A stretch of DNA of 64,000 bases. Source: a bacterium. Its GTDB lineage: Bacteria > UBA10199 > 2-02-FULL-44-16 > JAAZCA01. Positions 1-64,000 of this stretch are shown here, one piece after another (within the stretch, counting starts at the first letter, position 1; each line of letters begins with the position of its first letter). Position numbers and translations under genes: made by a program. Below the pieces are notes generated by a model that was not told where the DNA came from, ran no database searches, and saw only the letters and a program-made list of their open reading frames with translations. The stretch spans positions 127,897 through 191,896 of the forward strand of contig JAJZQH010000003.1 of NCBI GenBank assembly GCA_021810905.1, written 5' to 3'.

Positions 1-428
1 ATACTCGGAAAATATTTCTGGATATCGCATTTCAAGACATAAGGCCGCTTTTTCGCATAGGATTGGAATCGCTCAATGGCCGCGTGCGTCCCCTTGCCTT
101 TGCGCGTGGCATAAGAATCATGAATGAACGTCGGATCAAATATCGGCTCAAGGACGTTGTGAATCGCGTGATGAACCACGCGATCGCGGTATGGCGCAGC
201 GCTGATGAGTCTTTCCTTGGGTTCGTGAATAACGAAATTCCGATATTTGCCCGGTTTATACGTCTTATCGAGAAGCTCGCGCCGGAGAGACCAGAGCTCC
301 CGTTCAAGCTGAAAATTGAACCTTGCCGTGGAGCCCTTAAATCGCTTTCCGCGCTGCGCAAGCCTCGCCGCCTTGAGGAGATTCTGAAACGATACGATAT
401 CCTCAAAGAGGTGCTTATGCCTTCGCAT
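1..428 (-). CDS. DGR-type reverse transcriptase, N-terminal part (cut by window edge)
   Basis: Reading the minus strand from an ATG at 426-428 gives about 142 residues of a retron/group II-like reverse transcriptase. The motif RDRVVHHAI lies near residue 85, and the end runs into the first palm motif (CDIQKYFPSI), after which the window stops. The catalytic YxDD box would lie outside. In DGRs this enzyme copies a template repeat RNA with adenine errors and the cDNA replaces the variable repeat of a target gene. The start overlaps the avd stop by 14 bp, so the two are probably translationally coupled. Assignment to a DGR, rather than a group II intron, rests on the avd and target neighbours. 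Confidence 0.88.
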   Translation of the reverse strand, partial: MRRHKHLFEDIVSFQNLLKAARLAQRGKRFKGSTARFNFQLERELWSLRRELLDKTYKPGKYRNFVIHEPKERLISAAPYRDRVVHHAIHNVLEPIFDPTFIHDSYATRKGKGTHAAIERFQSYAKKRPYVLKCDIQKYFPS

Positions 429-768
429 CCCTGCCCCTCTGCTGTTTGATCCAGCCGCCAAGTTGCACGCCGAGCTCGTTCATCATTTTTGAGATGACTT
501 CGTAGCGGTGCAGATTGATGAATTTCAAATCCTTGCACATGCGAACATAGTACCTCGCTTGCTCGAGTCTGATATTCGCATGCTGCAGTGACGCGATCTT
601 GTCGCGGGAATAACACGCCGACAACAGCGACTCAAACACGTCGAACACCGCCTGTTCAAGACGCTCGCCAAGCAGATATCTGTCCGAGCGCGGGAATTTC
701 GCCACTTGCGGAATGAGATACATCAGGAAGTCATAGGTCTTTGCTATAATCTGTGGAGCATTGGTCAT
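415..768 (-). CDS. avd: Avd-like DGR accessory protein
   Basis: A 117-residue, mostly helical protein with a four-helix-bundle pattern typical of Avd/S23-like proteins. Recognisable stretches are KTYDFLMYLIPQVAKFPRSD near the N-terminus, LLGERLEQAVFDVFESLL in the middle, and ARYYVRMCKDLKFI before the last helix. In known DGRs Avd forms a pentameric basic barrel that binds the reverse transcriptase and template RNA and is needed for mutagenic retrohoming. I chose the ATG at 766-768 because the upstream extension runs through a hairpin and is not protein-like. No clear Shine-Dalgarno sequence precedes it. It sits between the target gene and the RT, the usual DGR order. Confidence 0.85.
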   Translation of the reverse strand: MTNAPQIIAKTYDFLMYLIPQVAKFPRSDRYLLGERLEQAVFDVFESLLSACYSRDKIASLQHANIRLEQARYYVRMCKDLKFINLHRYEVISKMMNELGVQLGGWIKQQRGRDAKA

Positions 769-774
769 AAAAAT

Positions 775-806
775 TTGGATGGTCGCTCCAACGAGCGACC
801 ATCCAA
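775..806. other. 13-bp perfect hairpin between DGR target and avd
   Basis: Arms at 775-787 and 794-806 are exact inverted copies (TTGGATGGTCGCT and its complement) around a 6-nt loop. It begins about 25 bp past the stop codon of the target gene. DGRs of the BPP-1 type need a hairpin or cruciform just downstream of the variable repeat for efficient homing; position and shape fit that role. A short T run follows on the minus strand, so it could also attenuate transcription into avd. Confidence 0.7.
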
Positions 807-831
807 GGGTAAAAAACAAAAGTGTAAAAGT

Positions 832-1821
832 CTACAAAGGTTTTCCGGAGTCCTGGGCCGCAACCCACCGAAAGCCGAAACTGTCGTGGCGATCATCGGG
901 ATCGTCGTAGCCGCGATGGGCCGCCCGGAGGTACTGCGGATCATCGTTGAACCACGAACCCCCGCGAAGCGATTTGCATTTGCCGCTCGTGGGACCTGTC
1001 GGATCGATTACAGCATCTTTTGAATACGGCACGTACCAGTTCTGCATCCACTTCCATACGTTTCCGCACATATCGCCAAGGCCATTCGCAAGACGGGGAT
1101 ATGTTCCTACATCCGCAGTAGTCTTTGCACCATAATGAACTTGGTCCTTCGTCGGCCTCCCGCTCAGGGTCGCATATTCGCGCAGCTCGCGAGCGTCAAT
1201 CACGCGCGTAGAAGCAGTTCTGTATGGTTCATGACCGTTTCCGTTACTTGCTTGCATAACCCGCGCGGCATATTCAAACTGTTCTTCAGTCGGCAGCGCC
1301 CCGCCATGAAGAGATGCATATACAAATGCCTCATACCAACTCACCTCCACTACAGGTTGCCGGGGACGATCAAAACCGCATGAAGGACGGTGATCCGGAA
1401 TCTCCACGGACTTCAGCGAATCCGCGAAAGTCCGCATTCCGCCGATCGTCACGATATCTCCTGCCCCGGGGAAAAGCTGACTCACGGGTATCTTGTCCAC
1501 CGCTGCTCTCACTTCTTTTTCGCTGCCGCCAAGGGCGAGCACTCGCTCGACGCCCGTATCGGGATGCGCTCCGATCAGGGCTACGCGCCGGTCTCCAAGT
1601 GAATCGACGAAATTTCCGTATTGCCCATTCGTCTCATCATCCCTGCGCATCTGAAACGTAGAGATAGTGACTTCATGCACCGGCTTTTCGTCCGGTTCTC
1701 CGGTCTCAGAACCCATGGGAAACGTGCCGCCTTCGATCGTCACGAGCTCGTCGTTGGCGACTGCCGCTGCGAAATTCTGCGCGGCAAATGCATTCAACTC
1801 TACCCCGGCAAGGACTGTCAT
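832..1821 (-). CDS. DGR target: FGE-sulfatase/C-type-lectin-fold protein
   Basis: A 329-residue protein with the formylglycine-generating-enzyme-like (SUMF1) fold: GGTFPMGSETGEPDEKPVHEV near residue 36, VEVSWYEAFVYA and LPTEEQFEYAAR in the middle, and GDMCGNVWKWMQNW then LRGGSW near the C-terminus. FGE-type lectin folds are the commonest DGR targets, with variable residues displayed at the C-terminal end, as here (residues 291-315). I chose the ATG at 1819-1821 because GGAGGG lies 7 nt upstream; a TTG 15 bp earlier is less likely. There is no obvious signal peptide, so the protein may be cytoplasmic or exported another way. It probably binds variable ligands. Catalysis is unlikely. Confidence 0.85.
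   Translation of the reverse strand: MTVLAGVELNAFAAQNFAAAVANDELVTIEGGTFPMGSETGEPDEKPVHEVTISTFQMRRDDETNGQYGNFVDSLGDRRVALIGAHPDTGVERVLALGGSEKEVRAAVDKIPVSQLFPGAGDIVTIGGMRTFADSLKSVEIPDHRPSCGFDRPRQPVVEVSWYEAFVYASLHGGALPTEEQFEYAARVMQASNGNGHEPYRTASTRVIDARELREYATLSGRPTKDQVHYGAKTTADVGTYPRLANGLGDMCGNVWKWMQNWYVPYSKDAVIDPTGPTSGKCKSLRGGSWFNDDPQYLRAAHRGYDDPDDRHDSFGFRWVAAQDSGKPL
877..951 (-). other. Core of the DGR variable repeat (VR)
   Basis: These bases encode residues 291-315 of the target. Conserved FGE positions (P295, R299, A300, A301, R303, P308, R311) are interleaved with polar or aromatic residues (F291, N292, D293, D294, Y297, H302, G304, Y305, D306, D307, D309, D310, H312, D313, S314, F315). 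All sixteen of the latter use codons ending in C or T, and relatives often have Asn there. This is the footprint expected when AAC/AAT codons of a template repeat are scrambled at adenines. The template repeat is not in the window and would lie beyond the left edge. VR borders are approximate. Confidence 0.7.
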
Positions 1822-1914
1822 GGCGACACCCTCCAATTAAGGTTATGTTCTCTTATCGCACTTCTGACAGAAAGGTTGCGCGGTTTTTTTGTTTTTTTTC
1901 GAAGTATTCCAGAC

Positions 1915-3393
1915 CTACTTCAGCCGCCACTCCGTAGTTCCGTCCGGACGGTCCTTGATCTCTACGCCCATGTCGGCGAGCTCCTTGCGGATCGCGTCTG
2001 CGCGGGCGAAGTCCTTGGCAACGCGTGCGGCCTTGCGTTCGGCTATGAGTTTCTCCACAGCATCGGGATCGACGCCGCTATTCGCGTGGGCCCGCTCCTG
2101 GGTGCGGCGGCTGAAGTCCCGCGGATCGGAGCCGAATATGCCGAGGGCCTCGTCCGCCATATGCTGCAGGTGCATGAACTGCAGGACGACCCATCCTGCA
2201 AACGGTGAACGCTGAGGATCGATGACATCGAGGAAGCGGTTGGTGAGGCGAACGATCTCGAAGATCTGCCCGATGGCCATGGCGGTGTTGAAGTCGTCGT
2301 CCATCGCCGCGTTGAATCCCCCTTCAAACCGCAGCAAGGCCTCCTTGAGCTCTCGCCCTTCTTCGGTCTCGGGCTGCTCCGATTTCGTTGCGGCTTTACC
2401 GGGATGTATCGCATGCAGCCGCGCCGCCGTATCGTAGAATCGCGTGAGCGCCGAAGCAGCCTCCTCCATCGCCTTGTCGGTATAATCCAGCGGAGAGCGA
2501 TAGTGCGAGGTGAGAAGGAAGAGCCGCACTGCCTCCGCGTCGTAATGCGAGAGTATCTCTCGTATGGAGGTGATGTTGCCGAGCGACTTGCTCATCTTCT
2601 CGGTATTAATGTTGATGAAACCGTTGTGCAGCCAGTAGCGCACGAACTGTTTGCCGAAGGCGCACTCTGCCTGCGCGATCTCGTTCTCGTGATGCGGGAA
2701 GATGAGGTCGCGTCCGCCGCCGTGTATGTCGATCGGCTGGCCCAGATACTTGGTGCTCATCGCCGAGCACTCGATGTGCCAGCCGGGACGGCCGGGGCCC
2801 CACGGCGAATCCCAGGTCGGCTCGCCGGGCTTTGCCGCCTTCCAGAGGGCGAAATCCAGCGGATCCTGCTTTGATTCGTCAACCTCCACGCGCGCTCCGC
2901 TCTCCAGTTCCTCGATGTTCTTGCCGGAGAGCCTTCCGTAGTCCTTGAATTTGCGAACTGAGAAAAAAACCGTGCCGTTCACTTCATATGCATAACCGCG
3001 CTCGATCAGCGCCTTCACGGTCGCTATCATGTCGGCGATATGCTCAGTGGCCTTGGGCGCTATCGATGGCATCTGCACGCCGAGGTCGGTCATGTCGCGC
3101 TCGTATTCCTCGATGTATCGTTCAGCTATTGTCGTGCAGCTCTCGCCCTCTTTGTTCGCGCGATTGATGATTTTGTCGTCGACGTCCGTATAGTTGCGGA
3201 CATAGGTCACATCAAAGCCGCTGCGCCGAAGGTGCCTGTAGACCGTATCGAACACGACTGCGGCGCGCGCATGACCGAGATGGCATGTATCGTAGGCGGT
3301 GATGCCGCAGACGTACATATGTACCCTTGGCGGATTCAGCGGTACGAACTGCTCTTTTTTACCGGTGAGCGTATTGTAGACGAAGAGACTCAT
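1915..3393 (-). CDS. cysS: Cysteinyl-tRNA synthetase
   Basis: A 492-residue class I aminoacyl-tRNA synthetase that charges tRNA-Cys with cysteine in the cytoplasm. Visible motifs are YVCGITAYD (first zinc Cys), CHLGHA as the HIGH box, WHIECSAMS (zinc Cys), the HHENEIAQ zinc/active-site segment, and KMSKSLGN. Length matches the family. The ATG at 3391-3393 has AAGGGAG upstream. It is the last gene of the carD-ispD-ispF-cysS series, and a 173-bp palindrome lies between it and ispF. Confidence 0.98.
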
Positions 3394-3418
3394 CGTATCT
3401 CCCTTAGTGAATCAGTAG

Positions 3419-3591
3419 ATAAGTGCATAGAATTCATTTCAGGACCCTGCGAGGGAAGGATCGTCCTTATGGACGCTGGGGAGGGGAACCGCGCTGAAAG
3501 CGCGGGGAGGGGGTTTCCCCCTCCGAAGTTGCGTCCAGAAGGACGATCCGTACCGAGCAAGAGGGTCCTGAAATGAATTCTATGCACTTAT
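3419..3591. repeat. Palindromic repeat family A, copy 1
   Basis: A 173-bp palindrome made of an outer stem of nearly 30 bp, an asymmetric internal loop, an 11-bp inner stem continuing into GGACGC/GCGTCC, and a core with two small hairpins (CCGCGC..GCGCGG and GGAGGGGG..CCCCCTCC). Copies 2 and 3 lie at 21772-21938 and 43203-43363 with the same core but different, compensated stems. Its right arm contains the last codons and stop of ispF; its left arm ends 25 bp before cysS. Confidence 0.92.
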
Positions 3592-4089
3592 GCCCTCAAG
3601 AAGCACCACTGCCTGCACCGCGATCGCCCTGCCCTCTCCCACCGCATCCATTTGCTCGTTCGTGCGCGCCTTCACGCTCACCGAGTCGATGGGCAGCGAC
3701 AGGATCTGTGCGATGCGCACGCGCATCGCCTCGATGTGAGGGGCGAGTTTCGGCTGCTGCGCGATCACGTTTGCATCCACATTCACAGTCCGCCACCCCT
3801 TCTCAGCGACGAGCGTCGCAACACAAGAGAGGAGCTTGGCGCTGTCTGCACCTTTGAATGCGGGATCGGTATCCGGGAAATGCCTTCCGATATCGCCAAG
3901 CGCACATGCCCCGAGAATGGCATCCGCTATTGCATGCAAGAGAGCATCGCCGTCGGAGTGGCCCTTGAGTCCTTTATCAAACGGAAGCGTGACGCCGCCC
4001 AATACGAGCGGACGTCCAGATACCAGGCCATGGATGTCGTAACCGATGCCAACTCGAAAGTTCGTCGTTCGTATATCTACCTTGTCCAT
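3580..4089 (-). CDS. ispF: 2-C-methyl-D-erythritol 2,4-cyclodiphosphate synthase
   Basis: A 169-residue enzyme of the non-mevalonate (MEP) isoprenoid pathway that cyclises CDP-ME 2-phosphate to MEcPP. Motifs visible are GIGYDIHGL (metal ligands D and H), [22 protein letters not shown] and the C-terminal [15 protein letters not shown] chose the ATG at 4087-4089, preceded by AAGGGA; the frame is open further upstream but that part is repeat-derived. The stop codon lies inside the arm of palindrome copy 1. It follows ispD by 49 bp in the same operon. Confidence 0.97.
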
Positions 4090-4118
4090 CGGATTATCCC
4101 TTGAAGAGCCCTGCGCCT

Positions 4119-4151
4119 CACGATCCACGAACCATGAATTATGAATCACGG
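4119..4151. repeat. Short copy of the ATTCACGAATCACG-type repeat
   Basis: A run of CACGATCCACGAACC / GAATTATGAATCACG units related to the larger copies at 17507-17595, 58241-58326 and 60870-60948. It lies in the ispD-ispF junction, and the last residues and TAA stop of ispD (RDS-stop, 4139-4150) are encoded by it. Confidence 0.7.
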
Positions 4152-4831
4152 GTGTTGAGGATCGCTTCTGCCATCACAAGATCCGCGGCCGTCGTGATCT
4201 TTATGTTGCGAGCATGGCACTCAACGATTCTGACGGCGAGGCCTAAGCGCTCCACGATGCTCGCTTCATCCGTTCCCACGAATCCATCCTGTTCCGCGCG
4301 CCTCATACCCTCTCTCAACAATTCCGCACGAAAGCATTGCGGCGTGCGTGCTGCCCAAAGTGCGCTGCGGTCGACGGTCTCAAGGATCGTGCCGTCCTGG
4401 TCCGCACGCTTGACCGTTTCGTTGACGCGCGATGCCAGTATGCAGGCGCCTTCTTTATATGCAAGTGCGGCTGCCCCATCGATCTCTTCGGGGGTCACGA
4501 ACGGCCTCACCGCATCGTGCACGAGAACCACGTCACAGTCCGCAGGCACGCGCGCAAGCCCGTTGGCCACCGACTGCTGACGGACCGCACCGCCGCCGGT
4601 CACGACCCAGTGTGGGGGATAAGCGAATTGATCGAGGATTTCTCTGCGAAATGACTCTTCGCGGCCTGGTTCCACGACTATGACTGCGGATTCTATGGAT
4701 TTTGCCTCGCTGAAGCGATCCAGCGTGTGGCAGACGATCGGCCTTCCGCCAATTTCAAGATACTGCTTAGGCGTGTTGCCGCCCATCCTCCGTCCGATTC
4801 CAGCCGCTGCGATGATCGCCCATGCCTTCAT
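4139..4831 (-). CDS. ispD: 2-C-methyl-D-erythritol 4-phosphate cytidylyltransferase
   Basis: A 230-residue enzyme of the MEP isoprenoid pathway that joins MEP and CTP to form CDP-ME. The N-terminal nucleotide loop [17 protein letters not shown], the [11 protein letters not shown] motif and the late [11 protein letters not shown] segment are all present. I favour the ATG at 4829-4831 because it starts right at the Rossmann strand; an ATG 15 bp earlier is possible and neither has a strong ribosome site. The C-terminus ends in repeat-derived codons. Confidence 0.97.
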
Positions 4832-4872
4832 AGAGGAAGACCCCATAGTCCATAAAAAGCCGCATGGGCAAG

Positions 4873-4904
4873 GAAAATAAAAGGCCCGCCGTTTGCGGCG
4901 GGCC
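4873..4904 (-). terminator. Terminator after carD
   Basis: GGCCCGCCG/CGGCGGGCC stem (4883-4891 with 4896-4904), loop of 4 nt, followed on the minus strand by a T-rich run. It lies 24 bp past the carD stop and separates carD from ispD. Confidence 0.85.
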
Positions 4905-4927
4905 CTGGTTCTCGAGCTTACATCTTG

Positions 4928-5440
4928 TCAGTTGGCGAATATCTCGTCGATCTCCTCTGCAATCTCTTCTTCCGAAACTTCCTGGGAAATAGCCAGCTCC
5001 TTGATGATCAGCGTGCGGGCCGTATCGAGCATCTTGCGCTCGCCGAAGGAGAGCTCCTTCTCATAGCGCAGGAGCATCAGATCGCGGAGGACTTCGGCAA
5101 TTTCGTAGATGGAACCGGTCTTTATCTTGTCCATATATTCGCGATATCTGCGGTTCCACGTCTGCTCGTTGATGGAGATGTCCCTCTCGCGCATGATCTC
5201 ATAGACGATATCCACTTCGCTCTCGTTTATGACTTCCCGCAGACCGACGCTGCGGACGTTGCTTGTAGGGACCATGATGGTCATGCCGGTATCGAGGATC
5301 TTGAGGATATAGAACTTGTGCTTATTGCCTGCTATCTCTCGCTCTTCAATGGAGTGTACCTTGCCCACGCCGTGCGCGGGGTAAACTGCAACATCGCCGA
5401 CCTTGAATTCGCGGTTCAGTGCCGAACGGCGCTCCGTCAT
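4928..5440 (-). CDS. carD: CarD-family transcription factor
   Basis: A 170-residue RNA polymerase-binding regulator. The N-terminal CarD/TRCF-RID domain is visible (FKVGDVAVYPAHGVGKVHSIEE, then KFYILKILDTGMTIMVPTSN), followed by a helical DNA-contacting region (TWNRRYREYMDKIKTG, EKELSFGERKMLDTA). CarD proteins bind the RNA polymerase beta subunit and stabilise open promoter complexes. The ATG at 5438-5440 has AGGGAGG in front; the frame continues 14 codons upstream without a site. The acidic C-terminal tail (SEEEIAEEIDE) is common in deltaproteobacterial members. Confidence 0.95.
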   Translation of the reverse strand: MTERRSALNREFKVGDVAVYPAHGVGKVHSIEEREIAGNKHKFYILKILDTGMTIMVPTSNVRSVGLREVINESEVDIVYEIMRERDISINEQTWNRRYREYMDKIKTGSIYEIAEVLRDLMLLRYEKELSFGERKMLDTARTLIIKELAISQEVSEEEIAEEIDEIFAN

Positions 5441-5541
5441 GACCCCTCCCTTTGAGCCCCTGCAATGATCAAGAGGCTGCATCCCCTGTTTTTCTAATCA
5501 TTTCAATTACTTAACAAGTTTATTCCGCAACGTGCTTCGAT

Positions 5542-5571
5542 TGTATATCACAGCCCCTGAAACCCAGTCAA
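5542..5571 (-). promoter_or_regulatory. Putative sigma-70 promoter of carD
   Basis: On the minus strand TTGACT (5566-5571) and TATACA (5542-5547) are 18 bp apart, about 100 bp upstream of the carD start. The rest of 5441-5701 is AT-rich and shows no coding potential to me. Confidence 0.55.
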
Positions 5572-5701
5572 CGCGCAACTTTTTGTTTTTTAAAATCTTT
5601 TTTTGATACATGCCGTTGACGACCCTTTGCTTACCCTGCGCTTCCAGTTATCCACAGATGAGTCTGAAATCTATGTGCATTTAGTTATTAAACCATGCTG
5701 C

Positions 5702-5730
5702 TTGACAGCTTTTTCGCGATCGTCTATGTT
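5702..5730 (+). promoter_or_regulatory. Putative promoter of tRNA-Phe
   Basis: TTGACA (5702-5707) and TATGTT (5725-5730) with a 17-bp spacer, placing a start near 5737, about 37 bp before the tRNA. Confidence 0.6.
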
Positions 5731-5773
5731 GCGCCAGCTTTTTTAAAACTCCTTAGTTTCAAGCAAGTTAAAT

Positions 5774-5849
5774 GGGCAGGTAGCTCAGTCGGTAGAGCAG
5801 TAGACTGAAAATCTACGTGTCGGCGGTTCAATTCCGTCCCTGCCCACCA
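5774..5849 (+). tRNA. tRNA-Phe (GAA)
   Basis: A 76-nt cloverleaf. The acceptor arm GGGCAGG pairs with CCTGCCC, and D-loop AGCTCAGTCGGTAGAGC is present. The anticodon stem GTAGA/TCTAC holds loop CTGAAAA, giving anticodon GAA, and the T-arm contains GGTTCAATTCC. CCA is encoded. It is followed at once by a terminator, so it is a single-gene unit. Confidence 0.97.
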
Positions 5850-5850
5850 G

Positions 5851-5882
5851 GCCAGAATCTTATGATTCTGGCCGTTTTTTTG
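5851..5882 (+). terminator. Terminator after tRNA-Phe
   Basis: GCCAGAATC/GATTCTGGC stem with a short loop, then a run of T from about 5875. Confidence 0.92.
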
Positions 5883-6144
5883 ATTTACTTGCCCAAAAGC
5901 TACGCATTTTAGTCGAATTTATTCATCGAAAGACCAAAAGCGATCTCTTTGCGCGGCTGACTCCTTGTCTGGCGGGGAAGAAAGGCAGGCCCTAACCCTC
6001 CTCTCTCAATCCCATGCCTGAAAAAAATCAACAGGGAAGCGACCCTCATCGCTCCCTCAATTACGTGCTATGTGAATTTGCGAGCCATCCAATAAGGTTA
6101 TCGTCACAAAACGCAAAATTGTTGCGAGGTATTTCAAATAAAAG
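5883..6144. other. Intergenic stretch without recognisable gene
   Basis: Between the tRNA terminator and the terminator at 6145. I see no supported gene: the open frame starting at 6014 on the plus strand lacks a ribosome site and runs antisense through the next real gene. It contains CCTAACCCTCCTCTCTC-like bases resembling a repeat remnant. Confidence 0.5.
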
Positions 6145-6171
6145 AAAACCCCCGGTTTATTCGGGGGTTTT
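6145..6171 (-). terminator. Terminator after the 6209-6517 gene
   Basis: AAAACCCCCG/CGGGGGTTTT hairpin with a 7-nt loop, T-run on the minus strand side. Confidence 0.85.
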
Positions 6172-6208
6172 ATTACCATATCAGCATTATTGTTATATTA
6201 AATTTCGT

Positions 6209-6517
6209 TCAGCTCAATATTCCGAACTTCTCCGCCATCTTTACCAACGCAGCAGCAGCATTATTTTGAATCATGTCGCTGTACGGCGTGTCGTCGATGC
6301 GATCCCAGAATGCAGCATCCTCGCAATCAACTACGTCGAATTCCACGGAACGATAGGCTATGTTGCCATTGGCTTCACGAATCACCTGATTCGTGAGGAG
6401 GTTCTCATCTCGATTGAGCAGGGCCCTGAATTTGGGATGGCTCACTAGCGGAGATTCCCGCTCGACCAGGATTTCGAACAATCTGATGACTTCTTCACGC
6501 GTCCATTTCTTTGCCAT
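6209..6517 (-). CDS. Small conserved-looking hypothetical protein
   Basis: A 102-residue soluble protein that I do not recognise. The N-terminus (MAKKWTREEVIRLFEILVERES) and C-terminus look helical. The middle is acidic (FDVVDCEDAAFWDRIDD). A strong AGGGAGGGG site 3-4 nt before the ATG and a terminator behind it support it as a real gene. It lies 12 bp downstream of the stop of the 6530-6877 gene and may share its transcript. Confidence 0.7.
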   Translation of the reverse strand: MAKKWTREEVIRLFEILVERESPLVSHPKFRALLNRDENLLTNQVIREANGNIAYRSVEFDVVDCEDAAFWDRIDDTPYSDMIQNNAAAALVKMAEKFGILS

Positions 6518-6529
6518 GATCCCCTCCCT

Positions 6530-6877
6530 TTATGAATTCGAAAGATCCTTGACTACGCTTGCAAGCAGCGAAAACGCGAGCGGCGTGGGAAAGGCAAGCG
6601 CTGACGCCATCGCAAGCACGCGCGGTGTCTCGCCCTTGATCTCAGATGTCGCAGGTGCACGATCTCCGAAAAGCTGAGCCCTGATACCACCGCCCAAAGA
6701 AGTCAGCTTATTGAATTTCGCATTTGCATTGGAAACAAATCCGGAAGCAGCTGAGCTTGCAGCATTTACCGTATCAGATACGACGGCTGGAACTTCAGAC
6801 AGATCCTTTACGTTGCTGATCTTCCTGAATGTCGCCACTGCCGCCTTTGCGAAATCTACGCTGCCCCCGCTCTTCAT
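6530..6877 (-). CDS. Small Ala/Ser-rich hypothetical protein
   Basis: A 115-residue protein of unknown function. The ATG at 6875-6877 has AAGGAGG five bases upstream, which decides the start over the longer open frame. It is rich in Ala, Ser and Val (VSDTVNAASSAASGFVSNAN), with a more hydrophobic end (MASALAFPTPLAFSLLASVV) that could form a membrane or amphipathic helix. It is probably co-transcribed with the 6209-6517 gene. The Ala-rich, phasin-like composition is suggestive but too weak for an assignment. Confidence 0.65.
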   Translation of the reverse strand: MKSGGSVDFAKAAVATFRKISNVKDLSEVPAVVSDTVNAASSAASGFVSNANAKFNKLTSLGGGIRAQLFGDRAPATSEIKGETPRVLAMASALAFPTPLAFSLLASVVKDLSNS

Positions 6878-7163
6878 AATTGCCTCCTTGGTCAACCCTA
6901 CGCACCTCTTATATGCAAGCCCCTTGCCAGATGGAGACACATACAACTTGATGATATATTTAAGTATTATTGGAGTGAATCCGGCGATCTGGCGGTCTGT
7001 TACACCCAATAAAGGCGATTTCGGGGCATCCAGACCCCGATATCAGCAAGCAACGCTGAACCTGAATGGCCAACCGCCAATGACGCTTTGCTGGCATCAC
7101 TGGAAGAAAATTTGCCGGCCCTGTGTATTTGCAATCGGTATCAAATCCGCTTATCTCTCCCTC

Positions 7164-7769
7164 ATGGGCTACGAGAGAAAAGACCACTTCTACAAGCGCG
7201 CGAAACGTGAGGGCAAGGCATCGCGCGCCGTGTATAAACTTGCCGAGCTGCAGAAAAGATTCAAGCTGGTCCGCCGGGGGGACGTTGCAATCGATCTGGG
7301 CTGTGCGCCTGGGAGCTGGATGCAGGAGCTTTCGGCTATGGTGGGTCAAAACGGCAGGGTCATAGGTATAGACCTCCTCCCCCTCAAGATCTCGCTTCAG
7401 CCCAACTGCAGGTTCATAAAGGGCAACGCTGAAGATGAATCTTCGATTTCAGAGATCCATGATCTTTGCGGAGGCAAGGCAGATGCAGTGCTCTCGGATA
7501 TGTCTCCGAATCTATCCGGTATCGCATTCGCCGATTCGTATCGTTCGTACGAACTGTGCGTGCTCGCACTCAACCTCTGCTCCTCGCTGTTAAAACCCGG
7601 CGGCAATTTTGTGGTGAAGATCTTCCCAGGCGAAGAGTTCGCGGGCTTCATCGCAGAGCTCAAACGCAGATTCGAAGAGGTCGCAACTGTGATACCGGAG
7701 GCCACGCGCAAGACCTCTTCCGAGAGATACGTCATTGCCAGAGGCTTCCATATGTCAGGGGACCTCTAA
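7164..7769 (+). CDS. rlmE: 23S rRNA 2'-O-ribose methyltransferase (FtsJ/RrmJ)
   Basis: A 201-residue SAM-dependent methyltransferase expected to methylate U2552 of 23S rRNA. Motifs visible are YKLAELQKRFKLVRRGD, the SAM loop DLGCAPGSWMQEL, the catalytic-tetrad segments SDMSPNLSG and VVKIFPGEE, and the C-terminal KTSSERYVIARGF. The start at 7164 begins at GYERKDHFYKRAKREGKASR, the usual family N-terminus; the ribosome site is weak. The stop codon lies within the left arm of the 7758-7883 inverted repeat. Confidence 0.95.
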   Translation: MGYERKDHFYKRAKREGKASRAVYKLAELQKRFKLVRRGDVAIDLGCAPGSWMQELSAMVGQNGRVIGIDLLPLKISLQPNCRFIKGNAEDESSISEIHDLCGGKADAVLSDMSPNLSGIAFADSYRSYELCVLALNLCSSLLKPGGNFVVKIFPGEEFAGFIAELKRRFEEVATVIPEATRKTSSERYVIARGFHMSGDL

Positions 7770-7883
7770 GAACCGTCCAGATGCAAGGCGCCCGACTGAG
7801 GCCGGCCGAGTCGTACTTGAAGTACGTCGCAGGCCGTGCCGATGGAGGGCAACGCAGCAGATGGGCGGTTATTAGAGGTCCCC
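7758..7883. repeat. 126-bp imperfect palindromic repeat on the rlmE stop
   Basis: The 22-nt outer arms at 7758-7779 and 7862-7883 differ at only two positions. Inside is a CGTAC/GTACG hairpin flanked by GCAAGGCGC..GCAACGC-type imperfect arms. The TAA of rlmE (7767-7769) is part of the left arm. Similar sequences are familiar as interspersed repeats in deltaproteobacterial genomes. Confidence 0.85.
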
Positions 7884-7930
7884 AAAAAAAAATAAGAACC
7901 CGCGATGCCAATAGGCGCCGCGGGTTCTTA
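7883..7930. terminator. GC-rich hairpin with A-tract
   Basis: An A-run (7884-7892) followed by TAAGAACCCGCG/CGCGGGTTCTTA arms (7893-7930). It has the form of an intrinsic terminator read on the minus strand, yet no minus-strand gene ends here. It may belong to the adjoining repeat. The rest of 7931-8085 shows no gene. Confidence 0.5.
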
Positions 7931-8085
7931 AATGGGGAAAGGAGATGGGGGATTGAGGTGACGGGGACTGTCTCCTTCCCCCTGCCCCCGTCAAATCTTT
8001 GGATTCGATCGTTGACAGAGCGGAATTGCTCCCCTACTTCTATTATCCTTATCGGCTGTTCGATCGGAAAAGTTGCGTACTTTTT

Positions 8086-9135
8086 ATGAAAAAAATTTTC
8101 TCGAAGATAAAACACTTCGTACCGTGGGCGGTCGCAGCCGGTATATTTGCCTATCTCTTCCATATCTATCCTCCGTCGGAAGTCTGGAAGGCTCTTAAAT
8201 TCGTCAACTTGCCGGTATTTATAGCGTTTGCTGTCGGATATTTCGTTTTTATTTACATAGTAGACAGCTGGGTCACGCAGAGGGTCATCTCCGACTTCAG
8301 CCGCCCTGTTACTTTTAAAGATATCTTCGCCGCGCGAGGAGTCACATATCTCCTCATGGTACTCAGCTACCCGGCGAGCCAGGCGGGTTTTGCCTATTAC
8401 CTCAAGCGCCGCTACGGCATCCCGATCTTTCAGGCGCTCGGTATCTTCCTCTTTATCGTATTCATAGATCTGCTCTGGATCATCAATCTGGCCTTCGCAG
8501 GTTCATTTTTTCAGGACTTTACGATAGGCGGGATCGCGCTCAATAGAACGGTGCAGCTTACCGCCGCAACGGCCTACGGATTCGTATTCGTCTGGCTGGC
8601 GTTCTGGCGTAGATGGCCGGAGAGGATACTGGGCAGACACATCCGTGTCCCTTTTATAGAGCGCCTGCGCAAACGAAACGTCTTTCATATCTTCGATCAG
8701 GCACGCGTATATGATTACCTCCGCGTGACGGCTATGCGCACGCCTATACACTTGACCATCATCATTTCGATGTTTGTAGTGCTCAAGACCTTCGGCACCG
8801 ACATCCCTTTCACCAAGATACTGAGCAACATCCCCCTGGTCTTCCTCGTTGGAACGCTTCCGATTACGCCGGGAGGACTGGGCACCACGAATGCAATGAC
8901 CGTTGAATTGCTCTCCCCTTACCTCAGCGGGCCAATGATCGCCTCAGGGGCAATAGATGCAAAGGGTCTCTTGTTCACGGCGACGCTGCTCTGGATGTTC
9001 GCAAACTACCTCATGAAGGTGATCACCGGCGTCATAATGATGCGCAGGGTATCGAGCGCACTCTTCAAACCCACTGAAGACGTTGCTGAAGAAAAAGCGG
9101 AGCACGAGGCAGCACACGTCGGCGGCAATATCTAA
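8086..9135 (+). CDS. Flippase-like integral membrane protein (LPG synthase TM region / UPF0104)
   Basis: A 349-residue membrane protein with about eight hydrophobic segments, of the lysylphosphatidylglycerol-synthase transmembrane family (PF03706, as in MprF, YbhN, AglD). The family hallmark near the end is present: LPITPGGLGTTNAMTVELLSPY. Members move or modify lipid-linked substrates. The soluble MprF synthase domain is absent, so a lipid-flipping role is an inference. The start at ATG 8086 (MKKIFSKIKHF, positive-inside) has no strong ribosome site. The C-terminal tail is charged. Confidence 0.8.
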   Translation: MKKIFSKIKHFVPWAVAAGIFAYLFHIYPPSEVWKALKFVNLPVFIAFAVGYFVFIYIVDSWVTQRVISDFSRPVTFKDIFAARGVTYLLMVLSYPASQAGFAYYLKRRYGIPIFQALGIFLFIVFIDLLWIINLAFAGSFFQDFTIGGIALNRTVQLTAATAYGFVFVWLAFWRRWPERILGRHIRVPFIERLRKRNVFHIFDQARVYDYLRVTAMRTPIHLTIIISMFVVLKTFGTDIPFTKILSNIPLVFLVGTLPITPGGLGTTNAMTVELLSPYLSGPMIASGAIDAKGLLFTATLLWMFANYLMKVITGVIMMRRVSSALFKPTEDVAEEKAEHEAAHVGGNI

Positions 9136-9316
9136 ATTACCCCATCCCTGGGGTAAAAATGCCCCGTTTTTATCGATTATTCAGCTCCCTGCAGGAGACG
9201 AACTGTTTTTTCCACATCTGTTTCGCTTTAAAAACAAAAAGATAGAAGCTCGAAATTTTTTCCGGAGCATCCACACTATGGCATGGATATTGCTGTTTTT
9301 ATTCGTGGTGAAGATA

Positions 9317-9895
9317 ATGAAAGAAGGACTCATCATTCATGGAGCGCGGCTCAGGGAGATCATACGTGACGATCTCAAGCGCGCCCTCCTGCTCGAAAGA
9401 GTCGTTACCAGCGAAGATGCCGAGTTTTACATCGTCAATTTGCTCAGCGAATACCATGATGCAGCAAGGCTTCCCGAATTCTATGAGGAGGAACGCCCGC
9501 TCGGAGTACGCTTCATGGAGGCGATCTCCGAAGAGGGCTCTGACAAGACGCAGTCACTCAAAAGAATCGGAGACTGTACGCTCCTGGCGCTTGGATTCTT
9601 TGCCGAGAGCATGCGCAGGGGCATCGTGGGAACGTCATATTACATGCATATAGGCGGGTGCGCATACGAAACCCTCTCCGGAGTGCTCGTCAGCGATCCG
9701 CTATTTGCGGAGATCTATGCGGAACTCGCGTCCAAATTCGTATCGCTCGTGGGAGCACTCTTCCGTATGTCGCCGTGCAACAAGGCATCTTCAAACATGG
9801 AACTCCTGAATATCTACCGAAGGTGGCGAAAAAACCAGGACGAGAGGCTCGCGGAAATCCTGGAGCGAGAGGGTATTCTCGCATCCTGCCATTGA
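9317..9895 (+). CDS. Conserved-looking hypothetical protein, first of a pair
   Basis: A 192-residue soluble, helical protein not recognised by me. It begins MKEGLIIHGARLREIIRDDL and contains YHDAARLPEFYEEERPLGVRF and LALGFFAESMRRGIVG, then SYYMHIGGCAYETLSG. A start at 9278 (through a hydrophobic MAWILLFLFVVKI stretch) is possible and would add an N-terminal membrane helix. Only 11 bp separate it from the next unknown gene, suggesting an operon. Confidence 0.7.
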   Translation: MKEGLIIHGARLREIIRDDLKRALLLERVVTSEDAEFYIVNLLSEYHDAARLPEFYEEERPLGVRFMEAISEEGSDKTQSLKRIGDCTLLALGFFAESMRRGIVGTSYYMHIGGCAYETLSGVLVSDPLFAEIYAELASKFVSLVGALFRMSPCNKASSNMELLNIYRRWRKNQDERLAEILEREGILASCH

Positions 9896-9906
9896 TCAAT
9901 AAGGCC

Positions 9907-10533
9907 ATGAAGATTGGCGATATCTACAGAACGCTTTGCGAACTCTACGGGATAAGCGACGCCCTCGACATCGATCATTTTCTCGTCATGATGAGGAGCA
10001 ATCCCGCTGATGTCGAGATCCACAGCAGGTTCTCGAACCGTGAGATGCTGCTCGTCAGCCAGTCGGGCGAATTTGTCGAAGTGGGGCTGTACATCGCGCC
10101 TGCGATCCTGACCGCTCTGGAATTGCGAGAACCGCTCGACTGCATCGAGGAATTCTCCTGCGCAACAGAGGGGGCAAGCCACTTCCTCTATGTTGCCGAT
10201 CGCGCGCCAAAGGGCCGCTGTGTATCGCAGCTCGAACTCGAACTCCAGGCAGAGGTGGACAAGTTCCTGCTCATCCATCTCGCCGCAGCGAACCGCAGCG
10301 GAACGTGTGCGCCCGACTTGTTCGAGAGACAGTTCAGACGCCACGGCTTTGACGCATCCCTCACCCGCGACGAACTGGAGAGATACGAGACAGCGAGCCA
10401 TTTTGCCGCCAAATTCTCCTCCCGCCTCAGAGAACGCTATTTCAATCCACTCAGCCTCTCAGGGCTTACGGCCGAGGCGAGAAAATTCTTCGAACAGGAC
10501 CTTGCCGGCAAGCTGGCAGTCGTAATACCGTAA
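9907..10533 (+). CDS. Hypothetical protein, second of a pair
   Basis: A 208-residue soluble protein of unknown function that starts MKIGDIYRTLCELYGISDAL, with AAGG before the ATG. The central part looks like an alpha/beta fold (LLVSQSGEFVEVGLYIAPAI) and is followed by a helical, charged C-terminal half. It probably works with the preceding 192-residue protein. No motif ties it to a known enzyme. Confidence 0.7.
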   Translation: MKIGDIYRTLCELYGISDALDIDHFLVMMRSNPADVEIHSRFSNREMLLVSQSGEFVEVGLYIAPAILTALELREPLDCIEEFSCATEGASHFLYVADRAPKGRCVSQLELELQAEVDKFLLIHLAAANRSGTCAPDLFERQFRRHGFDASLTRDELERYETASHFAAKFSSRLRERYFNPLSLSGLTAEARKFFEQDLAGKLAVVIP

Positions 10534-10588
10534 ACGTCAGGCTCATATCCCTTGCGCAGCGATGGTGATTAATCTACAAGGCGTCGCG

Positions 10589-10969
10589 ATGCGCATATTT
10601 TATCTCATAGCTGCAATCCTCTCGCTGCTGGTGAATTCCTGCGGCAGCAGCGACGGCTTTCAGCCGGACGTGCCCACCGATGCGCCGCCGATCATATCGC
10701 GCGTCGATCCGAACGCGGGCTCACCCGGCGACAACATCACCATCTTCGGCCTCGGCTTTTCCACTTCATATCCCGAAGTCATCGTAGTGATAGGCGGCGC
10801 GGCAACTACGGCGACATCATACAGGCTTCTGGACAACCCTACCTCTTCCGAGATAGAGGCGATTACGGCGACTGTTCCGTTCGAGGCGGTTATCGGTGAA
10901 GGGCCCGTATACGTGCAGGTGCACGGTAATTCCAGCAACTCAGACGTGAGTTTCACCGTCATTCCATGA
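10589..10969 (+). CDS. IPT/TIG-domain lipoprotein
   Basis: A 126-residue predicted lipoprotein. Signal peptide MRIFYLIAAILSLLVNSC ends in a lipobox Cys. It is followed by a Ser/Asp/Pro linker and one immunoglobulin-like IPT/TIG domain (ISRVDPNAGSPGDNITIFGLGF, with GPVYVQVHG near the end). It likely sits in the periplasm or on the outer membrane. Its TGA overlaps the ATG of the kinase gene (ATGA), so it heads a coupled operon with the AmgK/MurU-like genes. Confidence 0.85.
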   Translation: MRIFYLIAAILSLLVNSCGSSDGFQPDVPTDAPPIISRVDPNAGSPGDNITIFGLGFSTSYPEVIVVIGGAATTATSYRLLDNPTSSEIEAITATVPFEAVIGEGPVYVQVHGNSSNSDVSFTVIP

Positions 10970-12000
10970 ACGATATGAAACAGATACTGCAAAAAATACT
11001 GAATGATGAAGTGAGTTCGACGGCGGAAATCTCCCAGCTAATAAAACTGCACGGCGACGCGTCCTATCGAACGTACTATCGCGCAGTTTTATCGGACGGA
11101 AACACTTTCATCGTAATGCAGATGCCGGAGGGAAAATCGTCAGTGTCCGAAGAAATCACCAACTTCAACGGTACGCACAAAGAGCTGCCGTTCATAAACG
11201 TAGAGCGTTATCTCTCGGGACTCGGGCTGCCAGTCCCAGCAATAAGATGTTACAGCGAGGTTCACCACCTCATGGTCCTCGAGGACCTGGGCGATAGGCT
11301 CATGGCGCGCGTAGTGGAAAACGCATCCGAACCGGAGCGCCTTCTGTGGTACAAGAAGGCCGTAGATCTTCTCGTTCTCATGCAGGAGCGCACGCGAAGC
11401 GCAGAAATCAAATCATGCGTTGCGTGCGCGCGTTCGTTCGACGCCCGACTGCTGAACTGGGAGTTCGATCACTTTCGCGAGTACGGCGTTGAGGCCAGGC
11501 TTGGCGCAAAGATGTCCGACGAAGACCTCCATATATTTGAGGAAGAGACGCGCGCGATAACAAGCGATATCGAACGCATGCCCCGCGGTTTCACTCATCG
11601 CGATTTTCAGAGCAGAAATCTCGTCATCAAGGACGATGATCTCTACATTATAGATTTTCAGGATGCCCTCCAGGGCCCTCGCGTATACGACCTCGTGGCC
11701 CTCACGCGCGATTCGTATGTCAAACTCGCTGACGATACGCTCGATGCGCTCATCGCATATTATGCTTCCAGGGTTGGAAGAGACGCGGCTTCGGTGCGAC
11801 GCGAATTCGACATGGTCACGGTGCAGAGAAAGCTCAAGGACGCGGGCCGCTTTGTCTTCATCGACCGCGTGAAAAAGAATCCAAACTTCCTGCAGTACAT
11901 CCCAAACTCCCTGGGCTATGTGCGGGATGCGTTCGCCAGGATGCCTGAGCGCGCGAGGCTTCGCGAGGTAATTGAAAAATATCTCCCGGAGTGGCGATGA
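10966..12000 (+). CDS. amgK: AmgK-like sugar kinase (aminoglycoside phosphotransferase fold)
   Basis: A 344-residue kinase of the APH fold with HGDASYRTYYRAVL near the N-terminus, the catalytic loop FTHRDFQSRNLVI and the metal site IIDFQDALQGPRVYDLV. AmgK phosphorylates N-acetylmuramate and N-acetylglucosamine at the anomeric carbon in peptidoglycan recycling. The assignment is supported by the next gene, a MurU-like uridylyltransferase, coupled by an ATGA overlap at 11997-12000, the arrangement known from Pseudomonas. Substrate is inferred from this pairing. Confidence 0.85.
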   Translation: MNDMKQILQKILNDEVSSTAEISQLIKLHGDASYRTYYRAVLSDGNTFIVMQMPEGKSSVSEEITNFNGTHKELPFINVERYLSGLGLPVPAIRCYSEVHHLMVLEDLGDRLMARVVENASEPERLLWYKKAVDLLVLMQERTRSAEIKSCVACARSFDARLLNWEFDHFREYGVEARLGAKMSDEDLHIFEEETRAITSDIERMPRGFTHRDFQSRNLVIKDDDLYIIDFQDALQGPRVYDLVALTRDSYVKLADDTLDALIAYYASRVGRDAASVRREFDMVTVQRKLKDAGRFVFIDRVKKNPNFLQYIPNSLGYVRDAFARMPERARLREVIEKYLPEWR

Positions 12001-12725
12001 ATTCTGAAATCGACGGCGCTATGTTGCTCGCAGCGGGCCTGGGCACGAGGCTCAGGCCGCTGACGCTTTCTACTCCGAAGCCGCTTCTGCCGCTTGACGG
12101 CTGCCTTCTTATAGACCATCAGCTGCGCTACCTGGCGAGAAGCGGAATCAAACGCGTTGCCATCAACCTCCATCACCTGGGCGATATGATCCGTGAGTAC
12201 GCTGGCGACGGATCGAAATATGGCGTGGAGATTTTCTATTCAGAGGAACCCAGGCTGCTGGATACGGGTGGCGGCATCAGGAAGGCGGCCCCATTCTTCG
12301 AAGGCAGACCGTTTCTGGCGCTGAACTCTGACGCGCTCATCGACGTCGACCTTGATGAGTTGATCTCGCGACATCAAAACTCAGGCACAGCGGCGACGAT
12401 GGTTCTCAAACCCCTTGAGGATAGATATTCGTACACGCCCGTCGCGGTGGACGATTCGGGCAACGTAACCGGATTCGGTTCGGGTCAATATTTCTACACC
12501 GGGCTGCAGGTGGTGAGCCCGCACATCGTAGACCTGCTGCCTCCGGCCGGCGAGTCGTCGAGCCTCATCAAGGACGGATATTTGAAACTGCTTGGGGGGG
12601 GCGGAAAAGTGGCCGCGTATATCTATCACGGATATTTCAACGATCTGGGCACCTTCGATCGCTACGAAGAAGCGAAGGGGGATATCGCCAGAGGCATGTT
12701 CAAATTGTTCACAGAAAAATCCTGA
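11997..12725 (+). CDS. murU: MurU-like nucleotidyltransferase
   Basis: A 242-residue sugar-1-phosphate nucleotidyltransferase with AAGLGTRLRPLTLSTPKPLL, EEPRLLDTGGGIRKA, LNSDALIDVDLDEL and a C-terminal FNDLGTFDRYEEA. In the AmgK-MurU bypass it would convert MurNAc-1-phosphate to UDP-MurNAc, recycling cell wall sugar. The ATG at 11997 has GGAG six bases upstream and overlaps the kinase stop. A mannose-1-phosphate guanylyltransferase-like role is the alternative. Confidence 0.85.
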   Translation: MNSEIDGAMLLAAGLGTRLRPLTLSTPKPLLPLDGCLLIDHQLRYLARSGIKRVAINLHHLGDMIREYAGDGSKYGVEIFYSEEPRLLDTGGGIRKAAPFFEGRPFLALNSDALIDVDLDELISRHQNSGTAATMVLKPLEDRYSYTPVAVDDSGNVTGFGSGQYFYTGLQVVSPHIVDLLPPAGESSSLIKDGYLKLLGGGGKVAAYIYHGYFNDLGTFDRYEEAKGDIARGMFKLFTEKS

Positions 12726-12735
12726 ATTCTAAAGT

Positions 12736-15348
12736 CTAATTCGCAAGGGAGTAGATCTCTATACCGCTGGCCTGTGAACTCGCCAGAAGGTACTGCGGAA
12801 ATGCGCTGAAGGACTTCACGTCAAAAAACCTCGACAAAGGCGTGGCGGCGACGAGCGAAGGCTGCCCCTGAGCGATACTGTAGAGCGAAAACGTCGCCGC
12901 AGCGCCGTACGGAGACGCGAGCGCGATCGCATTGCCGGTCATGGCGACGTGCGCGCCAACGAGCTTCGAAAGCTGCGAGCCCTGCTTTCGCTGAACGGAA
13001 ACGGCCAAACCTGACGCCTGCCTGTTAGCCAGATCCTTTACAACTATCTTGTCTCCGTCGACCATGGAGATCTTCGAACCTCCCTTGGCATCGACCGCAG
13101 CATCGACGAGATTCGTAGTGCCGAATATCTGCGAAGCGACCGGCTCCGCATTGTTCGGCGGAACGCATTTCCAGGAATAAATTCCTGCCGGCGCCGCGAA
13201 GATCGCTTCGTAGTTGCCGCCGCTCTCGGTGACCGCGAGCAGCGATCCAGCGTCTTCATTTTCTCCGCCCTGCGTGACGAGAGTGTTCATGACGCATATT
13301 GCCGCGCCGATCTCGTATTTCGAAGCCTGTTTTGTGATCGGGTAGATCGCCAACTGATCGTACCACTTCCCCTCTGATGCGGAGTATCCGTTATAGAGTA
13401 CGGTGAGCGTCCCCTTCGGCGAGAGCATTAGCCCGCCGATGCCCCTGAGAACACCTGGATTCGCTTCTCCTGCGGCAACCGCAGGAAAATCCTTGAATTC
13501 GCCGGTCGATTCGCCCTGGCGGTTGATCGTCTTCTCTCCGTAAGTTGTTTTATCAGTGCCGGCCTGCACCGCAAGCCTCCATGGCTGCGTGGCTTCGCTG
13601 GCAATCGATGACCATGCGTATGCAAGCTTGGCGCCGTCGTAAGCAGCGCGGCTCGCAAACGCTCCGCCCACTCCCATGCTGATGGAATTGCGCTCCGCCG
13701 CGTTCTCGAGATAGAGCTTGCCTCCACGGCCGAAGGCCATCTCTATGGCGGCGACGAGCGCCTTTCCCGAAACGAGGCTTGCCCCCTCCACGCGCACATA
13801 GATGGCGCCCGTGTCGATCACCTTGAATGTACGATCGGCGGCCATGATTTCAAGCGCCGATGCGCCGGAGCCATCATCCGCACGAACCGCAGTAAAGCTA
13901 GAGACTGCACCACCTGCATACGGCGTTATGCGGTTCGGCAACCCCGCCATCAACCCCGCCTTGGAATCGGCGACCGCGTCATATTTCCAATCCTCTTTTC
14001 CCGACGATGACGTATCCCTGTGCATTGAAGTCAGGAAATTCGGTCCGCGGACATAGACTTCGTCACCGCTTGCTTCGATTACGTATATGAATGACGGCGC
14101 GTTCTCGTCCTGGATAAACGCCGGGAGCTGTATCTGCGCAAAGTGATCTGCTTTTGAGAAGTCATCCGTCTTTCTGTAGATGAAGAAACCGGCGGTAAAC
14201 TGATATAGGCCGCTTGTGCCCATGTATTTTACGAGGGTGCCGTTTCTTGCCGCCTCGCGCAGGCAGACGGTCGTATCGGAGGATTGCTGTCCCGAACAAT
14301 TGGAGCCGATGAACTGCGTGGCTGCCTGCTGCGAATAAGCGATGCCCACGACATAGAAATTAGTCCCGTCCGATGCTACGTCGGTAGGGATAAACCGATC
14401 GAAGCGGCTGAAGCTGCCGTCTTCCGCTGTAAAACCGACGGCCGCCGCCTGCCCGCCGGATGAGGAAATAGCGGCAACCGTGGCAGATGGAGCATCGTTC
14501 GCAATAGCGCTGAAAATCGGATCAAAGGCCTGCTCGAAGGTAGGCGCTGAGGTTGTAATCGTGGAAGATGATTTTGCCAGCACCAGGACGTGAGGGCCGC
14601 CGATCACCGCCTTGACCGGGACGAACATCTCTCCGGCTGAACTCGGCGTGATGCCCGCTACGACAACGCCGGAGCACTTCTCTCCGCTCTCCAGCTGGGC
14701 CGTCGAAATCTGTTGCATATATCCGTCGCCGCTTGCGAAGAGAATCGAGCTGCCGTCATCGCTGACCGCAAGCGAGACGACGCCGAACGGCACCGAACGC
14801 CACGCCCCGCTTGAAGCGAGGTCAGTAAGTTTTCCAGAGCTGTCGGCCCCTGCGAGCCCAATGCCCCGCTCCGTGCCATAGACTATCATCTGCTTTCCGC
14901 CGTAGGCGATCGGCGCCAGGTCCGTTACCGCTCCGGGCCTTTGAAGGACGACCGTTCCCAGGACCGTGTCCTCGGTCCCGTATTTTATAGTCGCTCCACT
15001 CCCCCAGACCAGCATCTCAACGGGTTCAGAAGCGCTCGCAGCCAGATTCATTGACGCCACACCCTTTATCTGACCGCCCATGCTGCCTTGATAGCCCGCA
15101 GCGAGCGGATCGGGTTCGAGCTGTATGTCCTGCGCCGTGCCACCCGATACTTCTACGCGGTACGAATACTCGCCATTCATGCATACGCTTCCGGACGTCG
15201 ATGAAACGAGAGTGGTCGCGGATCCCCCTCCACCGCCGCCGCCGCTGCAGCCCATCAAAATGAGAATCAGCGTCAATGCGGTGACATCCGCCGCGATGCG
15301 CAATTTATGGGCCGGACGGATGAGTCCAATATATGACATTGATATCAT
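12736..15348 (-). CDS. Large lipoprotein of unknown function
   Basis: An 870-residue predicted lipoprotein. The ATG at 15346-15348 has AGGAG upstream. The signal peptide ends in LILMGC, and the Cys is followed by Ser and seven glycines, a flexible surface linker. The rest is rich in beta-strand, Gly, Ser and Ala, with recurrent short VAAI/VSLAVSDDGSSILFASG-like stretches reminiscent of beta-propeller blades. Two pairs of Cys may form disulphides. It converges on murU with only 10 bp between stops. An outer-membrane or surface location is likely; the function is unknown. Confidence 0.8.
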   Translation of the reverse strand: MISMSYIGLIRPAHKLRIAADVTALTLILILMGCSGGGGGGGSATTLVSSTSGSVCMNGEYSYRVEVSGGTAQDIQLEPDPLAAGYQGSMGGQIKGVASMNLAASASEPVEMLVWGSGATIKYGTEDTVLGTVVLQRPGAVTDLAPIAYGGKQMIVYGTERGIGLAGADSSGKLTDLASSGAWRSVPFGVVSLAVSDDGSSILFASGDGYMQQISTAQLESGEKCSGVVVAGITPSSAGEMFVPVKAVIGGPHVLVLAKSSSTITTSAPTFEQAFDPIFSAIANDAPSATVAAISSSGGQAAAVGFTAEDGSFSRFDRFIPTDVASDGTNFYVVGIAYSQQAATQFIGSNCSGQQSSDTTVCLREAARNGTLVKYMGTSGLYQFTAGFFIYRKTDDFSKADHFAQIQLPAFIQDENAPSFIYVIEASGDEVYVRGPNFLTSMHRDTSSSGKEDWKYDAVADSKAGLMAGLPNRITPYAGGAVSSFTAVRADDGSGASALEIMAADRTFKVIDTGAIYVRVEGASLVSGKALVAAIEMAFGRGGKLYLENAAERNSISMGVGGAFASRAAYDGAKLAYAWSSIASEATQPWRLAVQAGTDKTTYGEKTINRQGESTGEFKDFPAVAAGEANPGVLRGIGGLMLSPKGTLTVLYNGYSASEGKWYDQLAIYPITKQASKYEIGAAICVMNTLVTQGGENEDAGSLLAVTESGGNYEAIFAAPAGIYSWKCVPPNNAEPVASQIFGTTNLVDAAVDAKGGSKISMVDGDKIVVKDLANRQASGLAVSVQRKQGSQLSKLVGAHVAMTGNAIALASPYGAAATFSLYSIAQGQPSLVAATPLSRFFDVKSFSAFPQYLLASSQASGIEIYSLAN

Positions 15349-15449
15349 GAAATAACTCCTCGCTGTCCGCACGCCTACGCCAGCAGACCGCGTTGATTAC
15401 GAACGCACGCTTTAATACAGCATATCCCGTGCCAAAATCGAAGAGGAGG

Positions 15450-16385
15450 TTAAGGAATTATGCACGTCAGCAGGGGGCCTGTGCTTATTTCCAGGCGAGT
15501 GACCGGCGCATCGGCAAAATCGCCGTCCACGGTGTATTCCATCGGCTTGTCGAACTCCAGCACAAGGCTCTGGCACATCTCATCGATGTAGTGTTCGGAT
15601 CTGGCCGGGAGCCCGAAGAACGCCTTGGGGAAGGTGGAGAGGAGTTGACGCCCTGTCGCTGAAATAGCTACGGCCTGGAATCTCCCAGTCTCCGAAGTCG
15701 CTCGATAGAGCGGACGGAAATTAAAGCCGAGGGTGGTCATGGTCCCCGCAAAAATCATCATCGCGTTTTTGAACGGCTGAACCTTGCCGTCTACGGTCAT
15801 GCGGCAATCAAACCTTTCGCAGAGGCGCTGCGCGAACTTGCCGTTGAGCGCCGCGGAAAACATGGCGCGGGAAAGCAGCCATGCGCCCCGCGCAGGCGAA
15901 GGACCGCCTTCCACATCCTGATATACGTCTATGAAACGGCCTATGAGTCCCAACCCCATGAGGAATCCATAGGCCCCATTGACGCGCACCATATTGAGCT
16001 GTGTCTCCTTGAACGGAATACTCTCGTGGTATTTCAGGATCAGATTCGAAAGTATCCTTTCAGGGGCGCCCTTGATTCTAAGCTGATTAGCAAGATTGTT
16101 CATCGTCCCGCCGCGCAGCAGAGCGACCTTTGGCAGCGGCGCATCTCCGTAGACCTCGAGAAAAGCGGAGAGCGTACGATGATTCGTTCCGTCTCCGCCT
16201 GAGATTCCCAGGATGTCCACGCCGCGCCCCTTGAACTCGTGCGCCAGCTCGCGCACTTCATCGAGCGTCTCCGTGGAGTGGCACGAGCCCTTGTCGCCAA
16301 CGATAAACCCGAGCTTCTTTATCCTCTCCGGGTTGCTCCGGTTGGAGCGCGAATATGGATTGAGTATTATTCCTATTCCAGCCAT
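15450..16385 (-). CDS. Diacylglycerol kinase-family lipid kinase
   Basis: A 311-residue protein of the DAGK catalytic domain / YegS-DgkB fold. It starts MAGIGIILNPYSRSNR and has the nucleotide motif GISGGDGTNHRTLSAF plus LLRGGTMNNLANQL. The C-terminal half carries YTVDGDFADAPVTRLEIS, typical of the second domain. It probably phosphorylates a lipid such as diacylglycerol. The ATG lies 2 bp after the kamE stop, with GGGAG inside the kamE end, so it is translated from the lysine operon. Confidence 0.9.
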   Translation of the reverse strand: MAGIGIILNPYSRSNRSNPERIKKLGFIVGDKGSCHSTETLDEVRELAHEFKGRGVDILGISGGDGTNHRTLSAFLEVYGDAPLPKVALLRGGTMNNLANQLRIKGAPERILSNLILKYHESIPFKETQLNMVRVNGAYGFLMGLGLIGRFIDVYQDVEGGPSPARGAWLLSRAMFSAALNGKFAQRLCERFDCRMTVDGKVQPFKNAMMIFAGTMTTLGFNFRPLYRATSETGRFQAVAISATGRQLLSTFPKAFFGLPARSEHYIDEMCQSLVLEFDKPMEYTVDGDFADAPVTRLEISTGPLLTCIIP

Positions 16386-16387
16386 CT

Positions 16388-17497
16388 CTAGCTCCCGCTC
16401 TCCGGCGTGTTTGTCGCCGCGTTGATCTTCTCGCGACGTTTGCGATGACGCCTGCCACCGCGACGACCGCGGCGCCTGCGTTTCTTCTGCGGCACTGCCG
16501 CCGGCAGTGTATCTGTATTTTGATCTAAGGCCTCCGGAGGTTTATTCGGCGTCACCGTGGCCGCATGATGTACAGCCTGGCGCGGCTTGTGAGTATGGCG
16601 TTCTTCCCCTCGAGGCCTGTCGCCGTGGTGTTTTCCCGCATGATGGTGTTCGTGACGAGGCTTTTCAGAATGTAATGCAGGCGCATTGATCTCAGTGCGC
16701 TGAGACGCGGGTTGCGCCTGAGTCTCGACCGTCGCCTGTTTTTCCCTGAGGCCGCGCCTCTTCATGTATTCGTGCACGATGAAACTTGCCACCTGCGACG
16801 GCTTTGTGCCCGGCCCGAAGCCCGCGTCAAAGCCTAGCTTAAGCGCAAGCGCGTGGTCGATGCGCGGCCCGCCTATGATCGTCACAAGTTCTTTGGGAAG
16901 CCGCTTGTCCTTCTTTATGAGATCGCGAAATTCCTTCAGATTCTTGATATGCGATTCCCGTTGAGTGACCACCTGCGAAATGAGGATAGCATCTGCAGAA
17001 AGCTCCGCCGCTTTGTCGATCAGCTGCTGATTGGTGAGCTGGCTCCGCAGGTTGATAGCCTTCATGAGAGGGTAACGCTCCAGCCCGTAATCGCCGCCAA
17101 ATCCCTTCATGTTCATTATTGCGTCGATGCCTACAGTGTGCGCGTCGGCGCCGGTGGCGGCGCCTATCACCACTATCTGCCTGTCGATGTTGCGGGCCAT
17201 GTAGTCCTTGAGCTCGGAATAATCCATCTGCGGAATTTCGACCTTGGGCACGCGAATCTTTGTGAAGTCGATAGAGTGCTTGGCGTAACCGTACGCCACG
17301 AAATAAGCAAATCCCTCTCCCATCGGCTCCATCGCCGGAATGGAGACCTTCTCCAGCCCCAGCCCTTCGGCGTAGCGGCGTGCAGCTTCCTTTGCCTCGG
17401 GCGAGGCAGAGACAGGCAGCGTAAACGAGAGCTGGACGATTCCGTCGTCCAGCCGGTCGCCATATGCCTTGAGCTTCTTGAGATTAACTTTAAGCAT
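16388..17497 (-). CDS. kamE: Lysine 5,6-aminomutase beta subunit with a basic C-terminal tail
   Basis: A 369-residue adenosylcobalamin-binding subunit. The B12 motif GADAHTVGID gives cobalt ligand His120, and Lys131, eleven residues on, is placed as the PLP lysine of the family. With KamD it moves the epsilon-amino group of lysine or beta-lysine to carbon 5. The core ends near residue 254. It is followed by about 115 extra residues: a His-rich part (282-311), a Pro/Ala linker and an Arg/Lys cluster (338-357). The usual length is about 260. GGAAG precedes the ATG. It lies downstream of kamD. Confidence 0.95.
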   Translation of the reverse strand: MLKVNLKKLKAYGDRLDDGIVQLSFTLPVSASPEAKEAARRYAEGLGLEKVSIPAMEPMGEGFAYFVAYGYAKHSIDFTKIRVPKVEIPQMDYSELKDYMARNIDRQIVVIGAATGADAHTVGIDAIMNMKGFGGDYGLERYPLMKAINLRSQLTNQQLIDKAAELSADAILISQVVTQRESHIKNLKEFRDLIKKDKRLPKELVTIIGGPRIDHALALKLGFDAGFGPGTKPSQVASFIVHEYMKRRGLREKQATVETQAQPASQRTEINAPALHSEKPRHEHHHAGKHHGDRPRGEERHTHKPRQAVHHAATVTPNKPPEALDQNTDTLPAAVPQKKRRRRGRRGGRRHRKRREKINAATNTPESGS

Positions 17498-17506
17498 CGA
17501 ACTTCC

Positions 17507-17595
17507 GTGATTTGCGACTCGTGTATCGTGGTTCGTAAAGGCCTCAAGTACTCGGGCGATTTAACGATCCACGAATCACGAATCACGATCCACGT
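17507..17595. repeat. ATTCACGAATCACG-type inverted repeat (kamE/kamD junction)
   Basis: About 89 bp of imperfect inverted units (CGTGTATCGTGGTTCG against CGATCCACGAATCACG). Related copies occur at 58241-58326 and 60870-60948 and a short one at 4119. The kamD stop (17583-17585) is inside it. Confidence 0.85.
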
Positions 17596-19136
17596 TCTTT
17601 TAACAGATCAAGCACCGGATTAAAATAGGCGCGATCCTTCTGGAATACCCCTTCAAGCCCTTTTCCGCCGTCCTCTGCGCGTTCTATCTCCGCAAACATC
17701 CCCTTGCTGATCGACTTCATGAGGCCCATGACCTCGATCTTTCGGAGGTATTTATGCGCATTCTCAAGTACCGTGTGCGCGCGCCTCGCGATCTTGCCGT
17801 TTGGATTGAAGCTTATCTCATCGCCGATGTGCCTCAGATTCTGAAAGATATAATTCGCATTTTTAAGCGCCCAGTAGCGGTCCTGCAAGTGGGGATTGTG
17901 CATGGCCTCCGTGGGGATTCCGAGAAGCTGTATCGATTGCTCGGTTATTATGCCGCAGACGTTGAACATCGTATCGAGCACGTTTCCGAACATGATGTCG
18001 CCCGTCATGAATTTCGTGGGCGGCATGAATTTGATGGGCGCGCGCGGGAAGATCTCGCGTATCATCTGAGCCTGTGCAAGTTCGTAGAGAAATCCGTCTT
18101 CCAGCGTCGGATCCATCTCAAAGGCGTGGCCCAGGCCCATCTGTTCCGGCGGCAGATTCGCGTTCAGCGCAAACTGTTCGTTTATGAACTGGCTCGTGAG
18201 GACGTGGTGCGCGTTGCGATAGGCGTCCGTGGTGGTGAGATAGTTGTCCTCGCCGGTGTTGATGATGATGCCCGAGCGCGCGCAGATGAGCCTCGAAAAA
18301 TACTGATCGACGAACGTCCGCTTCATATTGATGTCGCGGAAGAGGATGCCGTACATGGAGTCGTTGAGCAGCACGTCCAGCCGCTCGAACGCCGCCATGG
18401 CAGCTATCTCGGACATGCACAAACCAGACGAATAATTCACGAGCCTGATGTGCCTCCCTGCCTTGCGTCCGGCCTCATCAAGCGCCGTGCGCATCACGCG
18501 GAAATTCGCCTGCGTGGCAAGCGTGCCGCCGAAACCCTCCGTGGTGATTCCGTCGGGAACGTAGTCGAGAAGAGACTGCGCCGTGGTCCTGATCACAGCG
18601 ATAATGTCGGCGCCGGTAGCAACCGCCGATACCGCCTGGGCGCAATCGTCGTAGATGTTTCCGGTCGCCACGATGAGATATTTCCAGGGCTGAGGCCCGA
18701 TCCCCAGATTTGAGGCCGCGCCATCCCGTTTTCTCCTCGCTTCATCAAGTCTTCTGAGCCCTGCTTCGGCGAGTTCCCTCGCAGCCCGTCGCGCATGTTC
18801 TTCAGGAACTTCGGGGATATCTTCCAGACGCAACTCGTCGGTTGCGAGTTTTTTCGCCAGCACCTTCGCATCGAGCTTCGTGTGCACGAGCGCCCTTCCG
18901 AACCAGTGGGCTATTCCTTTGCGCAATCTGTCGCGATCCAGCCTGTCGACGATGAGATTGGCGTGCGGCATTTCGAGGTGCGCATCTTCGATTCCGAATA
19001 TGCGCAGCACAGAGCGCTCAATGGAGGTCGTCGAGTGACGATCTATGTATTTCTGCACGGGCGATACGATTCGTGCGGCGATATCGCGGCACTGGTCGAT
19101 CTTGTCCCGGTCCAGGTTTAACTTTCTGTAGGCCAT
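17583..19136 (-). CDS. kamD: Lysine 5,6-aminomutase alpha subunit
   Basis: A 517-residue TIM-barrel subunit that binds substrate, PLP and adenosylcobalamin together with KamE. Typical stretches are LNLDRDKIDQCRDIAARIV at the start, IYDDCAQAVSAVATGADIIAVI with the following TTAQSLLDYVP, TEGFGGTLATQANFRVMR and EDNYLTTTDAY. It works in anaerobic lysine fermentation after KamA. The ATG at 19134-19136 has GGAAGG just ahead; the open frame upstream runs through a repeat. The last codons and stop come from a repeat. Confidence 0.97.
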   Translation of the reverse strand: MAYRKLNLDRDKIDQCRDIAARIVSPVQKYIDRHSTTSIERSVLRIFGIEDAHLEMPHANLIVDRLDRDRLRKGIAHWFGRALVHTKLDAKVLAKKLATDELRLEDIPEVPEEHARRAARELAEAGLRRLDEARRKRDGAASNLGIGPQPWKYLIVATGNIYDDCAQAVSAVATGADIIAVIRTTAQSLLDYVPDGITTEGFGGTLATQANFRVMRTALDEAGRKAGRHIRLVNYSSGLCMSEIAAMAAFERLDVLLNDSMYGILFRDINMKRTFVDQYFSRLICARSGIIINTGEDNYLTTTDAYRNAHHVLTSQFINEQFALNANLPPEQMGLGHAFEMDPTLEDGFLYELAQAQMIREIFPRAPIKFMPPTKFMTGDIMFGNVLDTMFNVCGIITEQSIQLLGIPTEAMHNPHLQDRYWALKNANYIFQNLRHIGDEISFNPNGKIARRAHTVLENAHKYLRKIEVMGLMKSISKGMFAEIERAEDGGKGLEGVFQKDRAYFNPVLDLLKERGS

Positions 19137-19148
19137 ATGCCTTCCAGT

Positions 19149-19250
19149 TGTACGTTGGTACGTTAGTTCTTTCGTACGAAAAGCGTGATGACCATGTGAT
19201 GCACTAATTTTGTACAAACGTACCATCGTACTAACGTACTAACGTACGAT
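19149..19250. repeat. GTACGTTA-type repeat, copy 1 (between kamD and kamA)
   Basis: Blocks of GTACGTTgGTACGTTAG flank a core reading CGTACGAAAAGCGTGATG and ACCATGTGATGCACT, ending in CTAACGTACTAACGTACGA. It begins directly after the kamA stop. The reverse complement of the same element lies at 20518-20627. Confidence 0.9.
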
Positions 19251-20516
19251 TCACACCTGCGGTTTCAACGTCACCCTCTTCCCATCCACCAGGTCGAAGA
19301 ACGCCGTATTCTTCGCCTCCTCTGGAGCTAGCGTTTTAGCGATCTCCAGAGCGGTGGAGCACGTGCTGTCGCGCTCCCGGGGATTTGTGTAGCTGCTCAT
19401 GAGCCCGCGATAGTTGCGCACAACGGCGCGGTCGTCGGTGAGCGTCAGAAGATAATTAGGCATCACCGGGATCTTGCCGCCTCCGCCCGGCGCGTCGATC
19501 ACGAACGTGGGTAGCGCGAGGCCCGATGTATGCCCGCGCAGGTATTCCATGATTTCAAAACCCTTTGAGACAGAAGTCCGGAAGTGCTCTATTCCTGAGG
19601 CGAGATCGCACTGGTAGATATAGTAAGGCTTCACGCGTATTTTCAGGAGCTCGTGCATCAATTTTTTCATGATGCTCGGATCGGAATTGATCTTGCGCAA
19701 GAGCACCGACTGGTTATGGATCTGCATGCCCGCGTCCGCAATCCTCGCACATGCAGCCGCCGCATATGGCGTCACTTCGTAAGGATGCGCGAAGTGAGTC
19801 ATGAAGTAAATCGGCTGATACTTCTTGAGCATGTTCACGACTTCGTCCGTAACCCCCATCGGCATGACAGCCGGGAAACGGCTCGCCACGCGTATGATCT
19901 CAACATGAGGTATGGCGCGCAGCTTCTGTATGATGCGCTCGAGCGACGCCAGCGGAAGCATGAGCGCATCGCCGCCGGAGATGATGACGTCGCGCACCTC
20001 GCGATGCTTTGAAATGTATTCGATGGCAAGGTCGTGCTCTGACGCGAGTTGCGAAGTCGTGCGGTCTATTACGAGCCGCCTCCTCGTGCAGAAGCGGCAG
20101 TACATCGAACAGAGCTCGGATACCAGAAAGAGCACGCGATCCGGGTAACGGTGCACAAGCCGAGGCACCGGAGAGTCTGCATCCTCGGCGAGCGGGTCGA
20201 TGAGATCGCCCAGCCCAGGCTCAAGTTCGCAGATAGTGGGCATGCACTGCATTCGTATGGGGCATTCGGGATTGTTCTCGTCGATGAGCGAAAGAAAATA
20301 TGGAGTCGCCTGGAATCTGGAATGCTTGAGCGCTTCTTCGATGTCGGCCTTCTCCTGTTCGGTCAAGTTGATAACGCGACCGAGCCCTTCCGCGTCGCGC
20401 ACGGAGTTCTTGAGCTGCCAGCGGGGATCGTTCCACTCCTCCGGCGAGACGTCCTTCCAGATCTTGATGCGCTGATAATATGTGGGGTTCGCTGTATCAA
20501 TCATCTCGAATTCCAT
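19251..20516 (-). CDS. kamA: Lysine 2,3-aminomutase
   Basis: A radical SAM, PLP-dependent enzyme of about 421 residues that converts L-lysine to L-beta-lysine. The iron-sulphur motif ELCSMYCRFCTRRR has Cys136, 140 and 143. Also present are SGGDALMLPLASLERI, the FMTHFAHPYEVTP region and IDAPGGGGKIPVMPNYL, which carries the PLP lysine. The ATG at 20514-20516 was chosen because further upstream is repeat DNA; an ATG 12 bp later is also possible. It lies between kdd and kamD, flanked on both sides by inverted copies of one repeat. Confidence 0.97.
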   Translation of the reverse strand: MEFEMIDTANPTYYQRIKIWKDVSPEEWNDPRWQLKNSVRDAEGLGRVINLTEQEKADIEEALKHSRFQATPYFLSLIDENNPECPIRMQCMPTICELEPGLGDLIDPLAEDADSPVPRLVHRYPDRVLFLVSELCSMYCRFCTRRRLVIDRTTSQLASEHDLAIEYISKHREVRDVIISGGDALMLPLASLERIIQKLRAIPHVEIIRVASRFPAVMPMGVTDEVVNMLKKYQPIYFMTHFAHPYEVTPYAAAACARIADAGMQIHNQSVLLRKINSDPSIMKKLMHELLKIRVKPYYIYQCDLASGIEHFRTSVSKGFEIMEYLRGHTSGLALPTFVIDAPGGGGKIPVMPNYLLTLTDDRAVVRNYRGLMSSYTNPRERDSTCSTALEIAKTLAPEEAKNTAFFDLVDGKRVTLKPQV

Positions 20517-20517
20517 G

Positions 20518-20627
20518 TCGTACGTTAGTACGTTAGTACGTTCGTACAAAATGAGTGCATCACATGGTCGTCACGCTTTTCGTACCAACGTACCAACGTA
20601 CCAACAAACTAACGTACCAAAGTACTA
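20518..20627. repeat. GTACGTTA-type repeat, copy 2 (between kamA and kdd)
   Basis: On the minus strand it matches copy 1 at 19149-19250 almost throughout, including the GTGATGCACT core block with its flanking GTACGTT arrays. It covers nearly the whole kamA-kdd gap and includes the kdd stop codon. Confidence 0.9.
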
Positions 20628-21719
20628 GACACTGAACTTGCCGTCGAACCACTTCCTGACGGCTGGATTCTTTCTGTAGACGTTGAGGGTGAATTCGGCA
20701 TGATCTGGCGCATATCCGTTGCCTATGATCATCTCCACGTCCATTCCCACTCCCTCGGCGCCGAGCGCCGCCTTCTGGAAATTAGTGGCCATGTTGAAGA
20801 AATAGACCCTGCCGCCCTGTTTGCACGCGAGCACGGACGAAAGCTCAGTACCCTCGACGTTTGCTGTATTGATGCACAGATCGCACATCCTTCCCTCGGT
20901 GATCTTTGCCACCTTGTCCATCGTCTCCGCCGGCTTGAGCGCGTTCGCAACGAAACATTCATCGACAAGATCCAGCGCCTTGAACGTCTCCACGCTCTCC
21001 TCGCGCGTCGCGGAGGCGATGATCGTGCAATCCTTGCCGAGCTTTTCGCGGATCGCTGCAGCGCAGAGTATGGCCGATTTGCCGGCCCCGATGATGTAGA
21101 TCGTGTCCCCTTTTCGAGCTAGCCTGTCGGCCTGCGGCGGCGCGCCTGCCACGTCAAGAAGCGCGAGGCAGACGTTGAGATCCATGTCGGCTGGAATTTT
21201 TGCCAGCACTCCTGAGTCAAAGAGCACCGCTTTACCGTCGATGTCGATCTGCTCCGAGTCGCGCACGTCCTTGATCTTCTCTATGATGAGGGGGGTCAGA
21301 GTGAGGGATACCAGCGTACATATCTTGTCCCCGCGCTTGACCTTGCACGGATTTGAATAGCCCGGCCCCATGTCCTCCACTGTTCCCAAGAGCATGCCGC
21401 CGGAGCCCGTGACAGGGTTCTGCTGCTTGCCCATCTTCTCGACGTTTGCCAGGACCTGCTTCGCCACGCCGTCGGCTTTCCCGCCTGCGATTTCCTTCAT
21501 CTGGCGAAATGAGGCAGAATCTATGTTCAGCGTGCTGACGTTGATGAGAATTTCGTTGTCGAAGATCGGCAGAGAGTTGTCGAGCCTTGTGGCTGCTTGA
21601 GGCAGGGCGCCTTCGGGCGCAATCACGCGATGTCGGCCGAGTCTGTCGCCGCCCCTGCGATAGTAAGAACTCAGAAGACCTCCTTTTGTTTCAATGGGTT
21701 TCACTGCTTTGGCGGGCAC
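20625..21719 (-). CDS. kdd: L-erythro-3,5-diaminohexanoate dehydrogenase
   Basis: A 364-residue NAD-dependent oxidative deaminase of the lysine fermentation pathway, acting on the product of the KamDE step. Typical N-terminal segment DRLGRHRVIAPEGALPQ, LDNSLPIFDNEILI, the Rossmann loop IYIIGAGKSAILCAAAIREK and the late MATNFQKAALGAEGVG are present. The start is uncertain: I give the GTG at 21717-21719, with another GTG 15 bp on; neither has a good ribosome site. It is the first gene of kdd-kamA-kamD-kamE. The next enzymes (kce, kal) are not in the window. Confidence 0.93.
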   Translation of the reverse strand: MPAKAVKPIETKGGLLSSYYRRGGDRLGRHRVIAPEGALPQAATRLDNSLPIFDNEILINVSTLNIDSASFRQMKEIAGGKADGVAKQVLANVEKMGKQQNPVTGSGGMLLGTVEDMGPGYSNPCKVKRGDKICTLVSLTLTPLIIEKIKDVRDSEQIDIDGKAVLFDSGVLAKIPADMDLNVCLALLDVAGAPPQADRLARKGDTIYIIGAGKSAILCAAAIREKLGKDCTIIASATREESVETFKALDLVDECFVANALKPAETMDKVAKITEGRMCDLCINTANVEGTELSSVLACKQGGRVYFFNMATNFQKAALGAEGVGMDVEMIIGNGYAPDHAEFTLNVYRKNPAVRKWFDGKFSV

Positions 21720-21771
21720 TTAAACCATAAAGACGAGGCGCAAGGCAAGGGGATTCTGGAAAGTCGTGACT

Positions 21772-21938
21772 GGTGACTGGAATTCATTTCAAAACTCTGC
21801 GAGGGGAGGATGGTCCTTCTGGACGCTGGGGAGGGGAACCGCGCCGTAGGCGCGGGGAGGGGGTTTCCCCCTCCGAAGTTGCGTCCAGAAGGACCATCCG
21901 GACCGAGCGACAGAGTTTTGAAATGAGTTCCAGTCACC
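21772..21938. repeat. Palindromic repeat family A, copy 2
   Basis: A 167-bp palindrome with the same core as copy 1 (CGCGGGGAGGGGGTTTCCCC region). Its inner stem reads GGATGGTCCTT/AAGGACCATCC where copy 1 has GGATCGTCCTT/AAGGACGATCC. The outer stem GACTGGAA..TTTCAAAACTCT is also complementary to the right arm. It lies between kdd and the 65-residue reading frame at 21944. Confidence 0.92.
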
Positions 21939-21943
21939 CGCCT

Positions 21944-22141
21944 CTAAAGCAGATTCATCTGCGGCGATTCCTCAGCACACTCACCTCGGCGATCGGCGGA
22001 AGGTATCAACCTACCGTCCGAAGCAATGCGTTGTCCGCAGCGGCTGCATGCGCTCGACCCGTCAAGACGCTTCTTGATCCGCTTTGATTTACAACGAGGG
22101 CATCTCGGATCAGGCCTTGTGATTTCACGCGATGGAGACAT
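21944..22141 (-). CDS. Putative small zinc-ribbon protein
   Basis: A possible 65-residue protein with CPRC and CSRC pairs 15 residues apart, as in a zinc ribbon (PRCKSKRIKKRLDGSSACSR). The N-terminus is basic. There is no good ribosome site, and the gene may be a leftover of a transposase N-terminal zinc ribbon or an orphan. Its stop lies 6 bp from palindrome copy 2. Low confidence that it is expressed. Confidence 0.35.
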   Translation of the reverse strand: MSPSREITRPDPRCPRCKSKRIKKRLDGSSACSRCGQRIASDGRLIPSADRRGECAEESPQMNLL

Positions 22142-22240
22142 GGCGAAACTATCTCGTTGAAGCCTTTCTCCATGTCAAGAATTCTTGAGAGCGGCGAGCA
22201 ACTTGCAATGAACTCGCCACTTATGTAATTTTACGTACTT

Positions 22241-23767
22241 ATGAAACTACTTCTCATAGTACCCTGCAAAAATCGCGGCGAACGGGAGTTCTTCGACTTC
22301 CGCTTTGTTGCGGAATTCATAGGAATGAAGCGCGGGTTCTGGGGCATGCCGCTTGCTATACCTACTGTCGCGGCGCTCACCCCTCGGGGCGTGGATATCC
22401 GCATCGTCGATGAAAATATCGAGGAGATCCCGTTCGATTGCGACTGCGACCTCGTTGGCATCACGGTCATGACCCTTCAGGCCACTCGCGCCTACGAAAT
22501 CGCCGACGAATTCCGCAGGCGCGGCAAAAAAGTCATCCTCGGCGGCGTTCACGTTTCCATGCTTCAGGACGAGGCCGCAGCACACGCTGACAGCGTCTTT
22601 GTGGGCGAGGCCGAGGGCCGATGGAACGAGGTGATCGAGAACTTCAAAAACGGCTCCCTCAAACCCCTGTATCTCCCGGCAACTCAGGAAAAGCCCGAAC
22701 TCTCTACATCTCCAGTTCCTCGCCGCGATCTCCTCAAAAACGAGTTCTATGTCGCGAACCTCATGCAGACCTCGCGCGGCTGCCCGTTTGACTGCGACTT
22801 TTGCTCGGTGCAGGATTTTCTCGGTTCGCGCATGCGCTACAAGTCCCCTGCGCAGGTGCGGGAGGAGATCCACGACATCTACCGAAGCGCAGTCCACGAC
22901 AACTACATTAAGCAACTCTTCCTCACCGACGACAACCTCGTGGGCAATCGCGCGCGCATAAAGGAGATGCTCACGGAGGCGCTCATCCCCATGAACCGGG
23001 AGTACGACATTAGCGGATGGACCTGCCAGTGCTCGGTCAACGTGGGGCGCGACCTTGAACTCCTGCAGCTGATGAAGGAAGCGGGCTGTCAGCACATCTT
23101 CATCGGCTTCGAAAGCCTCTCGCCCGAGAGCCTCAAGGGCCTCTCGAAGGGTATCAACAAGGTCGAGCAGTACGGGGAGGCCATAAATACGATACGCAGC
23201 TTCGGGATAGACGTGATCGGTTCATTCATCCTGGGCAACGACGCGGATGACGCGTCGTCATTCCCGAGACTCGTGGAATTCATTCACGAGAATTCTCTGC
23301 TCGACAACCTGATCAACATACTCGTGCCGTTCCCCGGCACTCAGCTCTTCGCGCGCATGAAAGCCGAGGGCAGAATCATTCATTACGACTGGTCTAAGTT
23401 CGATCTCGGACATGTCGTATTCAGGCCGAAACGAATGAGCATCCGCGAGCTCGAGGAAGGGTACATCTGGGTGCACGAGCAGGTCTACAAATTATCGAAC
23501 CTCTATCCGAAACTTCGATATCGCATCTGGAAGCCCGGCAGGAACAGGATGAGCACGGCTCTGAAGTTCAAATTCACTGCGCGTATGCTCACCTACCTCT
23601 CCGCGCTCGATTGGGACCGCAACCGTTTCATCTTCAGGATAATGCCCGACGTCTTCAATCCCAATCTCGACATGCAGCTCTCGAACGTCGTCAACTGCAT
23701 GGACCACCAGGACTTCGCCCGAAAGCTTGGAGCGCGACGCAAAAAGATTCATCTGTTGCCGGAATGA
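22241..23767 (+). CDS. B12-binding-domain radical SAM protein
   Basis: A 508-residue protein with an N-terminal cobalamin-binding-like Rossmann domain (ILGGVHVSMLQDEAAAHADS near residue 100) and a radical SAM core. The cluster motif TSRGCPFDCDFC has Cys181, 185 and 188. The SPxQVREEI, LTDDNLVGNRAR, GFESLSPESLKGL and GSFILGNDADD segments are typical of the HpnP/HpnJ-like class. Such enzymes methylate or rearrange unactivated carbons, for instance in lipids or hopanoids; the substrate is unknown here. It stands alone with its own terminator. The start lacks a clear ribosome site. Confidence 0.88.
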   Translation: MKLLLIVPCKNRGEREFFDFRFVAEFIGMKRGFWGMPLAIPTVAALTPRGVDIRIVDENIEEIPFDCDCDLVGITVMTLQATRAYEIADEFRRRGKKVILGGVHVSMLQDEAAAHADSVFVGEAEGRWNEVIENFKNGSLKPLYLPATQEKPELSTSPVPRRDLLKNEFYVANLMQTSRGCPFDCDFCSVQDFLGSRMRYKSPAQVREEIHDIYRSAVHDNYIKQLFLTDDNLVGNRARIKEMLTEALIPMNREYDISGWTCQCSVNVGRDLELLQLMKEAGCQHIFIGFESLSPESLKGLSKGINKVEQYGEAINTIRSFGIDVIGSFILGNDADDASSFPRLVEFIHENSLLDNLINILVPFPGTQLFARMKAEGRIIHYDWSKFDLGHVVFRPKRMSIRELEEGYIWVHEQVYKLSNLYPKLRYRIWKPGRNRMSTALKFKFTARMLTYLSALDWDRNRFIFRIMPDVFNPNLDMQLSNVVNCMDHQDFARKLGARRKKIHLLPE

Positions 23768-23773
23768 TCGCAT

Positions 23774-23809
23774 AAAAAAAACCCCGGTGAGTCTCCTCAC
23801 CGGGGTTTT
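23774..23809. terminator. Bidirectional terminator
   Basis: ACCCCGGTGAG/CTCACCGGGGT stem with A-run before and T-run after, between the radical SAM gene (plus) and the SWIB-like gene (minus). Confidence 0.92.
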
Positions 23810-23831
23810 GCTTACTACCAAGTATTAAGAC

Positions 23832-24044
23832 TTACCGGCCCTTCGTGCTCAGGCGATTGCGCTTTACATATGCCCAGAGCTTCTTCGTCATCTGTGACGG
23901 CGGGATCGGCGTGCGGCCGAGTACCTGCTCTAGCGTATCATCGCAGCCATTGAAGTTAACCGTGTAACCGCCGAACGCTTTCTTGCCACCCTTCTTTTTC
24001 TTTGCCGTCTTTTTCTTCGCAGTCGCCTTCTTCTTCTTAACCAT
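23832..24044 (-). CDS. Small basic protein with a partial SWIB-like domain
   Basis: A 70-residue protein. The first 21 residues are nearly all Lys, Ala and Thr (KKKATAKKKTAKKKKGGKK), like a histone H1 tail. Residues 36-69 resemble the first half of a SWIB/MDM2 domain (TLEQVLGRTPIPPSQMTKKL then WAYVKRNRLS). A strong GAGGAGGGG ribosome site and its own terminator indicate an expressed gene. A nucleoid-associated role is plausible. The second half of the SWIB fold is missing. Confidence 0.75.
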   Translation of the reverse strand: MVKKKKATAKKKTAKKKKGGKKAFGGYTVNFNGCDDTLEQVLGRTPIPPSQMTKKLWAYVKRNRLSTKGR

Positions 24045-24140
24045 AACCCCTCCTCGATTGGGCGCGCAGCTCGCAACGAGCGCAGCGCAGATTGATCACA
24101 TCTTCAGCTTTGGCATCTATAGCAAATAAAATGGGCGAAT

Positions 24141-24177
24141 AAAAGAAAAAAAGGCATTTCCATTCTGGGAAATGCCT
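24141..24177 (-). terminator. Terminator downstream of ilvE
   Basis: AGGCATTTCC/GGAAATGCCT stem with T-run on the minus strand; about 100 bp beyond the ilvE stop, past a repeat. Confidence 0.75.
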
Positions 24178-24196
24178 CATGGAGGGGGGGTACCCC

Positions 24197-24270
24197 CAGA
24201 AACCAGAATTCAGAATACAGAAGACAGAAGACAACATTCTGTATTCTGACTTCTGGATTCTGTATTCTGC
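24197..24270. repeat. CAGAATACAG-type inverted repeat after ilvE
   Basis: Short units such as CCAGAATTCAGAATACAG on the left face TATTCTGACTTCTGGATTC and TGTATTCTG on the right, giving an imperfect palindrome of about 74 bp. It starts within a few bases of the ilvE stop codon. Confidence 0.75.
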
Positions 24271-24273
24271 ATT

Positions 24274-25191
24274 TTAGACCGGCGTGAGCCAACGGGCATG
24301 GCGCTCGTCGTTGCCTCGCACCACATCGAAGAAGGCTTTCTGCAGACGCTGCGTGATGGGTCCTGGTTTGCCCGCTCCTATTTTGCGGTCGTCCACCTCT
24401 CGTACAGGCGTTATCTCTGCTGCAGTGCCGGTGAGGAATACCTCGTCGCAGAGATACAGGAAATCGCGAGTGAATTTTTCCTCGCGCAGATCCATATCCA
24501 GCTCCCGCGCCAGAGTGACGACCGCGTCACGAGTGACACCGGGCAGTATCGGAGAATTGATCGGAGGGGTGTAGATTATGCCATCGCGGATGGCGAATAT
24601 GTTCTCGCCCGAGCACTCTGCTACGTAGCCGGCCGTGTCCAGCATCACCGCCTCGTCATAGCCTGCAAGGAGCACCTCGCGCTTCGCGAGGACCGAAGTG
24701 ACGTACTGTCCGACGATCTTGCCCTGCACCATTCCCACGTTGACGTGATAGCGATTGAAGGAAGAGACCCTCGCACGTATGCCGTTCTCGACTGCTCCGT
24801 TGCCCAGGTATGCACCCCATTTCCATACCGGAATCGCGGTACGGGTCTTGTTCCTGGCTGAGAGGCCCATCTCTCCATCGCCCATATACATTATCGGCCT
24901 TACGTAACACTCATCCAGACCATTGGCGCGCACCGTCTCCACGCATGCGGCCATGATCTCTTCCTGAGTGTAAACCGGATCCAGCATCAGTATCTTGAGC
25001 CCATCGAAGAGGCGTCGGACATGGCGCTTGAGGCGAAAGATTGCGGATTTACCGTTCGAGAGCTTGTAGCACCGTATACCCTCAAAAGCGCCAATTCCAT
25101 AGTGCAGGGCATGAGTCATAATATGAACGTTTGCGTCCTTCCAATCGACAAGTTTGCCGTCCATCCAGACCTTCTTTGTCGGTTCGACCAT
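24274..25191 (-). CDS. ilvE: Branched-chain amino acid aminotransferase
   Basis: A 305-residue class IV PLP aminotransferase for leucine, isoleucine and valine. Visible are HALHYGIGAFEGIRCYKL, the PLP-lysine segment YVTSVLAKREVLLAGYDEA, AECSGENIFAIRDG, SPILPGVTRDAVV and FLTGTAAEITPVREVD. The ATG at 25189-25191 has GAGGAG six bases ahead; the open frame upstream (48 codons) has no site. It stands as a single gene on the minus strand. About 285 bp upstream, to 25476, hold no gene that I recognise. Confidence 0.97.
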   Translation of the reverse strand: MVEPTKKVWMDGKLVDWKDANVHIMTHALHYGIGAFEGIRCYKLSNGKSAIFRLKRHVRRLFDGLKILMLDPVYTQEEIMAACVETVRANGLDECYVRPIMYMGDGEMGLSARNKTRTAIPVWKWGAYLGNGAVENGIRARVSSFNRYHVNVGMVQGKIVGQYVTSVLAKREVLLAGYDEAVMLDTAGYVAECSGENIFAIRDGIIYTPPINSPILPGVTRDAVVTLARELDMDLREEKFTRDFLYLCDEVFLTGTAAEITPVREVDDRKIGAGKPGPITQRLQKAFFDVVRGNDERHARWLTPV

Positions 25192-25476
25192 CGCTGACTC
25201 CTCTATTGGAGGCCCTGTGGAGGGCTCGTTAAGTGCGGCGGGGTGACCCCCCTCTAGACTATCGCACCGGCACGGGCAACCCGAAAATAGGCGCCGCCAG
25301 CTCTGGTAGGCCATTGCTGGGTTTGCGGTTGACATAGCCGTTCTGCTGTAGCATTAGCCGCTCATTCGCAAAAACCCCGCAACTTATGGCGGCATCTGCC
25401 GATAAGGCCTGCGCCCGGAGCCTCATGGCCCGGATATCTAATCAGGCAATAGCCAACTATAGAAAGGGCGGCACAT

Positions 25477-27072
25477 ATGGCGTTTGGAACGTATACGAAT
25501 GGAGTGGACTGGATGCGCACGCGGCTGGCGATGCAGCTTCCTGAGCTTGCCGAAATCTACGGGCAGCTGCGTCCTGCGCAAGTCCCTGCCATCGCAGACA
25601 AAGGTTTCACCTTCAGCGCTGGAACTTTTGCTGACCGCCTCGTCTTCGCTCACGATGCGGGGAGTCCAACGGACTTATTCATGATGCTCGCGAGCGGCGG
25701 CGGCGGTTCCAGCGCAATCCACGTGCTCAAAACGGAATACAAGCGGTTTCTGGAGACTGGAGAAGATTTCCCCGAGCCGGAGATCCTCCCTGGCGGAGGC
25801 GTTCTCGTGCGCACGCCCGAGGGCGACGTAGTGGTCGGATCGAGGTCCGTATCGGAACACCCGGCCGTTGCCCGCGCCGCGATCGTGATTCCATCGTCAT
25901 GTTCGTTTGTCTACGCGACACCGCAGCTCGCGCCGCTTGGCGCGCATGCGGAGGTGAATGGCCGAAGAATCGAATTCGGAAAAGTGCTTTCGCTCGGCGA
26001 CCTGAGGCTTGAACGCTCGGGAAATTTTGAAGTGGCCGTCTTCTACAAAAATAAGTTGCTCACCAAAGCCTCTCTATTCGAGGGTTTCTCAAGGCAAATA
26101 GGCAGTCTCGTAAACGCGGATGCCTACGAGACTGCGTGGAAGGATTACCTTCGCATGTTTCTGTCCGATCACGTCATCGCGATTCAGGATATGATTGAAG
26201 CGCTGATTGAGCGAAAGGGTGAAGACGCACGGCCGGATTCTCGCCTCACGAAATCTGACATGAAACCGATCCTCCGCCGCATCTCCGAGATGGAGAGGAT
26301 CAGGCGCAATACACTGCCATCGTTTATGAGGAGTCGTATCCCTGCTGACAGCTGGGAAAGAATTTTTGTCGGTGCTCAATGCCACGACATCAACAACCGT
26401 ATTAACCTGGTGACTATCTTCTCCTCTTTTCTCGAAGCAAACAATCTGACATTCGGAGATCTCAAGCGCGCTCTCGAGGGCACATGTGCTTTTTTCCGCC
26501 CGTTCGCCTATCTTAATAAGACGATACAGGTCGTGCCTAAAACCAGGCGCTCGCTCAAGGTCACTATTCCGAATCGGATCCCTGACGAACCTGGAGTGCA
26601 GGACCCCATGTCAATGCGCGAGATCATCGATGAAATCGTCTTTCGTGCAGGAAAAAGAGGCGCGTTAGACGGCCCCGCCGATATCTCATTTGGCTATGAC
26701 AAGCGCATGACGACGCTCGTCATTCGAAACGAGTCCGCGGATCTCGACCCATTCGCTGATTTCAGGAGAGACCGTGAGGGACGGATGGCGCTGGAATTCT
26801 TTGCCAGGAATCTAGGCCCCGGCGCAGGAATTCGTTTCCATGACGGACCTTTCATGAATGAAGACGGCTTGCGCTTCGAACCGAAGATCGAATCAATCGA
26901 GATAATCATGCCGGATGGTCAGGCGTCCGGCGGCGACACATCTGCGACGCCTTCGGTTGAAAACAACGGAGAAAGCGCAGATGAAGGCGGTCTCAACGTT
27001 TTCGACGGCAGCACGACGACGGTAGGCGCGGAGCAGTCATCGTTTGTTATACCTCTGGCAATAAAAACGTAG
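25477..27072 (+). CDS. Unknown protein with degenerate histidine-kinase-like region (first of tandem pair)
   Basis: A 531-residue soluble protein. Residues 301-320 read QCHDINNRINLVTIFSSFLE, like the H-box helix of a histidine kinase (His303 as the would-be phospho-acceptor). The following 180 residues end in segments laid out like a GHKL ATPase domain (MTTLVIRNESADLDPFADFR near residue 408; ESIEIIMP near residue 475), but the G-boxes are not evident. The N-terminal 200 residues are unassigned. AAAGGG precedes the ATG. The next gene has a similar C-terminal layout. A sensor kinase or pseudokinase is my best guess. Confidence 0.65.
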   Translation: MAFGTYTNGVDWMRTRLAMQLPELAEIYGQLRPAQVPAIADKGFTFSAGTFADRLVFAHDAGSPTDLFMMLASGGGGSSAIHVLKTEYKRFLETGEDFPEPEILPGGGVLVRTPEGDVVVGSRSVSEHPAVARAAIVIPSSCSFVYATPQLAPLGAHAEVNGRRIEFGKVLSLGDLRLERSGNFEVAVFYKNKLLTKASLFEGFSRQIGSLVNADAYETAWKDYLRMFLSDHVIAIQDMIEALIERKGEDARPDSRLTKSDMKPILRRISEMERIRRNTLPSFMRSRIPADSWERIFVGAQCHDINNRINLVTIFSSFLEANNLTFGDLKRALEGTCAFFRPFAYLNKTIQVVPKTRRSLKVTIPNRIPDEPGVQDPMSMREIIDEIVFRAGKRGALDGPADISFGYDKRMTTLVIRNESADLDPFADFRRDREGRMALEFFARNLGPGAGIRFHDGPFMNEDGLRFEPKIESIEIIMPDGQASGGDTSATPSVENNGESADEGGLNVFDGSTTTVGAEQSSFVIPLAIKT

Positions 27073-27115
27073 ACAGTTATATTCTCCGGCATTCCAATAG
27101 AAAGAAGTCAACAGT

Positions 27116-28648
27116 ATGGGCAGCAGCATACCTCCAAAGATCGCCGCGCGGCGCGAAGATTTATTCGGGACATACCAGAGCGTCAGTGGCGGAGGCGACG
27201 GCTTCGACGCGACGCTCAGTGCGTTTGCCAAAAGTCTGGCTGAGAAGGAACGCGCAGGAGAAGGCATGCCCCTGGACAACTTCGACCACTCGCAAACCGA
27301 TCATCTTGTAGGTTTGGCCAGACTATTTGCCGGTTTCGTTCAACAGTTTTCCCCCCCGCAACTCCGAGGCCCAACCCTGTTGGCTATGCTTCCGCCTGCG
27401 CGCGCTGAAGAGGCTCGCTCCGACATACCTTCCGTTTCGGCGCCATCTAGCGAGGTCGGATTGGCGCACCAGGCGCCGGCCGTTGCAAACCACGAGGCAA
27501 CCGCGTTGTCTTTCGAACAGTTCATCAAGCCGGAAGATGATTATTTCGATCATATATTCGGTGTCCAGGATACTAAACAATACGTCAGGGAATGGCGTCA
27601 ATTTTTGAAGCTGTTCCTGTTCAAGGCGCTGTATGTCAGGCGCATGCTGGAGTTGCCCGAAGACGACTCTGAGGGAACGCGTCAACTTATCGCCCGCGAA
27701 ATTCAGTACCTGGACATGATGATGTGTGGCGCAATGGCATTTAACAGATTTGAACGAAATCCGCTCAGCGATACCTGGGAATACAAATTCGCAGCGATCC
27801 AGCGCGACAAGGTCTACAACACGTCACAGGCCGTGCTCATATGCGGAGAAATGTTGGGCGAAGACTTGGCTTCCGAACGTTTCAAGCGCTTTCATGCAGC
27901 CGCCCTTGAGACGCTCATGAGGTTCTCAGATCCGTTCATGCACCTGCGCGACCTTGGACCTTACGGTCTGAACGGACTCCCCATTCACTTCGATTTCATT
28001 TCTCCGGGCGTGGACCTGCACAAAGCCGCGCTCAATCCAGCAGCTCTCGATGAGGCCGCAATCAGGGATGACGCGCTCCGTTTCTTTGCAGTGCGTACGG
28101 CAATCGATATCATCACCGACGTTGCGGCGCAGCATTCCCTTCGCGGACAGACTGGCGATGCCTCGCACCTCTCCATACAATGGGACTCGGAGAGAAGTGA
28201 AATAAGAGTATCCAATATCAATCCAGAGGTGAATATCCTGGATGCATTCAAGGAAGGCGACGACCGGCGTCGTCTCCTGAAATTCCGGAGGCGCATCGGC
28301 CATAACGCCAGGATCAGATTCGAGCGTACATTCGCGGCGGATGGAGCGCGACGCATAGACGGGATCTCGATAATAGTGCCTCCGATAGGAATTGGAGAAA
28401 ACAGTTTCGCGCCTACCGAACGTGAAACGGATCGGCTCGGTTCCAGATTTGAGGACGTCTTCCCTTCAGAATGGTCTAATATGAGCGGGGAACAACGCGA
28501 TGCCGCCATAGGCTCGGCCGCGCTCTTCGGTGCGGATCAGGGATTGGAGCCTGAGGAGGTTCCGGCTGAAGAACTGGCCAATTTTATGGAATACTCCTTA
28601 CTAATAGCACCGGATATGATCGTTGACCTGCCCGTCTTCGTAAGGTGA
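27116..28648 (+). CDS. Unknown protein, second of tandem pair with degenerate kinase-like C-terminus
   Basis: A 510-residue soluble protein. The C-terminal part parallels its upstream neighbour: LSIQWDSERSEIRVSNINPE, then a RRRIGHNARIRFERTFAADG stretch and IDGISIIVPP, in the order seen at the end of the first protein. There is no H-box; in its place is a helical DALRFFAVRTAIDIITDVAA region. The N-terminal half is helical with acidic patches. The stop overlaps an alternative GTG of the next gene. The function is unknown; it may partner the first protein. Confidence 0.65.
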   Translation: MGSSIPPKIAARREDLFGTYQSVSGGGDGFDATLSAFAKSLAEKERAGEGMPLDNFDHSQTDHLVGLARLFAGFVQQFSPPQLRGPTLLAMLPPARAEEARSDIPSVSAPSSEVGLAHQAPAVANHEATALSFEQFIKPEDDYFDHIFGVQDTKQYVREWRQFLKLFLFKALYVRRMLELPEDDSEGTRQLIAREIQYLDMMMCGAMAFNRFERNPLSDTWEYKFAAIQRDKVYNTSQAVLICGEMLGEDLASERFKRFHAAALETLMRFSDPFMHLRDLGPYGLNGLPIHFDFISPGVDLHKAALNPAALDEAAIRDDALRFFAVRTAIDIITDVAAQHSLRGQTGDASHLSIQWDSERSEIRVSNINPEVNILDAFKEGDDRRRLLKFRRRIGHNARIRFERTFAADGARRIDGISIIVPPIGIGENSFAPTERETDRLGSRFEDVFPSEWSNMSGEQRDAAIGSAALFGADQGLEPEEVPAEELANFMEYSLLIAPDMIVDLPVFVR

Positions 28649-28692
28649 ATCCGCTCTCGCCCGCTTTCTTCATTTATGCTAGAATCGGAGCG

Positions 28693-29166
28693 ATGCAAAA
28701 AAGGCCGAAAAGAATCAAATCTCCGAAGGATCGACGCCAGAGTCCGCGTCCGCTCAAGACCAAGATCTCAAAACCACTGTTATGGCTCTCAAAATATCTG
28801 CTCCATGTTCAGCGCCGTATGCCGACCATGGTCATGCCGAAGGCAATCAGATCATTTGTGCCGAATCCCAATAAGGAGCACCGTACTCTCGGCAACTGCT
28901 GCGTTACCGACCGTACAATAACCCTGGCGACTCATTCCGTGATGGAGAGAACGGTGAGGGACCGCGTGGAACGTGTTCTGGTGCCGCTCAAAAAACTTGA
29001 GATCCTTCAAACTTTTGCCCATGAGTTGTCCCACCTTGGCTATGAGGAACACGGCTACGAACAGGAATGGTACGGCAGGACGATCTTCAACACGTTCGGA
29101 CTTACCGAGCCCTGCCCTCATTGCCATGGAAAGGGCCGCATCCCGGCCCGTTACGAGAACACCTAG
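28693..29166 (+). CDS. HExxH putative metalloprotein with C-terminal zinc finger
   Basis: A 157-residue protein with a basic N-terminus, an HExxH site (FAHELSHLGYEEHGYEQEW: His110, Glu111, His114 with His120 as likely third ligand) and a CPHCHGKG motif (Cys141, Cys144) like a DnaJ-type zinc finger. The layout recalls SprT/WSS1-like zincins, which have HExxH followed by HG and an aromatic residue. The ATG at 28693 has GGAG in front; a GTG at 28645, overlapping the previous stop, is an alternative. It is probably in one operon with the two kinase-like genes. Confidence 0.7.
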   Translation: MQKRPKRIKSPKDRRQSPRPLKTKISKPLLWLSKYLLHVQRRMPTMVMPKAIRSFVPNPNKEHRTLGNCCVTDRTITLATHSVMERTVRDRVERVLVPLKKLEILQTFAHELSHLGYEEHGYEQEWYGRTIFNTFGLTEPCPHCHGKGRIPARYENT

Positions 29167-29290
29167 GGTCGTCGCGAGCCCGTTAGGGCGTGGCGATCCC
29201 CTTTAGAATTTATTATAGAATTAACGCAACTTCTGCTGAAACCAGCCGAAAAGGAACCTGAAGCAGCGGCATCACTACGAGGGAGGGGTC

Positions 29291-29569
29291 ATGGTAAGAA
29301 CGAGTCTGGGTCGGCTGATGGCGGCAATGCTTTCATCGGCGATTGCTATGGGGTTGGTGGTCGACATCGTCGATGAATACGCGACCGAGGCGCCCGACTT
29401 GGCATCTGTAGTCGAGAGGCCGGCCATCACCTCCCCGCAGCTCGACGGACAATACTTTGTTATGGAGACTTCAACGACTACCTATTCAAACCCTGCGGAG
29501 AATGCCTCGCAGCAAGCAAGTCAGCCTGCAATCCCCGCCGCGCAGCCTGTTAAGGAAGTCGCGAACTAA
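29291..29569 (+). CDS. Small exported hypothetical protein
   Basis: A 92-residue protein with an N-terminal hydrophobic helix (LMAAMLSSAIAMGLVVDIV) that may be a signal peptide or anchor, followed by a polar, disordered tail rich in Ala, Gln, Pro and Thr. A strong GAGGGAGGGG site precedes the ATG. No domain is recognised. Confidence 0.6.
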   Translation: MVRTSLGRLMAAMLSSAIAMGLVVDIVDEYATEAPDLASVVERPAITSPQLDGQYFVMETSTTTYSNPAENASQQASQPAIPAAQPVKEVAN

Positions 29570-29582
29570 AGGCATCAAGGCG

Positions 29583-29611
29583 TTGACAATAGCAATATAA
29601 CCCGGCTATAG
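29583..29611 (+). promoter_or_regulatory. Putative promoter upstream of acsA
   Basis: TTGACA (29583-29588) and CTATAG (29606-29611), 17 bp apart, with acsA starting at 29739. The leader contains short repeated units (ATCAGCCC, CATCAG) of unknown meaning. Confidence 0.5.
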
Positions 29612-29738
29612 GGGTCCGGTCGTTTAACATCAACCATCAGCCCTCGACTATCAGCCCATCAGTTTGAGACCCGGTTCATGGATCTTTTTCGCTGAATGCT
29701 GAAGGCCGAGGACTGAAGGCACTTTTAAGGAGGCAGTC

Positions 29739-31718
<1,980 letters not shown>

Positions 31719-31753
31719 AACGACGAAGCCTGAATCAGGATGCACGAGTCATG

Positions 31754-31786
31754 AAAAGGCCCCCTGGAAACAGGGGGCCTTTTTTT
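31754..31786. terminator. Bidirectional terminator between acsA and phaB
   Basis: AAAAGGCCCCCTG/CAGGGGGCCTTTTTT stem with a 4-nt loop between convergent genes. Confidence 0.95.
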
Positions 31787-31831
31787 CGCACATCTGACAG
31801 TCGACGCTTCGCGTAAATATATTTTTTATTG

Positions 31832-32632
31832 CTACATGTACATACCGCCGTTGACGGCGAAGACCTGGCCCGTGATGTAGGAGGCAGCGGGCGAGGCCAG
31901 AAAGACTATGATGGGGGCTACCTCCTCGGGCGTGCCGAACCGCTTTACCGGAAGGGATTCGACGATCTTGGCCTTGATGTCATCCGCTATTCCCGCGGTC
32001 ATGTCCGTATCTATATATCCGGGTGCAACGACATTCACAGTGATCGCCTTACTGGCGAGTTCGCGCGCAAGTGACTTTGAGAAGCCGATCATTCCGGCCT
32101 TGGCCGTTGAGTAGTTTGCCTGGCCGAAATTGCCCATCTGTCCCACGACGGAGGAGATGCTGATGATGCGTCCCCAGTCCAACGAGACCATTCCCGGTAC
32201 GACCGCTCCGGTAACATTGAAAGTACCATCCAGATGGACCTTGAGCACATCGTTCCATTCCGAATGGCTCATCTTTCGAAACGATTTGTCTCGCACGATG
32301 CCGGCATTGTTGACCAGGATCGATATCGGTCCAAGCTTATCCTGTACTGCATTGACCATATCCTGAACCTGCTTTGAATCCGTGACGTCGGCCTGGTAGC
32401 TGTGCGCCTGCCCGCCGTTATTCTTGATTTCCGAGACAAGCAGGTCGCCCAGGTCTTTTGAATTCTTGTAATTCACAGCGACGGTTGCGCCGGCGTTCGA
32501 CATCGCCTCTACGACGGCCCGTCCGATGCCGCGCGTCCCGCCGGTCACCAGACAGACCTTCCCTTTCAAGGGCTTGAAACTTATCTCGGACGGCGTCTTG
32601 ATCGAAGTCATCTTCATAGTTGTTGTTTTCAT
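31832..32632 (-). CDS. phaB: Acetoacetyl-CoA / 3-oxoacyl reductase (SDR)
   Basis: A 266-residue short-chain dehydrogenase with [31 protein letters not shown], the catalytic Ser-Tyr-Lys ([20 protein letters not shown] then AK) and the C-terminal [14 protein letters not shown] typical of PhaB/FabG. Context with phaR, phasin and phaC favours acetoacetyl-CoA reductase making 3-hydroxybutyryl-CoA for PHA. It follows another SDR by 28 bp. I chose the ATG at 32632; a downstream ATG is possible. Confidence 0.9.
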
Positions 32633-32660
32633 CACAGTATGTTTCTCCCGGAAAGTTGTT

Positions 32661-33476
32661 TTAGACGCTGGGATGCCAGCCGGCATCCGCCCACAGCGAT
32701 CCGCTCACGGCGGAGTTTGTGATCATAAAACAGACCGCATCTGCGATCTCATACGGACGGATCAGGCGATGGAGCTGCGTCAACGGAAGGATATTCTTCT
32801 CAATGTATTCCGGAGAAAGCGCTCGGACCATCGGTGTATCCGTGTATCCCGGATGGATTGTGCCGCAGCGTACGCCATGAAATATGGCTTCGCCCATGAG
32901 CGTGGCGGCGGCCCCTTCGAGTCCCGCCTTTGCTGCTGCATATGAGATCTGTCCTTTGTTGCCCAGAGAGGAGACCGATCCGATGAAGGTAACGACTCCT
33001 TGAATTCCCTCCTCCGGCTTCCACTGTTTAAGCCCGGCTTTCCAGCGCGCTTCGGCAAGATGCCCGACCATTTCAAGGGCCCAATAAACAGGCGCGATCA
33101 GATTTATTTCGGTGACCAGACGAAAATCCTCGATTGGATAGATCGACGCCACACCCGACTCTTTGTCGATCTTTGTGGCCAGCCTGTCGCGCGTGATTCC
33201 GGCGGCGGGGACGCAGATAGACACCAATCCAATTTCGCGGTTGACCGTCTCATATACATGCCGCCTGAACCCGGCGTCGGTGACATCGCCCACAAATGGC
33301 TGGATCTGGACGTCGTCGCGCAATCTGCGCATTTCATTTGCGACCTCGTTGACGGCTTCGGATCTGTCCACAAGCGCCACGCCTTTTGCACGGCGCTGAA
33401 TCAGTTCCCTTGCGACCGCAAGACCGATGCCGCTGGCAGCACCAGTAACAACGGCAATTTTATCCGTAATCTGCAT
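32661..33476 (-). CDS. Short-chain dehydrogenase/reductase of unknown substrate
   Basis: A 271-residue SDR with [33 protein letters not shown] and the catalytic segment [21 protein letters not shown] Ser-Tyr-Lys triad is present. The C-terminal half reads [30 protein letters not shown] site precedes the ATG. It is co-directional with and 28 bp before phaB, so it may be an accessory 3-hydroxyacyl dehydrogenase in PHA metabolism; that role is inferred from position. Confidence 0.85.
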
Positions 33477-33650
33477 AATTCCCCCTGGATCTGCATCAAT
33501 GCATGCAAAGATGACGATCTTTTTTCAAACACTCAAATTCCAATAAAAACATTTTTGCATAACTATAACGTTGTACTTGAGGCTTTGCCTTTTGTCAAAA
33601 TATAGAAGGGGCATAAGTGAGTTTCTTGACTCTATGGAGCGGATAGCGTA

Positions 33651-33666
33651 GTGCAACTGCATAAAG
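33651..33666 (+). promoter_or_regulatory. PhaR operator-like motif upstream of phaR
   Basis: GTGCAACTGCATAA, closely matching the two GTGCAGTTGCATAA copies upstream of the phasin gene. It overlaps the -10 position of a weak promoter (TTGACT at 33626) and lies 19 bp before the phaR ATG, fitting autoregulation. Confidence 0.6.
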
Positions 33667-33684
33667 ATAAGAGGGGAAAAGATC

Positions 33685-34299
33685 ATGACGCGCTCTCAAC
33701 AAGAAGTGCCGCACCTCCTGAGAATACGCAAATATTCGAATCGCAGATTCTACGACGCCACCAGGAGCAGGCCGATTACGATCGAAGAGATTCACCGGCT
33801 GATCCTCTCGGGGCACGAGGTTGAGGTCACTGATGCGAAGAGCGGCGAGGATATAACCGGGAGGATTTTGACCCAGATCCTTCTCGATATGGACACGCAC
33901 AAGCTGGCGGCCATTCCCGTGGCATTACTCCACAGAATCATTCAGCTCAACGAAACGCTGATGAAGGAATTTGTGGAGAAGCATTTCAGCCGTGCGCTTC
34001 AGTTATTTCTTGAATCCAGAAAATCCTTCGATGAGCAGCTTAGATCGTCGATCGGCATCGACAAAGGCGTGTTGAAGGGGTTCGATTGGGCGCGCAAGAT
34101 GGGCGAAAGTTTTCTCGACCCGTTTGGCGCAATGCGCATTAATAAATCCGGCGAATCACCGGAAAAAACCTCGCCTGTTCGCGCGCAGGACTCTGACCTG
34201 CGCGCAATGATTGAGTCCCTCCAGAAGCAGGTCGAAGGGCTCAAGCAGCGACGATCCCGTCCGCACAAGCATGCGGCCGCGAAGAAGAGGCGGAGATAG
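33685..34299 (+). CDS. phaR: Polyhydroxyalkanoate synthesis regulator PhaR
   Basis: A 204-residue DNA-binding regulator. The N-terminal PHB/PHA accumulation regulator domain reads IRKYSNRRFYDATRSR and is followed by GRILTQILLDMDTHKL. PhaR represses phasin genes and is released when granules form. The C-terminus is Lys/Arg/His rich (RRSRPHKHAAAKKRRR). AGAGGGG precedes the ATG. Operator-like motifs lie before this gene and before the phasin. Confidence 0.95.
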   Translation: MTRSQQEVPHLLRIRKYSNRRFYDATRSRPITIEEIHRLILSGHEVEVTDAKSGEDITGRILTQILLDMDTHKLAAIPVALLHRIIQLNETLMKEFVEKHFSRALQLFLESRKSFDEQLRSSIGIDKGVLKGFDWARKMGESFLDPFGAMRINKSGESPEKTSPVRAQDSDLRAMIESLQKQVEGLKQRRSRPHKHAAAKKRRR

Positions 34300-34331
34300 T
34301 CCAGGCATCGGATTGCCGCGGCCGGTCTTAT

Positions 34332-34350
34332 TTGTGCAGTTGCATAATAT
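34332..34350 (+). promoter_or_regulatory. PhaR operator-like motif, distal copy at phasin gene
   Basis: TTGTGCAGTTGCATAATAT, identical through TTGTGCAGTTGCATAATA to the copy at 34440, which lies 108 bp further on. Confidence 0.6.
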
Positions 34351-34439
34351 ATCGGCAAATGACACCGCTGAAATTTAACAATGTTTTTAAATAAGCTCCA
34401 TTATGCGACAATGCATGTGCTTCTCTCATTACGAATGAA

Positions 34440-34457
34440 TTGTGCAGTTGCATAATA
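34440..34457 (+). promoter_or_regulatory. PhaR operator-like motif, proximal copy at phasin promoter
   Basis: TTGTGCAGTTGCATAATA directly before a TTGACA (34462-34467) that could be the -35 of the phasin promoter. Confidence 0.6.
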
Positions 34458-34555
34458 ACGGTTGACAACCGCCTGCAATTCTGTCGATATCTGCGGCAAG
34501 GAAAAGCAGTATTCGCCAACACAATATTTAATAAATCAGGAAACGGAGGAAGGCC

Positions 34556-35038
34556 ATGACTACAAGGACGCAGCAGTTCAATCCCGCGGAACTACTGGAA
34601 CAAGCCGGCAGAAACTACACGAACGCAGTGCGAAACGGTTTCAAAATGCAGGAAGAATTAGCCACGCAGTGGATGGAATTCTGCCGCAACACCACCGGCA
34701 CGGAAACGATGCCCCAGACGTTCAAAGACTTCTTCGAGAATACGGCCCCCCTGGCGCAGCAGAGTGCGGATCAGGCATGGAAGCTGATCGAGCAGAGCAC
34801 AAAGCGCAGCATGGATCTCATGACCAAAGCGTTTGATGCTGGCAGGTGCGTGAATCCCGCCGATGCCCAGGGCAAGCTCGAAAGGCTTTGGGAAGAATCG
34901 CTCAGCGTATTGAGAGAAAATGCCCAGGCCATGGTTCAGGCCAATGCGCGGCTCATGGAGTCGTGGGCTGAAGTCGCAAAATCCAACTTGGAGCGCGTCA
35001 CGCCGGAGACGACAAAATCCAGGGAAAAGAGCCGCTGA
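34556..35038 (+). CDS. Phasin-like PHA granule protein
   Basis: A 160-residue, almost entirely helical amphipathic protein with no cysteine-rich or catalytic motif apart from two isolated Cys. Segments such as EELATQWMEFCRNTTG and ARLMESWAEVAKSNLERVTP look like phasins, which coat PHA granules. Strong GGAGGAAGG site before the ATG. Its position between phaR and phaE/phaC, and the double PhaR-type operator upstream, support the call. Confidence 0.85.
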   Translation: MTTRTQQFNPAELLEQAGRNYTNAVRNGFKMQEELATQWMEFCRNTTGTETMPQTFKDFFENTAPLAQQSADQAWKLIEQSTKRSMDLMTKAFDAGRCVNPADAQGKLERLWEESLSVLRENAQAMVQANARLMESWAEVAKSNLERVTPETTKSREKSR

Positions 35039-35118
35039 TTCACTTTTCCGGATCGGCTCAAGCCTGTTGTTGTCCGGTCTGGAGCATCCTTAAGAGTAGA
35101 TCCGTCGAAGGGATAAAG

Positions 35119-35796
35119 ATGATTGGCAAACAGGATTATTTTGGAGACGCGCTGCGATATTTCAGCACCAACGCCGATCTCCTGACCAAGTTATGGACGG
35201 ACGTAGCCACGAGGACGATGGCGGCGTGGTTCTCCGGCAAGGCTCATGTGGCGACGCCTATGGGTGCGCGCGAGATGCGATCGGATATATTCAAGGCCGT
35301 TGCTGACAGCGCCGATGCATTCATGCGCACGCCTCTCTTCCTCGAGGCGATAAAGCGTTCGCTCAACACCTCCGTCCAGTATCGACGCCACCTCAACGAA
35401 ATGTTGAGCAGGGTTCAATATGAATTTCAGAGCGCATCGCGTCAGGATGTCGACAATCTCATGCAGATGGTAAATCACCTCGAGAACCGGATGGCGGATG
35501 ATTATGAGCGCATCCTTGAAAAAATGGATGGAGGCGAAAAGCCTCTGCCGCAATCGCCGTCAACTGGCGATGCAGATGCGGCGCAGGAACACATTGCGGT
35601 GCGCAAACAGAAAAAATCGAAACCGATAACTGTGGCGGTCGCAAAGAAGGCGGCGTCGCGAGGGTCGGCGTCAAAGAAAGTTCCTGGCGCTACAAAACCG
35701 CACGCGCCGGTTGTAGAGCCCGCACAGAAGACGACGCGCCGAACCAAAAAATCGAGTCGCCGCCGGATTTACAGGGTAACGCCCCTTCCGATCTAG
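35119..35796 (+). CDS. phaE: PhaE-like PHA synthase subunit with a histone-like tail
   Basis: A 225-residue protein. Residues 1-140 resemble PhaE, the partner of class III PHA synthase, notably YRRHLNEMLSRVQYEFQSAS followed by a DVDNLMQMVNHLENRM coiled helix. From about residue 163 the chain turns into a Lys/Ala/Pro/Arg-rich tail (KQKKSKP, KKAASRGSASKKVPG, RRTKKSSRRR) like the DNA-binding tail of PhaF-type phasins. It lies 35 bp before phaC. It could couple granules to the nucleoid; that is inference. Confidence 0.8.
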   Translation: MIGKQDYFGDALRYFSTNADLLTKLWTDVATRTMAAWFSGKAHVATPMGAREMRSDIFKAVADSADAFMRTPLFLEAIKRSLNTSVQYRRHLNEMLSRVQYEFQSASRQDVDNLMQMVNHLENRMADDYERILEKMDGGEKPLPQSPSTGDADAAQEHIAVRKQKKSKPITVAVAKKAASRGSASKKVPGATKPHAPVVEPAQKTTRRTKKSSRRRIYRVTPLPI

Positions 35797-35831
35797 CAGA
35801 GTCTTGACAGAAAAGAGGTCATTTTCTCGAT

Positions 35832-36938
35832 ATGGACAAGAAATCTTCAGACACGGGAACCAGCGCATTCGGCGAATTCCAGTCCGCGTTCATAGACGAG
35901 TGGTTTGCAAACCTGTCCCGCCTCTCGCGGCTCCCGGATTTGTGGAGAAAGGCGCAGCGCGTGAAGAAGGGGGCGACCCCCTCCGAGGTAGTCTACGAGG
36001 AGGATCGCCTCAAGCTCCTGAAGTATTCCGGCCACACTGCCCGCCGTTACAAGACGCCGCTGATACTGGTATTCGCACTAGTCAACAGGCCCTACATCCT
36101 CGACCTGCTTCCGCACAAGAGCGTGGTAAACCATTTTGTTCAAGCCGGGTTCGACACTTACCTCATCGATTGGGGTGTGCCTACTCACGCGGATCGTCAT
36201 CTCACGCTCGACAGTTACGTGAACGGCTATCTGTATAACGTGATCGAGTTCGTGCAGGAGCAGACCGGTTCTAAGAATGTGAACGTGCTCGGATATTGCA
36301 TGGGCGGGACCATGAGCACGATGTTCACCGCCCTCCATCAGAAGATGGTTAGAAACCTCATGCTCCTCGCGGCGGGCATAAACTTCGATACAAAAGACGG
36401 CCTGCTCAATCTGTGGAGCGATCCGAAGTACTTTGACGTGGATTCGTTTGTGGAGGCATACGGCAACTGCCCTCCTGAATACCTTCAGGGATCTTTCCTT
36501 ATGTTGAAGCCGATTTCGAATTTCATCGAGAAACAGCTCAACCTAATGGAACATCTAGACGATGAGAAATTCATCGATGAATACTTCACGATGGAGACCT
36601 GGCTCAACGACAACATACCGATTCCCGGCGAGATATACCGGGAATTCGTAAAGTTTCTGTATCAGCAAAACCTGCTCGTTAAAAACCAGATGCGGGTCGG
36701 GCGGCATCTCGTAAACCTCAAGAACATCACCTGCCCCGTCCTCAACATCATGGCGACGAAGGACGATCTCGTGCCGTGTTCCCAGAGCGAACCTTTCAAC
36801 GATCTCGTGGGATCGAAAGACCGCAAGATGATGAAACTCGCCGCAGGGCACATCGGTCTTGCGGTCGGCGGACGGGCGCACCGCGAACTCTGGCCGCAGG
36901 CGTCGCAGTGGCTCGCACAGCGATCGGAAAAACTTTGA
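35832..36938 (+). CDS. phaC: Class III polyhydroxyalkanoate synthase
   Basis: A 368-residue alpha/beta-hydrolase-type polymerase. The lipase-like box GYCMGG has the nucleophile Cys156; the Asp and His of the triad are seen in ATKDDLVPCSQ and AAGHIGLAVG. LIDWGVPTHADRHLTLDSYV is typical. Its length (about 355-370) and the PhaE-like gene upstream mark class III. It polymerises 3-hydroxyacyl-CoA on the granule surface. No phaA thiolase is in the window. Confidence 0.95.
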   Translation: MDKKSSDTGTSAFGEFQSAFIDEWFANLSRLSRLPDLWRKAQRVKKGATPSEVVYEEDRLKLLKYSGHTARRYKTPLILVFALVNRPYILDLLPHKSVVNHFVQAGFDTYLIDWGVPTHADRHLTLDSYVNGYLYNVIEFVQEQTGSKNVNVLGYCMGGTMSTMFTALHQKMVRNLMLLAAGINFDTKDGLLNLWSDPKYFDVDSFVEAYGNCPPEYLQGSFLMLKPISNFIEKQLNLMEHLDDEKFIDEYFTMETWLNDNIPIPGEIYREFVKFLYQQNLLVKNQMRVGRHLVNLKNITCPVLNIMATKDDLVPCSQSEPFNDLVGSKDRKMMKLAAGHIGLAVGGRAHRELWPQASQWLAQRSEKL

Positions 36939-36958
36939 ATTCTTGAACGCAGCCATTT

Positions 36959-36990
36959 AAAAAAAAGCCCCTCAATGAGGGGCTTTTTTT
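36959..36990. terminator. Bidirectional terminator after phaC
   Basis: GCCCCTCA/TGAGGGGC stem flanked by A-run and T-run, between phaC (plus) and the 37010 gene (minus). Confidence 0.95.
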
Positions 36991-37009
36991 ATCAGCTAAT
37001 ATCTGAATG

Positions 37010-38230
37010 TCACACAGGCGTGCTGAGTTGAACGAGCATGCTAAGGTCTTCAGGATTCGGGATCCCCTGCCTGAGCGTAAGAACTCGAGCGAGGTTATCC
37101 TTAATGAATTGCCGAGCGCCGTCGAACGAACCGCCGAATCTCAAGGCAAGGACGGCGCGCATATAGTTGTCCGCCGCCGCACTATTCTTTCTTCTCGCGA
37201 GATTCAGCGCGGCTAGGCGGTTGAAATTCTCGGCAACGCCATCCCAGCTGTCGTAGCCTATGGTATAGAGGAGAGACTGGAAGATGCGCACGGCCTGGGT
37301 ATTATCGACGACATTCGCCTCTATGCCCATATTCCAGTACTTTTCCGCCCTCAGCTTATTGCCCGGAACCAATTCCGCAACCATTGCAGCGGCGTCATGA
37401 TGACCAAGGCTGGAGAGGGTCTGTGAAGCAACACTAGAGAGTTCCCTGGCCAGCTCCTTTCTTCCGTTAAAATCGACGAGTGAACCGTACCCGAAAAACA
37501 TCGATGCCAGGAAAGAGCCTCTGGCCAAGTCGAGTCCCCAAGCAAGCTGACTCAGCGGATCGGTCCCGAAATACCCCCTCGAATCATAGGGCATCTTAAA
37601 AAGCCTGGTGCGACCATTCCGATCCCCATTGAAAAAACCATCCAAGCCCGTTGTAATGTTGAGCATCGTCGTTTTGGTTCTGATACTCTCCGCCCCCCAC
37701 CACCGCTTCGCGCTGTCTGGAATCGCCGGCCAATAAACCTCAACGATCCGTTTCCAGAGGAATTCACCGTAACATTCAGGATTATATCTTTCCGGATCGA
37801 GTTGACCGCCGTTTCGATACAGCTCCATTGCAGATAATTCGACCCAACGTCCATTCAGCGCCGTGAGAAATTTGTCCTTAGCATTGTCCGGCATAACGAA
37901 ACGGGTATTGAGCCATTCTTTCACCAGCTGCCAATCTTCAACCAACGCATTTGTCACGACACCACGCGGAAGCATCCTGTAAAATTGATCCGCCTCCACG
38001 CTCGCCAGAGGCCGGGCCTTCTGCTCGCATGCCGTCCACATGTCTGTATAGGAATTATTGCCGAGATAATTTGTGTGGGGTTTTCCATCCGCGCCGATCT
38101 CGGCGTCGGCGAACGCGACTTCGCCATCGGCCACTTCATCCGGAACGAGCGAAATCCCCTCGCCTGAAATCGAGGCGAGAACCTGGTTTCCGAATAAATC
38201 TGTAGAGGTCGCAAAACGGGGGCAATCCAT
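37010..38230 (-). CDS. Hypothetical protein, helical repeat-like
   Basis: A 406-residue protein of unknown function with AAAGGAGG ahead of its ATG. The C-terminal half is helical with repeat-like Ala/Arg/Leu patterns (EKYWNMGIEANVVDNTQAV, LARRKNSAAADNYMRAVLAL) reminiscent of TPR units. The N-terminal third contains DMWTACEQKARPLASVEAD and a Trp-rich KRWWGAESIRTK. There is no signal peptide. It stands alone between phaC and the RraA-like gene. Confidence 0.7.
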   Translation of the reverse strand: MDCPRFATSTDLFGNQVLASISGEGISLVPDEVADGEVAFADAEIGADGKPHTNYLGNNSYTDMWTACEQKARPLASVEADQFYRMLPRGVVTNALVEDWQLVKEWLNTRFVMPDNAKDKFLTALNGRWVELSAMELYRNGGQLDPERYNPECYGEFLWKRIVEVYWPAIPDSAKRWWGAESIRTKTTMLNITTGLDGFFNGDRNGRTRLFKMPYDSRGYFGTDPLSQLAWGLDLARGSFLASMFFGYGSLVDFNGRKELARELSSVASQTLSSLGHHDAAAMVAELVPGNKLRAEKYWNMGIEANVVDNTQAVRIFQSLLYTIGYDSWDGVAENFNRLAALNLARRKNSAAADNYMRAVLALRFGGSFDGARQFIKDNLARVLTLRQGIPNPEDLSMLVQLSTPV

Positions 38231-38366
38231 ATGTCGATCCTCCTTTAAAGGGAGGCGTCGTATAATATGCCGGGTGGATTATTGGCAAGATCTTTTTAAT
38301 AGCGCGGCAGTAAACGGGTTTTACAAGGACCAATAGGTATTCAGCAGAAGGCCTGGAGCTGTTTTT

Positions 38367-39041
38367 TCATTTCTCCGACAGATGAAAGCCGAGCTTTGTG
38401 CGTATCTCGCGGTCGTGTTCGCGGCAGAACTCCTCGAACTTCATGATCTCGGTGAGAGAGGCGCCCTTTCGCACGCTTTCGAATACCTTTGATTCAACGG
38501 TCTGTATCTCCTCTGCCACCTTGATGATCGTATCCGCGTGCATCTGCGGGATCACGACCACGCCGTCCGCGTCGCCGAAGATCCAATCTCCAGCCATAAC
38601 AGTGACGCCGCAGATGGAAACAACCTCCGTGGGCGGTTCGATCGCCTCGGCGCGGCCCGCGCGCGGGTAAAATGCGCGGCAGTAGAGCGGAAAATCGAGG
38701 CCGCGCAGCCCTTGCGAATCGCGCACTGAGCCGTCGATAACCGCTCCGGCGAGGCCGCGGCGCAGTGAATCGGCGGCGAGCAATTCGCCGAATATCGCGT
38801 ACGTCTGCCCGCGGCCGTCGATCACGAGCACCTCGCCCGCCTCCGCCTCGTCCAGGGCCTTGACCACGGAGAGGAAATCGTTGGAGCAACCGATCGTGCG
38901 CGCACGCCCCGCCATCTTGAGCTGGGGATGCAGCGCGATCAAGCCGGGCGAGAGCGCACGCACGAGCGGTGAAGCGTCGCACAGCGACGCGCAGTCGAGC
39001 CTCTCGAGAAGCCTTCTGATCGTTTCGTCTCGCTCGTCCAT
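38367..39041 (-). CDS. RraA-like / HMG aldolase-family protein
   Basis: A 224-residue protein of the RraA/4-hydroxy-4-methyl-2-oxoglutarate aldolase family. GQTYAIFGELLAADSLRRGL and AGAVIDGSVRDSQGLRGLDF hold the family metal and substrate residues (the Arg-Asp pair in VIDGSVRD), and DWIFGDADGVVVIP follows. Members are either pyruvate-releasing aldolases or RNase E regulators; the intact aldolase motif favours the enzyme. GGGAGG precedes the ATG at 39041. Confidence 0.88.
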   Translation of the reverse strand: MDERDETIRRLLERLDCASLCDASPLVRALSPGLIALHPQLKMAGRARTIGCSNDFLSVVKALDEAEAGEVLVIDGRGQTYAIFGELLAADSLRRGLAGAVIDGSVRDSQGLRGLDFPLYCRAFYPRAGRAEAIEPPTEVVSICGVTVMAGDWIFGDADGVVVIPQMHADTIIKVAEEIQTVESKVFESVRKGASLTEIMKFEEFCREHDREIRTKLGFHLSEK

Positions 39042-39136
39042 AATTGCCTCCCAGGGAGTGCGTAACATCTGCCGGAGGCCCGATTCAAGGTTATTCAGCC
39101 TGTGCTATTGTTCCATGGAGGGAACTGCTCTTCATC

Positions 39137-40603
39137 CTATTTTGACGTAATAATCCCCGCGGCGAGCATCGCGAGCCTCTCGCGCGCCGAGTACACCTTC
39201 AGCGAGGCCCATTCGCGCGCCTGCTTGTTGGTGAGCAGATAGGAGAACATGATGCTACCGCCGCCGATGAAGACCTGAGCGGCGAGATACAAGACTACCG
39301 AGTGAGCCGAACTGCTGTTGATGGCAGTGGTGGCGATCGCGGCGGTGAGCAAGGGACCTTTGTAGAAAGCGCCTAGGAAAAAACGACTCGCGACCACGTC
39401 CATGTCATCGTTGCCCGAATACTGCGAAACCCTGGCGGTAGCGTTGGAATGCAGCACGTTGCAGACAGCTGAGGGCAGGGCATTTTTTGCGAGGAGCCCC
39501 ACCGGATCCTGAAAGGCCAAACCGACTTTCCCGGCGATGGAATTTCCCGGTATCTTGACGATGACGTTCTGCATCACGTTCTCGAAGATCCCCACGAACA
39601 AATCGAACAGGCCACCGATAAAGAGACCGACCTGGGTTTCGCCAATGCGACCGAACGGCTTGATCGGCCGTGCATCCTTGGAAAAGAGACGCCTGATACC
39701 GGTAGCCAGGTCATTGAAGCTCATGCGCAAATCGCGCCCAAGCTGACGGATGATGCCGATGGCGCCGATGCGCGAGCCGCGATAGAGATAGCGGCTGATC
39801 ACTTCCCACATCCTCGGCGCCACCCGATGCAGGGCATTGTCGGCCACGTCGACTGCGGGTTCCACGGCCCTGTACCCAAGCCCCAGCGTATCCATAAAAC
39901 CGTTCCAGTAACGCGCCGCTGTCGCATTGGTGTTCCGTGCGTACAAGCCCTTGGCGCCTGCGTAGAAGAAGTCGAAGCTAAGCCCAAAGAGGCCGATCTG
40001 GCGGAAGAGGTGAAGAAAGGCCTCTCTGTTCCAGTGGGCATGCGGATCCGCGACCCGGTTGAAGGTATCGGGAAAGGAATCATGCAGGTGCGGCAACGTC
40101 GTGTTGAGGACGCTGAGCACCGCCATGGTCACCATGAGGGTACAGATCGAATTGCCGAAATTGAAGGCGTACATGGGGATGTATTTCAGCGGATTACCTT
40201 CAAGATTGTAATAGCGCCGCTCCAATGCGCTCAGGGTCTGGTGTGCAACCGGCTGCTGCCGCACGTGCCAGCGCTCCATGAGCCCGTCCATCGCGGCAAA
40301 ATCTCCCTGCATGGAACGAAGCAGGGCGTTTCGCTGAAGGATGAGCGCATCGAGTTCGCCCGCGCCCATCGATCCATCACCCCTGTTCTTTTTCAGGGCG
40401 TCGATCTGCTGCGTGATCCCGCCGGCCTTTTCCTCATAGACCCCGGCCTGCGCGAGGACCCCTTCGCTGATGGAATTGACCATCTCCGGATAGTCGGACG
40501 GCTCCGCTTCATCCAGCATCGCTCCGATTTCGTTCTCTCTTTCGGCGAGGGAGAAGGGCGCCCCGCCAGAGAAAAAACCGGCTGTCACGGATGTACCTGT
40601 CAT
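39137..40603 (-). CDS. Hypothetical membrane protein next to ATP-grasp ligase
   Basis: A 488-residue protein of unknown function. Residues 1-130 are polar with coiled-coil character. Hydrophobic segments follow: FGNSICTLMVTMAVLSVL, the region around IGLFGLSFDFFYAGA, VGLFIGGLFDLFVGIF, and two near the C-terminus (GPLLTAAIATTAINSS, VVLYLAAQVFIGGGSIMFSY). No family is recognised. The start has a weak ribosome site. It is co-directional with the ATP-grasp gene upstream, with a long palindrome between them. Confidence 0.65.
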   Translation of the reverse strand: MTGTSVTAGFFSGGAPFSLAERENEIGAMLDEAEPSDYPEMVNSISEGVLAQAGVYEEKAGGITQQIDALKKNRGDGSMGAGELDALILQRNALLRSMQGDFAAMDGLMERWHVRQQPVAHQTLSALERRYYNLEGNPLKYIPMYAFNFGNSICTLMVTMAVLSVLNTTLPHLHDSFPDTFNRVADPHAHWNREAFLHLFRQIGLFGLSFDFFYAGAKGLYARNTNATAARYWNGFMDTLGLGYRAVEPAVDVADNALHRVAPRMWEVISRYLYRGSRIGAIGIIRQLGRDLRMSFNDLATGIRRLFSKDARPIKPFGRIGETQVGLFIGGLFDLFVGIFENVMQNVIVKIPGNSIAGKVGLAFQDPVGLLAKNALPSAVCNVLHSNATARVSQYSGNDDMDVVASRFFLGAFYKGPLLTAAIATTAINSSSAHSVVLYLAAQVFIGGGSIMFSYLLTNKQAREWASLKVYSARERLAMLAAGIITSK

Positions 40604-40653
40604 GATGTTCGCTTATCGGCAGTGCCGCGAAGAAGTTGCGCGCTATTTCGGTT

Positions 40654-40817
40654 CCCAAATCCGACACTTGAATTTTCACTCAAATCCTCCCTCCCTTGAT
40701 GGGAGGGAGTTAGAGGGAGGGTGACCATGCAGAACAACTTCACCCAAGGGGTGCTTAGCACCCTCTCCCTAACCCTCTCCCATCAAGGGAGAGGGGATTT
40801 CTGGTGTCGGATTTGGG
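40654..40817. repeat. 164-bp REP-like palindrome overlapping the ATP-grasp stop
   Basis: Perfect 14-bp outer arms CCCAAATCCGACAC/GTGTCGGATTTGGG, then CCTCCCTCCCTTGATGGGAG and its near-complement CTCTCCCATCAAGGGAGAGG, and a smaller central hairpin (ACCCAAGGGGTGC region). The arms resemble interspersed repeats common in many proteobacteria. The last dozen codons of the ATP-grasp gene lie in it. Confidence 0.85.
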
Positions 40818-42204
40818 TCGGTGGGCGCATGTGCGCCAGCTCGAAATAGGTCCGTATGGTTTCGTGATCCGGCGCAAAGATGGCAGCATTCATGTACGCC
40901 ATCGCGCCTACGTCCGGGCGATGGGCAGCCATGAGGTTGAGGGGGACGACGCCTCCGCGCTCGGGGGTAAAACCGACGCGCTGAGCGCCCAGCCAGCTCG
41001 CAACATCCTGAACCGAGACGCGGGCCGGGACCCTGACCTTGCCGGCGTAACGGAAGGCCTTCACTCCCGGAAATTGCCGCAGGTTGTGAAAGAGCATGAG
41101 CGTCGGGGTGCTGGCGTTCCATCTTGCGTTGACGTCGATTACCCAGATCCTGCCGTCTTCACCCATGATGACGTCGATGCCGCAGACGCCGCGATATCCG
41201 ATCGACCTGAGCCAGGCAGCAACGCGACTGATGACAGGAGAGATCTTTTCACGATCGCTCGCGTTCAACATGCCTTTGTTACCAACATGAATCGAGCCGT
41301 TTTCGATGGCCTGAGCCGAGGCTCCCAAGTCGCGATCGTCTTCGGGCGATTTGCCGACGTAAAAATTGATATTGGGACCGGCATCGAGGGCGCGGCCCTT
41401 GATGCCCAGCTGCAGCACGATGCCCTCATTGAATTTCCTGCTCATCATCGATTGGCGGAAGAGCGCGCCATCTTCCGCGCCGTTGATCCATTCCAGAAAC
41501 GACTGCAGCGCGGTGAACGAACGCACGCCCTCGCCGCCGGAAGAACGACACAACTTGACCCAGATCGTCGGCTCGAAGACGTCTGGATTCCCCGTTCCCA
41601 GCTGCATGAGCTCGGAGAAATATCTTTCCGCCTCCTGGAGGTTCACCGGCCTTTGCGTCGGTGGGGTGAGAAAACCGAAATCGCGAGCTGCGAACGGCAG
41701 GTATCCCTTGTTGTTGGCGATATTCACTGCATCCGCCGTCGTCTCCGCGATGAGGTTATAACGCTTTGCTAACGCATCGGAACCCGGCGAACCGATGAAC
41801 GGGACCATGTACCGCGCGCCGTCGATGATGGCCCTCGCGGCCGCGGGCTCGCGCTTCATAAACTCAACCATGTCGTCGCAGATCGGGGTATACGGCCAGT
41901 TAGAGGGGATGCCGTGCACGTCCTGGGGTCTCAGCGTGGAGATGCCCAGTTCATTGTGGTAGGCGACCAACGCTCGATTGATGGGCGCTTCGAACTCGCT
42001 GCACACGACCTGATCGCCGCGGGTGAGCGCCGCCAGCGATCTGCCGCCCAGAAAGGCAGTATCGATGGCAGTCTCATCAGCATCGGAAATGGCCTCGGCA
42101 GAATAGTTAGTCAGATGGACCACCGTCTCGTCCTGCCAGAGCAGCTCCCTCGTCGTCTCCCCGGCTGCGAAATCAACGGCCGGAAGCATCGTCATCATAG
42201 TCAT
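40783..42204 (-). CDS. ATP-grasp ligase of unknown product
   Basis: A 473-residue protein whose C-terminal half is an ATP-grasp ligase: WVKLCRSSGGEGVRSFTAL, then GYRGVCGIDVIMGEDGRIWV and IDVNARWNASTP with the magnesium-binding Asp/Asn/Arg. The N-terminal half resembles a pre-ATP-grasp domain (VVCSEFEAPINRALVAYHNE). Such proteins join a carboxylate to an amine, often making peptides. GGAG precedes the ATG at 42204. The last residues (QIRHQKSPLP) are encoded by a REP-like repeat. LysR is divergent from it. Confidence 0.82.
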   Translation of the reverse strand: MTMMTMLPAVDFAAGETTRELLWQDETVVHLTNYSAEAISDADETAIDTAFLGGRSLAALTRGDQVVCSEFEAPINRALVAYHNELGISTLRPQDVHGIPSNWPYTPICDDMVEFMKREPAAARAIIDGARYMVPFIGSPGSDALAKRYNLIAETTADAVNIANNKGYLPFAARDFGFLTPPTQRPVNLQEAERYFSELMQLGTGNPDVFEPTIWVKLCRSSGGEGVRSFTALQSFLEWINGAEDGALFRQSMMSRKFNEGIVLQLGIKGRALDAGPNINFYVGKSPEDDRDLGASAQAIENGSIHVGNKGMLNASDREKISPVISRVAAWLRSIGYRGVCGIDVIMGEDGRIWVIDVNARWNASTPTLMLFHNLRQFPGVKAFRYAGKVRVPARVSVQDVASWLGAQRVGFTPERGGVVPLNLMAAHRPDVGAMAYMNAAIFAPDHETIRTYFELAHMRPPTQIRHQKSPLP

Positions 42205-42269
42205 CGGCAGATTCTCCGTTATTCCAGGTTCAGGTATGATCTTTGAGCCGCCAACTCGCAAACAATGAA

Positions 42270-42287
42270 CGTATACGTATACTGTAT
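42270..42287. promoter_or_regulatory. Candidate operator between ATP-grasp and lysR genes
   Basis: A perfect GTATACGTATAC palindrome (42271-42282) followed by TGTATA, within the short divergent gap 42205-42341. Its place fits a LysR-type site for both genes. Confidence 0.45.
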
Positions 42288-42341
42288 AGGAATCTTTTAT
42301 CTATAAATAAATTGCATTATTTTTATAGCGTTATAATAAAT

Positions 42342-43208
42342 ATGCATATGAAATTACCACATCATCAGTTGGATGCCTTCGTCCACGTCGCCCGCCTGGG
42401 GAGTTTTTCCAAGGCGGCCAAATTTCTCCACCTCTCTCAGCCGGCATTGAGCCGCCGCATTCAGGAGCTGGAGGCTTTTCTCAATATCAGCGTATTTTTT
42501 CGTTCGGCCAGCGGCATAAAGCTCACCGAGGAGGGCCGACGCCTGCTCAAATACACGCATTCACTGGGTCAGCTGGAAGAGGAACTCTTTTTTGATCTGT
42601 CCAAAAAATCAGACAAGGAATTGGGCGGAATGATCAAAATCACGGGGCACGCCTCTATAATGCATCCCGTAGTCCTGCCGTCGCTCGCGCCTTTTCTCCT
42701 GCAACACCCTTCTGTTCAGGTGACGTGCACAGTGATGTACCTGTCGCAGATTCCAGAAACGCTGCTTACGGGGCAGACCGATCTTGCCATCACGGATAAA
42801 ATCATCGATCGCGCAGACGTAGAAAACCACCTCATCGGTCATGAACAATATGTGTTCACCGAAAGCACGCGCGTGAAGAGCCGCCACAACGTCTTCCTGG
42901 ACATAAGCCCGGGCGACGAGACGACGGCTCAATTTTTCAAGATCCAGAAGAAAAAACCGGGCCGCTACCAGCGCTCCTTCTTGAATGACGAGTGGGGCCT
43001 CATCGTGGGCACCGAGCTCGGAATCGGCCGCTCCGTCAAACCGCGCCACATGATCTACCCACATTCACACGTAAAAATACTTCCCGGCTACAAATCCCTC
43101 ATCAAACCCGTCTACCTTCATTACCGCAGGCAGCCGTATTACACCGTTATCCAGCAGTCTGCGATCGATCTCCTGATCGAGAACGCACATAAGTATCTTG
43201 GAACGTAG
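42342..43208 (+). CDS. LysR-family transcriptional regulator
   Basis: A 288-residue regulator. The N-terminal winged helix reads LDAFVHVARLGSFSKAAKFL and HLSQPALSRRIQELEAFL, then the effector-binding domain. The start is at 42342 or 42348 (ATG CAT ATG); neither has a ribosome site, and the leader is very AT-rich. It is divergent from the ATP-grasp gene and likely controls it. Its stop codon lies at the left edge of palindrome copy 3. Confidence 0.93.
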   Translation: MHMKLPHHQLDAFVHVARLGSFSKAAKFLHLSQPALSRRIQELEAFLNISVFFRSASGIKLTEEGRRLLKYTHSLGQLEEELFFDLSKKSDKELGGMIKITGHASIMHPVVLPSLAPFLLQHPSVQVTCTVMYLSQIPETLLTGQTDLAITDKIIDRADVENHLIGHEQYVFTESTRVKSRHNVFLDISPGDETTAQFFKIQKKKPGRYQRSFLNDEWGLIVGTELGIGRSVKPRHMIYPHSHVKILPGYKSLIKPVYLHYRRQPYYTVIQQSAIDLLIENAHKYLGT

Positions 43209-43363
43209 AACTCATTTCAAAACCCGGCGAGGGAAGGAGTGCCTTTCTGGACGCTGGGGAGGGGAACCGCGCCGCAGGCGCGGGGAGGGGGTTTCCCCCT
43301 CCGAAGTTGCGTCCAGAAAGGCACTCCGTACCGAGCGTCAGGGTTTTGAAATGAATTCTACGT
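43203..43363. repeat. Palindromic repeat family A, copy 3
   Basis: A 161-bp palindrome with the same core as copies 1 and 2. Inner stem GGAGTGCCTTT/AAAGGCACTCC and outer stem CATTTCAAAACCC/GGGTTTTGAAATG differ from the other copies but stay complementary. It fills the gap between the convergent lysR and OPT genes and touches both stop codons. Confidence 0.92.
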
Positions 43364-45240
43364 CACTTCTTCGGGGAACAGCTCGCACGATAGAGGAAGA
43401 GGCAGAGCAGCCCGATGACCAGCAGCGTGGCTGAAACGCCCAGGTTCCCGGCAAGCAGCGTGGTCGGACTCTTGTGCAGGAGACCGCAGGCGACAAAACC
43501 GGACACGATAATCCCTGCCAACCCTTCTCCTGCAACAAGGCCTGAAGCAGCCAATACGCCTGGATCGTCTTCCTGATCTACTTTGTCCTTTGCCCTCGAC
43601 TCGGCGATTTTTTTGATCACCCCGCCGATGAATGCTGGCATCATCATCGATAGCGGCAAATAAACCCCAATGGCAAATGCAAGCCCTGATACTCCACAGA
43701 GGACAACGGTGATCGTTATCCCTGCGCCCGTGAGCACTAGCCCCCATGGCAGATTGCCGTTCAAGACCCCCTCGATGATGGTCTTCATAAGAGTGGCCTG
43801 CGGCGCCGGCAATTCCTGCGAACCATACCCATAGGCCGAACCGAGCAAAAAGATGGTCAACGCCACTGCCCAGCAGGCAAAGGCAAGCCCGATCAGCTGG
43901 CCGAACTGCTGTTTGGCCGGAGTCGCGCCGACGAGATAGCCTGTCTTGAGATCCTGCGAAATGTCGCCGGCCTTGGAGGCCGCGATGCAAACGACCGTGC
44001 CAACGGTTAGGACGGCTGCACACGCGGCCAGCCCCTTCCAACCGTTGGCTGCAAAGATAGTGGCAACACCGAGCAGTGTGACCAACGCGATCCCGGAAGT
44101 GGGTTGCGAGGTTACGCCCACGATGCCGACTATGCGCGCTGCTACGGCCACAAAGAGCATGCCGAAGACAGCGACGCCGAGGGCGCAGACCAGCCGCACC
44201 TGAAACGGCATGTCGCCGGCAAATACGCCCGGCACGAAGGCCGCCACGAGCAAGACCGTGGCAATCCCCCCGACGACGAACCAGGGGGGCGCATCGCGCT
44301 CGGTTGATTTTTGCGTCTCCTGAAAGATCCTTTTGCTCCTCATCAAACCCGCCAACACCGCAGTGAAGGCGCCATACATAGCCGGCAATCCGCTCAGCAC
44401 GACGAGGAAACCCGCCGTGGCCACGGCGCCCGCGCCGATGTATCGGACGTAGGATGACCAGATATCCGACGGGCTCATGTCGACGATCAGACGGTTGAGT
44501 TCAGGTGCAAGCGGCGTTGTGTGTGAAGCGCCGATCCATGCAATAATGGGCGTAAGCACAAAGGCCGACAGGACGGATCCGGCAACCAGAATCCCCGATT
44601 GGCGATAGCCCAGGATATACCCCACGGCAATCAGGGCCGGGGCCAACTCAACGGCCAGTTCGGCCTTGGGCAGAAGAGGCAGCATAAACGATGCGCTTGA
44701 TGGCATGATAAAAAAAACGTCCGTGAGAAGCTTCACGACGATGCCCACGCCTATTCCATAAAAAATCCATTTTCCGGACTTGGTTGCCTCGGTGGTTGTT
44801 TTGAGCACTTTGGCGCAGGCCGTACCCTCAGGATACGGCAGTTCCTTGTGTGCGCCGACGATGAGCATCTTTCTCAGAGGGATCATGGTGGAGAGCCCCA
44901 GGAGTCCGCCGAGGAAACAGAGGACCACGACCTGATGGTAAGGCGGAATGATTCCCCACATGAAGAGCGCGGGTATGGTGAAGATGGCGCCCGTTGCCAG
45001 GGATGTTGAGGCGGAGCTGATGGTCTGGGAGAGATTGACCTCAAGTATGGTGGATTTTTTCGAGAAAAATTTGAAGACCACCACCGATATCACCGCAGCA
45101 GGGATGGATGCGGATACGGTCATGCCGACCCGCAGCCCCAGATAGGCGTTGGCTGCGCCGAAGATCACGCCCAGGATCACGCCGGTGATCACGGATTTGA
45201 ATGTGAATTCGGCGACACTTTCATGATGAAGAGACGGCAT
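43363..45240 (-). CDS. OPT-family oligopeptide transporter
   Basis: A 625-residue inner-membrane transporter with about fourteen hydrophobic segments. N-terminal EFTFKSVITGVILGVIFGAA and NAYLGLRVGMTVSASIPAAV are the OPT hallmark, and PYPEGTACAKVLKTTTEA follows. Family members import peptides or metal chelates by proton symport. GGAGG precedes the ATG. It is divergent from the isoaspartyl dipeptidase gene, which suggests uptake of isoaspartyl or other dipeptides. Confidence 0.93.
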   Translation of the reverse strand: MPSLHHESVAEFTFKSVITGVILGVIFGAANAYLGLRVGMTVSASIPAAVISVVVFKFFSKKSTILEVNLSQTISSASTSLATGAIFTIPALFMWGIIPPYHQVVVLCFLGGLLGLSTMIPLRKMLIVGAHKELPYPEGTACAKVLKTTTEATKSGKWIFYGIGVGIVVKLLTDVFFIMPSSASFMLPLLPKAELAVELAPALIAVGYILGYRQSGILVAGSVLSAFVLTPIIAWIGASHTTPLAPELNRLIVDMSPSDIWSSYVRYIGAGAVATAGFLVVLSGLPAMYGAFTAVLAGLMRSKRIFQETQKSTERDAPPWFVVGGIATVLLVAAFVPGVFAGDMPFQVRLVCALGVAVFGMLFVAVAARIVGIVGVTSQPTSGIALVTLLGVATIFAANGWKGLAACAAVLTVGTVVCIAASKAGDISQDLKTGYLVGATPAKQQFGQLIGLAFACWAVALTIFLLGSAYGYGSQELPAPQATLMKTIIEGVLNGNLPWGLVLTGAGITITVVLCGVSGLAFAIGVYLPLSMMMPAFIGGVIKKIAESRAKDKVDQEDDPGVLAASGLVAGEGLAGIIVSGFVACGLLHKSPTTLLAGNLGVSATLLVIGLLCLFLYRASCSPKK

Positions 45241-45325
45241 GGGAGTCCTCCGAAAGAATTGCGAGTACAGGGGTTCATTGAATAATTCAATTGCATTTAT
45301 CGCCTAATTTCAGTTTTTGTCACGA

Positions 45326-46489
45326 ATGCTCTCGATTCTCAAGAATGCGCATGTCTTCTCGCCTGAAGATCTGGGCGTGAATGACGTTCTTATAGGCGGC
45401 GAAAAAATACTGGCCGTGACAAAAAAAATCGACCTGCCCCGGGAACTCGAGGCCGAGATAACCGATATCAAAGGGGACAGGCTCGTCCCCGCATTCATCG
45501 ACGCGCACGTGCATGCCGTCGGTGGAGGAGGCGAATCAGGGCCTGCCTCGCGCGTGCCGGCCGTACCGGTCAGCCGCTTCACCCGCTTTGGAGTGACCAG
45601 CGTCGTAAGCGTCCTGGGCACTGATGACGTAACGCGCAGCATCTCATCGCAGATCACACAGGTGCGGGCACTGGTTGCGGAGGGGATCTCGGCCTGGTGC
45701 CATACCGGCGGGTATCACCTTCCGCTTGCAACGCTCACCGGAGACGCCAAAAGCGACATTGTGCATGTTGAACAAATTATCGGCATCGGAGAATTTGCCA
45801 TCAGCGACCACCGGTCGAGTCAACCGACGCTCGATGAGTTTTTGCGCCTGGCAAGCGACGCCTATGTCGCCGGACTCATGACGGGCAAGGCCGGAATATT
45901 GCACCTTCATGTCGGAGACGGCAAAGCGGGATTGGATCTCATTCGCCAGTCCATCGACGCCTCTGAAATTCCTTCGCGCGTGTATAATCCCACCCACTGC
46001 AACCGCAACAAGGCGCTTTTCGACGAGGCCTGCGAACTCACGCGGAGAGGCTGTTGCATAGATGTCACGGCTTTTCCAGTCGAAGAAGGCGATGGCGCAT
46101 TGTGGGCGCACGAGGCGATCATCGAGTATCTTGAGCGCGGTTTTGACCCCAGGCATATCACCGTGAGTTCGGACAGCGGCGGGTGTCTGCCGGTCTTTGA
46201 CGAGCGCGGAGAGATGCTGCGCAGCGACGTTGGCAGCTGTGAATTTCTGCCATCCACGTTGAAGGAACTTTTAAAAGCCGGGCTCAAACTCGAAGAAGTC
46301 CTGCCCATCTTCACTACGAACGTGGCGAGGCTCCTCAAATTGCCGCACAAAGGTCGTATCGCCGCCGATGCCGATGCCGATCTGATGCTTTTGGACAAAG
46401 ACGATGCGATTCATTCGGTCATGGCCCGCGGCGCATGGCACGTCAGAAAAAATAAAATTCTTAAACAGGGGATGTTTGAAAAAACCTGA
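45326..46489 (+). CDS. iadA: Isoaspartyl dipeptidase (beta-aspartyl peptidase)
   Basis: A 387-residue amidohydrolase that cleaves beta-aspartyl dipeptides. Metal ligands are visible: DAHVHAVGGGGESG, Lys in LMTGKAGILHLHVGD (the carbamylated lysine, with the next His), NPTHCNR and SSDSGG. The ATG at 45326 was chosen over an in-frame TTG 9 bp earlier. It is divergent from the OPT transporter across 85 bp, so uptake and hydrolysis of isoaspartyl peptides (from damaged proteins or cyanophycin) may be linked. Confidence 0.93.
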   Translation: MLSILKNAHVFSPEDLGVNDVLIGGEKILAVTKKIDLPRELEAEITDIKGDRLVPAFIDAHVHAVGGGGESGPASRVPAVPVSRFTRFGVTSVVSVLGTDDVTRSISSQITQVRALVAEGISAWCHTGGYHLPLATLTGDAKSDIVHVEQIIGIGEFAISDHRSSQPTLDEFLRLASDAYVAGLMTGKAGILHLHVGDGKAGLDLIRQSIDASEIPSRVYNPTHCNRNKALFDEACELTRRGCCIDVTAFPVEEGDGALWAHEAIIEYLERGFDPRHITVSSDSGGCLPVFDERGEMLRSDVGSCEFLPSTLKELLKAGLKLEEVLPIFTTNVARLLKLPHKGRIAADADADLMLLDKDDAIHSVMARGAWHVRKNKILKQGMFEKT

Positions 46490-46498
46490 GCGTGACTA

Positions 46499-48805
46499 TC
46501 AATCCTTCATGATCTTCAGGGTAGTTCCAGGCTTCACTGCGGATGGGTCGTTGAGGTTATTCCACTTCTGCAGCTGCGCGATCGAAACTTTATGCTTGCG
46601 CGCGATATCCCAGAGCGTGTCTCCGTCCCTCACGCGATAGGTCGTGGACTCATTTGACGCAGGCGCCGCCTTCCTTGTTGCGTCGGCTAGCTTCACCGGC
46701 GTACCCGCAGCAGGGGCATCGGCGCGTCTTGGAGCGGCGTCAGCGGCGACCGTTGAGGCTGTTTCGTTTGCCGGCGCATGTCGCGGCTGTGATGCATCGG
46801 AGAGCTTGATCGGCGTCGCGGCGGGTTGTGCACCTGTGACAGGTCCTGAGGCATCGGGCAGATCGAGCGACTGCGCGGGAGTCGAATTCTTGCGCGGCGC
46901 ATCCCTCAACCCGTCGATCCTGATCGGCGTGCTTCCTCCGACTTCCTTAGGCGTGACGGTCTCCCTGGCGGGCGAATTCTTTTCGCCGGCAGCGGCAGTC
47001 GACGCATTCTTCACCACCAGCGTCTGACCTGCCCTCAATCCCTTCGGATCCTTGATGTTATTCCACGCCATGAGCTGCTTCGTGGAGACGCCGTACTTCG
47101 CGGCGATTCCACCCAGAGTGTCTCCCTTTCCAATTTTATGATTCTGCGCGGGCACTGCCTTTGCTTCTTTTTTCCTGGCCGTTCCGTCAAGCGGGACTGC
47201 GGTAGTGCGCGCTTCGATCGACGGAGTCCTGTCATCGGCAGCAGAAGCGGCAGCCGGAGCGGAAACGTCTGCAGCAGCGACCGAGCCGCTTACTTTGAGC
47301 TTTTGTCCGAACTTCAGCGCCTTCGCGTTCTTGATTCCATTGAGCGCCATGAGGTCCTGTGCGGTCATTCCATTTTTCGATGCGATGCCGCCAAGGGTAT
47401 CGCCCTTCTTCACGACGTACGTCTTTGCAGACGGGCTGCGAACCGACTTGGAAGGCCGGTCGTTTGAAGCAACTTCCGCGGGAGCTGCGCCGCCCTTATA
47501 GATTTTGAGAGTCTGACCTCTATGAATCTTAGAGCCGCGACCGATATCATTCCACTTGCGAAGCTGCGCCACGCTTACGCCGTTTCTGTCGGCAATCGAC
47601 GCGAGCGAGTCGCCTTTGCGAATTTTGTATTTGCTGTACCGGCCGCTCCCGGAGCTCCCTGAGCTGCCGCTGTTGTCGCCGCCGTCGTTGGATGCCACGG
47701 CGACGCGAGCCGCCGCGCTGGCCGGGATGACTACGCTCTGTCCGCGATGCAGCTTTGTCCTTATGCTCAAGCCGTTCGCCTCAGCGAGCTGCGATGCGCT
47801 CACGCCGAAACGCCTGGCGATCTTTCCGATCGAATCTCCTGGACGCGCTTCGTATCTGACCACCTGTATCCGCTCTTCCGCCGGAAGCTTTGCATATTGT
47901 TCTCTGAATGCGAGAGATGTGCCGCGCGGCAGACGCACCTCAAAATTGTGCACGCCAGGAGGAGTGGCGCCGCGCACGAGATACGGGTTGAGATCGTAGA
48001 TCGACTGCTCGTCCACACCCGCGCATCGCGCAAGCACCGGGACGTCTGTCTGGCTCTCAACGGCAGCCGTCTCGAAATCGAGCTGCGGCTGATAGTCGAT
48101 GTTCGTGAAGCCGAAGCGCTCGGGCGCTTTTGCCATTATGGCTGCCGCGATGAATTTTGGCACGTAGTCACGCGTCTCCGCCCTGAATGCGCGTCCGTCG
48201 CTGGCTATCTCCCAGAAATTGCGGCTGCCTGTCATCTCGATGGCGTTACGAACCCTGCCCTCTCCGCCGTTGTAACCGGCCATGGCCAGATACCAGTCGC
48301 CGAACTCATTATAAAGATCCCTGAAATATTGTGCAGCGGCGTACGTCGATTTTATGGGATCACGGCGCTCGTCAACCCATCCGTCGTTGCGCAGACCGTA
48401 TCTTCGACCGGTACCGCTTATGAACTGCCATGGACCAACGGCTGCGGCCCTCGAAAAGGCATTCGTATTAAATCCGCTCTCTATGAGGGCAATATAGACC
48501 AGATCCCGAGGCATACCCTGTTCCTTAAGTATTTTGGTCATCATCGGGATATATTTCGAGGAGCGCTCGAGATATCGCTGGAAATGCCTCCTGCCTGCAC
48601 CTTGAAAGTATTCCATCCACGCAACGACCCGTTCATTGAGTTCAACGGGGATATCGAACTGCGGGAGCTGCTTGAGATTATGCTCGCTTATGTAACGGCC
48701 CGAATCGCGCGCCGTCCTGAGGTCTTTTTTTGCAGCGCAGGCCGAAAACAAGGCCGCTGAGAGGGCTGCAACGAGAATAATCGTAAATAAACGGAACCTG
48801 GCCAT
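46499..48805 (-). CDS. mltD: MltD-like lytic transglycosylase with five LysM domains
   Basis: A 768-residue predicted lipoprotein (ALFSAC lipobox). The SLT catalytic domain has YIALIESGFNTNAFSRAAA (catalytic Glu), GPWQFISGTGRRYGL and AGYNGGEGRVRNAI. Five LysM modules then follow, recognisable by GDSIGKIA, GDSLASIA, GDTLGGIA (twice) and GDTLWDIA. Between LysM 4 and 5 is a long Ala/Pro/Thr-rich linker. It cleaves peptidoglycan in the periplasm. GGGAG precedes the ATG at 48805. E. coli MltD has fewer LysM domains. Confidence 0.95.
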   Translation of the reverse strand: MARFRLFTIILVAALSAALFSACAAKKDLRTARDSGRYISEHNLKQLPQFDIPVELNERVVAWMEYFQGAGRRHFQRYLERSSKYIPMMTKILKEQGMPRDLVYIALIESGFNTNAFSRAAAVGPWQFISGTGRRYGLRNDGWVDERRDPIKSTYAAAQYFRDLYNEFGDWYLAMAGYNGGEGRVRNAIEMTGSRNFWEIASDGRAFRAETRDYVPKFIAAAIMAKAPERFGFTNIDYQPQLDFETAAVESQTDVPVLARCAGVDEQSIYDLNPYLVRGATPPGVHNFEVRLPRGTSLAFREQYAKLPAEERIQVVRYEARPGDSIGKIARRFGVSASQLAEANGLSIRTKLHRGQSVVIPASAAARVAVASNDGGDNSGSSGSSGSGRYSKYKIRKGDSLASIADRNGVSVAQLRKWNDIGRGSKIHRGQTLKIYKGGAAPAEVASNDRPSKSVRSPSAKTYVVKKGDTLGGIASKNGMTAQDLMALNGIKNAKALKFGQKLKVSGSVAAADVSAPAAASAADDRTPSIEARTTAVPLDGTARKKEAKAVPAQNHKIGKGDTLGGIAAKYGVSTKQLMAWNNIKDPKGLRAGQTLVVKNASTAAAGEKNSPARETVTPKEVGGSTPIRIDGLRDAPRKNSTPAQSLDLPDASGPVTGAQPAATPIKLSDASQPRHAPANETASTVAADAAPRRADAPAAGTPVKLADATRKAAPASNESTTYRVRDGDTLWDIARKHKVSIAQLQKWNNLNDPSAVKPGTTLKIMKD

Positions 48806-48940
48806 CACATCTCCCTTCAAACGAATCACCCCAGATGCAGCCGACTCATCCTCTGATTATATTACAATGATACTGCGGCGGAACTTTGACTGTCAAAATG
48901 TTATCCGACATTTTCATAAAAAGTTGCGTGTTTTTTTGCG

Positions 48941-49022
48941 TGTCATCGCGAGCCCCGCAGGGGGCGTGGCGATCCCTGGGAGGCCTGGGGATTGCCGCGT
49001 CGCTTCGCTCCTCGCAATGACA
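48941..49022. repeat. TGTCATCGCGAGC...CTCGCAATGACA repeat
   Basis: An 82-bp imperfect palindrome; the arms GTGTCATCGCGAGC and GCTCCTCGCAATGACAC bracket GGCGTGGCGATCCC and GGGATTGCCGCGTCGC. It lies just past the ftsZ stop (49045). A partial copy (GTCGTCGCGAGCCC, GGCGTGGCGATCCC) is at 29167-29205. Confidence 0.85.
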
Positions 49023-49044
49023 CTATGCATACGAATCACGGCAG

Positions 49045-50373
49045 TCAGTCCGCCTGTTTCCTCAGAAAAGTCGGTATATCGTATTCGTCACTCTGGTACT
49101 CGAGCACGCCTATTTCCCTTGCCAGCTCCTTGAGGTCGGCCTTGGGATCCGGAGCCACCATCGGCGTTGGGGCTTCATATGAAGTTGCGAGTCCCAGCCC
49201 GCCAGCCGGGGCGTGACGTGAAGCGCCGGATGGAAATACGGGCCGCACAGGTACTGCAGGAGCCGCGGCCATTGCCGGTTGAGTCCTCAATTCCGGGATC
49301 GGCATCACAGGTCTCATCGCAGATACGTTGGAAGAAAAGCCTTGCTGGGTCGACTGTGACGAATATCCGTGCTGAGAGGGCTGTGTCGCAGCCGTGACCC
49401 TGGCGACCTTGCTCAGAGGCTTATTGAAGCCGGTCGCTATGACGGTCACGCGTATTTCGTCCATCATACGGTCGTTTATGACGGCGCCAAAGAGGATATT
49501 AGCATCCTCGTGCGCCTCCTCCTGGATGATCTTCGATGCCTCGCTTATCTCGTAGAGCGTCATGTCCGGACCACCGGTGATATTGATGAGTATGCCCGTG
49601 GCCCCTCTTATCGTCATGTCCTCGAGCAGCGGGCTCGATATCGCCTTTGTAGCGGCTTCGATGGCCCTGCCCTCTCCGGTGCCGGCGCCAGTGCCCATGA
49701 GCGCCATGCCCATCTCGTTCATGACCGTGCGCACGTCGGCGAAGTCGAGGTTGACGAGACCGTGCACGGTGATGAGATCGGAGATTCCCTTCACGGCCTG
49801 CAAGAGAACTTCATCGGCCTGTTTGAAGGCGTCTATCATGGTGACGTCGTGGCCCACGACTCCGAGCAGCTTCTCGTTCGGGATCGTAATGAGCGTGTCC
49901 ACCGCCTCGCGCAGCTCGGCGATACCGCGCTCCGCCTGCAGCGAACGCTGCTTCCCTTCGAAGGCAAACGGCTTTGTGACGACGCCTACGGTCAGCGCCC
50001 CCATCTCTTTGGCGAGTTTCGCGATTACCGGCGCTCCGCCCGTGCCGGTTCCGCCGCCCATGCCGGCGGTGATGAAGACCATGTCCACGCCGCTGAGATG
50101 TTCCCCCAGCGCGCGTTGATCCTCGAGCGCCGCGTTGCGCCCGACTTCCGGATTCGCACCGGCGCCCAGGCCTTTTGTCAGCTCGCGGCCGAGTTGAATC
50201 TTGTTAGGCGCGCGGTTGGCGCGAAGCGCCTGCATATCCGTGTTCGCGGCGATGAAGTTGACCCCCTCGAGTCCAAGTTCCATCATCGTGTTGATAGCGT
50301 TTCCGCCGCCGCCGCCGACTCCGACTACTTTTATCTTCGCATTCTGTGCGCAGCTTTCGACCAGTTCAAACAT
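49045..50373 (-). CDS. ftsZ: Cell division protein FtsZ
   Basis: A 442-residue tubulin-like GTPase that forms the division ring. [16 protein letters not shown], the signature [20 protein letters not shown] and a [12 protein letters not shown]7-type loop are present, as is the C-terminal conserved peptide [12 protein letters not shown] for FtsA/ZipA-type partners, after a linker of about 110 residues. GGGGAGG precedes the ATG. It is the last gene of the dcw cluster. Confidence 0.99.
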
Positions 50374-50429
50374 TGTGACCTCCCCTGAAAATCAGTGAAA
50401 AGTAGAAAGTGAAAAGTTAAAAGGACAGC

Positions 50430-51656
50430 TCAGAAAATCTCCCCAAGAAGCTCCTTCATCCTCCCTTTCACTTTTGCATAGATGTTGCGGTCGCGGATCT
50501 TGAAGCGCTGCTCCTCGCGCGATGCGGACCCCAGCATGGTGAGGCCAACGCCCGTTGAATACATCGGATTGCGCACCACGTCGACGAGCCCTCCGATCCG
50601 CTTGGGCAGACCGCGCCGAACCGGGAGATTGAAGACCTGCTCCGCGAGTTCCGTAGCGCCTTCCAGGAGCGTGGTGCCGCCCGTGAGCACGAGCCCGGCG
50701 GCCGCCATGTCCTCGAAGCCGGCGCGCACAAGTTCCTGCTGGGAGAGAGTGAATATCTCCTCCATGCGCGGCTCGAGTATCTCGGCCAGAATCTGCCGTG
50801 AGAGCACGCGCGGGCTGCGTCCGCCGACTGATGGAACCTCGATGGTCTCGTCCTTGTGCACCATGCCGGCCGTGCAGCATCCGTATCTCTGCTTTATCTT
50901 TTCCGCCTCGTGCGCCGGCGTCCTGAGCCCCACCGCCACGTCGTTGGTGAGGTGGTTGCCGCCTATGGTGAGCACGGAGGTATGCACGATCGAACCCTGC
51001 GAGAAGATGGCGATGTCGGTGGTGCCTCCGCCGATGTCCAGCAGCACGACGCCGAGATCTTTTTCGTCCTGAGTCAACGTGGCTTCCGCAGAAGCGAGCT
51101 GCTGCAGCACGATGTCGTTGACGTTCAGGCCCGCGCGGTTGCAGCACTTGATGATGTTCTGCGCGGAGGTGACGGCGCCGGTGACGATGTGCACCTTTGC
51201 CTCGAGCCGAACGCCGCTCATGCCAACTGGGTCGCGCACGCCGTCCTGATCGTCCACGATAAACTGCTGCGGTATAACGTGGATGACCTCCCGGTCCAGC
51301 GGGATGGAGACCGCCTGCGCCGCATCGATGACGCGATCCACGTCGGCCGGAGTGACCTCTTTGTCCTTGATCGCCACGATGCCGTGGCTGTTGATTCCCT
51401 TGATGTGCCCGCCGGCGATTCCCGCGAACACCGTGGTGATCTCGCAGCCGGCCATGAGCTCCGCCTCTTCGACAGCCTTGCGTATCGAATTGACCGTGCT
51501 CTCGATGTTGACCACGACTCCCTTGCGCAGGCCCTTGGACGGGTGAGTGCCGATGCCTACGATGTCCACCCCCTCGTTCATCACCTCGCCCACGATGCAG
51601 CAGATCTTCGTGGTGCCTATGTCCAGCCCTATCACCAGATCTTCTCTCTTAGCCAT
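50430..51656 (-). CDS. ftsA: Cell division protein FtsA
   Basis: A 408-residue actin-like protein that ties FtsZ to the membrane. LVIGLDIGTTKICCIVGEV, the GVVVNIESTVNSIRKAVEEA 1C-type region and VVLLDIGGGTTDIAIF are clear. The C-terminal amphipathic helix is GRMKELLGEIF. The ATG at 51656 has GGGGGAG upstream. A short CTTTTAACTTTTCACTTTC-like repeat follows its stop. Confidence 0.98.
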   Translation of the reverse strand: MAKREDLVIGLDIGTTKICCIVGEVMNEGVDIVGIGTHPSKGLRKGVVVNIESTVNSIRKAVEEAELMAGCEITTVFAGIAGGHIKGINSHGIVAIKDKEVTPADVDRVIDAAQAVSIPLDREVIHVIPQQFIVDDQDGVRDPVGMSGVRLEAKVHIVTGAVTSAQNIIKCCNRAGLNVNDIVLQQLASAEATLTQDEKDLGVVLLDIGGGTTDIAIFSQGSIVHTSVLTIGGNHLTNDVAVGLRTPAHEAEKIKQRYGCCTAGMVHKDETIEVPSVGGRSPRVLSRQILAEILEPRMEEIFTLSQQELVRAGFEDMAAAGLVLTGGTTLLEGATELAEQVFNLPVRRGLPKRIGGLVDVVRNPMYSTGVGLTMLGSASREEQRFKIRDRNIYAKVKGRMKELLGEIF

Positions 51657-51731
51657 GCTCCCCCCTTTCATTCCGTCCAGAAGCCCAGGGGTCCGGTATC
51701 CGCGAGATTGCGACTCGCCGGACCTATGGGC

Positions 51732-52529
51732 TCACGAGGGACGATATCTTACGACGATTCTTCCATCTTCGTTCGCCAGCATATATTGTATCCGATCTCC
51801 GCGCGCTTCCAGCTCCTTGCTCATGCGTTCGATCTGCATCAACCGCCCGGGCAGGTCTGACTGACCGATGAGTATCTGCATCGGCTCGCGCCTCGTGACC
51901 AGCGAATATCCGTTCACTTCGTCATAATGCATCTCCGCCACGTCGTGCCGCTCTCCGAAAGGCGTGGCGCGAAAACGCGTTATGAAATCGAGCATCTCAT
52001 TCACGCGCTTTGCGTCTGAAGTGGCAAGCGTCGTTCCTTCAGCCACTGATATTCCGGTCAGCACCGGGAAGTCCTTCTCCTCTCCGGGTTCGACGCGCTT
52101 TATGAGATTGCCCTCCGCATCCACATAGTACAGGGCATCGGCTGAGACGATCGCAACTGGCCTGTATTCCTCGACATAGATGCCGAGCGTATCCGGCAGC
52201 TTGCGCCGCACTGCGGCCTCCTTGATCCACGGATCTGAGCGCAACTTCTTGTAGACGTCGTTCACGGAGAGCCAGAAGAGGTTGTCGCCCTCCGAAACTC
52301 CTGAGAGCGCGGCCACGCCCTGGGCAGAGAGGAAGTGCCAGTTTCCTTCCGCCACTATGCGCTTCACGCTGAACGTGGAACCCAGAAAGACCACGCGATA
52401 GAGCAAGTAGAGGCAGACGAAACCGACGATCACCACGGCGGCGGCAAGCAGTCCGCGCTCCATCAGCCGCAGCCTCTTGTGCCACTGGCGTTTCTTTTGA
52501 ACCTGTTGTCTCTCCAGAAAGAGGCTCAT
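51732..52529 (-). CDS. ftsQ: Cell division protein FtsQ
   Basis: A 265-residue single-pass membrane protein: a basic cytoplasmic N-terminus, one helix (LLAAAVVIVGFVCLYLLYRV), then a POTRA domain (FSVKRIVAEGNWHFLSAQGV) and the FtsQ/DivIB beta domain. It bridges early and late division proteins in the periplasm. Its position between ddl and ftsA is canonical. Confidence 0.95.
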   Translation of the reverse strand: MSLFLERQQVQKKRQWHKRLRLMERGLLAAAVVIVGFVCLYLLYRVVFLGSTFSVKRIVAEGNWHFLSAQGVAALSGVSEGDNLFWLSVNDVYKKLRSDPWIKEAAVRRKLPDTLGIYVEEYRPVAIVSADALYYVDAEGNLIKRVEPGEEKDFPVLTGISVAEGTTLATSDAKRVNEMLDFITRFRATPFGERHDVAEMHYDEVNGYSLVTRREPMQILIGQSDLPGRLMQIERMSKELEARGDRIQYMLANEDGRIVVRYRPS

Positions 52530-52540
52530 CGATTTCCCAT

Positions 52541-52640
52541 TCCCTCCCCTTTGTAAGGGGAGGGCAGGGTGGGGTAGATCTTGATCTACCTCCCCTATCC
52601 CCTCCCTGCCTGCCGGCAGGCAGGCTTACAAAGGAGGGGA
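52541..52640. repeat. GC-rich palindrome between ftsQ and ddl
   Basis: Outer arms CCCTTTGTAAG and CTTACAAAGGAGGGG, a GGTAGATC/GATCTACC centre, and CTGCCTGCCGGCAGGCAG on the right. It begins a few bases after the ddl stop and ends near the ftsQ start; the ftsQ ribosome site may lie in its edge. Confidence 0.8.
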
Positions 52641-52645
52641 ACATT

Positions 52646-53587
52646 TTAGTTTACCTTCAGCTTCGCTCCGTCCAGCAAACGCTCACATATCTCGTCAAAG
52701 GTGATTCCAATATGGGCCGCAGCCTTCGGCACAAGCGAGAGCTCGGTCATGCCGGGAATCGTGTTTATCTCGAGGAAGTACGCCTCGTCGTCCGACGGCA
52801 CAATGAAGTCAGCGCGAGAAGTCCCGTCGCAATCGATCGCCGAGTAAATCTTGTGGGTCCATCGCTGCAGTTTTTCAGCCATTCCTGCGCCTATCCGGGC
52901 GGGCACGATATATTCCGTGGCGCCCTTCGTGTACTTGGATTTGTAATCGTAGAAGCCGCTCTTGGGAGCTATCTCCAGCGGCGGCAGCGTCTGCCCGTTG
53001 ATTATTCCCACCGTGATCTCCCGGCCGGGCAGATACTGCTCCACGAGTATCTTGTTGTCGGACTGCGCAGCCGTCTTCAGTGCCGGCGCGAGTTCGGAGG
53101 GCTCCTTCACAATCGTCATGTTGATCGTCGATCCCTCGCGGGAGGGTTTCACGATGACCGGCATTTTCATCTGGAGTTCCCGCACGAAGCCGTCGGCCGA
53201 ATTCTTCGAAGCGTCGAATACGGCGTCGCGGGGACACGGTATTCCCAGCTCCTCCGCGAGGCGCTTGCATACGATTTTGTCCATGCCCACCGACGACGCG
53301 AGCACGCCTCCGCCTGTATACGGGATGCGCATCATCTCAAGGAAACCCTGCACGCATCCGTCTTCGCCGAATTTACCGTGCAGCGCGATTACCGCCGCAT
53401 CCGGACGCGCGTCCTGAAGCGCGGCGACGAGGGCGTCGCCACCCTGCACGTCTATGGCTACTACGTCGTAGCCGCGGCGGCGGAGCCCTTCGGAAATCGC
53501 GTTTCCCGTGCGCAGTGAGATCTCCCGCTCCTTTGAAACGCCTCCCATCAGCACGGCGATTTTTTTGCCTTTCCACTTGCCTGCCAT
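52646..53587 (-). CDS. ddl: D-alanine--D-alanine ligase
   Basis: A 313-residue ATP-grasp enzyme making D-Ala-D-Ala for peptidoglycan. KIAVLMGGVSKEREISLRTG, ALHGKFGEDGCVQGFLEMM, the ATP site VIVKPSREGSTINMT, SRADFIVPSDDEAYFLEINT and PGMTELSLVPKAA are typical. The ATG at 53587 has GAGGA upstream. It lies between the MurB-like gene and ftsQ, as usual. Confidence 0.98.
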   Translation of the reverse strand: MAGKWKGKKIAVLMGGVSKEREISLRTGNAISEGLRRRGYDVVAIDVQGGDALVAALQDARPDAAVIALHGKFGEDGCVQGFLEMMRIPYTGGGVLASSVGMDKIVCKRLAEELGIPCPRDAVFDASKNSADGFVRELQMKMPVIVKPSREGSTINMTIVKEPSELAPALKTAAQSDNKILVEQYLPGREITVGIINGQTLPPLEIAPKSGFYDYKSKYTKGATEYIVPARIGAGMAEKLQRWTHKIYSAIDCDGTSRADFIVPSDDEAYFLEINTIPGMTELSLVPKAAAHIGITFDEICERLLDGAKLKVN

Positions 53588-53639
53588 CGTGTCCTCGCTG
53601 TCTTTGACTTCGGCCTTGAACTTTGAGTCCGGCTATCCG

Positions 53640-54536
53640 TCACCGCTCGCCGATAACTTCTATCATCGGAACGAGCGTAATGCCGGTCTGCTCCCTGACG
53701 CGGTCGCGGATCAGATTCATGAGGACCGCGATATCGCGAACCGTCGCATTTCCGTGATTGACGATGGTGTTTGAGTTCCCGGTAGAGACGCGAGCGCCTC
53801 CCACGCGGACTCCCGCGAGTCCGGAATCGTCTATCAACTCCGAAGCCGCCGAGCGGCACGGACTCGCGAACACGCCTTGCAACTGCGGCATGTCTTCCGC
53901 TGCCGCCGCAGCCTTGACCTCGGTGACGGCGCCAGCGCGAGAGAGCCGGAACAGCGCGCGAATTATCGCGGACGTGCGCGGTATCTTGATCCGCCCTTCT
54001 TCCAGACGCAGCGCGCTGCGCCTGAGCGTGAGCTCCTTGCCGTCCTTGGTCAAGATAGTCATCTCCTCCAGCGCGGGGAACGGCTCGTCGCCTTCCGACA
54101 CGGAAGACGCGCTCAAGAATCCACCGACGGTTCCGCGTTCGGATGCCAGTCGATCGAGACCAGCGAGATTCTCGCCTGCGCAGAATCGCCACACGTCCTG
54201 AGCCGCGGTCGCCGCATGGCACGCGACGAACACCTCTTCTCCGGACGCGCGCTCGATCCATGCGCGGTCGAACCCGGCTCCCAGCGCCAGGATCATTCCG
54301 CGAACGCCTCTGTCGCGGACGATAATCGCGCTGCCCTTGCCCCAGAAACGAAAGTCCACGCCGCGCTCCACGGCCCAGCCGACCGCGCGTTTGAGTTCGC
54401 CCACGTCTTCCACCGTGACAAATGCCTCTGCCGGACCGCCCGCGGCGATTGCGCTGTACGAAGACATCGGCTCGTCGAAGCGCACCCGCCCCTCGGGAAA
54501 TAGCGCCGCGAGTTCGGCGCGCTGATCGCGGCTCAT
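53640..54536 (-). CDS. murB: MurB-like protein lacking canonical catalytic residues
   Basis: A 298-residue homologue of UDP-N-acetylenolpyruvoylglucosamine reductase in the usual murC-murB-ddl place. FAD-domain features remain: SSYSAIAAGGPAEAFV, FRFWGKGSAIIV and a GTVGGF loop; the C-terminal DDSGLAGVRVGGARVSTGNS is also typical. But the motif carrying the catalytic Ser (GSxFKNP) reads GVFASPC, the YRxSxF motif is missing, and the late Glu position appears to be Met (LVPMIEVIG). The NAGAYG stretch is also absent. The start at 54536 has AGGA upstream. MurB activity should be considered unproven. Confidence 0.8.
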   Translation of the reverse strand: MSRDQRAELAALFPEGRVRFDEPMSSYSAIAAGGPAEAFVTVEDVGELKRAVGWAVERGVDFRFWGKGSAIIVRDRGVRGMILALGAGFDRAWIERASGEEVFVACHAATAAQDVWRFCAGENLAGLDRLASERGTVGGFLSASSVSEGDEPFPALEEMTILTKDGKELTLRRSALRLEEGRIKIPRTSAIIRALFRLSRAGAVTEVKAAAAAEDMPQLQGVFASPCRSAASELIDDSGLAGVRVGGARVSTGNSNTIVNHGNATVRDIAVLMNLIRDRVREQTGITLVPMIEVIGER

Positions 54537-54595
54537 GCACCGTTCCTGCTCCGACTGACGCTCGAAGCGGGCGCGCAGCCGCGGAGGCAGCGCCG

Positions 54596-55963
54596 TCAGA
54601 TCAAGCTCTTCGCATACGTCTTCGCCGCCTGGGTTATGCTCCCCGCCCCGAGGAAGAGGATCAGGTCCTCTTTCCTGCACCACGGCGCCAGAGTCGTCTG
54701 TACGTCCTGTCCCGTCGGCGCAAACGCCACCATCTTCTTCGGATAATATCTGCACATCTCTTTCCATAGTATCTCCCCCGTGTAATTTCGCCTTGGCTTT
54801 TCGCCGGCTGGATAAACTTCCATCACTACTACCGCATCGGCATCTTTCACTGAAGTTACGAACTCATCGAAGTGATCTGCGAGCCTCGAGAAACGATGAG
54901 GCTGAACCACGGCGACCACGCGCTTCTTCGGCCATCCGGAGCGTGCGGCTGCCAGAGTGGCGGCTATCTCTACGGGATGATGGGCGTAGTCATCCACGAC
55001 CATCGGACCCGATTTAGATAATATCTGGAATCTGCGCGCAACTCCTTTGAAAGTCTTCAGCGCAGCGCGGATCGTTTTGAAGGGAATGTCGAGGTGTCTG
55101 CTGACCGCTATCGCGGCGAGCGCGTTGAGCACCTGGTGCGATCCGGTCATGCGCAATACGACCTCGCCCATCGGCTCGCCTCTGAAGAGGGCTTCAAAGC
55201 GAAGGAGATCTCCCTCCTGATCTATCCCGCGCGCAGTGAAGTCAGCGCCCGCGACTCCGTAGGTGATCACCGGCCTCTTGATGCGCGGCAGAATCCTGCG
55301 CACTACCGGATGAGCCGTGCACGCCACGACCGCGCCGTAGAATGGAACCTTGTTTGCAAACTCCACGAAGGCACGCTGCATGTCGTCGAAGCCATCGTAG
55401 TTCTCCATGTGCTCCGGATCGATATTTGTGATCACTCCGATGGTCGGCGCCAGTTTGAGGAAGGATTGATCCGATTCGTCCGCCTCCGCAACGAGATATT
55501 CGCCCCTGCCCAGTCTCGCATTGGAGCGGAGGTTGTTCACTCTCCCGCCGATGATGATGGTCGGATCGAGACCCGCGCGATCGAGCACGCAGCCGATGAG
55601 CGAGGTAGTGGAAGTTTTTCCATGAGTGCCAGCCACCGCCACGCCGTATTTCATGCGCATCAGTTCCGCCAGCATCTCGGCGCGCGGAACGACGGCGATA
55701 CCCAGCCTGCGCGCCTCGCGCACCTCCGGGTTATCCTCCGGCACCGCTGAAGATACGACCACGACGTGTGCGCCGTCTATATTCTGGCGTCGATGACCCG
55801 CGTGGACCTTGGCGCCCAGCCTCTTGAGGCGCTGTGCAGTGGGACCGCTCTTGAGATCGGATCCGGTCACTCGGTAGCCAAGGTTGATGAGCACCTCCGC
55901 GATGCCGCTCATACCTATGCCGCCAATTCCCACGAAGTGGATCTGTTGGTACTTTTTAAACAC
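54596..55963 (-). CDS. murC: UDP-N-acetylmuramate--L-alanine ligase
   Basis: A 455-residue Mur ligase that adds L-Ala to UDP-MurNAc. The N-terminal FVGIGGIGMSGIAEVLINLG, ATP loop VAGTHGKTSTTSLIG, EADESDQSFLKL and VVDDYAHHPVEIAATLAAAR are clear. Start GTG at 55961-55963 overlaps the end of murG by 8 bp with AAGGGG/AAAGG ahead. Confidence 0.98.
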   Translation of the reverse strand: MFKKYQQIHFVGIGGIGMSGIAEVLINLGYRVTGSDLKSGPTAQRLKRLGAKVHAGHRRQNIDGAHVVVVSSAVPEDNPEVREARRLGIAVVPRAEMLAELMRMKYGVAVAGTHGKTSTTSLIGCVLDRAGLDPTIIIGGRVNNLRSNARLGRGEYLVAEADESDQSFLKLAPTIGVITNIDPEHMENYDGFDDMQRAFVEFANKVPFYGAVVACTAHPVVRRILPRIKRPVITYGVAGADFTARGIDQEGDLLRFEALFRGEPMGEVVLRMTGSHQVLNALAAIAVSRHLDIPFKTIRAALKTFKGVARRFQILSKSGPMVVDDYAHHPVEIAATLAAARSGWPKKRVVAVVQPHRFSRLADHFDEFVTSVKDADAVVVMEVYPAGEKPRRNYTGEILWKEMCRYYPKKMVAFAPTGQDVQTTLAPWCRKEDLILFLGAGSITQAAKTYAKSLI

Positions 55964-57074
55964 CCTTTCCCCTTCCTGTCAGACGCAGACATTCCTCCGC
56001 TATTCTCTTCGCCGCGTCAGGCCTGCCGGCCTTCGCTGCGCAAGACGCCATGGTCTTCATTCGTACCTTGTCCGTCACTATCGCCTTCAGTTCACGCGCC
56101 AGCCTCTCGCCGTTGCATTGTGCATCCGGTATCATCGCTGCGCCGCCTGATGCGACCAGCCATTCGGCATTCGCCCGCTGGTGATCGTCGGCGGCATAGG
56201 GATACGGCACGAGTATCGATGGGATGCCCAGCGCCGCGACTTCTCCCACAGTGTTGGCGCCCGAGCGGCCTATGACGACGTCGGAATCCGCGTAGCATTC
56301 CCAGATTTTTTCCGTGAACGCAAAGACCTTCGCGTCAACTTTTGCAGAGGCGTACGCCTGCGCTATGGCCTCGGTGTCGTCATTGCTCCCGGTCTGATGG
56401 ATCACCCTCAGCTTTTCGCCGAGCCCGGCAAGTTGCGGCAGCGAATCGATCATCGCGCGATTGAGCGTCAGAGCGCCTTGCGAACCTCCGAAGAGAAAGA
56501 TCGATGTGCGCCCTTCTCCCGCGGGTTTTTCCTTCCGCGCTTCGAGCACCTTTTTGCGCACCGGCACCCCTGTTATCAGGGCCTTGCCCGGCGCGAATCT
56601 CCGGGCAGCCTCATCGAACGCAACGCACACGCGCCGCGCGAACCTTCCCAGCTTCAGATTCGTCATGCCGGGCACTGCGTTGGGTTCCACGAGCAGCACC
56701 GGAATGCGCATCATCCAGGCGGCGATCGAGAGCGGACCTGCGGCATACCCGCCTATGCTCACGAGAATGTGCGGCCTCTCCGCCACGAGTATGAGCAGTG
56801 CGCGAGCGATCGAGAACGGCAGCCGCGCCCAGGCCGCAAACCGGGCGAACCCCTTTCTGTCCTTGATCGAACTGGAGTTCATCAGAAGAAGCGGCCAGCC
56901 TTCCCTGGGCAGTATCTTCGCTTCGAGGCCGCGCTCGGTCCCGGCGAACATGATACGCGCGCCAGGCGACGCCGATCTCAATTCTTCGGCAATGGCGACG
57001 CCGGGAAAGACATGGCCTCCCGTCCCGCCGGCGGCAATCATCACGCAAAATTTTTCGTTCACTCCTCTTAACAT
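55956..57074 (-). CDS. murG: MurG glycosyltransferase
   Basis: A 372-residue GT-B enzyme that adds GlcNAc to lipid I on the inner face of the membrane to make lipid II. IAAGGTGGHVFPGVAIAEEL, SIGGYAAGPLSIAAWM, FLFGGSQGALTLN and VIGRSGANTVGEVAALGIPS are present. The ATG at 57074 has GGGAG upstream. It overlaps murC by 8 bp. Confidence 0.98.
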   Translation of the reverse strand: MLRGVNEKFCVMIAAGGTGGHVFPGVAIAEELRSASPGARIMFAGTERGLEAKILPREGWPLLLMNSSSIKDRKGFARFAAWARLPFSIARALLILVAERPHILVSIGGYAAGPLSIAAWMMRIPVLLVEPNAVPGMTNLKLGRFARRVCVAFDEAARRFAPGKALITGVPVRKKVLEARKEKPAGEGRTSIFLFGGSQGALTLNRAMIDSLPQLAGLGEKLRVIHQTGSNDDTEAIAQAYASAKVDAKVFAFTEKIWECYADSDVVIGRSGANTVGEVAALGIPSILVPYPYAADDHQRANAEWLVASGGAAMIPDAQCNGERLARELKAIVTDKVRMKTMASCAAKAGRPDAAKRIAEECLRLTGRGKGV

Positions 57075-57090
57075 GCAGCTCCCTCGATCA

Positions 57091-58230
57091 TCATATTTCC
57101 CAGCTCTTCTGCACGCGCCTGTACGTCGACACGTTCAAAAGAATACCGACGGCCACGAGCGATATCACAAGCGACGATCCTCCGTAGCTTATAAAAGGAA
57201 GTGCGAGACCCTTCGTGGGCAGAAGACCCATGACCACTCCCATATTGAGGACCGCTTCGAGCCCGATGAGCAGCGTGCATCCGACGGCGAGATAGCGCCC
57301 GAAGAGATCAGGCGCCGCGAGCGCTATGCGAAGCCCTCGGTAGCAGAAGAAAGCAAACAGCGCTATCACGAACATTATGCCTATGAGCCCCAGTTCCTCT
57401 CCAATCACGGAAAATATAAAATCCGTGTGAGCCTCGGGGAGATAGAAGAGTTTCTGCTGCCCCTGCCCCAGCCCCCTTCCGAACCATCCTCCCTCGTTGA
57501 ACGCCACGAACGACTGGATCATCTGGAAACCGGAGCCGTACTGATCGCTCCATGGATTCAGGAACGCGAGTATCCTGCGGCGACGATACGACGAACCCGC
57601 AACGAGCATGATCGCGAGCGGCAGCGCGGCCGCGAACATTCCAAAGAGATAGGGAAGCCTGACGCCGGCCACGAACATCATGAACCAGGTGAGCGCCGCG
57701 ATTGTAGCCGCGGCTCCGAAATCGCGCTGCACGAGGATCGCGCCCGCTACCGCCGCCATGAAGATTATGTGCGGCAGAAATCCGACCGTGAAGCTGCGTA
57801 TCCTGTCCGCCTTCTTCTCGAGCGAATATGCCAGAAAAATTATCATCGCCACCTTCGCCAGTTCCGAAGGCTGGAAGGCGACTGGACCGAATCTGATCCA
57901 TCTGGTGGCGCCGCTGATCGTGCGGCCGATTCCGGGAATCATCACCGCGACGACGAGCAGGAGCGCGACGGCCAGTATCGGATAGACCAGTTTGCGGTAT
58001 CGCGAATAGGCCAGGCGCGATGCGGCCGCCATGCCGGAAAATCCCAACAGCGCAAAGAGCAGCGTACGCTTGAGGAAGAAATACGAATCTCCGAAGTGCT
58101 CACGCGCGAGGACCGCCGATGCGCTGTAGGTCATCGTCACGCCGATGCCAACCAGCAGGATCGTGCAGAAGAGCAGCGGCGCATCCATATGCGCGCGCTG
58201 ATAATCTATGTCGTCTCTGCCGTAGTTCAT
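57091..58230 (-). CDS. ftsW: Lipid II polymerase / division protein FtsW
   Basis: A 379-residue SEDS-family membrane protein with about ten helices. GATRWIRFGPVAFQPSELAK, VQRDFGAAATI, the PEAHTDFIFSVIGEELGLIG signature and LALPFISYGGSSLV are diagnostic. It polymerises septal glycan with FtsI. The ATG at 58228-58230 has GGGAG; the open frame further upstream runs through a repeat. Confidence 0.97.
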   Translation of the reverse strand: MNYGRDDIDYQRAHMDAPLLFCTILLVGIGVTMTYSASAVLAREHFGDSYFFLKRTLLFALLGFSGMAAASRLAYSRYRKLVYPILAVALLLVVAVMIPGIGRTISGATRWIRFGPVAFQPSELAKVAMIIFLAYSLEKKADRIRSFTVGFLPHIIFMAAVAGAILVQRDFGAAATIAALTWFMMFVAGVRLPYLFGMFAAALPLAIMLVAGSSYRRRRILAFLNPWSDQYGSGFQMIQSFVAFNEGGWFGRGLGQGQQKLFYLPEAHTDFIFSVIGEELGLIGIMFVIALFAFFCYRGLRIALAAPDLFGRYLAVGCTLLIGLEAVLNMGVVMGLLPTKGLALPFISYGGSSLVISLVAVGILLNVSTYRRVQKSWEI

Positions 58231-58240
58231 AACTCCCAAT

Positions 58241-58326
58241 CGTGGTTCGTGGAACGCGTATCGTGTATCATGGATCGTGATTCGTAAAGACCTGAGGCCG
58301 TTACGAACCACGATACACGAATCACG
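58241..58326. repeat. ATTCACGAATCACG-type inverted repeat (ftsW/murD junction)
   Basis: CGTGGTTCGTGGAACGCG and CGTATCGTGTATCATGG on the left face ACGAACCACGATACACGAAT on the right around AAGACCTGAGGCCGTTAC. The murD stop (58322-58324) lies in its end. Confidence 0.88.
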
Positions 58327-59731
58327 TCTTTCCAGCCTTGATCTCAAGAGCCCTCACCGCATCTACAAAGGCCCTGCCCCTGTCCGCATAGTCCTTGAAC
58401 ATGTCGAAGCTGGCGCACGCGGGCGAGAGCAACACCACGTCGCCGGGTTCCGCAGTCCTGAAGGCTATAGTCACCGCCTCATCCATGCTTTTCGCCAGTA
58501 CTGTCGAAGTATGCGGAGCGAGGACCGCCTGCAGCGTCAGTGCGGATTCGCCGATGAGTATGGCCTTCTTGACCTTTCCCTTCACGTGCGAAGCGAGCGG
58601 CGCAAAATCGACGCCCTTCGACAACCCTCCGGCGATCAGCACTATGGGCTCGGCAAATCCCTCCAGCGCGCGTATCGTAGCGCCGATGTTTGTGCCTTTC
58701 GAATCGTCGTAATAACGCACGCCGCGCGCCTCTGTCACGAATTCCACCCTGTGAGGCAATCCCTTGAATGAAGAGAGTCCATCCGCGAGATCCGCGGGAT
58801 CGGCGCCCGCCAGCTCGGCCGCCATGAGAGCCGCAAGCATGTTCTCGCGATTGTGCGGCCCCTCGAGTTTCACGTCGGCGAGAGAGTAACGGTTTGGGCT
58901 GCCGCCGGGAGCGTGTATCCAAAGGCTTCCATCGCCGTACCACGCCCTGCCGGGCTTTGATTCCGTTTCGCCTCCGCGATGAAGGCCGAGTATCCTTCCA
59001 GTGGCGTCAAACGGGATCAGCCGGCAGCGCTGCGAAATAGACGCCTGAACTACAGCCTCGTCCGCCGCGTTGTAGATGCCGAAGCCGTCGGAGGGGACGC
59101 GCTCCATGAGCCGCGCCTTGCTGGCCACGTAATTCTCGAACGTGCCGTGACGATCCAGATGATCCTGAGTGGTGTTGAGCCATATCGCTATGTGCGGCAC
59201 AAGCGACGGCGCCGTGTCTATCTGGAAACTCGAGACCTCGAGCACCACGACATCCGAACCGTTCGCGTCGTCCAGCACATCCAGGAGCGGCGTGCCTATA
59301 TTGCCCGCCACGCATGCCTTGATACCAGAGGTCTCCAGCAGATGGCCCGTGAGCGCGGTGGTCGTAGTCTTGCCGTTGGTGCCCGTAACGGCGATAACCG
59401 GCGTATCAATGCAGCGGACGGCCAGCTCCAGCTCGCCCACGATCTCAGCACCTCGCGAACGAGCGGCATCCAGCCCGGGGAGATCGAGCGGCACGCCCGG
59501 ACTTATGACGATAAGATCGTTCGCGGCCGGAAGCTCGGAATCGTAGCTCCCGAGCGAAAAAATTATATCGTGCGCGCTGAGTGAAGCGAGCGCATCGGAG
59601 AGTTCTTCAGCGGATTTTTTGTCGGTCGCTGTGACGCGCGCGCCTGCGGATGCGCAGAAACGCGCGGCTGCTACGCCGGAACGCCCAAGCCCGATGACGA
59701 GAACTTTTTTATCTTTCAGATCATGCATCAT
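58322..59731 (-). CDS. murD: UDP-N-acetylmuramoylalanine--D-glutamate ligase
   Basis: A 469-residue Mur ligase adding D-Glu. VLVIGLGRSGVAAARFCASA, the ATP loop VIAVTGTNGKTTTTALTGHL, LEVSSFQIDTAP, YYDDSKGTNIGATIRALEGF and LLSPACASFDMFKDYADRG are all typical. The ribosome site is distant (GGGTG about 14 nt upstream). It lies between mraY and ftsW. Confidence 0.98.
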   Translation of the reverse strand: MMHDLKDKKVLVIGLGRSGVAAARFCASAGARVTATDKKSAEELSDALASLSAHDIIFSLGSYDSELPAANDLIVISPGVPLDLPGLDAARSRGAEIVGELELAVRCIDTPVIAVTGTNGKTTTTALTGHLLETSGIKACVAGNIGTPLLDVLDDANGSDVVVLEVSSFQIDTAPSLVPHIAIWLNTTQDHLDRHGTFENYVASKARLMERVPSDGFGIYNAADEAVVQASISQRCRLIPFDATGRILGLHRGGETESKPGRAWYGDGSLWIHAPGGSPNRYSLADVKLEGPHNRENMLAALMAAELAGADPADLADGLSSFKGLPHRVEFVTEARGVRYYDDSKGTNIGATIRALEGFAEPIVLIAGGLSKGVDFAPLASHVKGKVKKAILIGESALTLQAVLAPHTSTVLAKSMDEAVTIAFRTAEPGDVVLLSPACASFDMFKDYADRGRAFVDAVRALEIKAGKT

Positions 59732-59777
59732 TGATATTTACACCCTCGACAGCTGTTATTTTTCACGATCGCACGAG

Positions 59778-60854
59778 TCATCTCAACTTCAGCGTCGACA
59801 GCGACGCCAGAGCCAGCACTATAGATATTATCCAGAAGCGGACGATGACCTTCGACTCGCTCCAGCCCTTGAGTTCGAAATGATGATGTATCGGCGCCAT
59901 CCTGAAAACGCGCTTGCCGGTCAACTTGAATGAGACAACCTGCGTTATGACCGATATCGTCTCCAGCACGAAGATCCCGCCTATAAGCACGAGCAAGATC
60001 TCGTTCTTCGTCACCACCGCCACGTAACCGAGGAGCGCGCCAAGCGGCAGGGAGCCCACGTCGCCCATGAAGACCGATGCGGGATGCGCGTTGTACCAGA
60101 GGAAACCGATGCATGCGCCGACTACCGCGCCGCACATGACCGCCAGCTCGCCGCTGCCGGCCACGGAGTGCACCGAGAGATAATTCGCTATCGCTGCGTT
60201 TCCGGCGATGTAAGCGAGTATCGCGTACGCCAGGAATGCTACTATCGAAGGAACGCTCACCAGCCCGTCGAGCCCGTCAGTGAGGTTCACAGCGTTCGAC
60301 GCGCCCACTATTACTATAACTGAGAACGGGACGTACCACATTCCCAGGTCCGGGGTCACGCCCTTGAGAAACGGCACGGAGAGCTCGCGCGAGAGCCCCA
60401 GCGAATCGAAGAGTATGAGCGCGGGGATCGTTGCCGCCACCAGCTGCAGAGGAAATTTCCAGCGCGCGCGCAGCCCCTTGGCGTCACGCAGTATCACCTT
60501 TCGATAGTCGTCAAGGAAACCTATTATTCCGAATGAAGCCACGATCGAGATTCCGATGAGCACAAAGGGCTCCGCGAAGCGGGACCAGAGCAGCACCGAG
60601 AGAAGAACCGCGCCCCAGATGAGTATGCCGCCCATGGTCGGCGTACCGCGTTTGTCCATGTGCGTGACTGGCCCGTCGTCGCGCACCGTCTGCCAGAACT
60701 GTTTTTTTGAGAGCAGGCGGATCATCCTGTTGCCGAACAAAAAATATATCGCCATCGCCGTGAAGGTAGCCATGAACGTGCGGAACGTGATGTAACGGAC
60801 CACGTTCATTCCGACGATCTGATCGTGCAATGGATATAATAGGTAATATAACAT
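59778..60854 (-). CDS. mraY: Phospho-N-acetylmuramoyl-pentapeptide transferase
   Basis: A 358-residue, ten-helix inner-membrane enzyme making lipid I from UDP-MurNAc-pentapeptide and undecaprenyl phosphate. KRGTPTMGGILI, FLDDYRKV, NAVNLTDGLDGL, FMGDVGSLPLGALLGYVAV and the RMAPIHHHFELKGWSE histidine loop are clear. Confidence 0.99.
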   Translation of the reverse strand: MLYYLLYPLHDQIVGMNVVRYITFRTFMATFTAMAIYFLFGNRMIRLLSKKQFWQTVRDDGPVTHMDKRGTPTMGGILIWGAVLLSVLLWSRFAEPFVLIGISIVASFGIIGFLDDYRKVILRDAKGLRARWKFPLQLVAATIPALILFDSLGLSRELSVPFLKGVTPDLGMWYVPFSVIVIVGASNAVNLTDGLDGLVSVPSIVAFLAYAILAYIAGNAAIANYLSVHSVAGSGELAVMCGAVVGACIGFLWYNAHPASVFMGDVGSLPLGALLGYVAVVTKNEILLVLIGGIFVLETISVITQVVSFKLTGKRVFRMAPIHHHFELKGWSESKVIVRFWIISIVLALASLSTLKLR

Positions 60855-60869
60855 TGTTAGCCCTGGTTA

Positions 60870-60948
60870 CGTGGTTCGTGAATCGCGATTCGTGAATCGT
60901 AACGGCCTCGGGTCTTTACGAACCACGATTCACGAAACACGATTCACG
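60870..60948. repeat. ATTCACGAATCACG-type inverted repeat (mraY/murF junction)
   Basis: CGTGGTTCGTGAATCGCG and ATTCGTGAATCGTAACG face TTTACGAACCACGATTCACG and AAACACGATTCACG. It abuts the murF stop (60949-60951) exactly. Confidence 0.88.
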
Positions 60949-62337
60949 CTATCCCGTTCCTATCTCCGTCTTCAGATGTTCCACGACTCGCTCCATCTTC
61001 ATGCCGCGCGAACCCTTTACCAGCAACACATCGCCGGCCTTGAGCTCCGTCTCCACTTCGCGCGAGAGTTCGTCCACGTCGTCGCACTCCACTATCCGCG
61101 AAGCAGGAAGGCCCGCTGCCTGCGCGCCCTCGGCCACCTGATCGGCAAAATCTCCGACGACGAAGAGAAATTCCACGCCCATGCGGACCGCATCCTCACC
61201 AAGTTGCCGATGCAGATCAGCCGACGCCCCGCCGAGCTCGAGCATGTCGCCGATCGCCGCCACGAACCTTCCGGCCCGTTTCGCAGCGCCCACGGTTCGG
61301 AACGCCGCGCGCATCGACTCCGGATTCGCATTGTAGGAATCGTTCACGACGCGCGCGCCGCTCGCGAGCTGCACTCGCTCGAATCGCATAGCCATTGGCT
61401 TGAATGCGGAGAGCCTCTCCGCGGCCACGGCGGGATCTATACCCAGCGCCTGCCCCACTGCCACCGCCGCGAGCGCGTTCATCACGTTGTGCGCGCCCGG
61501 AACCGGCAGCCGGGCGTTGATCTCGCGGCCGTCCGCGAAGAAAGTCATGGAGATACCGTCCAGCCCGTTCGTGTCCATGTGCATGAACCGGACGTCGCAG
61601 TCGTTCTGCATGCCGAAGGTGATCTTCTGCCCGGTGTGCTGTTTTGCCATCTCGCGCACCCATCGATCTTCGACGTTGACCACCGCGACACCCCTGCCGT
61701 CCATCACCTCGAAGAGTTCTCCCTTCGCCCTCGCCACCGTCTCCACAGTATGGAGTTTTTCAAGATGCGCGGCGGTCACGTTCGTGATGATGCCGACGTC
61801 GGGGCGGGAGATTCCGGCGAGCTGCCTGATTTCGCCGGGCGCGTTCATTCCCATTTCCAGTATCGCTGCGCGGTGCGAATCGTCCCAGCGGAAGATCGTG
61901 AGCGGAAGGCCTATGAGGTTGTTGAAATTGCCCTCGGTCTTGAGCACCGGCCCCAGCACGCCCGCCACCGCGGCTATCATTTCCTTTGTCGTGGACTTTC
62001 CGTTGCTCCCGCTCACTGCGACGCACGGCACGGAAAACCTGCCGCGCCACCAGGCCGCGATGTCGCCGAGCGCCTGCGTCGTATCGTCCACCTCCAGCGC
62101 GGCCATGCCCGCCGGTACCGAAGAACCCCTGCGCACGATTGCGCCTGCGGCGCCGGCAGCCAAAGCGTCGCCCAGAAATTCGTGGCCGTCGAAATGCGCG
62201 CCGGAGATCGCAACGAAGAGTTCTCCCCTCGCAATCTTTCTCGTGTCGATTGAGATCGAACTGAACGATGCGCGGGCATCGCCTCCTGCGATATTGCCCC
62301 GCGTCGCCTTCGCTATGTCGGAAAGTGTGAATTTCAT
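60949..62337 (-). CDS. murF: UDP-N-acetylmuramoyl-tripeptide--D-alanyl-D-alanine ligase
   Basis: A 462-residue Mur ligase that adds D-Ala-D-Ala. ATP loop AVSGSNGKSTTKEMIAAVAG, LEMGMNAPGEIRQLAGISRP, VNDSYNANPESMRAAFRTVG and LVKGSRGMKMERVVEHL are present. GATGAGG precedes the ATG. It follows murE by 7 bp. Confidence 0.98.
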   Translation of the reverse strand: MKFTLSDIAKATRGNIAGGDARASFSSISIDTRKIARGELFVAISGAHFDGHEFLGDALAAGAAGAIVRRGSSVPAGMAALEVDDTTQALGDIAAWWRGRFSVPCVAVSGSNGKSTTKEMIAAVAGVLGPVLKTEGNFNNLIGLPLTIFRWDDSHRAAILEMGMNAPGEIRQLAGISRPDVGIITNVTAAHLEKLHTVETVARAKGELFEVMDGRGVAVVNVEDRWVREMAKQHTGQKITFGMQNDCDVRFMHMDTNGLDGISMTFFADGREINARLPVPGAHNVMNALAAVAVGQALGIDPAVAAERLSAFKPMAMRFERVQLASGARVVNDSYNANPESMRAAFRTVGAAKRAGRFVAAIGDMLELGGASADLHRQLGEDAVRMGVEFLFVVGDFADQVAEGAQAAGLPASRIVECDDVDELSREVETELKAGDVLLVKGSRGMKMERVVEHLKTEIGTG

Positions 62338-62344
62338 ATCCTCA

Positions 62345-63841
62345 TCATTTCAATAATTCCGATAGCACCTCACGGTCGTCGAAGTGGATGCGCCTGTCGC
62401 CGATTATCTGATAATCCTCGTGCCCTTTGCCGGCCACGACTATCACGTCGCCCCGGCGCGCAAGAGAGACTGCGCGGGTTATCGCTTCCCTGCGGTCGAC
62501 GATGACCTCGTATCCGACTTCTCCGGAAAATTTCGGGGCCTGCTCGCGTACGCCGGGGAGTATCTCCTCGATGATCGCCTCCGGGCTCTCGCTGCGCGGG
62601 TTGTCGCTCGTCACGATGACGATATCCGCAAGCCCCGCTACCGCGCGCCCCATCAGCGGCCGCTTCTTCCTGTCACGGTCGCCGCCGCATCCGAAGACCG
62701 CGATCAGGCGCCCGCCTCTGCCGTTCATGAGTTCCTTTGCGTGCGAGAGCACATTTTCCAACGCGTCCGGTTTGTGCGCGTAGTCGACCAGCGCCAGCAC
62801 GCCGCGGTCGTTTTTCACCGCCTCGAATCTGCCCGGAACGTATGTGAGATTTTCAATGCCTTCGCGTATCTTCTCGATCGGAATCCCTATCCTCACAGCA
62901 GCGGCGACAGCCGCGAGGATATTCTGGGCATTGAAACTGCCGCAGAGCCTTGAGCGGCACTGGAAAGATCCGGCGGGCGTCTCCACGCGCATGCGAAGTC
63001 CTGAGGAATCGAATTTCAAATCAGATGCCGTCACATCCGCGGGATTCTTGAGAGCGAACAGGATCACAGGTACGGTGGAGCGCCGCGCCATCTCCAGCCC
63101 GTAAGGATCGTCGGCGTTGATCGCGGCCACGGCAGCTGGCTTTCCGCTCTCCAGCAGGATCCTCTCGAAGAGGATCGCCTTTGCCGCGAAATAGTCATCC
63201 ATGCCGTTGTGGTAATCCATATGTTCCGGCGTGAGGTTCGTGAAGATGCCCGCGTCGAAACGGCAGCCGGCTACGCGCTCCTGCGTGAGAGCATGAGAGG
63301 AGACCTCCAGGGCGCACGCGCTGCATCCGGATTTGCGCATGCGCGCGAGCAGCCGCTGGATATCGAGCGACTGAGGGGTCGTCTGAGTAGCCTTTATGCG
63401 CTCTCCTGGGAATCTGCATTCCACAGTCCCGATGACGCCGGACGGTTTGCCCGCGGATGCGAATATGGATTCCATCAGATATGTGATCGTGGTCTTGCCG
63501 CTCGTTCCGGTGACGCCCACGACCGTCATCGACGCCGACGGATCGCCCAGCAGGCGGGCCGACATGAATCCCAGGGCTCGCCGCGAATCATCGACGACCA
63601 CGTTGGAAGCGTTTCCGTGTATCTCCGCCGGCCGCTCGCTCACGACCGCAATCGCCCCCCGCGCCACGGCGTCTCCGGCGAACTCCACGCCGTCGCGCTT
63701 CGTCCCTTTTATCGCCACAAAGCAGGCGCCGGGCGCCGCGTCCGCCGCGTCGTAGGCGAGGTCGGTCACTTCCACCTCCGCGCTCCCGCGCATCTCGCGG
63801 ACATCTATGCCCTGTAATAATTCAACAAGCTTCATGGTCAT
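62345..63841 (-). CDS. murE: UDP-MurNAc-L-Ala-D-Glu--meso-diaminopimelate ligase
   Basis: A 498-residue Mur ligase. ATP loop VVGVTGTSGKTTITYLMESI, HALTQERVAGCRFDAGIFTN and VDYAHKPDALENVLSHAKEL are typical. TSDNPRSESPEAI contains the DNPR motif that selects meso-diaminopimelate, so the wall is of the Gram-negative type. A second ATG two codons in (63835) is also possible; AAAGG lies ahead of both. Confidence 0.98.
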   Translation of the reverse strand: MTMKLVELLQGIDVREMRGSAEVEVTDLAYDAADAAPGACFVAIKGTKRDGVEFAGDAVARGAIAVVSERPAEIHGNASNVVVDDSRRALGFMSARLLGDPSASMTVVGVTGTSGKTTITYLMESIFASAGKPSGVIGTVECRFPGERIKATQTTPQSLDIQRLLARMRKSGCSACALEVSSHALTQERVAGCRFDAGIFTNLTPEHMDYHNGMDDYFAAKAILFERILLESGKPAAVAAINADDPYGLEMARRSTVPVILFALKNPADVTASDLKFDSSGLRMRVETPAGSFQCRSRLCGSFNAQNILAAVAAAVRIGIPIEKIREGIENLTYVPGRFEAVKNDRGVLALVDYAHKPDALENVLSHAKELMNGRGGRLIAVFGCGGDRDRKKRPLMGRAVAGLADIVIVTSDNPRSESPEAIIEEILPGVREQAPKFSGEVGYEVIVDRREAITRAVSLARRGDVIVVAGKGHEDYQIIGDRRIHFDDREVLSELLK

Positions 63842-63868
63842 CTGCCTTTAGTTGTAAGCATTCAGCCG

Positions 63869-64000
63869 TCACATCATCGGCCTGAATTCAACCGTGCACC
63901 TCGCTCCCGGATCTATAGCGCTTCCAGGCGGAGGGATCTGGTTCACGGCGACCCCGCTGCCCTTGAATTCCCAATCGATCTCCGCATCCTTTGCCGCAGC
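63869..64000 (-). CDS. ftsI: C-terminal end of an FtsI-like PASTA-domain protein (partial)
   Basis: The last 43 codons of a protein that begins beyond the window. They read as the end of a PASTA domain (VAVNQIPPPGSAIDPGARCT, then VEFRPMM and stop). PASTA domains end some class B penicillin-binding proteins, and ftsI is the gene expected directly upstream of murE in a dcw cluster. Confidence 0.75.
   Translation of the reverse strand, partial: AAAKDAEIDWEFKGSGVAVNQIPPPGSAIDPGARCTVEFRPMM

Follow-up and report, generated by a model that had tools for sequence, protein, structure and literature searches.

A tetranucleotide repeat in the reverse transcriptase gene of a chromosomal diversity-generating retroelement as a probable on/off switch for targeted hypermutation

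The window, the whole 64,000-nt stretch of bacterial DNA analysed here (G000:C12:127897-191896), carries at its left edge a diversity-generating retroelement (DGR) that continues beyond that edge. Its parts are listed below with positions counted from base 1 of the window (the base before base 1 = 0), so that negative positions lie to the left of the window.

832..1821, minus strand: DGR target gene, 329 aa, FGE/C-type-lectin-like fold (ORF; Pfam FGE-sulfatase PF03781, E=9.6e-44)
853..970, minus strand: variable repeat (VR) core in the 3′-terminal part of the target (aligned with the TR, 15 A-site changes and 0 non-A)
843..865, minus strand: IMH-like VR end (VR ...CCCAGGACTCC vs TR ...CCCAGCACTCC)
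775..806, minus strand: hairpin between target and avd, 14-bp stem and 4-nt loop (fold z=-8.5)
415..768, minus strand: avd (accessory variability determinant), 117 aa (Pfam bAvd PF22296, E=2.8e-19)
1..428, minus strand: 5′ part of the reverse transcriptase (RT) gene, running off the left edge (RVT_1)
-139..-104, minus strand: (CAGC)9 tract, 105-140 bases left of base 1 (C12:127757-127792)
-623..-144, minus strand: 3′ part of the RT gene with YMDD, in another frame (C12:127273-127752)
-765..-635, minus strand: template repeat (TR) (C12:127131-127261)

The order of target, hairpin, avd and RT on the minus strand, read from ORFs, Pfam matches and the hairpin fold, is the canonical one described in the initial annotation from the window alone, and the Pfam match bears out the FGE fold that it assigned to the target. 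When the contig is extended leftwards, the YxDD motif sought there appears as RYMDDF, and a TR lies 3′ of the RT, 87% identical to the VR. Differences between the two repeats are adenine-linked as predicted, with 15 of 31 adenines changed in the 118-nt core and none of the 87 other positions. Every predicted element of the DGR is thus present. The RT itself was only partly as annotated: the gene and its YMDD are real, but beyond the window edge (CAGC)9 interrupts its open frame ahead of the catalytic motif. A DGR-type RT with YMDD, an A-only TR/VR pair, an Avd gene and a C-type-lectin/FGE target with a C-terminal VR and a downstream hairpin make the locus a DGR by its parts, with mutagenic retrohoming suggested by the A-specific footprint in the sequence.

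The DGR sits between cysS on one side and a phd/PIN toxin-antitoxin pair and uvrB on the other (all named from sequence). No phage genes are in sight around the locus, so we read it as a DGR of the cellular kind. Left of the window, at L004 6209-6894 between the TR and uvrB, lie the Phd/YefM antitoxin and its PIN toxin partner. On the other side, a palindromic, MITE/REP-like repeat of ~173 bp (window 3418-3590) separates cysS from ispF and has about 15 or more dispersed copies in the genome, most of them at 75-89% identity.

Relatives in the phylum share this DGR anatomy and carry other VRs. Their targets are also FGE proteins, and hairpins of different sequence occupy the same position between target and avd. 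The G/C difference at the repeat end (CCCAG-G/C-ACTCC) is seen again in these relatives and fits an IMH/IMH* pair. Five complete SSR-bearing DGRs could be compared, namely the locus described here, G035, G005a and two loci of G040 (G040a and G040b). The RT is out of frame as assembled in each, and the changes between VR and TR are A-specific in all five: 15 at our locus, 17 in G035 together with one non-A change at the very edge, 21 in G040a, 16 in G040b, and 19 within the first 100 nt in G005a, beyond which lies an indel-like stretch. A long-dead RT should leave random VR/TR differences, and A-specific differences in all five out-of-frame DGRs argue that the RT was working recently. A whole-genome search of our genome recovered only one VR, apart from a 20-nt chance match.

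The tract that breaks the RT consists of nine uninterrupted full CAGC units (C12:127755-127792 with an extra half unit) and lies in the reading frame between RT motif 3 and motif 4 (GIPIGNLTSQ). RVT_1 matches the RT as two pieces in different frames; YMDD is present, yet the RT is split across two frames in the assembled allele. With the nine assembled copies, translation ends after 190 aa. In computed alleles, 7 or 10 copies give an RT of 348 or 352 aa, and 6, 8, 9, 11 or 12 copies give products of 186-213 aa. Upstream of motif 4 the C half (GIPIGNLTSQ...YMDD...) contains no start codon from which it could be translated alone. Nine copies exceed the 5-copy threshold for tetranucleotide phase variation (PMC5953494). 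Elsewhere in the genome there is no further CAGCx5, and no other tetranucleotide tract of at least four copies was found in the 427 kb searched. The best PDB match for both RT halves is 8ub7, a reverse transcriptase of the BPP-1 type of DGR and the nearest solved RT. In the alignments to 8ub7 only residues 175-177 lie between the two matched halves, so changes in loop length at this point should be tolerated.

This type of RT occurs in 9 of 46 genomes of the phylum, and in 8 of 11 same-phylum DGR RT loci a tetranucleotide-type tract lies no more than 50 nt ahead of motif 4. The tracts of the relatives lie directly before GIPIGNLTSQ, as follows.

G035: CAGCx10.5
G036: CAGC, with contigs that end within the tract on both sides
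G040: TCACx8 at one locus and CAATx12 at the other
G005: CATCACTCx4.6
G020: CATCx8.5
G045: CATCx2 then CAGAx4
G029: degenerate CATC remnant
G039: no tract, RT unbroken

The units vary among relatives (CAGC, CACT, CAGA, CAAT, CATC and CATCACTC), while the place of the tract and its 5′ flank TTGCA are kept, and the encoded loop between motifs 3 and 4 consists of ASQP, THSL, INQS or HPSI repeats. Complete tetranucleotide loci, with their different units, range from 8 to 12 copies in a comparison between species with one genome each. Some tracts contain two units, and the change from CATC to CAGA within the G045 tract points to unit turnover in a live microsatellite. The unbroken, tract-free RT of G039 indicates that a DGR can exist here without the tract. 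Across the 46 phylum genomes CAGCx5 is found only in three DGR RTs. A tract before motif 4 was seen in none of 75 DGR-type RTs from other genomes and none of 79 from viral contigs (154 in total, from other phyla or viruses), giving a Fisher p of about 1e-9 to 1e-11 uncorrected for kinship. In nearly all of these RTs the frame is uninterrupted, unlike the frame at our locus. The closest viral relatives are 47% identical at best and have no tract before motif 4, and no related RT was found in the three other genomes of the family. In the tree the phylum's RTs cluster together (SH-aLRT 93), a grouping consistent with one origin of the tract followed by unit changes and losses.

These observations suggest that the locus is a chromosomal DGR with a phase-variable RT, in which the SSR would act as a stochastic on/off switch for targeted hypermutation (probability about 0.8). 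Slipped-strand mispairing in replication would change the CAGC copy number. At copy numbers equal to 1 modulo 3 (7, 10, 13 and so on) a full-length RT would be made, and the VR would be overwritten with adenine-mutagenised TR cDNA; at any other copy number the RT would end before the catalytic YMDD, leaving the target frozen in its current variant. Individual cells would thereby pass stochastically from diversification to a silent, stable state and back. The switch is supported by the tract itself, the frame break, restoration at 7 or 10 copies, the conserved place of the tract, the coding constraint seen in each RT half and VR changes confined to adenines. As in known cases of SSR phase variation, the tract is uninterrupted, lies within an ORF, exceeds the threshold and sets the frame by its copy number, with both sides intact, and its length differs among relatives, here between species. 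We infer that the tract changes its copy number in living populations, that an RT of full length works, and that selection acts on the switch.

In all five complete loci the two RT halves are in different frames, the N half being displaced by +1 at three loci and by -1 at two, and in each of them every third copy number is computed to give back an RT of 343-360 aa. None of the five is in frame as assembled, a point against the switch; were all three frames equally frequent, this would happen with a probability of 0.13. The sole in-frame tract is CAGAx4 of G045, in an RT that lacks its 5′ end and target. The extension to the phylum, which we consider likely, is that most cells have the RT switched off and that rare slippage moves lineages into the diversifying state and back, so that the mutability of a receptor-like gene would be bet-hedged in a heritable and reversible way.

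The absence of an in-frame complete locus would also be expected if the RT were a pseudogene fixed in the off state, with the tract a passive relic of a dead DGR, and decay is clear in the clade. In G029 the tract has degenerated, the RT is off and the target is lost. The two G020 copies, G020a and G020b (L114 and L117), have separate deletions joining the start of avd to the RT. The second G005 copy (L118 about 7000-7900) is a relic in which the target end and avd start are left, an insert replaces most of the RT and no TR is visible. These decaying copies, with target, TR or RT missing, look different from the five complete loci. Both RT halves are stop-free, and differences between species by codon position (1242:766:2639 in the N half and 2791:1664:4869 in the C half) fall mainly at third positions. 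Judged from these counts, and from a pN/pS of about 0.16-0.42 across both halves with synonymous sites near saturation, purifying selection holds on both RT halves across species. Together with the 15-21 changes per VR/TR pair, virtually all of them at adenines and a sign of recent homing, this leaves a dead RT very improbable. No second DGR RT able to act in trans is present in the genome; the only candidate, on C19, is of the group II intron type with YADD. This second RT (L005 10106-11125, G000:C19) adjoins a superoxide dismutase-like gene.

Activity despite a broken frame would also be accounted for if programmed slippage on the repeat, in translation or in transcription, let the out-of-frame gene yield the RT. 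Some loci would need a shift of +1 and others one of -1, neither the unit nor the length of the tract is constant, and the tracts are tetranucleotide rather than homopolymer; shifts of both signs with no shared slippery sequence make programmed frameshifting unlikely, and we give it little credence. Two separate polypeptides might instead assemble into an active enzyme, as each half alone matches its part of RVT_1. Such a split RT is hard to reconcile with the C half, which in three of the five loci has no ATG, GTG or TTG start in the open stretch before motif 4, and we regard it as extremely unlikely. An assembly or consensus error in the repeat is just as implausible: most of the genomes are draft and fragmented (at least three are MAGs), and in G036 the assembly breaks off within the tract from either side, but the tracts span only 32-48 nt, within usual read length, and the same pattern recurs in genomes of separate projects and at the two G040 loci. 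Finally, the tract may switch the RT and still be an unselected microsatellite tolerated in a permissive loop, a reading that overlaps with the favoured one and differs from it on selection only. Loop length between motifs 3 and 4 does vary among DGR RTs, with the short interval in 8ub7 as an example, and G039 does without a tract. Against this, the same place is kept through >30% protein divergence while the units change, and such repeats are very rare elsewhere, with a single tetranucleotide tract in 1.02 Mb of control DGR loci. We therefore consider mere tolerance unlikely, and favour a selected switch.

Among the surface and methyltransferase genes of Haemophilus and Neisseria, phase variation by tetranucleotide SSRs is well established. 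The tetranucleotide tract in a type III methyltransferase homologue of H. influenzae (De Bolle et al. 2000, as cited in PMC5953494) resembles the one described here, with an uninterrupted in-ORF tract, 8-12 copies and a frame set by copy number modulo 3. The product switched here would differ, being a retroelement RT that mutates another gene, and the present case is known from draft genomes alone. Another parallel is offered by Salmonella mutL (Chen et al. 2010, PMC2955026), in which a tandem repeat acts as a switch: short-repeat slippage occurs in a mutation-rate gene and mutability itself is switched; mutL modulates mutability genome-wide, whereas DGR mutagenesis here is limited to one variable repeat. 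With the DGR of Bordetella phage BPP-1 and with cellular DGRs (Roux et al. 2021, PMC8144416; ‘Targeted hypermutation of putative antigen sensors’ 2024, PMC10907252) our locus shares the RT, Avd, adenine-mutagenised TR/VR, IMH-like end, hairpin, FGE/C-type-lectin target and canonical order. Whether the pattern of cellular targets reflects stronger control of RT activity was left undetermined by Roux et al. 2021. If the tract does toggle the RT, it would offer a simple genetic answer to how cellular DGRs avoid the constant loss of good variants. SSR phase variation would then be joined in one switch with adenine-directed retrohoming, a separate mechanism of diversity. Open full text, judged by titles, abstracts and term counts and with subscription journals and preprints mostly outside its range, yielded no report of a phase-variable DGR RT. 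Surveys that demand an intact RT frame may drop such loci as fragments.

Two broken frames outside the phylum were considered and rejected as counterparts. One (L053) has a rearranged 5′ end instead, and in the other, a Riflebacteria DGR RT (L097), the frame breaks without a qualifying tandem tract. The Riflebacteria break (L097 about 1830-2000) falls just before motif 4, near an A7 run.

Follow-up and report, generated by a model that had tools for sequence, protein, structure and literature searches.

A candidate MurB pseudoenzyme maintained at the murB place of a bacterial dcw cluster

The closest described relatives of the protein reported here, P0001, are the MurB enzymes solved as 3tx1, 4pyt and 1hsk. 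P0001 shares their fold over its whole length (Z 32.8-33.4), both of their Pfam domains and the dcw position, but it lacks the catalytic Ser/Cys, Arg and Glu and the NAG motif, and it scores below the equivalog cut-offs. In Escherichia coli MurB, Arg159 and Glu325 contact the substrate carboxylate (PMC12844806, partial text), and the title of a reference in the same partial text names Ser229 as the general acid. The E. coli S229A protein (1uxy) is a laboratory removal of this proton donor in a fold common to P0001 (Z 27.8), whereas P0001 is also without the Arg and the Glu, and is so in its natural state. Two other systems offer parallels. Tannerella forsythia, a MurNAc auxotroph, resembles one of the relatives discussed below (genome G005) in lacking murA and a working murB and in depending on salvage; it is reported to have no murB (PMC5790795, partial text), whereas G005 keeps a degenerate copy and its MurC, MurD and MurE were also not found. 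In the available part of PMC6420597, Bordetella pertussis MurG is modelled as a scaffold, a wall enzyme doubling as an assembly platform, which is close to the structural role we favor for P0001, except that MurG is an active enzyme and P0001 has lost its catalytic residues. The same part describes how MurB and other Mur enzymes of Caulobacter co-localise with MurG, for which a scaffold role is proposed, and how Mur complexes are proposed as well. In the literature searched, from which subscription papers were mostly beyond reach, we found no description of a MurB pseudoenzyme or inactive MurB paralogue.

The window, by which we mean the whole 64,000-nucleotide stretch analysed, carries on its minus strand a dcw cluster in the order MurE, MurF, MraY, MurD, FtsW, MurG, MurC, P0001, Ddl, FtsQ, FtsA, FtsZ. 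These names were given by eye, and the order is backed by matches of the same proteins, used as queries, in related genomes; the dcw setting was checked in ten genomes (the window's and nine others) of the 40 in our MurB alignment. P0001 is a protein of 298 amino acids encoded at 53640-54536 (minus strand; ATG at 54534-54536, stop at 53640). Its upstream neighbor is MurC (54596-55963, minus strand), for which related genomes have matches in the corresponding position, and its downstream neighbor is the D-Ala-D-Ala ligase Ddl (52646-53587, minus strand; named by eye, with homologues at the same place in relatives). The gene thus sits, as an earlier note on this DNA had said, in the place of murB.

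By domains, alignments and structure model alike, P0001 belongs to the MurB fold. Both domains, FAD_binding_4 (PF01565, 47.6 bits) and MurB_C (PF02873, 67.9 bits), score above their cut-offs, and the protein falls under both NCBIfam murB equivalog cut-offs (92.9 versus 144.5 bits; 158 versus 259 bits). An AlphaFold2 model built with 40 sequences as input has a pLDDT of 91.9. When it is compared with solved structures, the 13 top rows are all MurBs (Z 27.1-33.4), the best being 4pyt (Z 33.4, 2.0 A over 290 residues); the first non-MurB folds are other flavoproteins at Z 15.7. This comparison is a global match, and the placement of individual residues comes from sequence and profile alignments with 12 solved MurB sequences and 43 other MurBs of the phylum.

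In these alignments none of the three catalytic residues is found at its site. The catalytic Arg column holds Gly181 (codon GGG, 53994-53996, minus strand), with EG in place of YR; the proton-donor Ser column holds Gly221 (GGC, 53874-53876, minus strand), where QGVFASP replaces GSVFKNP and the Lys and Asn have also become Ala224 and Ser225; the catalytic Glu column holds Met291 (ATG, 53664-53666, minus strand), with PM in place of PE/TE. The altered Ser, Arg and Glu motifs that had been picked out by eye are therefore borne out. Arg182 and Arg187 were considered as a relocated catalytic Arg and rejected, since neither is shared across the degenerate copies described below. Codons 144-146 (54099-54107, minus strand) read SSV where intact MurBs carry NAG. 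The earlier note had listed NAGAYG as lost, which holds for P0001, but that exact motif is not the local norm, the intact first copies of the phylum having mostly NAGTxxG. The predicted FAD elements are partly retained, as also proposed before: GxGSN reads GKGSA (GSN to GSA), while GTVGG, G66 and G68 are kept. Of 49 columns that are at least 94% conserved in 35 intact first copies, P0001 keeps 28. All 35 of these copies retain the Arg, a Ser or Cys, and the Glu, and judged from the alignment their loss in P0001 is far beyond chance. We infer, with strong support, that P0001 is catalytically dead.

How common is this condition in the phylum? We aligned 44 MurBs from 40 genomes (40 first copies and four second copies). 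The Arg of YR, the Ser/Cys of GSxFKNP, the C-terminal Glu and the NAG motif are all kept in 39 of the 44, and the five that fail are all first copies: the dcw copies of the window genome (G000) and of G001, G002, G003 and G005. The first four represent all four sampled genera of the window's family, f1; G005 belongs to the neighboring family f3. In this order of genomes the Ser site reads G/R/H/H/A and the Glu site M/V/A/R/K. The FAD motif GSN is altered in all five, and each keeps between 26 and 33 of the 49 conserved columns. For G003 the loss of the Arg is ambiguous because its placement differs between alignments (present at the catalytic column in one, beside a gap; displaced in another); its Tyr, Ser and Glu are lost. 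Among intact MurBs of the same order, Cys replaces Ser at the proton-donor column in G004, G006, G007 and G008 (GCxFKN/GCxFRN; L071, L070, L074, L075). G042 has two MurBs (L192, L193), with the catalytic residues present in both.

Each of the five degenerate copies has an uninterrupted, full-length frame and lies in dcw order. Between G000 and the four others, fourfold-degenerate sites are 19-38% identical and second codon positions 60-71%, and the proteins are 38-50% identical; FtsQ from the same operon is similar in this respect, with 39-47% identity at the protein level between G000 and G001, G003 and G005. With fourfold sites saturated while the protein is still 38-50% identical, the substitution pattern shows that the degenerate MurB and its operon place are maintained by purifying selection. 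In six of six family pairs the C-terminal part shows greater similarity than the remainder; since the same pattern is seen in three of three intact pairs, it marks no region newly constrained in the degenerate copies.

If the dcw copy does not act, another enolpyruvyl reductase would be needed, as the earlier note had foreseen, and one was found. The window genome (99.5% complete) has a single canonical MurB on another contig (G000:C11:90904-91755, 204 bits), in which NAGAYG, YR, Ser and Glu are all intact. A canonical second copy is present in three of the four family f1 genomes (G000, G002, G003) and was not found in G001, which is 95% complete. That missing gene may be an assembly gap, because two of 29 good genomes of the phylum (G010, G026) have no MurB at all and yet have at least part of MurA. 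In G000 and G003, the two deep branches of the family, the second MurB has the same neighbors (scpA, scpB and an Rlu-type gene, named by eye), which suggests that it predates the family split. The family's second MurB and the second copy of G042 stand apart from the first copies of the phylum; the first copy of G042 is intact.

G005 presents a different case. In this genome (97% complete) no other MurB was found. Its operon (L214, L069; G005:C9), with genes named by eye and by tblastn, reads MraZ, RsmH, FtsI, MurF, MraY, FtsW, MurG, degenerate MurB, Ddl, FtsQ, FtsA, FtsZ; it is contiguous, MurE, MurD and MurC are missing from it, and there is no room for them between the neighbors. A search of G005 for MurC-family proteins yielded only two (an Mpl-like protein and MurF), against six to eight in the other eight genomes. 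The Mpl-like protein scores 376.0 bits for mpl (cut-off 388.7) and 339.7 for murC (cut-off 335.1). MurA was not found either, although at 97% completeness it could in principle sit in a gap. Without MurA the MurB substrate has no known source, and yet the degenerate MurB is present. G005 retains an LD-carboxypeptidase and neighboring AmgK-like (128 bits, cut-off 550) and MurU-like (172 bits, cut-off 250) genes, both below their cut-offs. By the predicted functions of these genes, it is probably a wall-salvaging bacterium that recovers MurNAc and wall peptide. An AmgK-like phosphotransferase gene also adjoins a MurU-like nucleotidyltransferase gene in the window (10972-12689, plus strand), and this pair suggests MurNAc recycling in the window genome too.

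Did the loss in G005 arise separately? A tree of dcw neighbors places G005 with the intact G007 and G008 (97/98), inside f3 (98/98). The MurB gene trees weakly group it with the family f1 copies (91/96, 85/93, 79/93; 56/77 in the widest set). AU tests do not reject a grouping of G005 with the intact f3 copies (p 0.148; 0.225 without the motif columns), and grouping it with G007 and G008 alone gives p 0.064 (0.085 without the motif columns). Because the MurB trees lean to one degenerate clade, they do not prove an independent origin in G005.

Similar losses were seen in other phyla. Among 73 loci found by scanning named genomes, 68 keep the Arg, Ser/Cys and Glu; as the scan was guided by patterns taken from the degenerate copies, the counts cannot be read as frequencies. 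The five exceptions are L089, L101, L151, L142 and L143, of which L142 and L143 read YDxSR, keep the Cys and Glu and are not counted as degenerate. In L101, from Myxococcota MAG.506, the Arg, Ser and Glu columns are occupied by Gly, Gly and Ala, and the gene lies in a full dcw cluster; the second MurB of this genome has YR, GSFF and PE. L151, from a proteobacterial MAG, holds at 2233-2763 an in-frame MurB remnant of 176 amino acids between MurC and an FtsQ-like gene; about 135 middle residues are gone and the C-terminal domain is kept. No other MurB was found in that genome, for which completeness is not given. L101 and L151 are sister rows (99/97), and a single clade of the degenerate and Myxococcota copies is not rejected (p 0.323).

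P0001 probably also has an N-terminal extension (CEELDLTALPPRLRARFERQSEQERC; 54537-54614, minus strand), a conserved peptide that overlaps the 3' end of murC in another frame. The peptide preceding MurB, xDLxxLxPRxRARxER, is conserved in eight of eight genomes of families f1 and f3 and absent in G004. In the window, the frame upstream of the P0001 start is open through the 3' end of murC (54537-54767, minus strand). In G005 the extension is preceded by AAGGGGG, which resembles an RBS, and by an ATG, and it reads PRERARLER, which is f3-like and unlike family f1; for the extended G005 protein, prediction from its single sequence gave a poor model (pLDDT 34.7). In G001, G003 and G006 there is no ATG, GTG or TTG at the apparent MurB start, so the start there is provisional, or there is a frameshift.

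What might a MurB without its active site do? The earlier note had left the choice between a pseudoenzyme and a MurB with different chemistry. In the five copies, no common replacement has taken over at the lost columns, which favors a pseudoenzyme and ranks altered chemistry low. A reductase that works on the normal substrate, or a related one, through other residues would fit the retained fold and the partly kept FAD site (GTVGG, G66/G68), as well as the failure to detect another MurB in G001 and G005. We nevertheless hold this quite unlikely, given that GSVFKNP has lost its Lys and Asn along with the catalytic residues, that three family f1 genomes have a canonical MurB, and that no MurA was detected in G005 to make the substrate. 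Loss of the same Lys and Asn, of the substrate-contact Arg and, in all five copies, of the normal GSN motif also speaks against a non-catalytic regulator that would bind a UDP-sugar or flavin and tune the neighboring enzymes; the MurB fold, the partial FAD motifs and an operon shared with MurC and Ddl make such a protein conceivable, and we regard it as unlikely rather than far-fetched.

The gene might instead be a decaying relic, kept just for operon structure or for translational coupling with the overlapping murC. The N-terminal extension with its murC overlap could be taken in this sense, as could the proteobacterial MAG in which only the 176-residue remnant is left, its middle deleted. 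We give this little credence: the frames are full-length in five genera with silent sites saturated at 38-50% protein identity, and the G005 operon has lost murC yet retains MurB, with a clean start. The genomes are many-contig assemblies, several of them fragmented, which raises the question of an assembly or binning artefact; this is hardly credible, since five assemblies of the order share the change in consistent dcw contexts, and it appears in a separate Myxococcota record.

We think it fairly probable, on this evidence, that the dcw MurB of family f1 is a pseudoenzyme kept for a structural role in a cytoplasmic Mur/division complex. The second, canonical MurB would reduce enolpyruvyl-UDP-GlcNAc; with it present, the dcw copy has lost its proton donor, the substrate-binding Arg, the Glu and the NAG motif, and it has probably been retained for a non-catalytic part in the cytoplasmic Mur/division assembly, perhaps docking partners encoded alongside, e.g., MurC, Ddl, MurG or FtsQ. 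The same loss in relatives, in one case after loss of the pathway, suggests that MurB has a second, non-enzymatic job. It is tempting to go further, though here we are more doubtful than convinced, and to suppose that MurB has an old wall or division role independent of catalysis, so that its active site decays once a second MurB takes over (family f1, Myxococcota MAG.506) or the pathway is lost (G005), while the dcw operon goes on encoding the protein; this would have happened in two or three separate events.

It is not settled whether the soluble Mur enzymes assemble into a functioning complex, and a structural role is hard to split from an essential activity. Nature appears to have made this split here, in a MurB-shaped protein without the chemistry that is selected in a division operon. 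The scaffold idea is directly testable with a protein that is unable to act by catalysis. For annotation there is a warning as well: a gene at the murB place need not be MurB.
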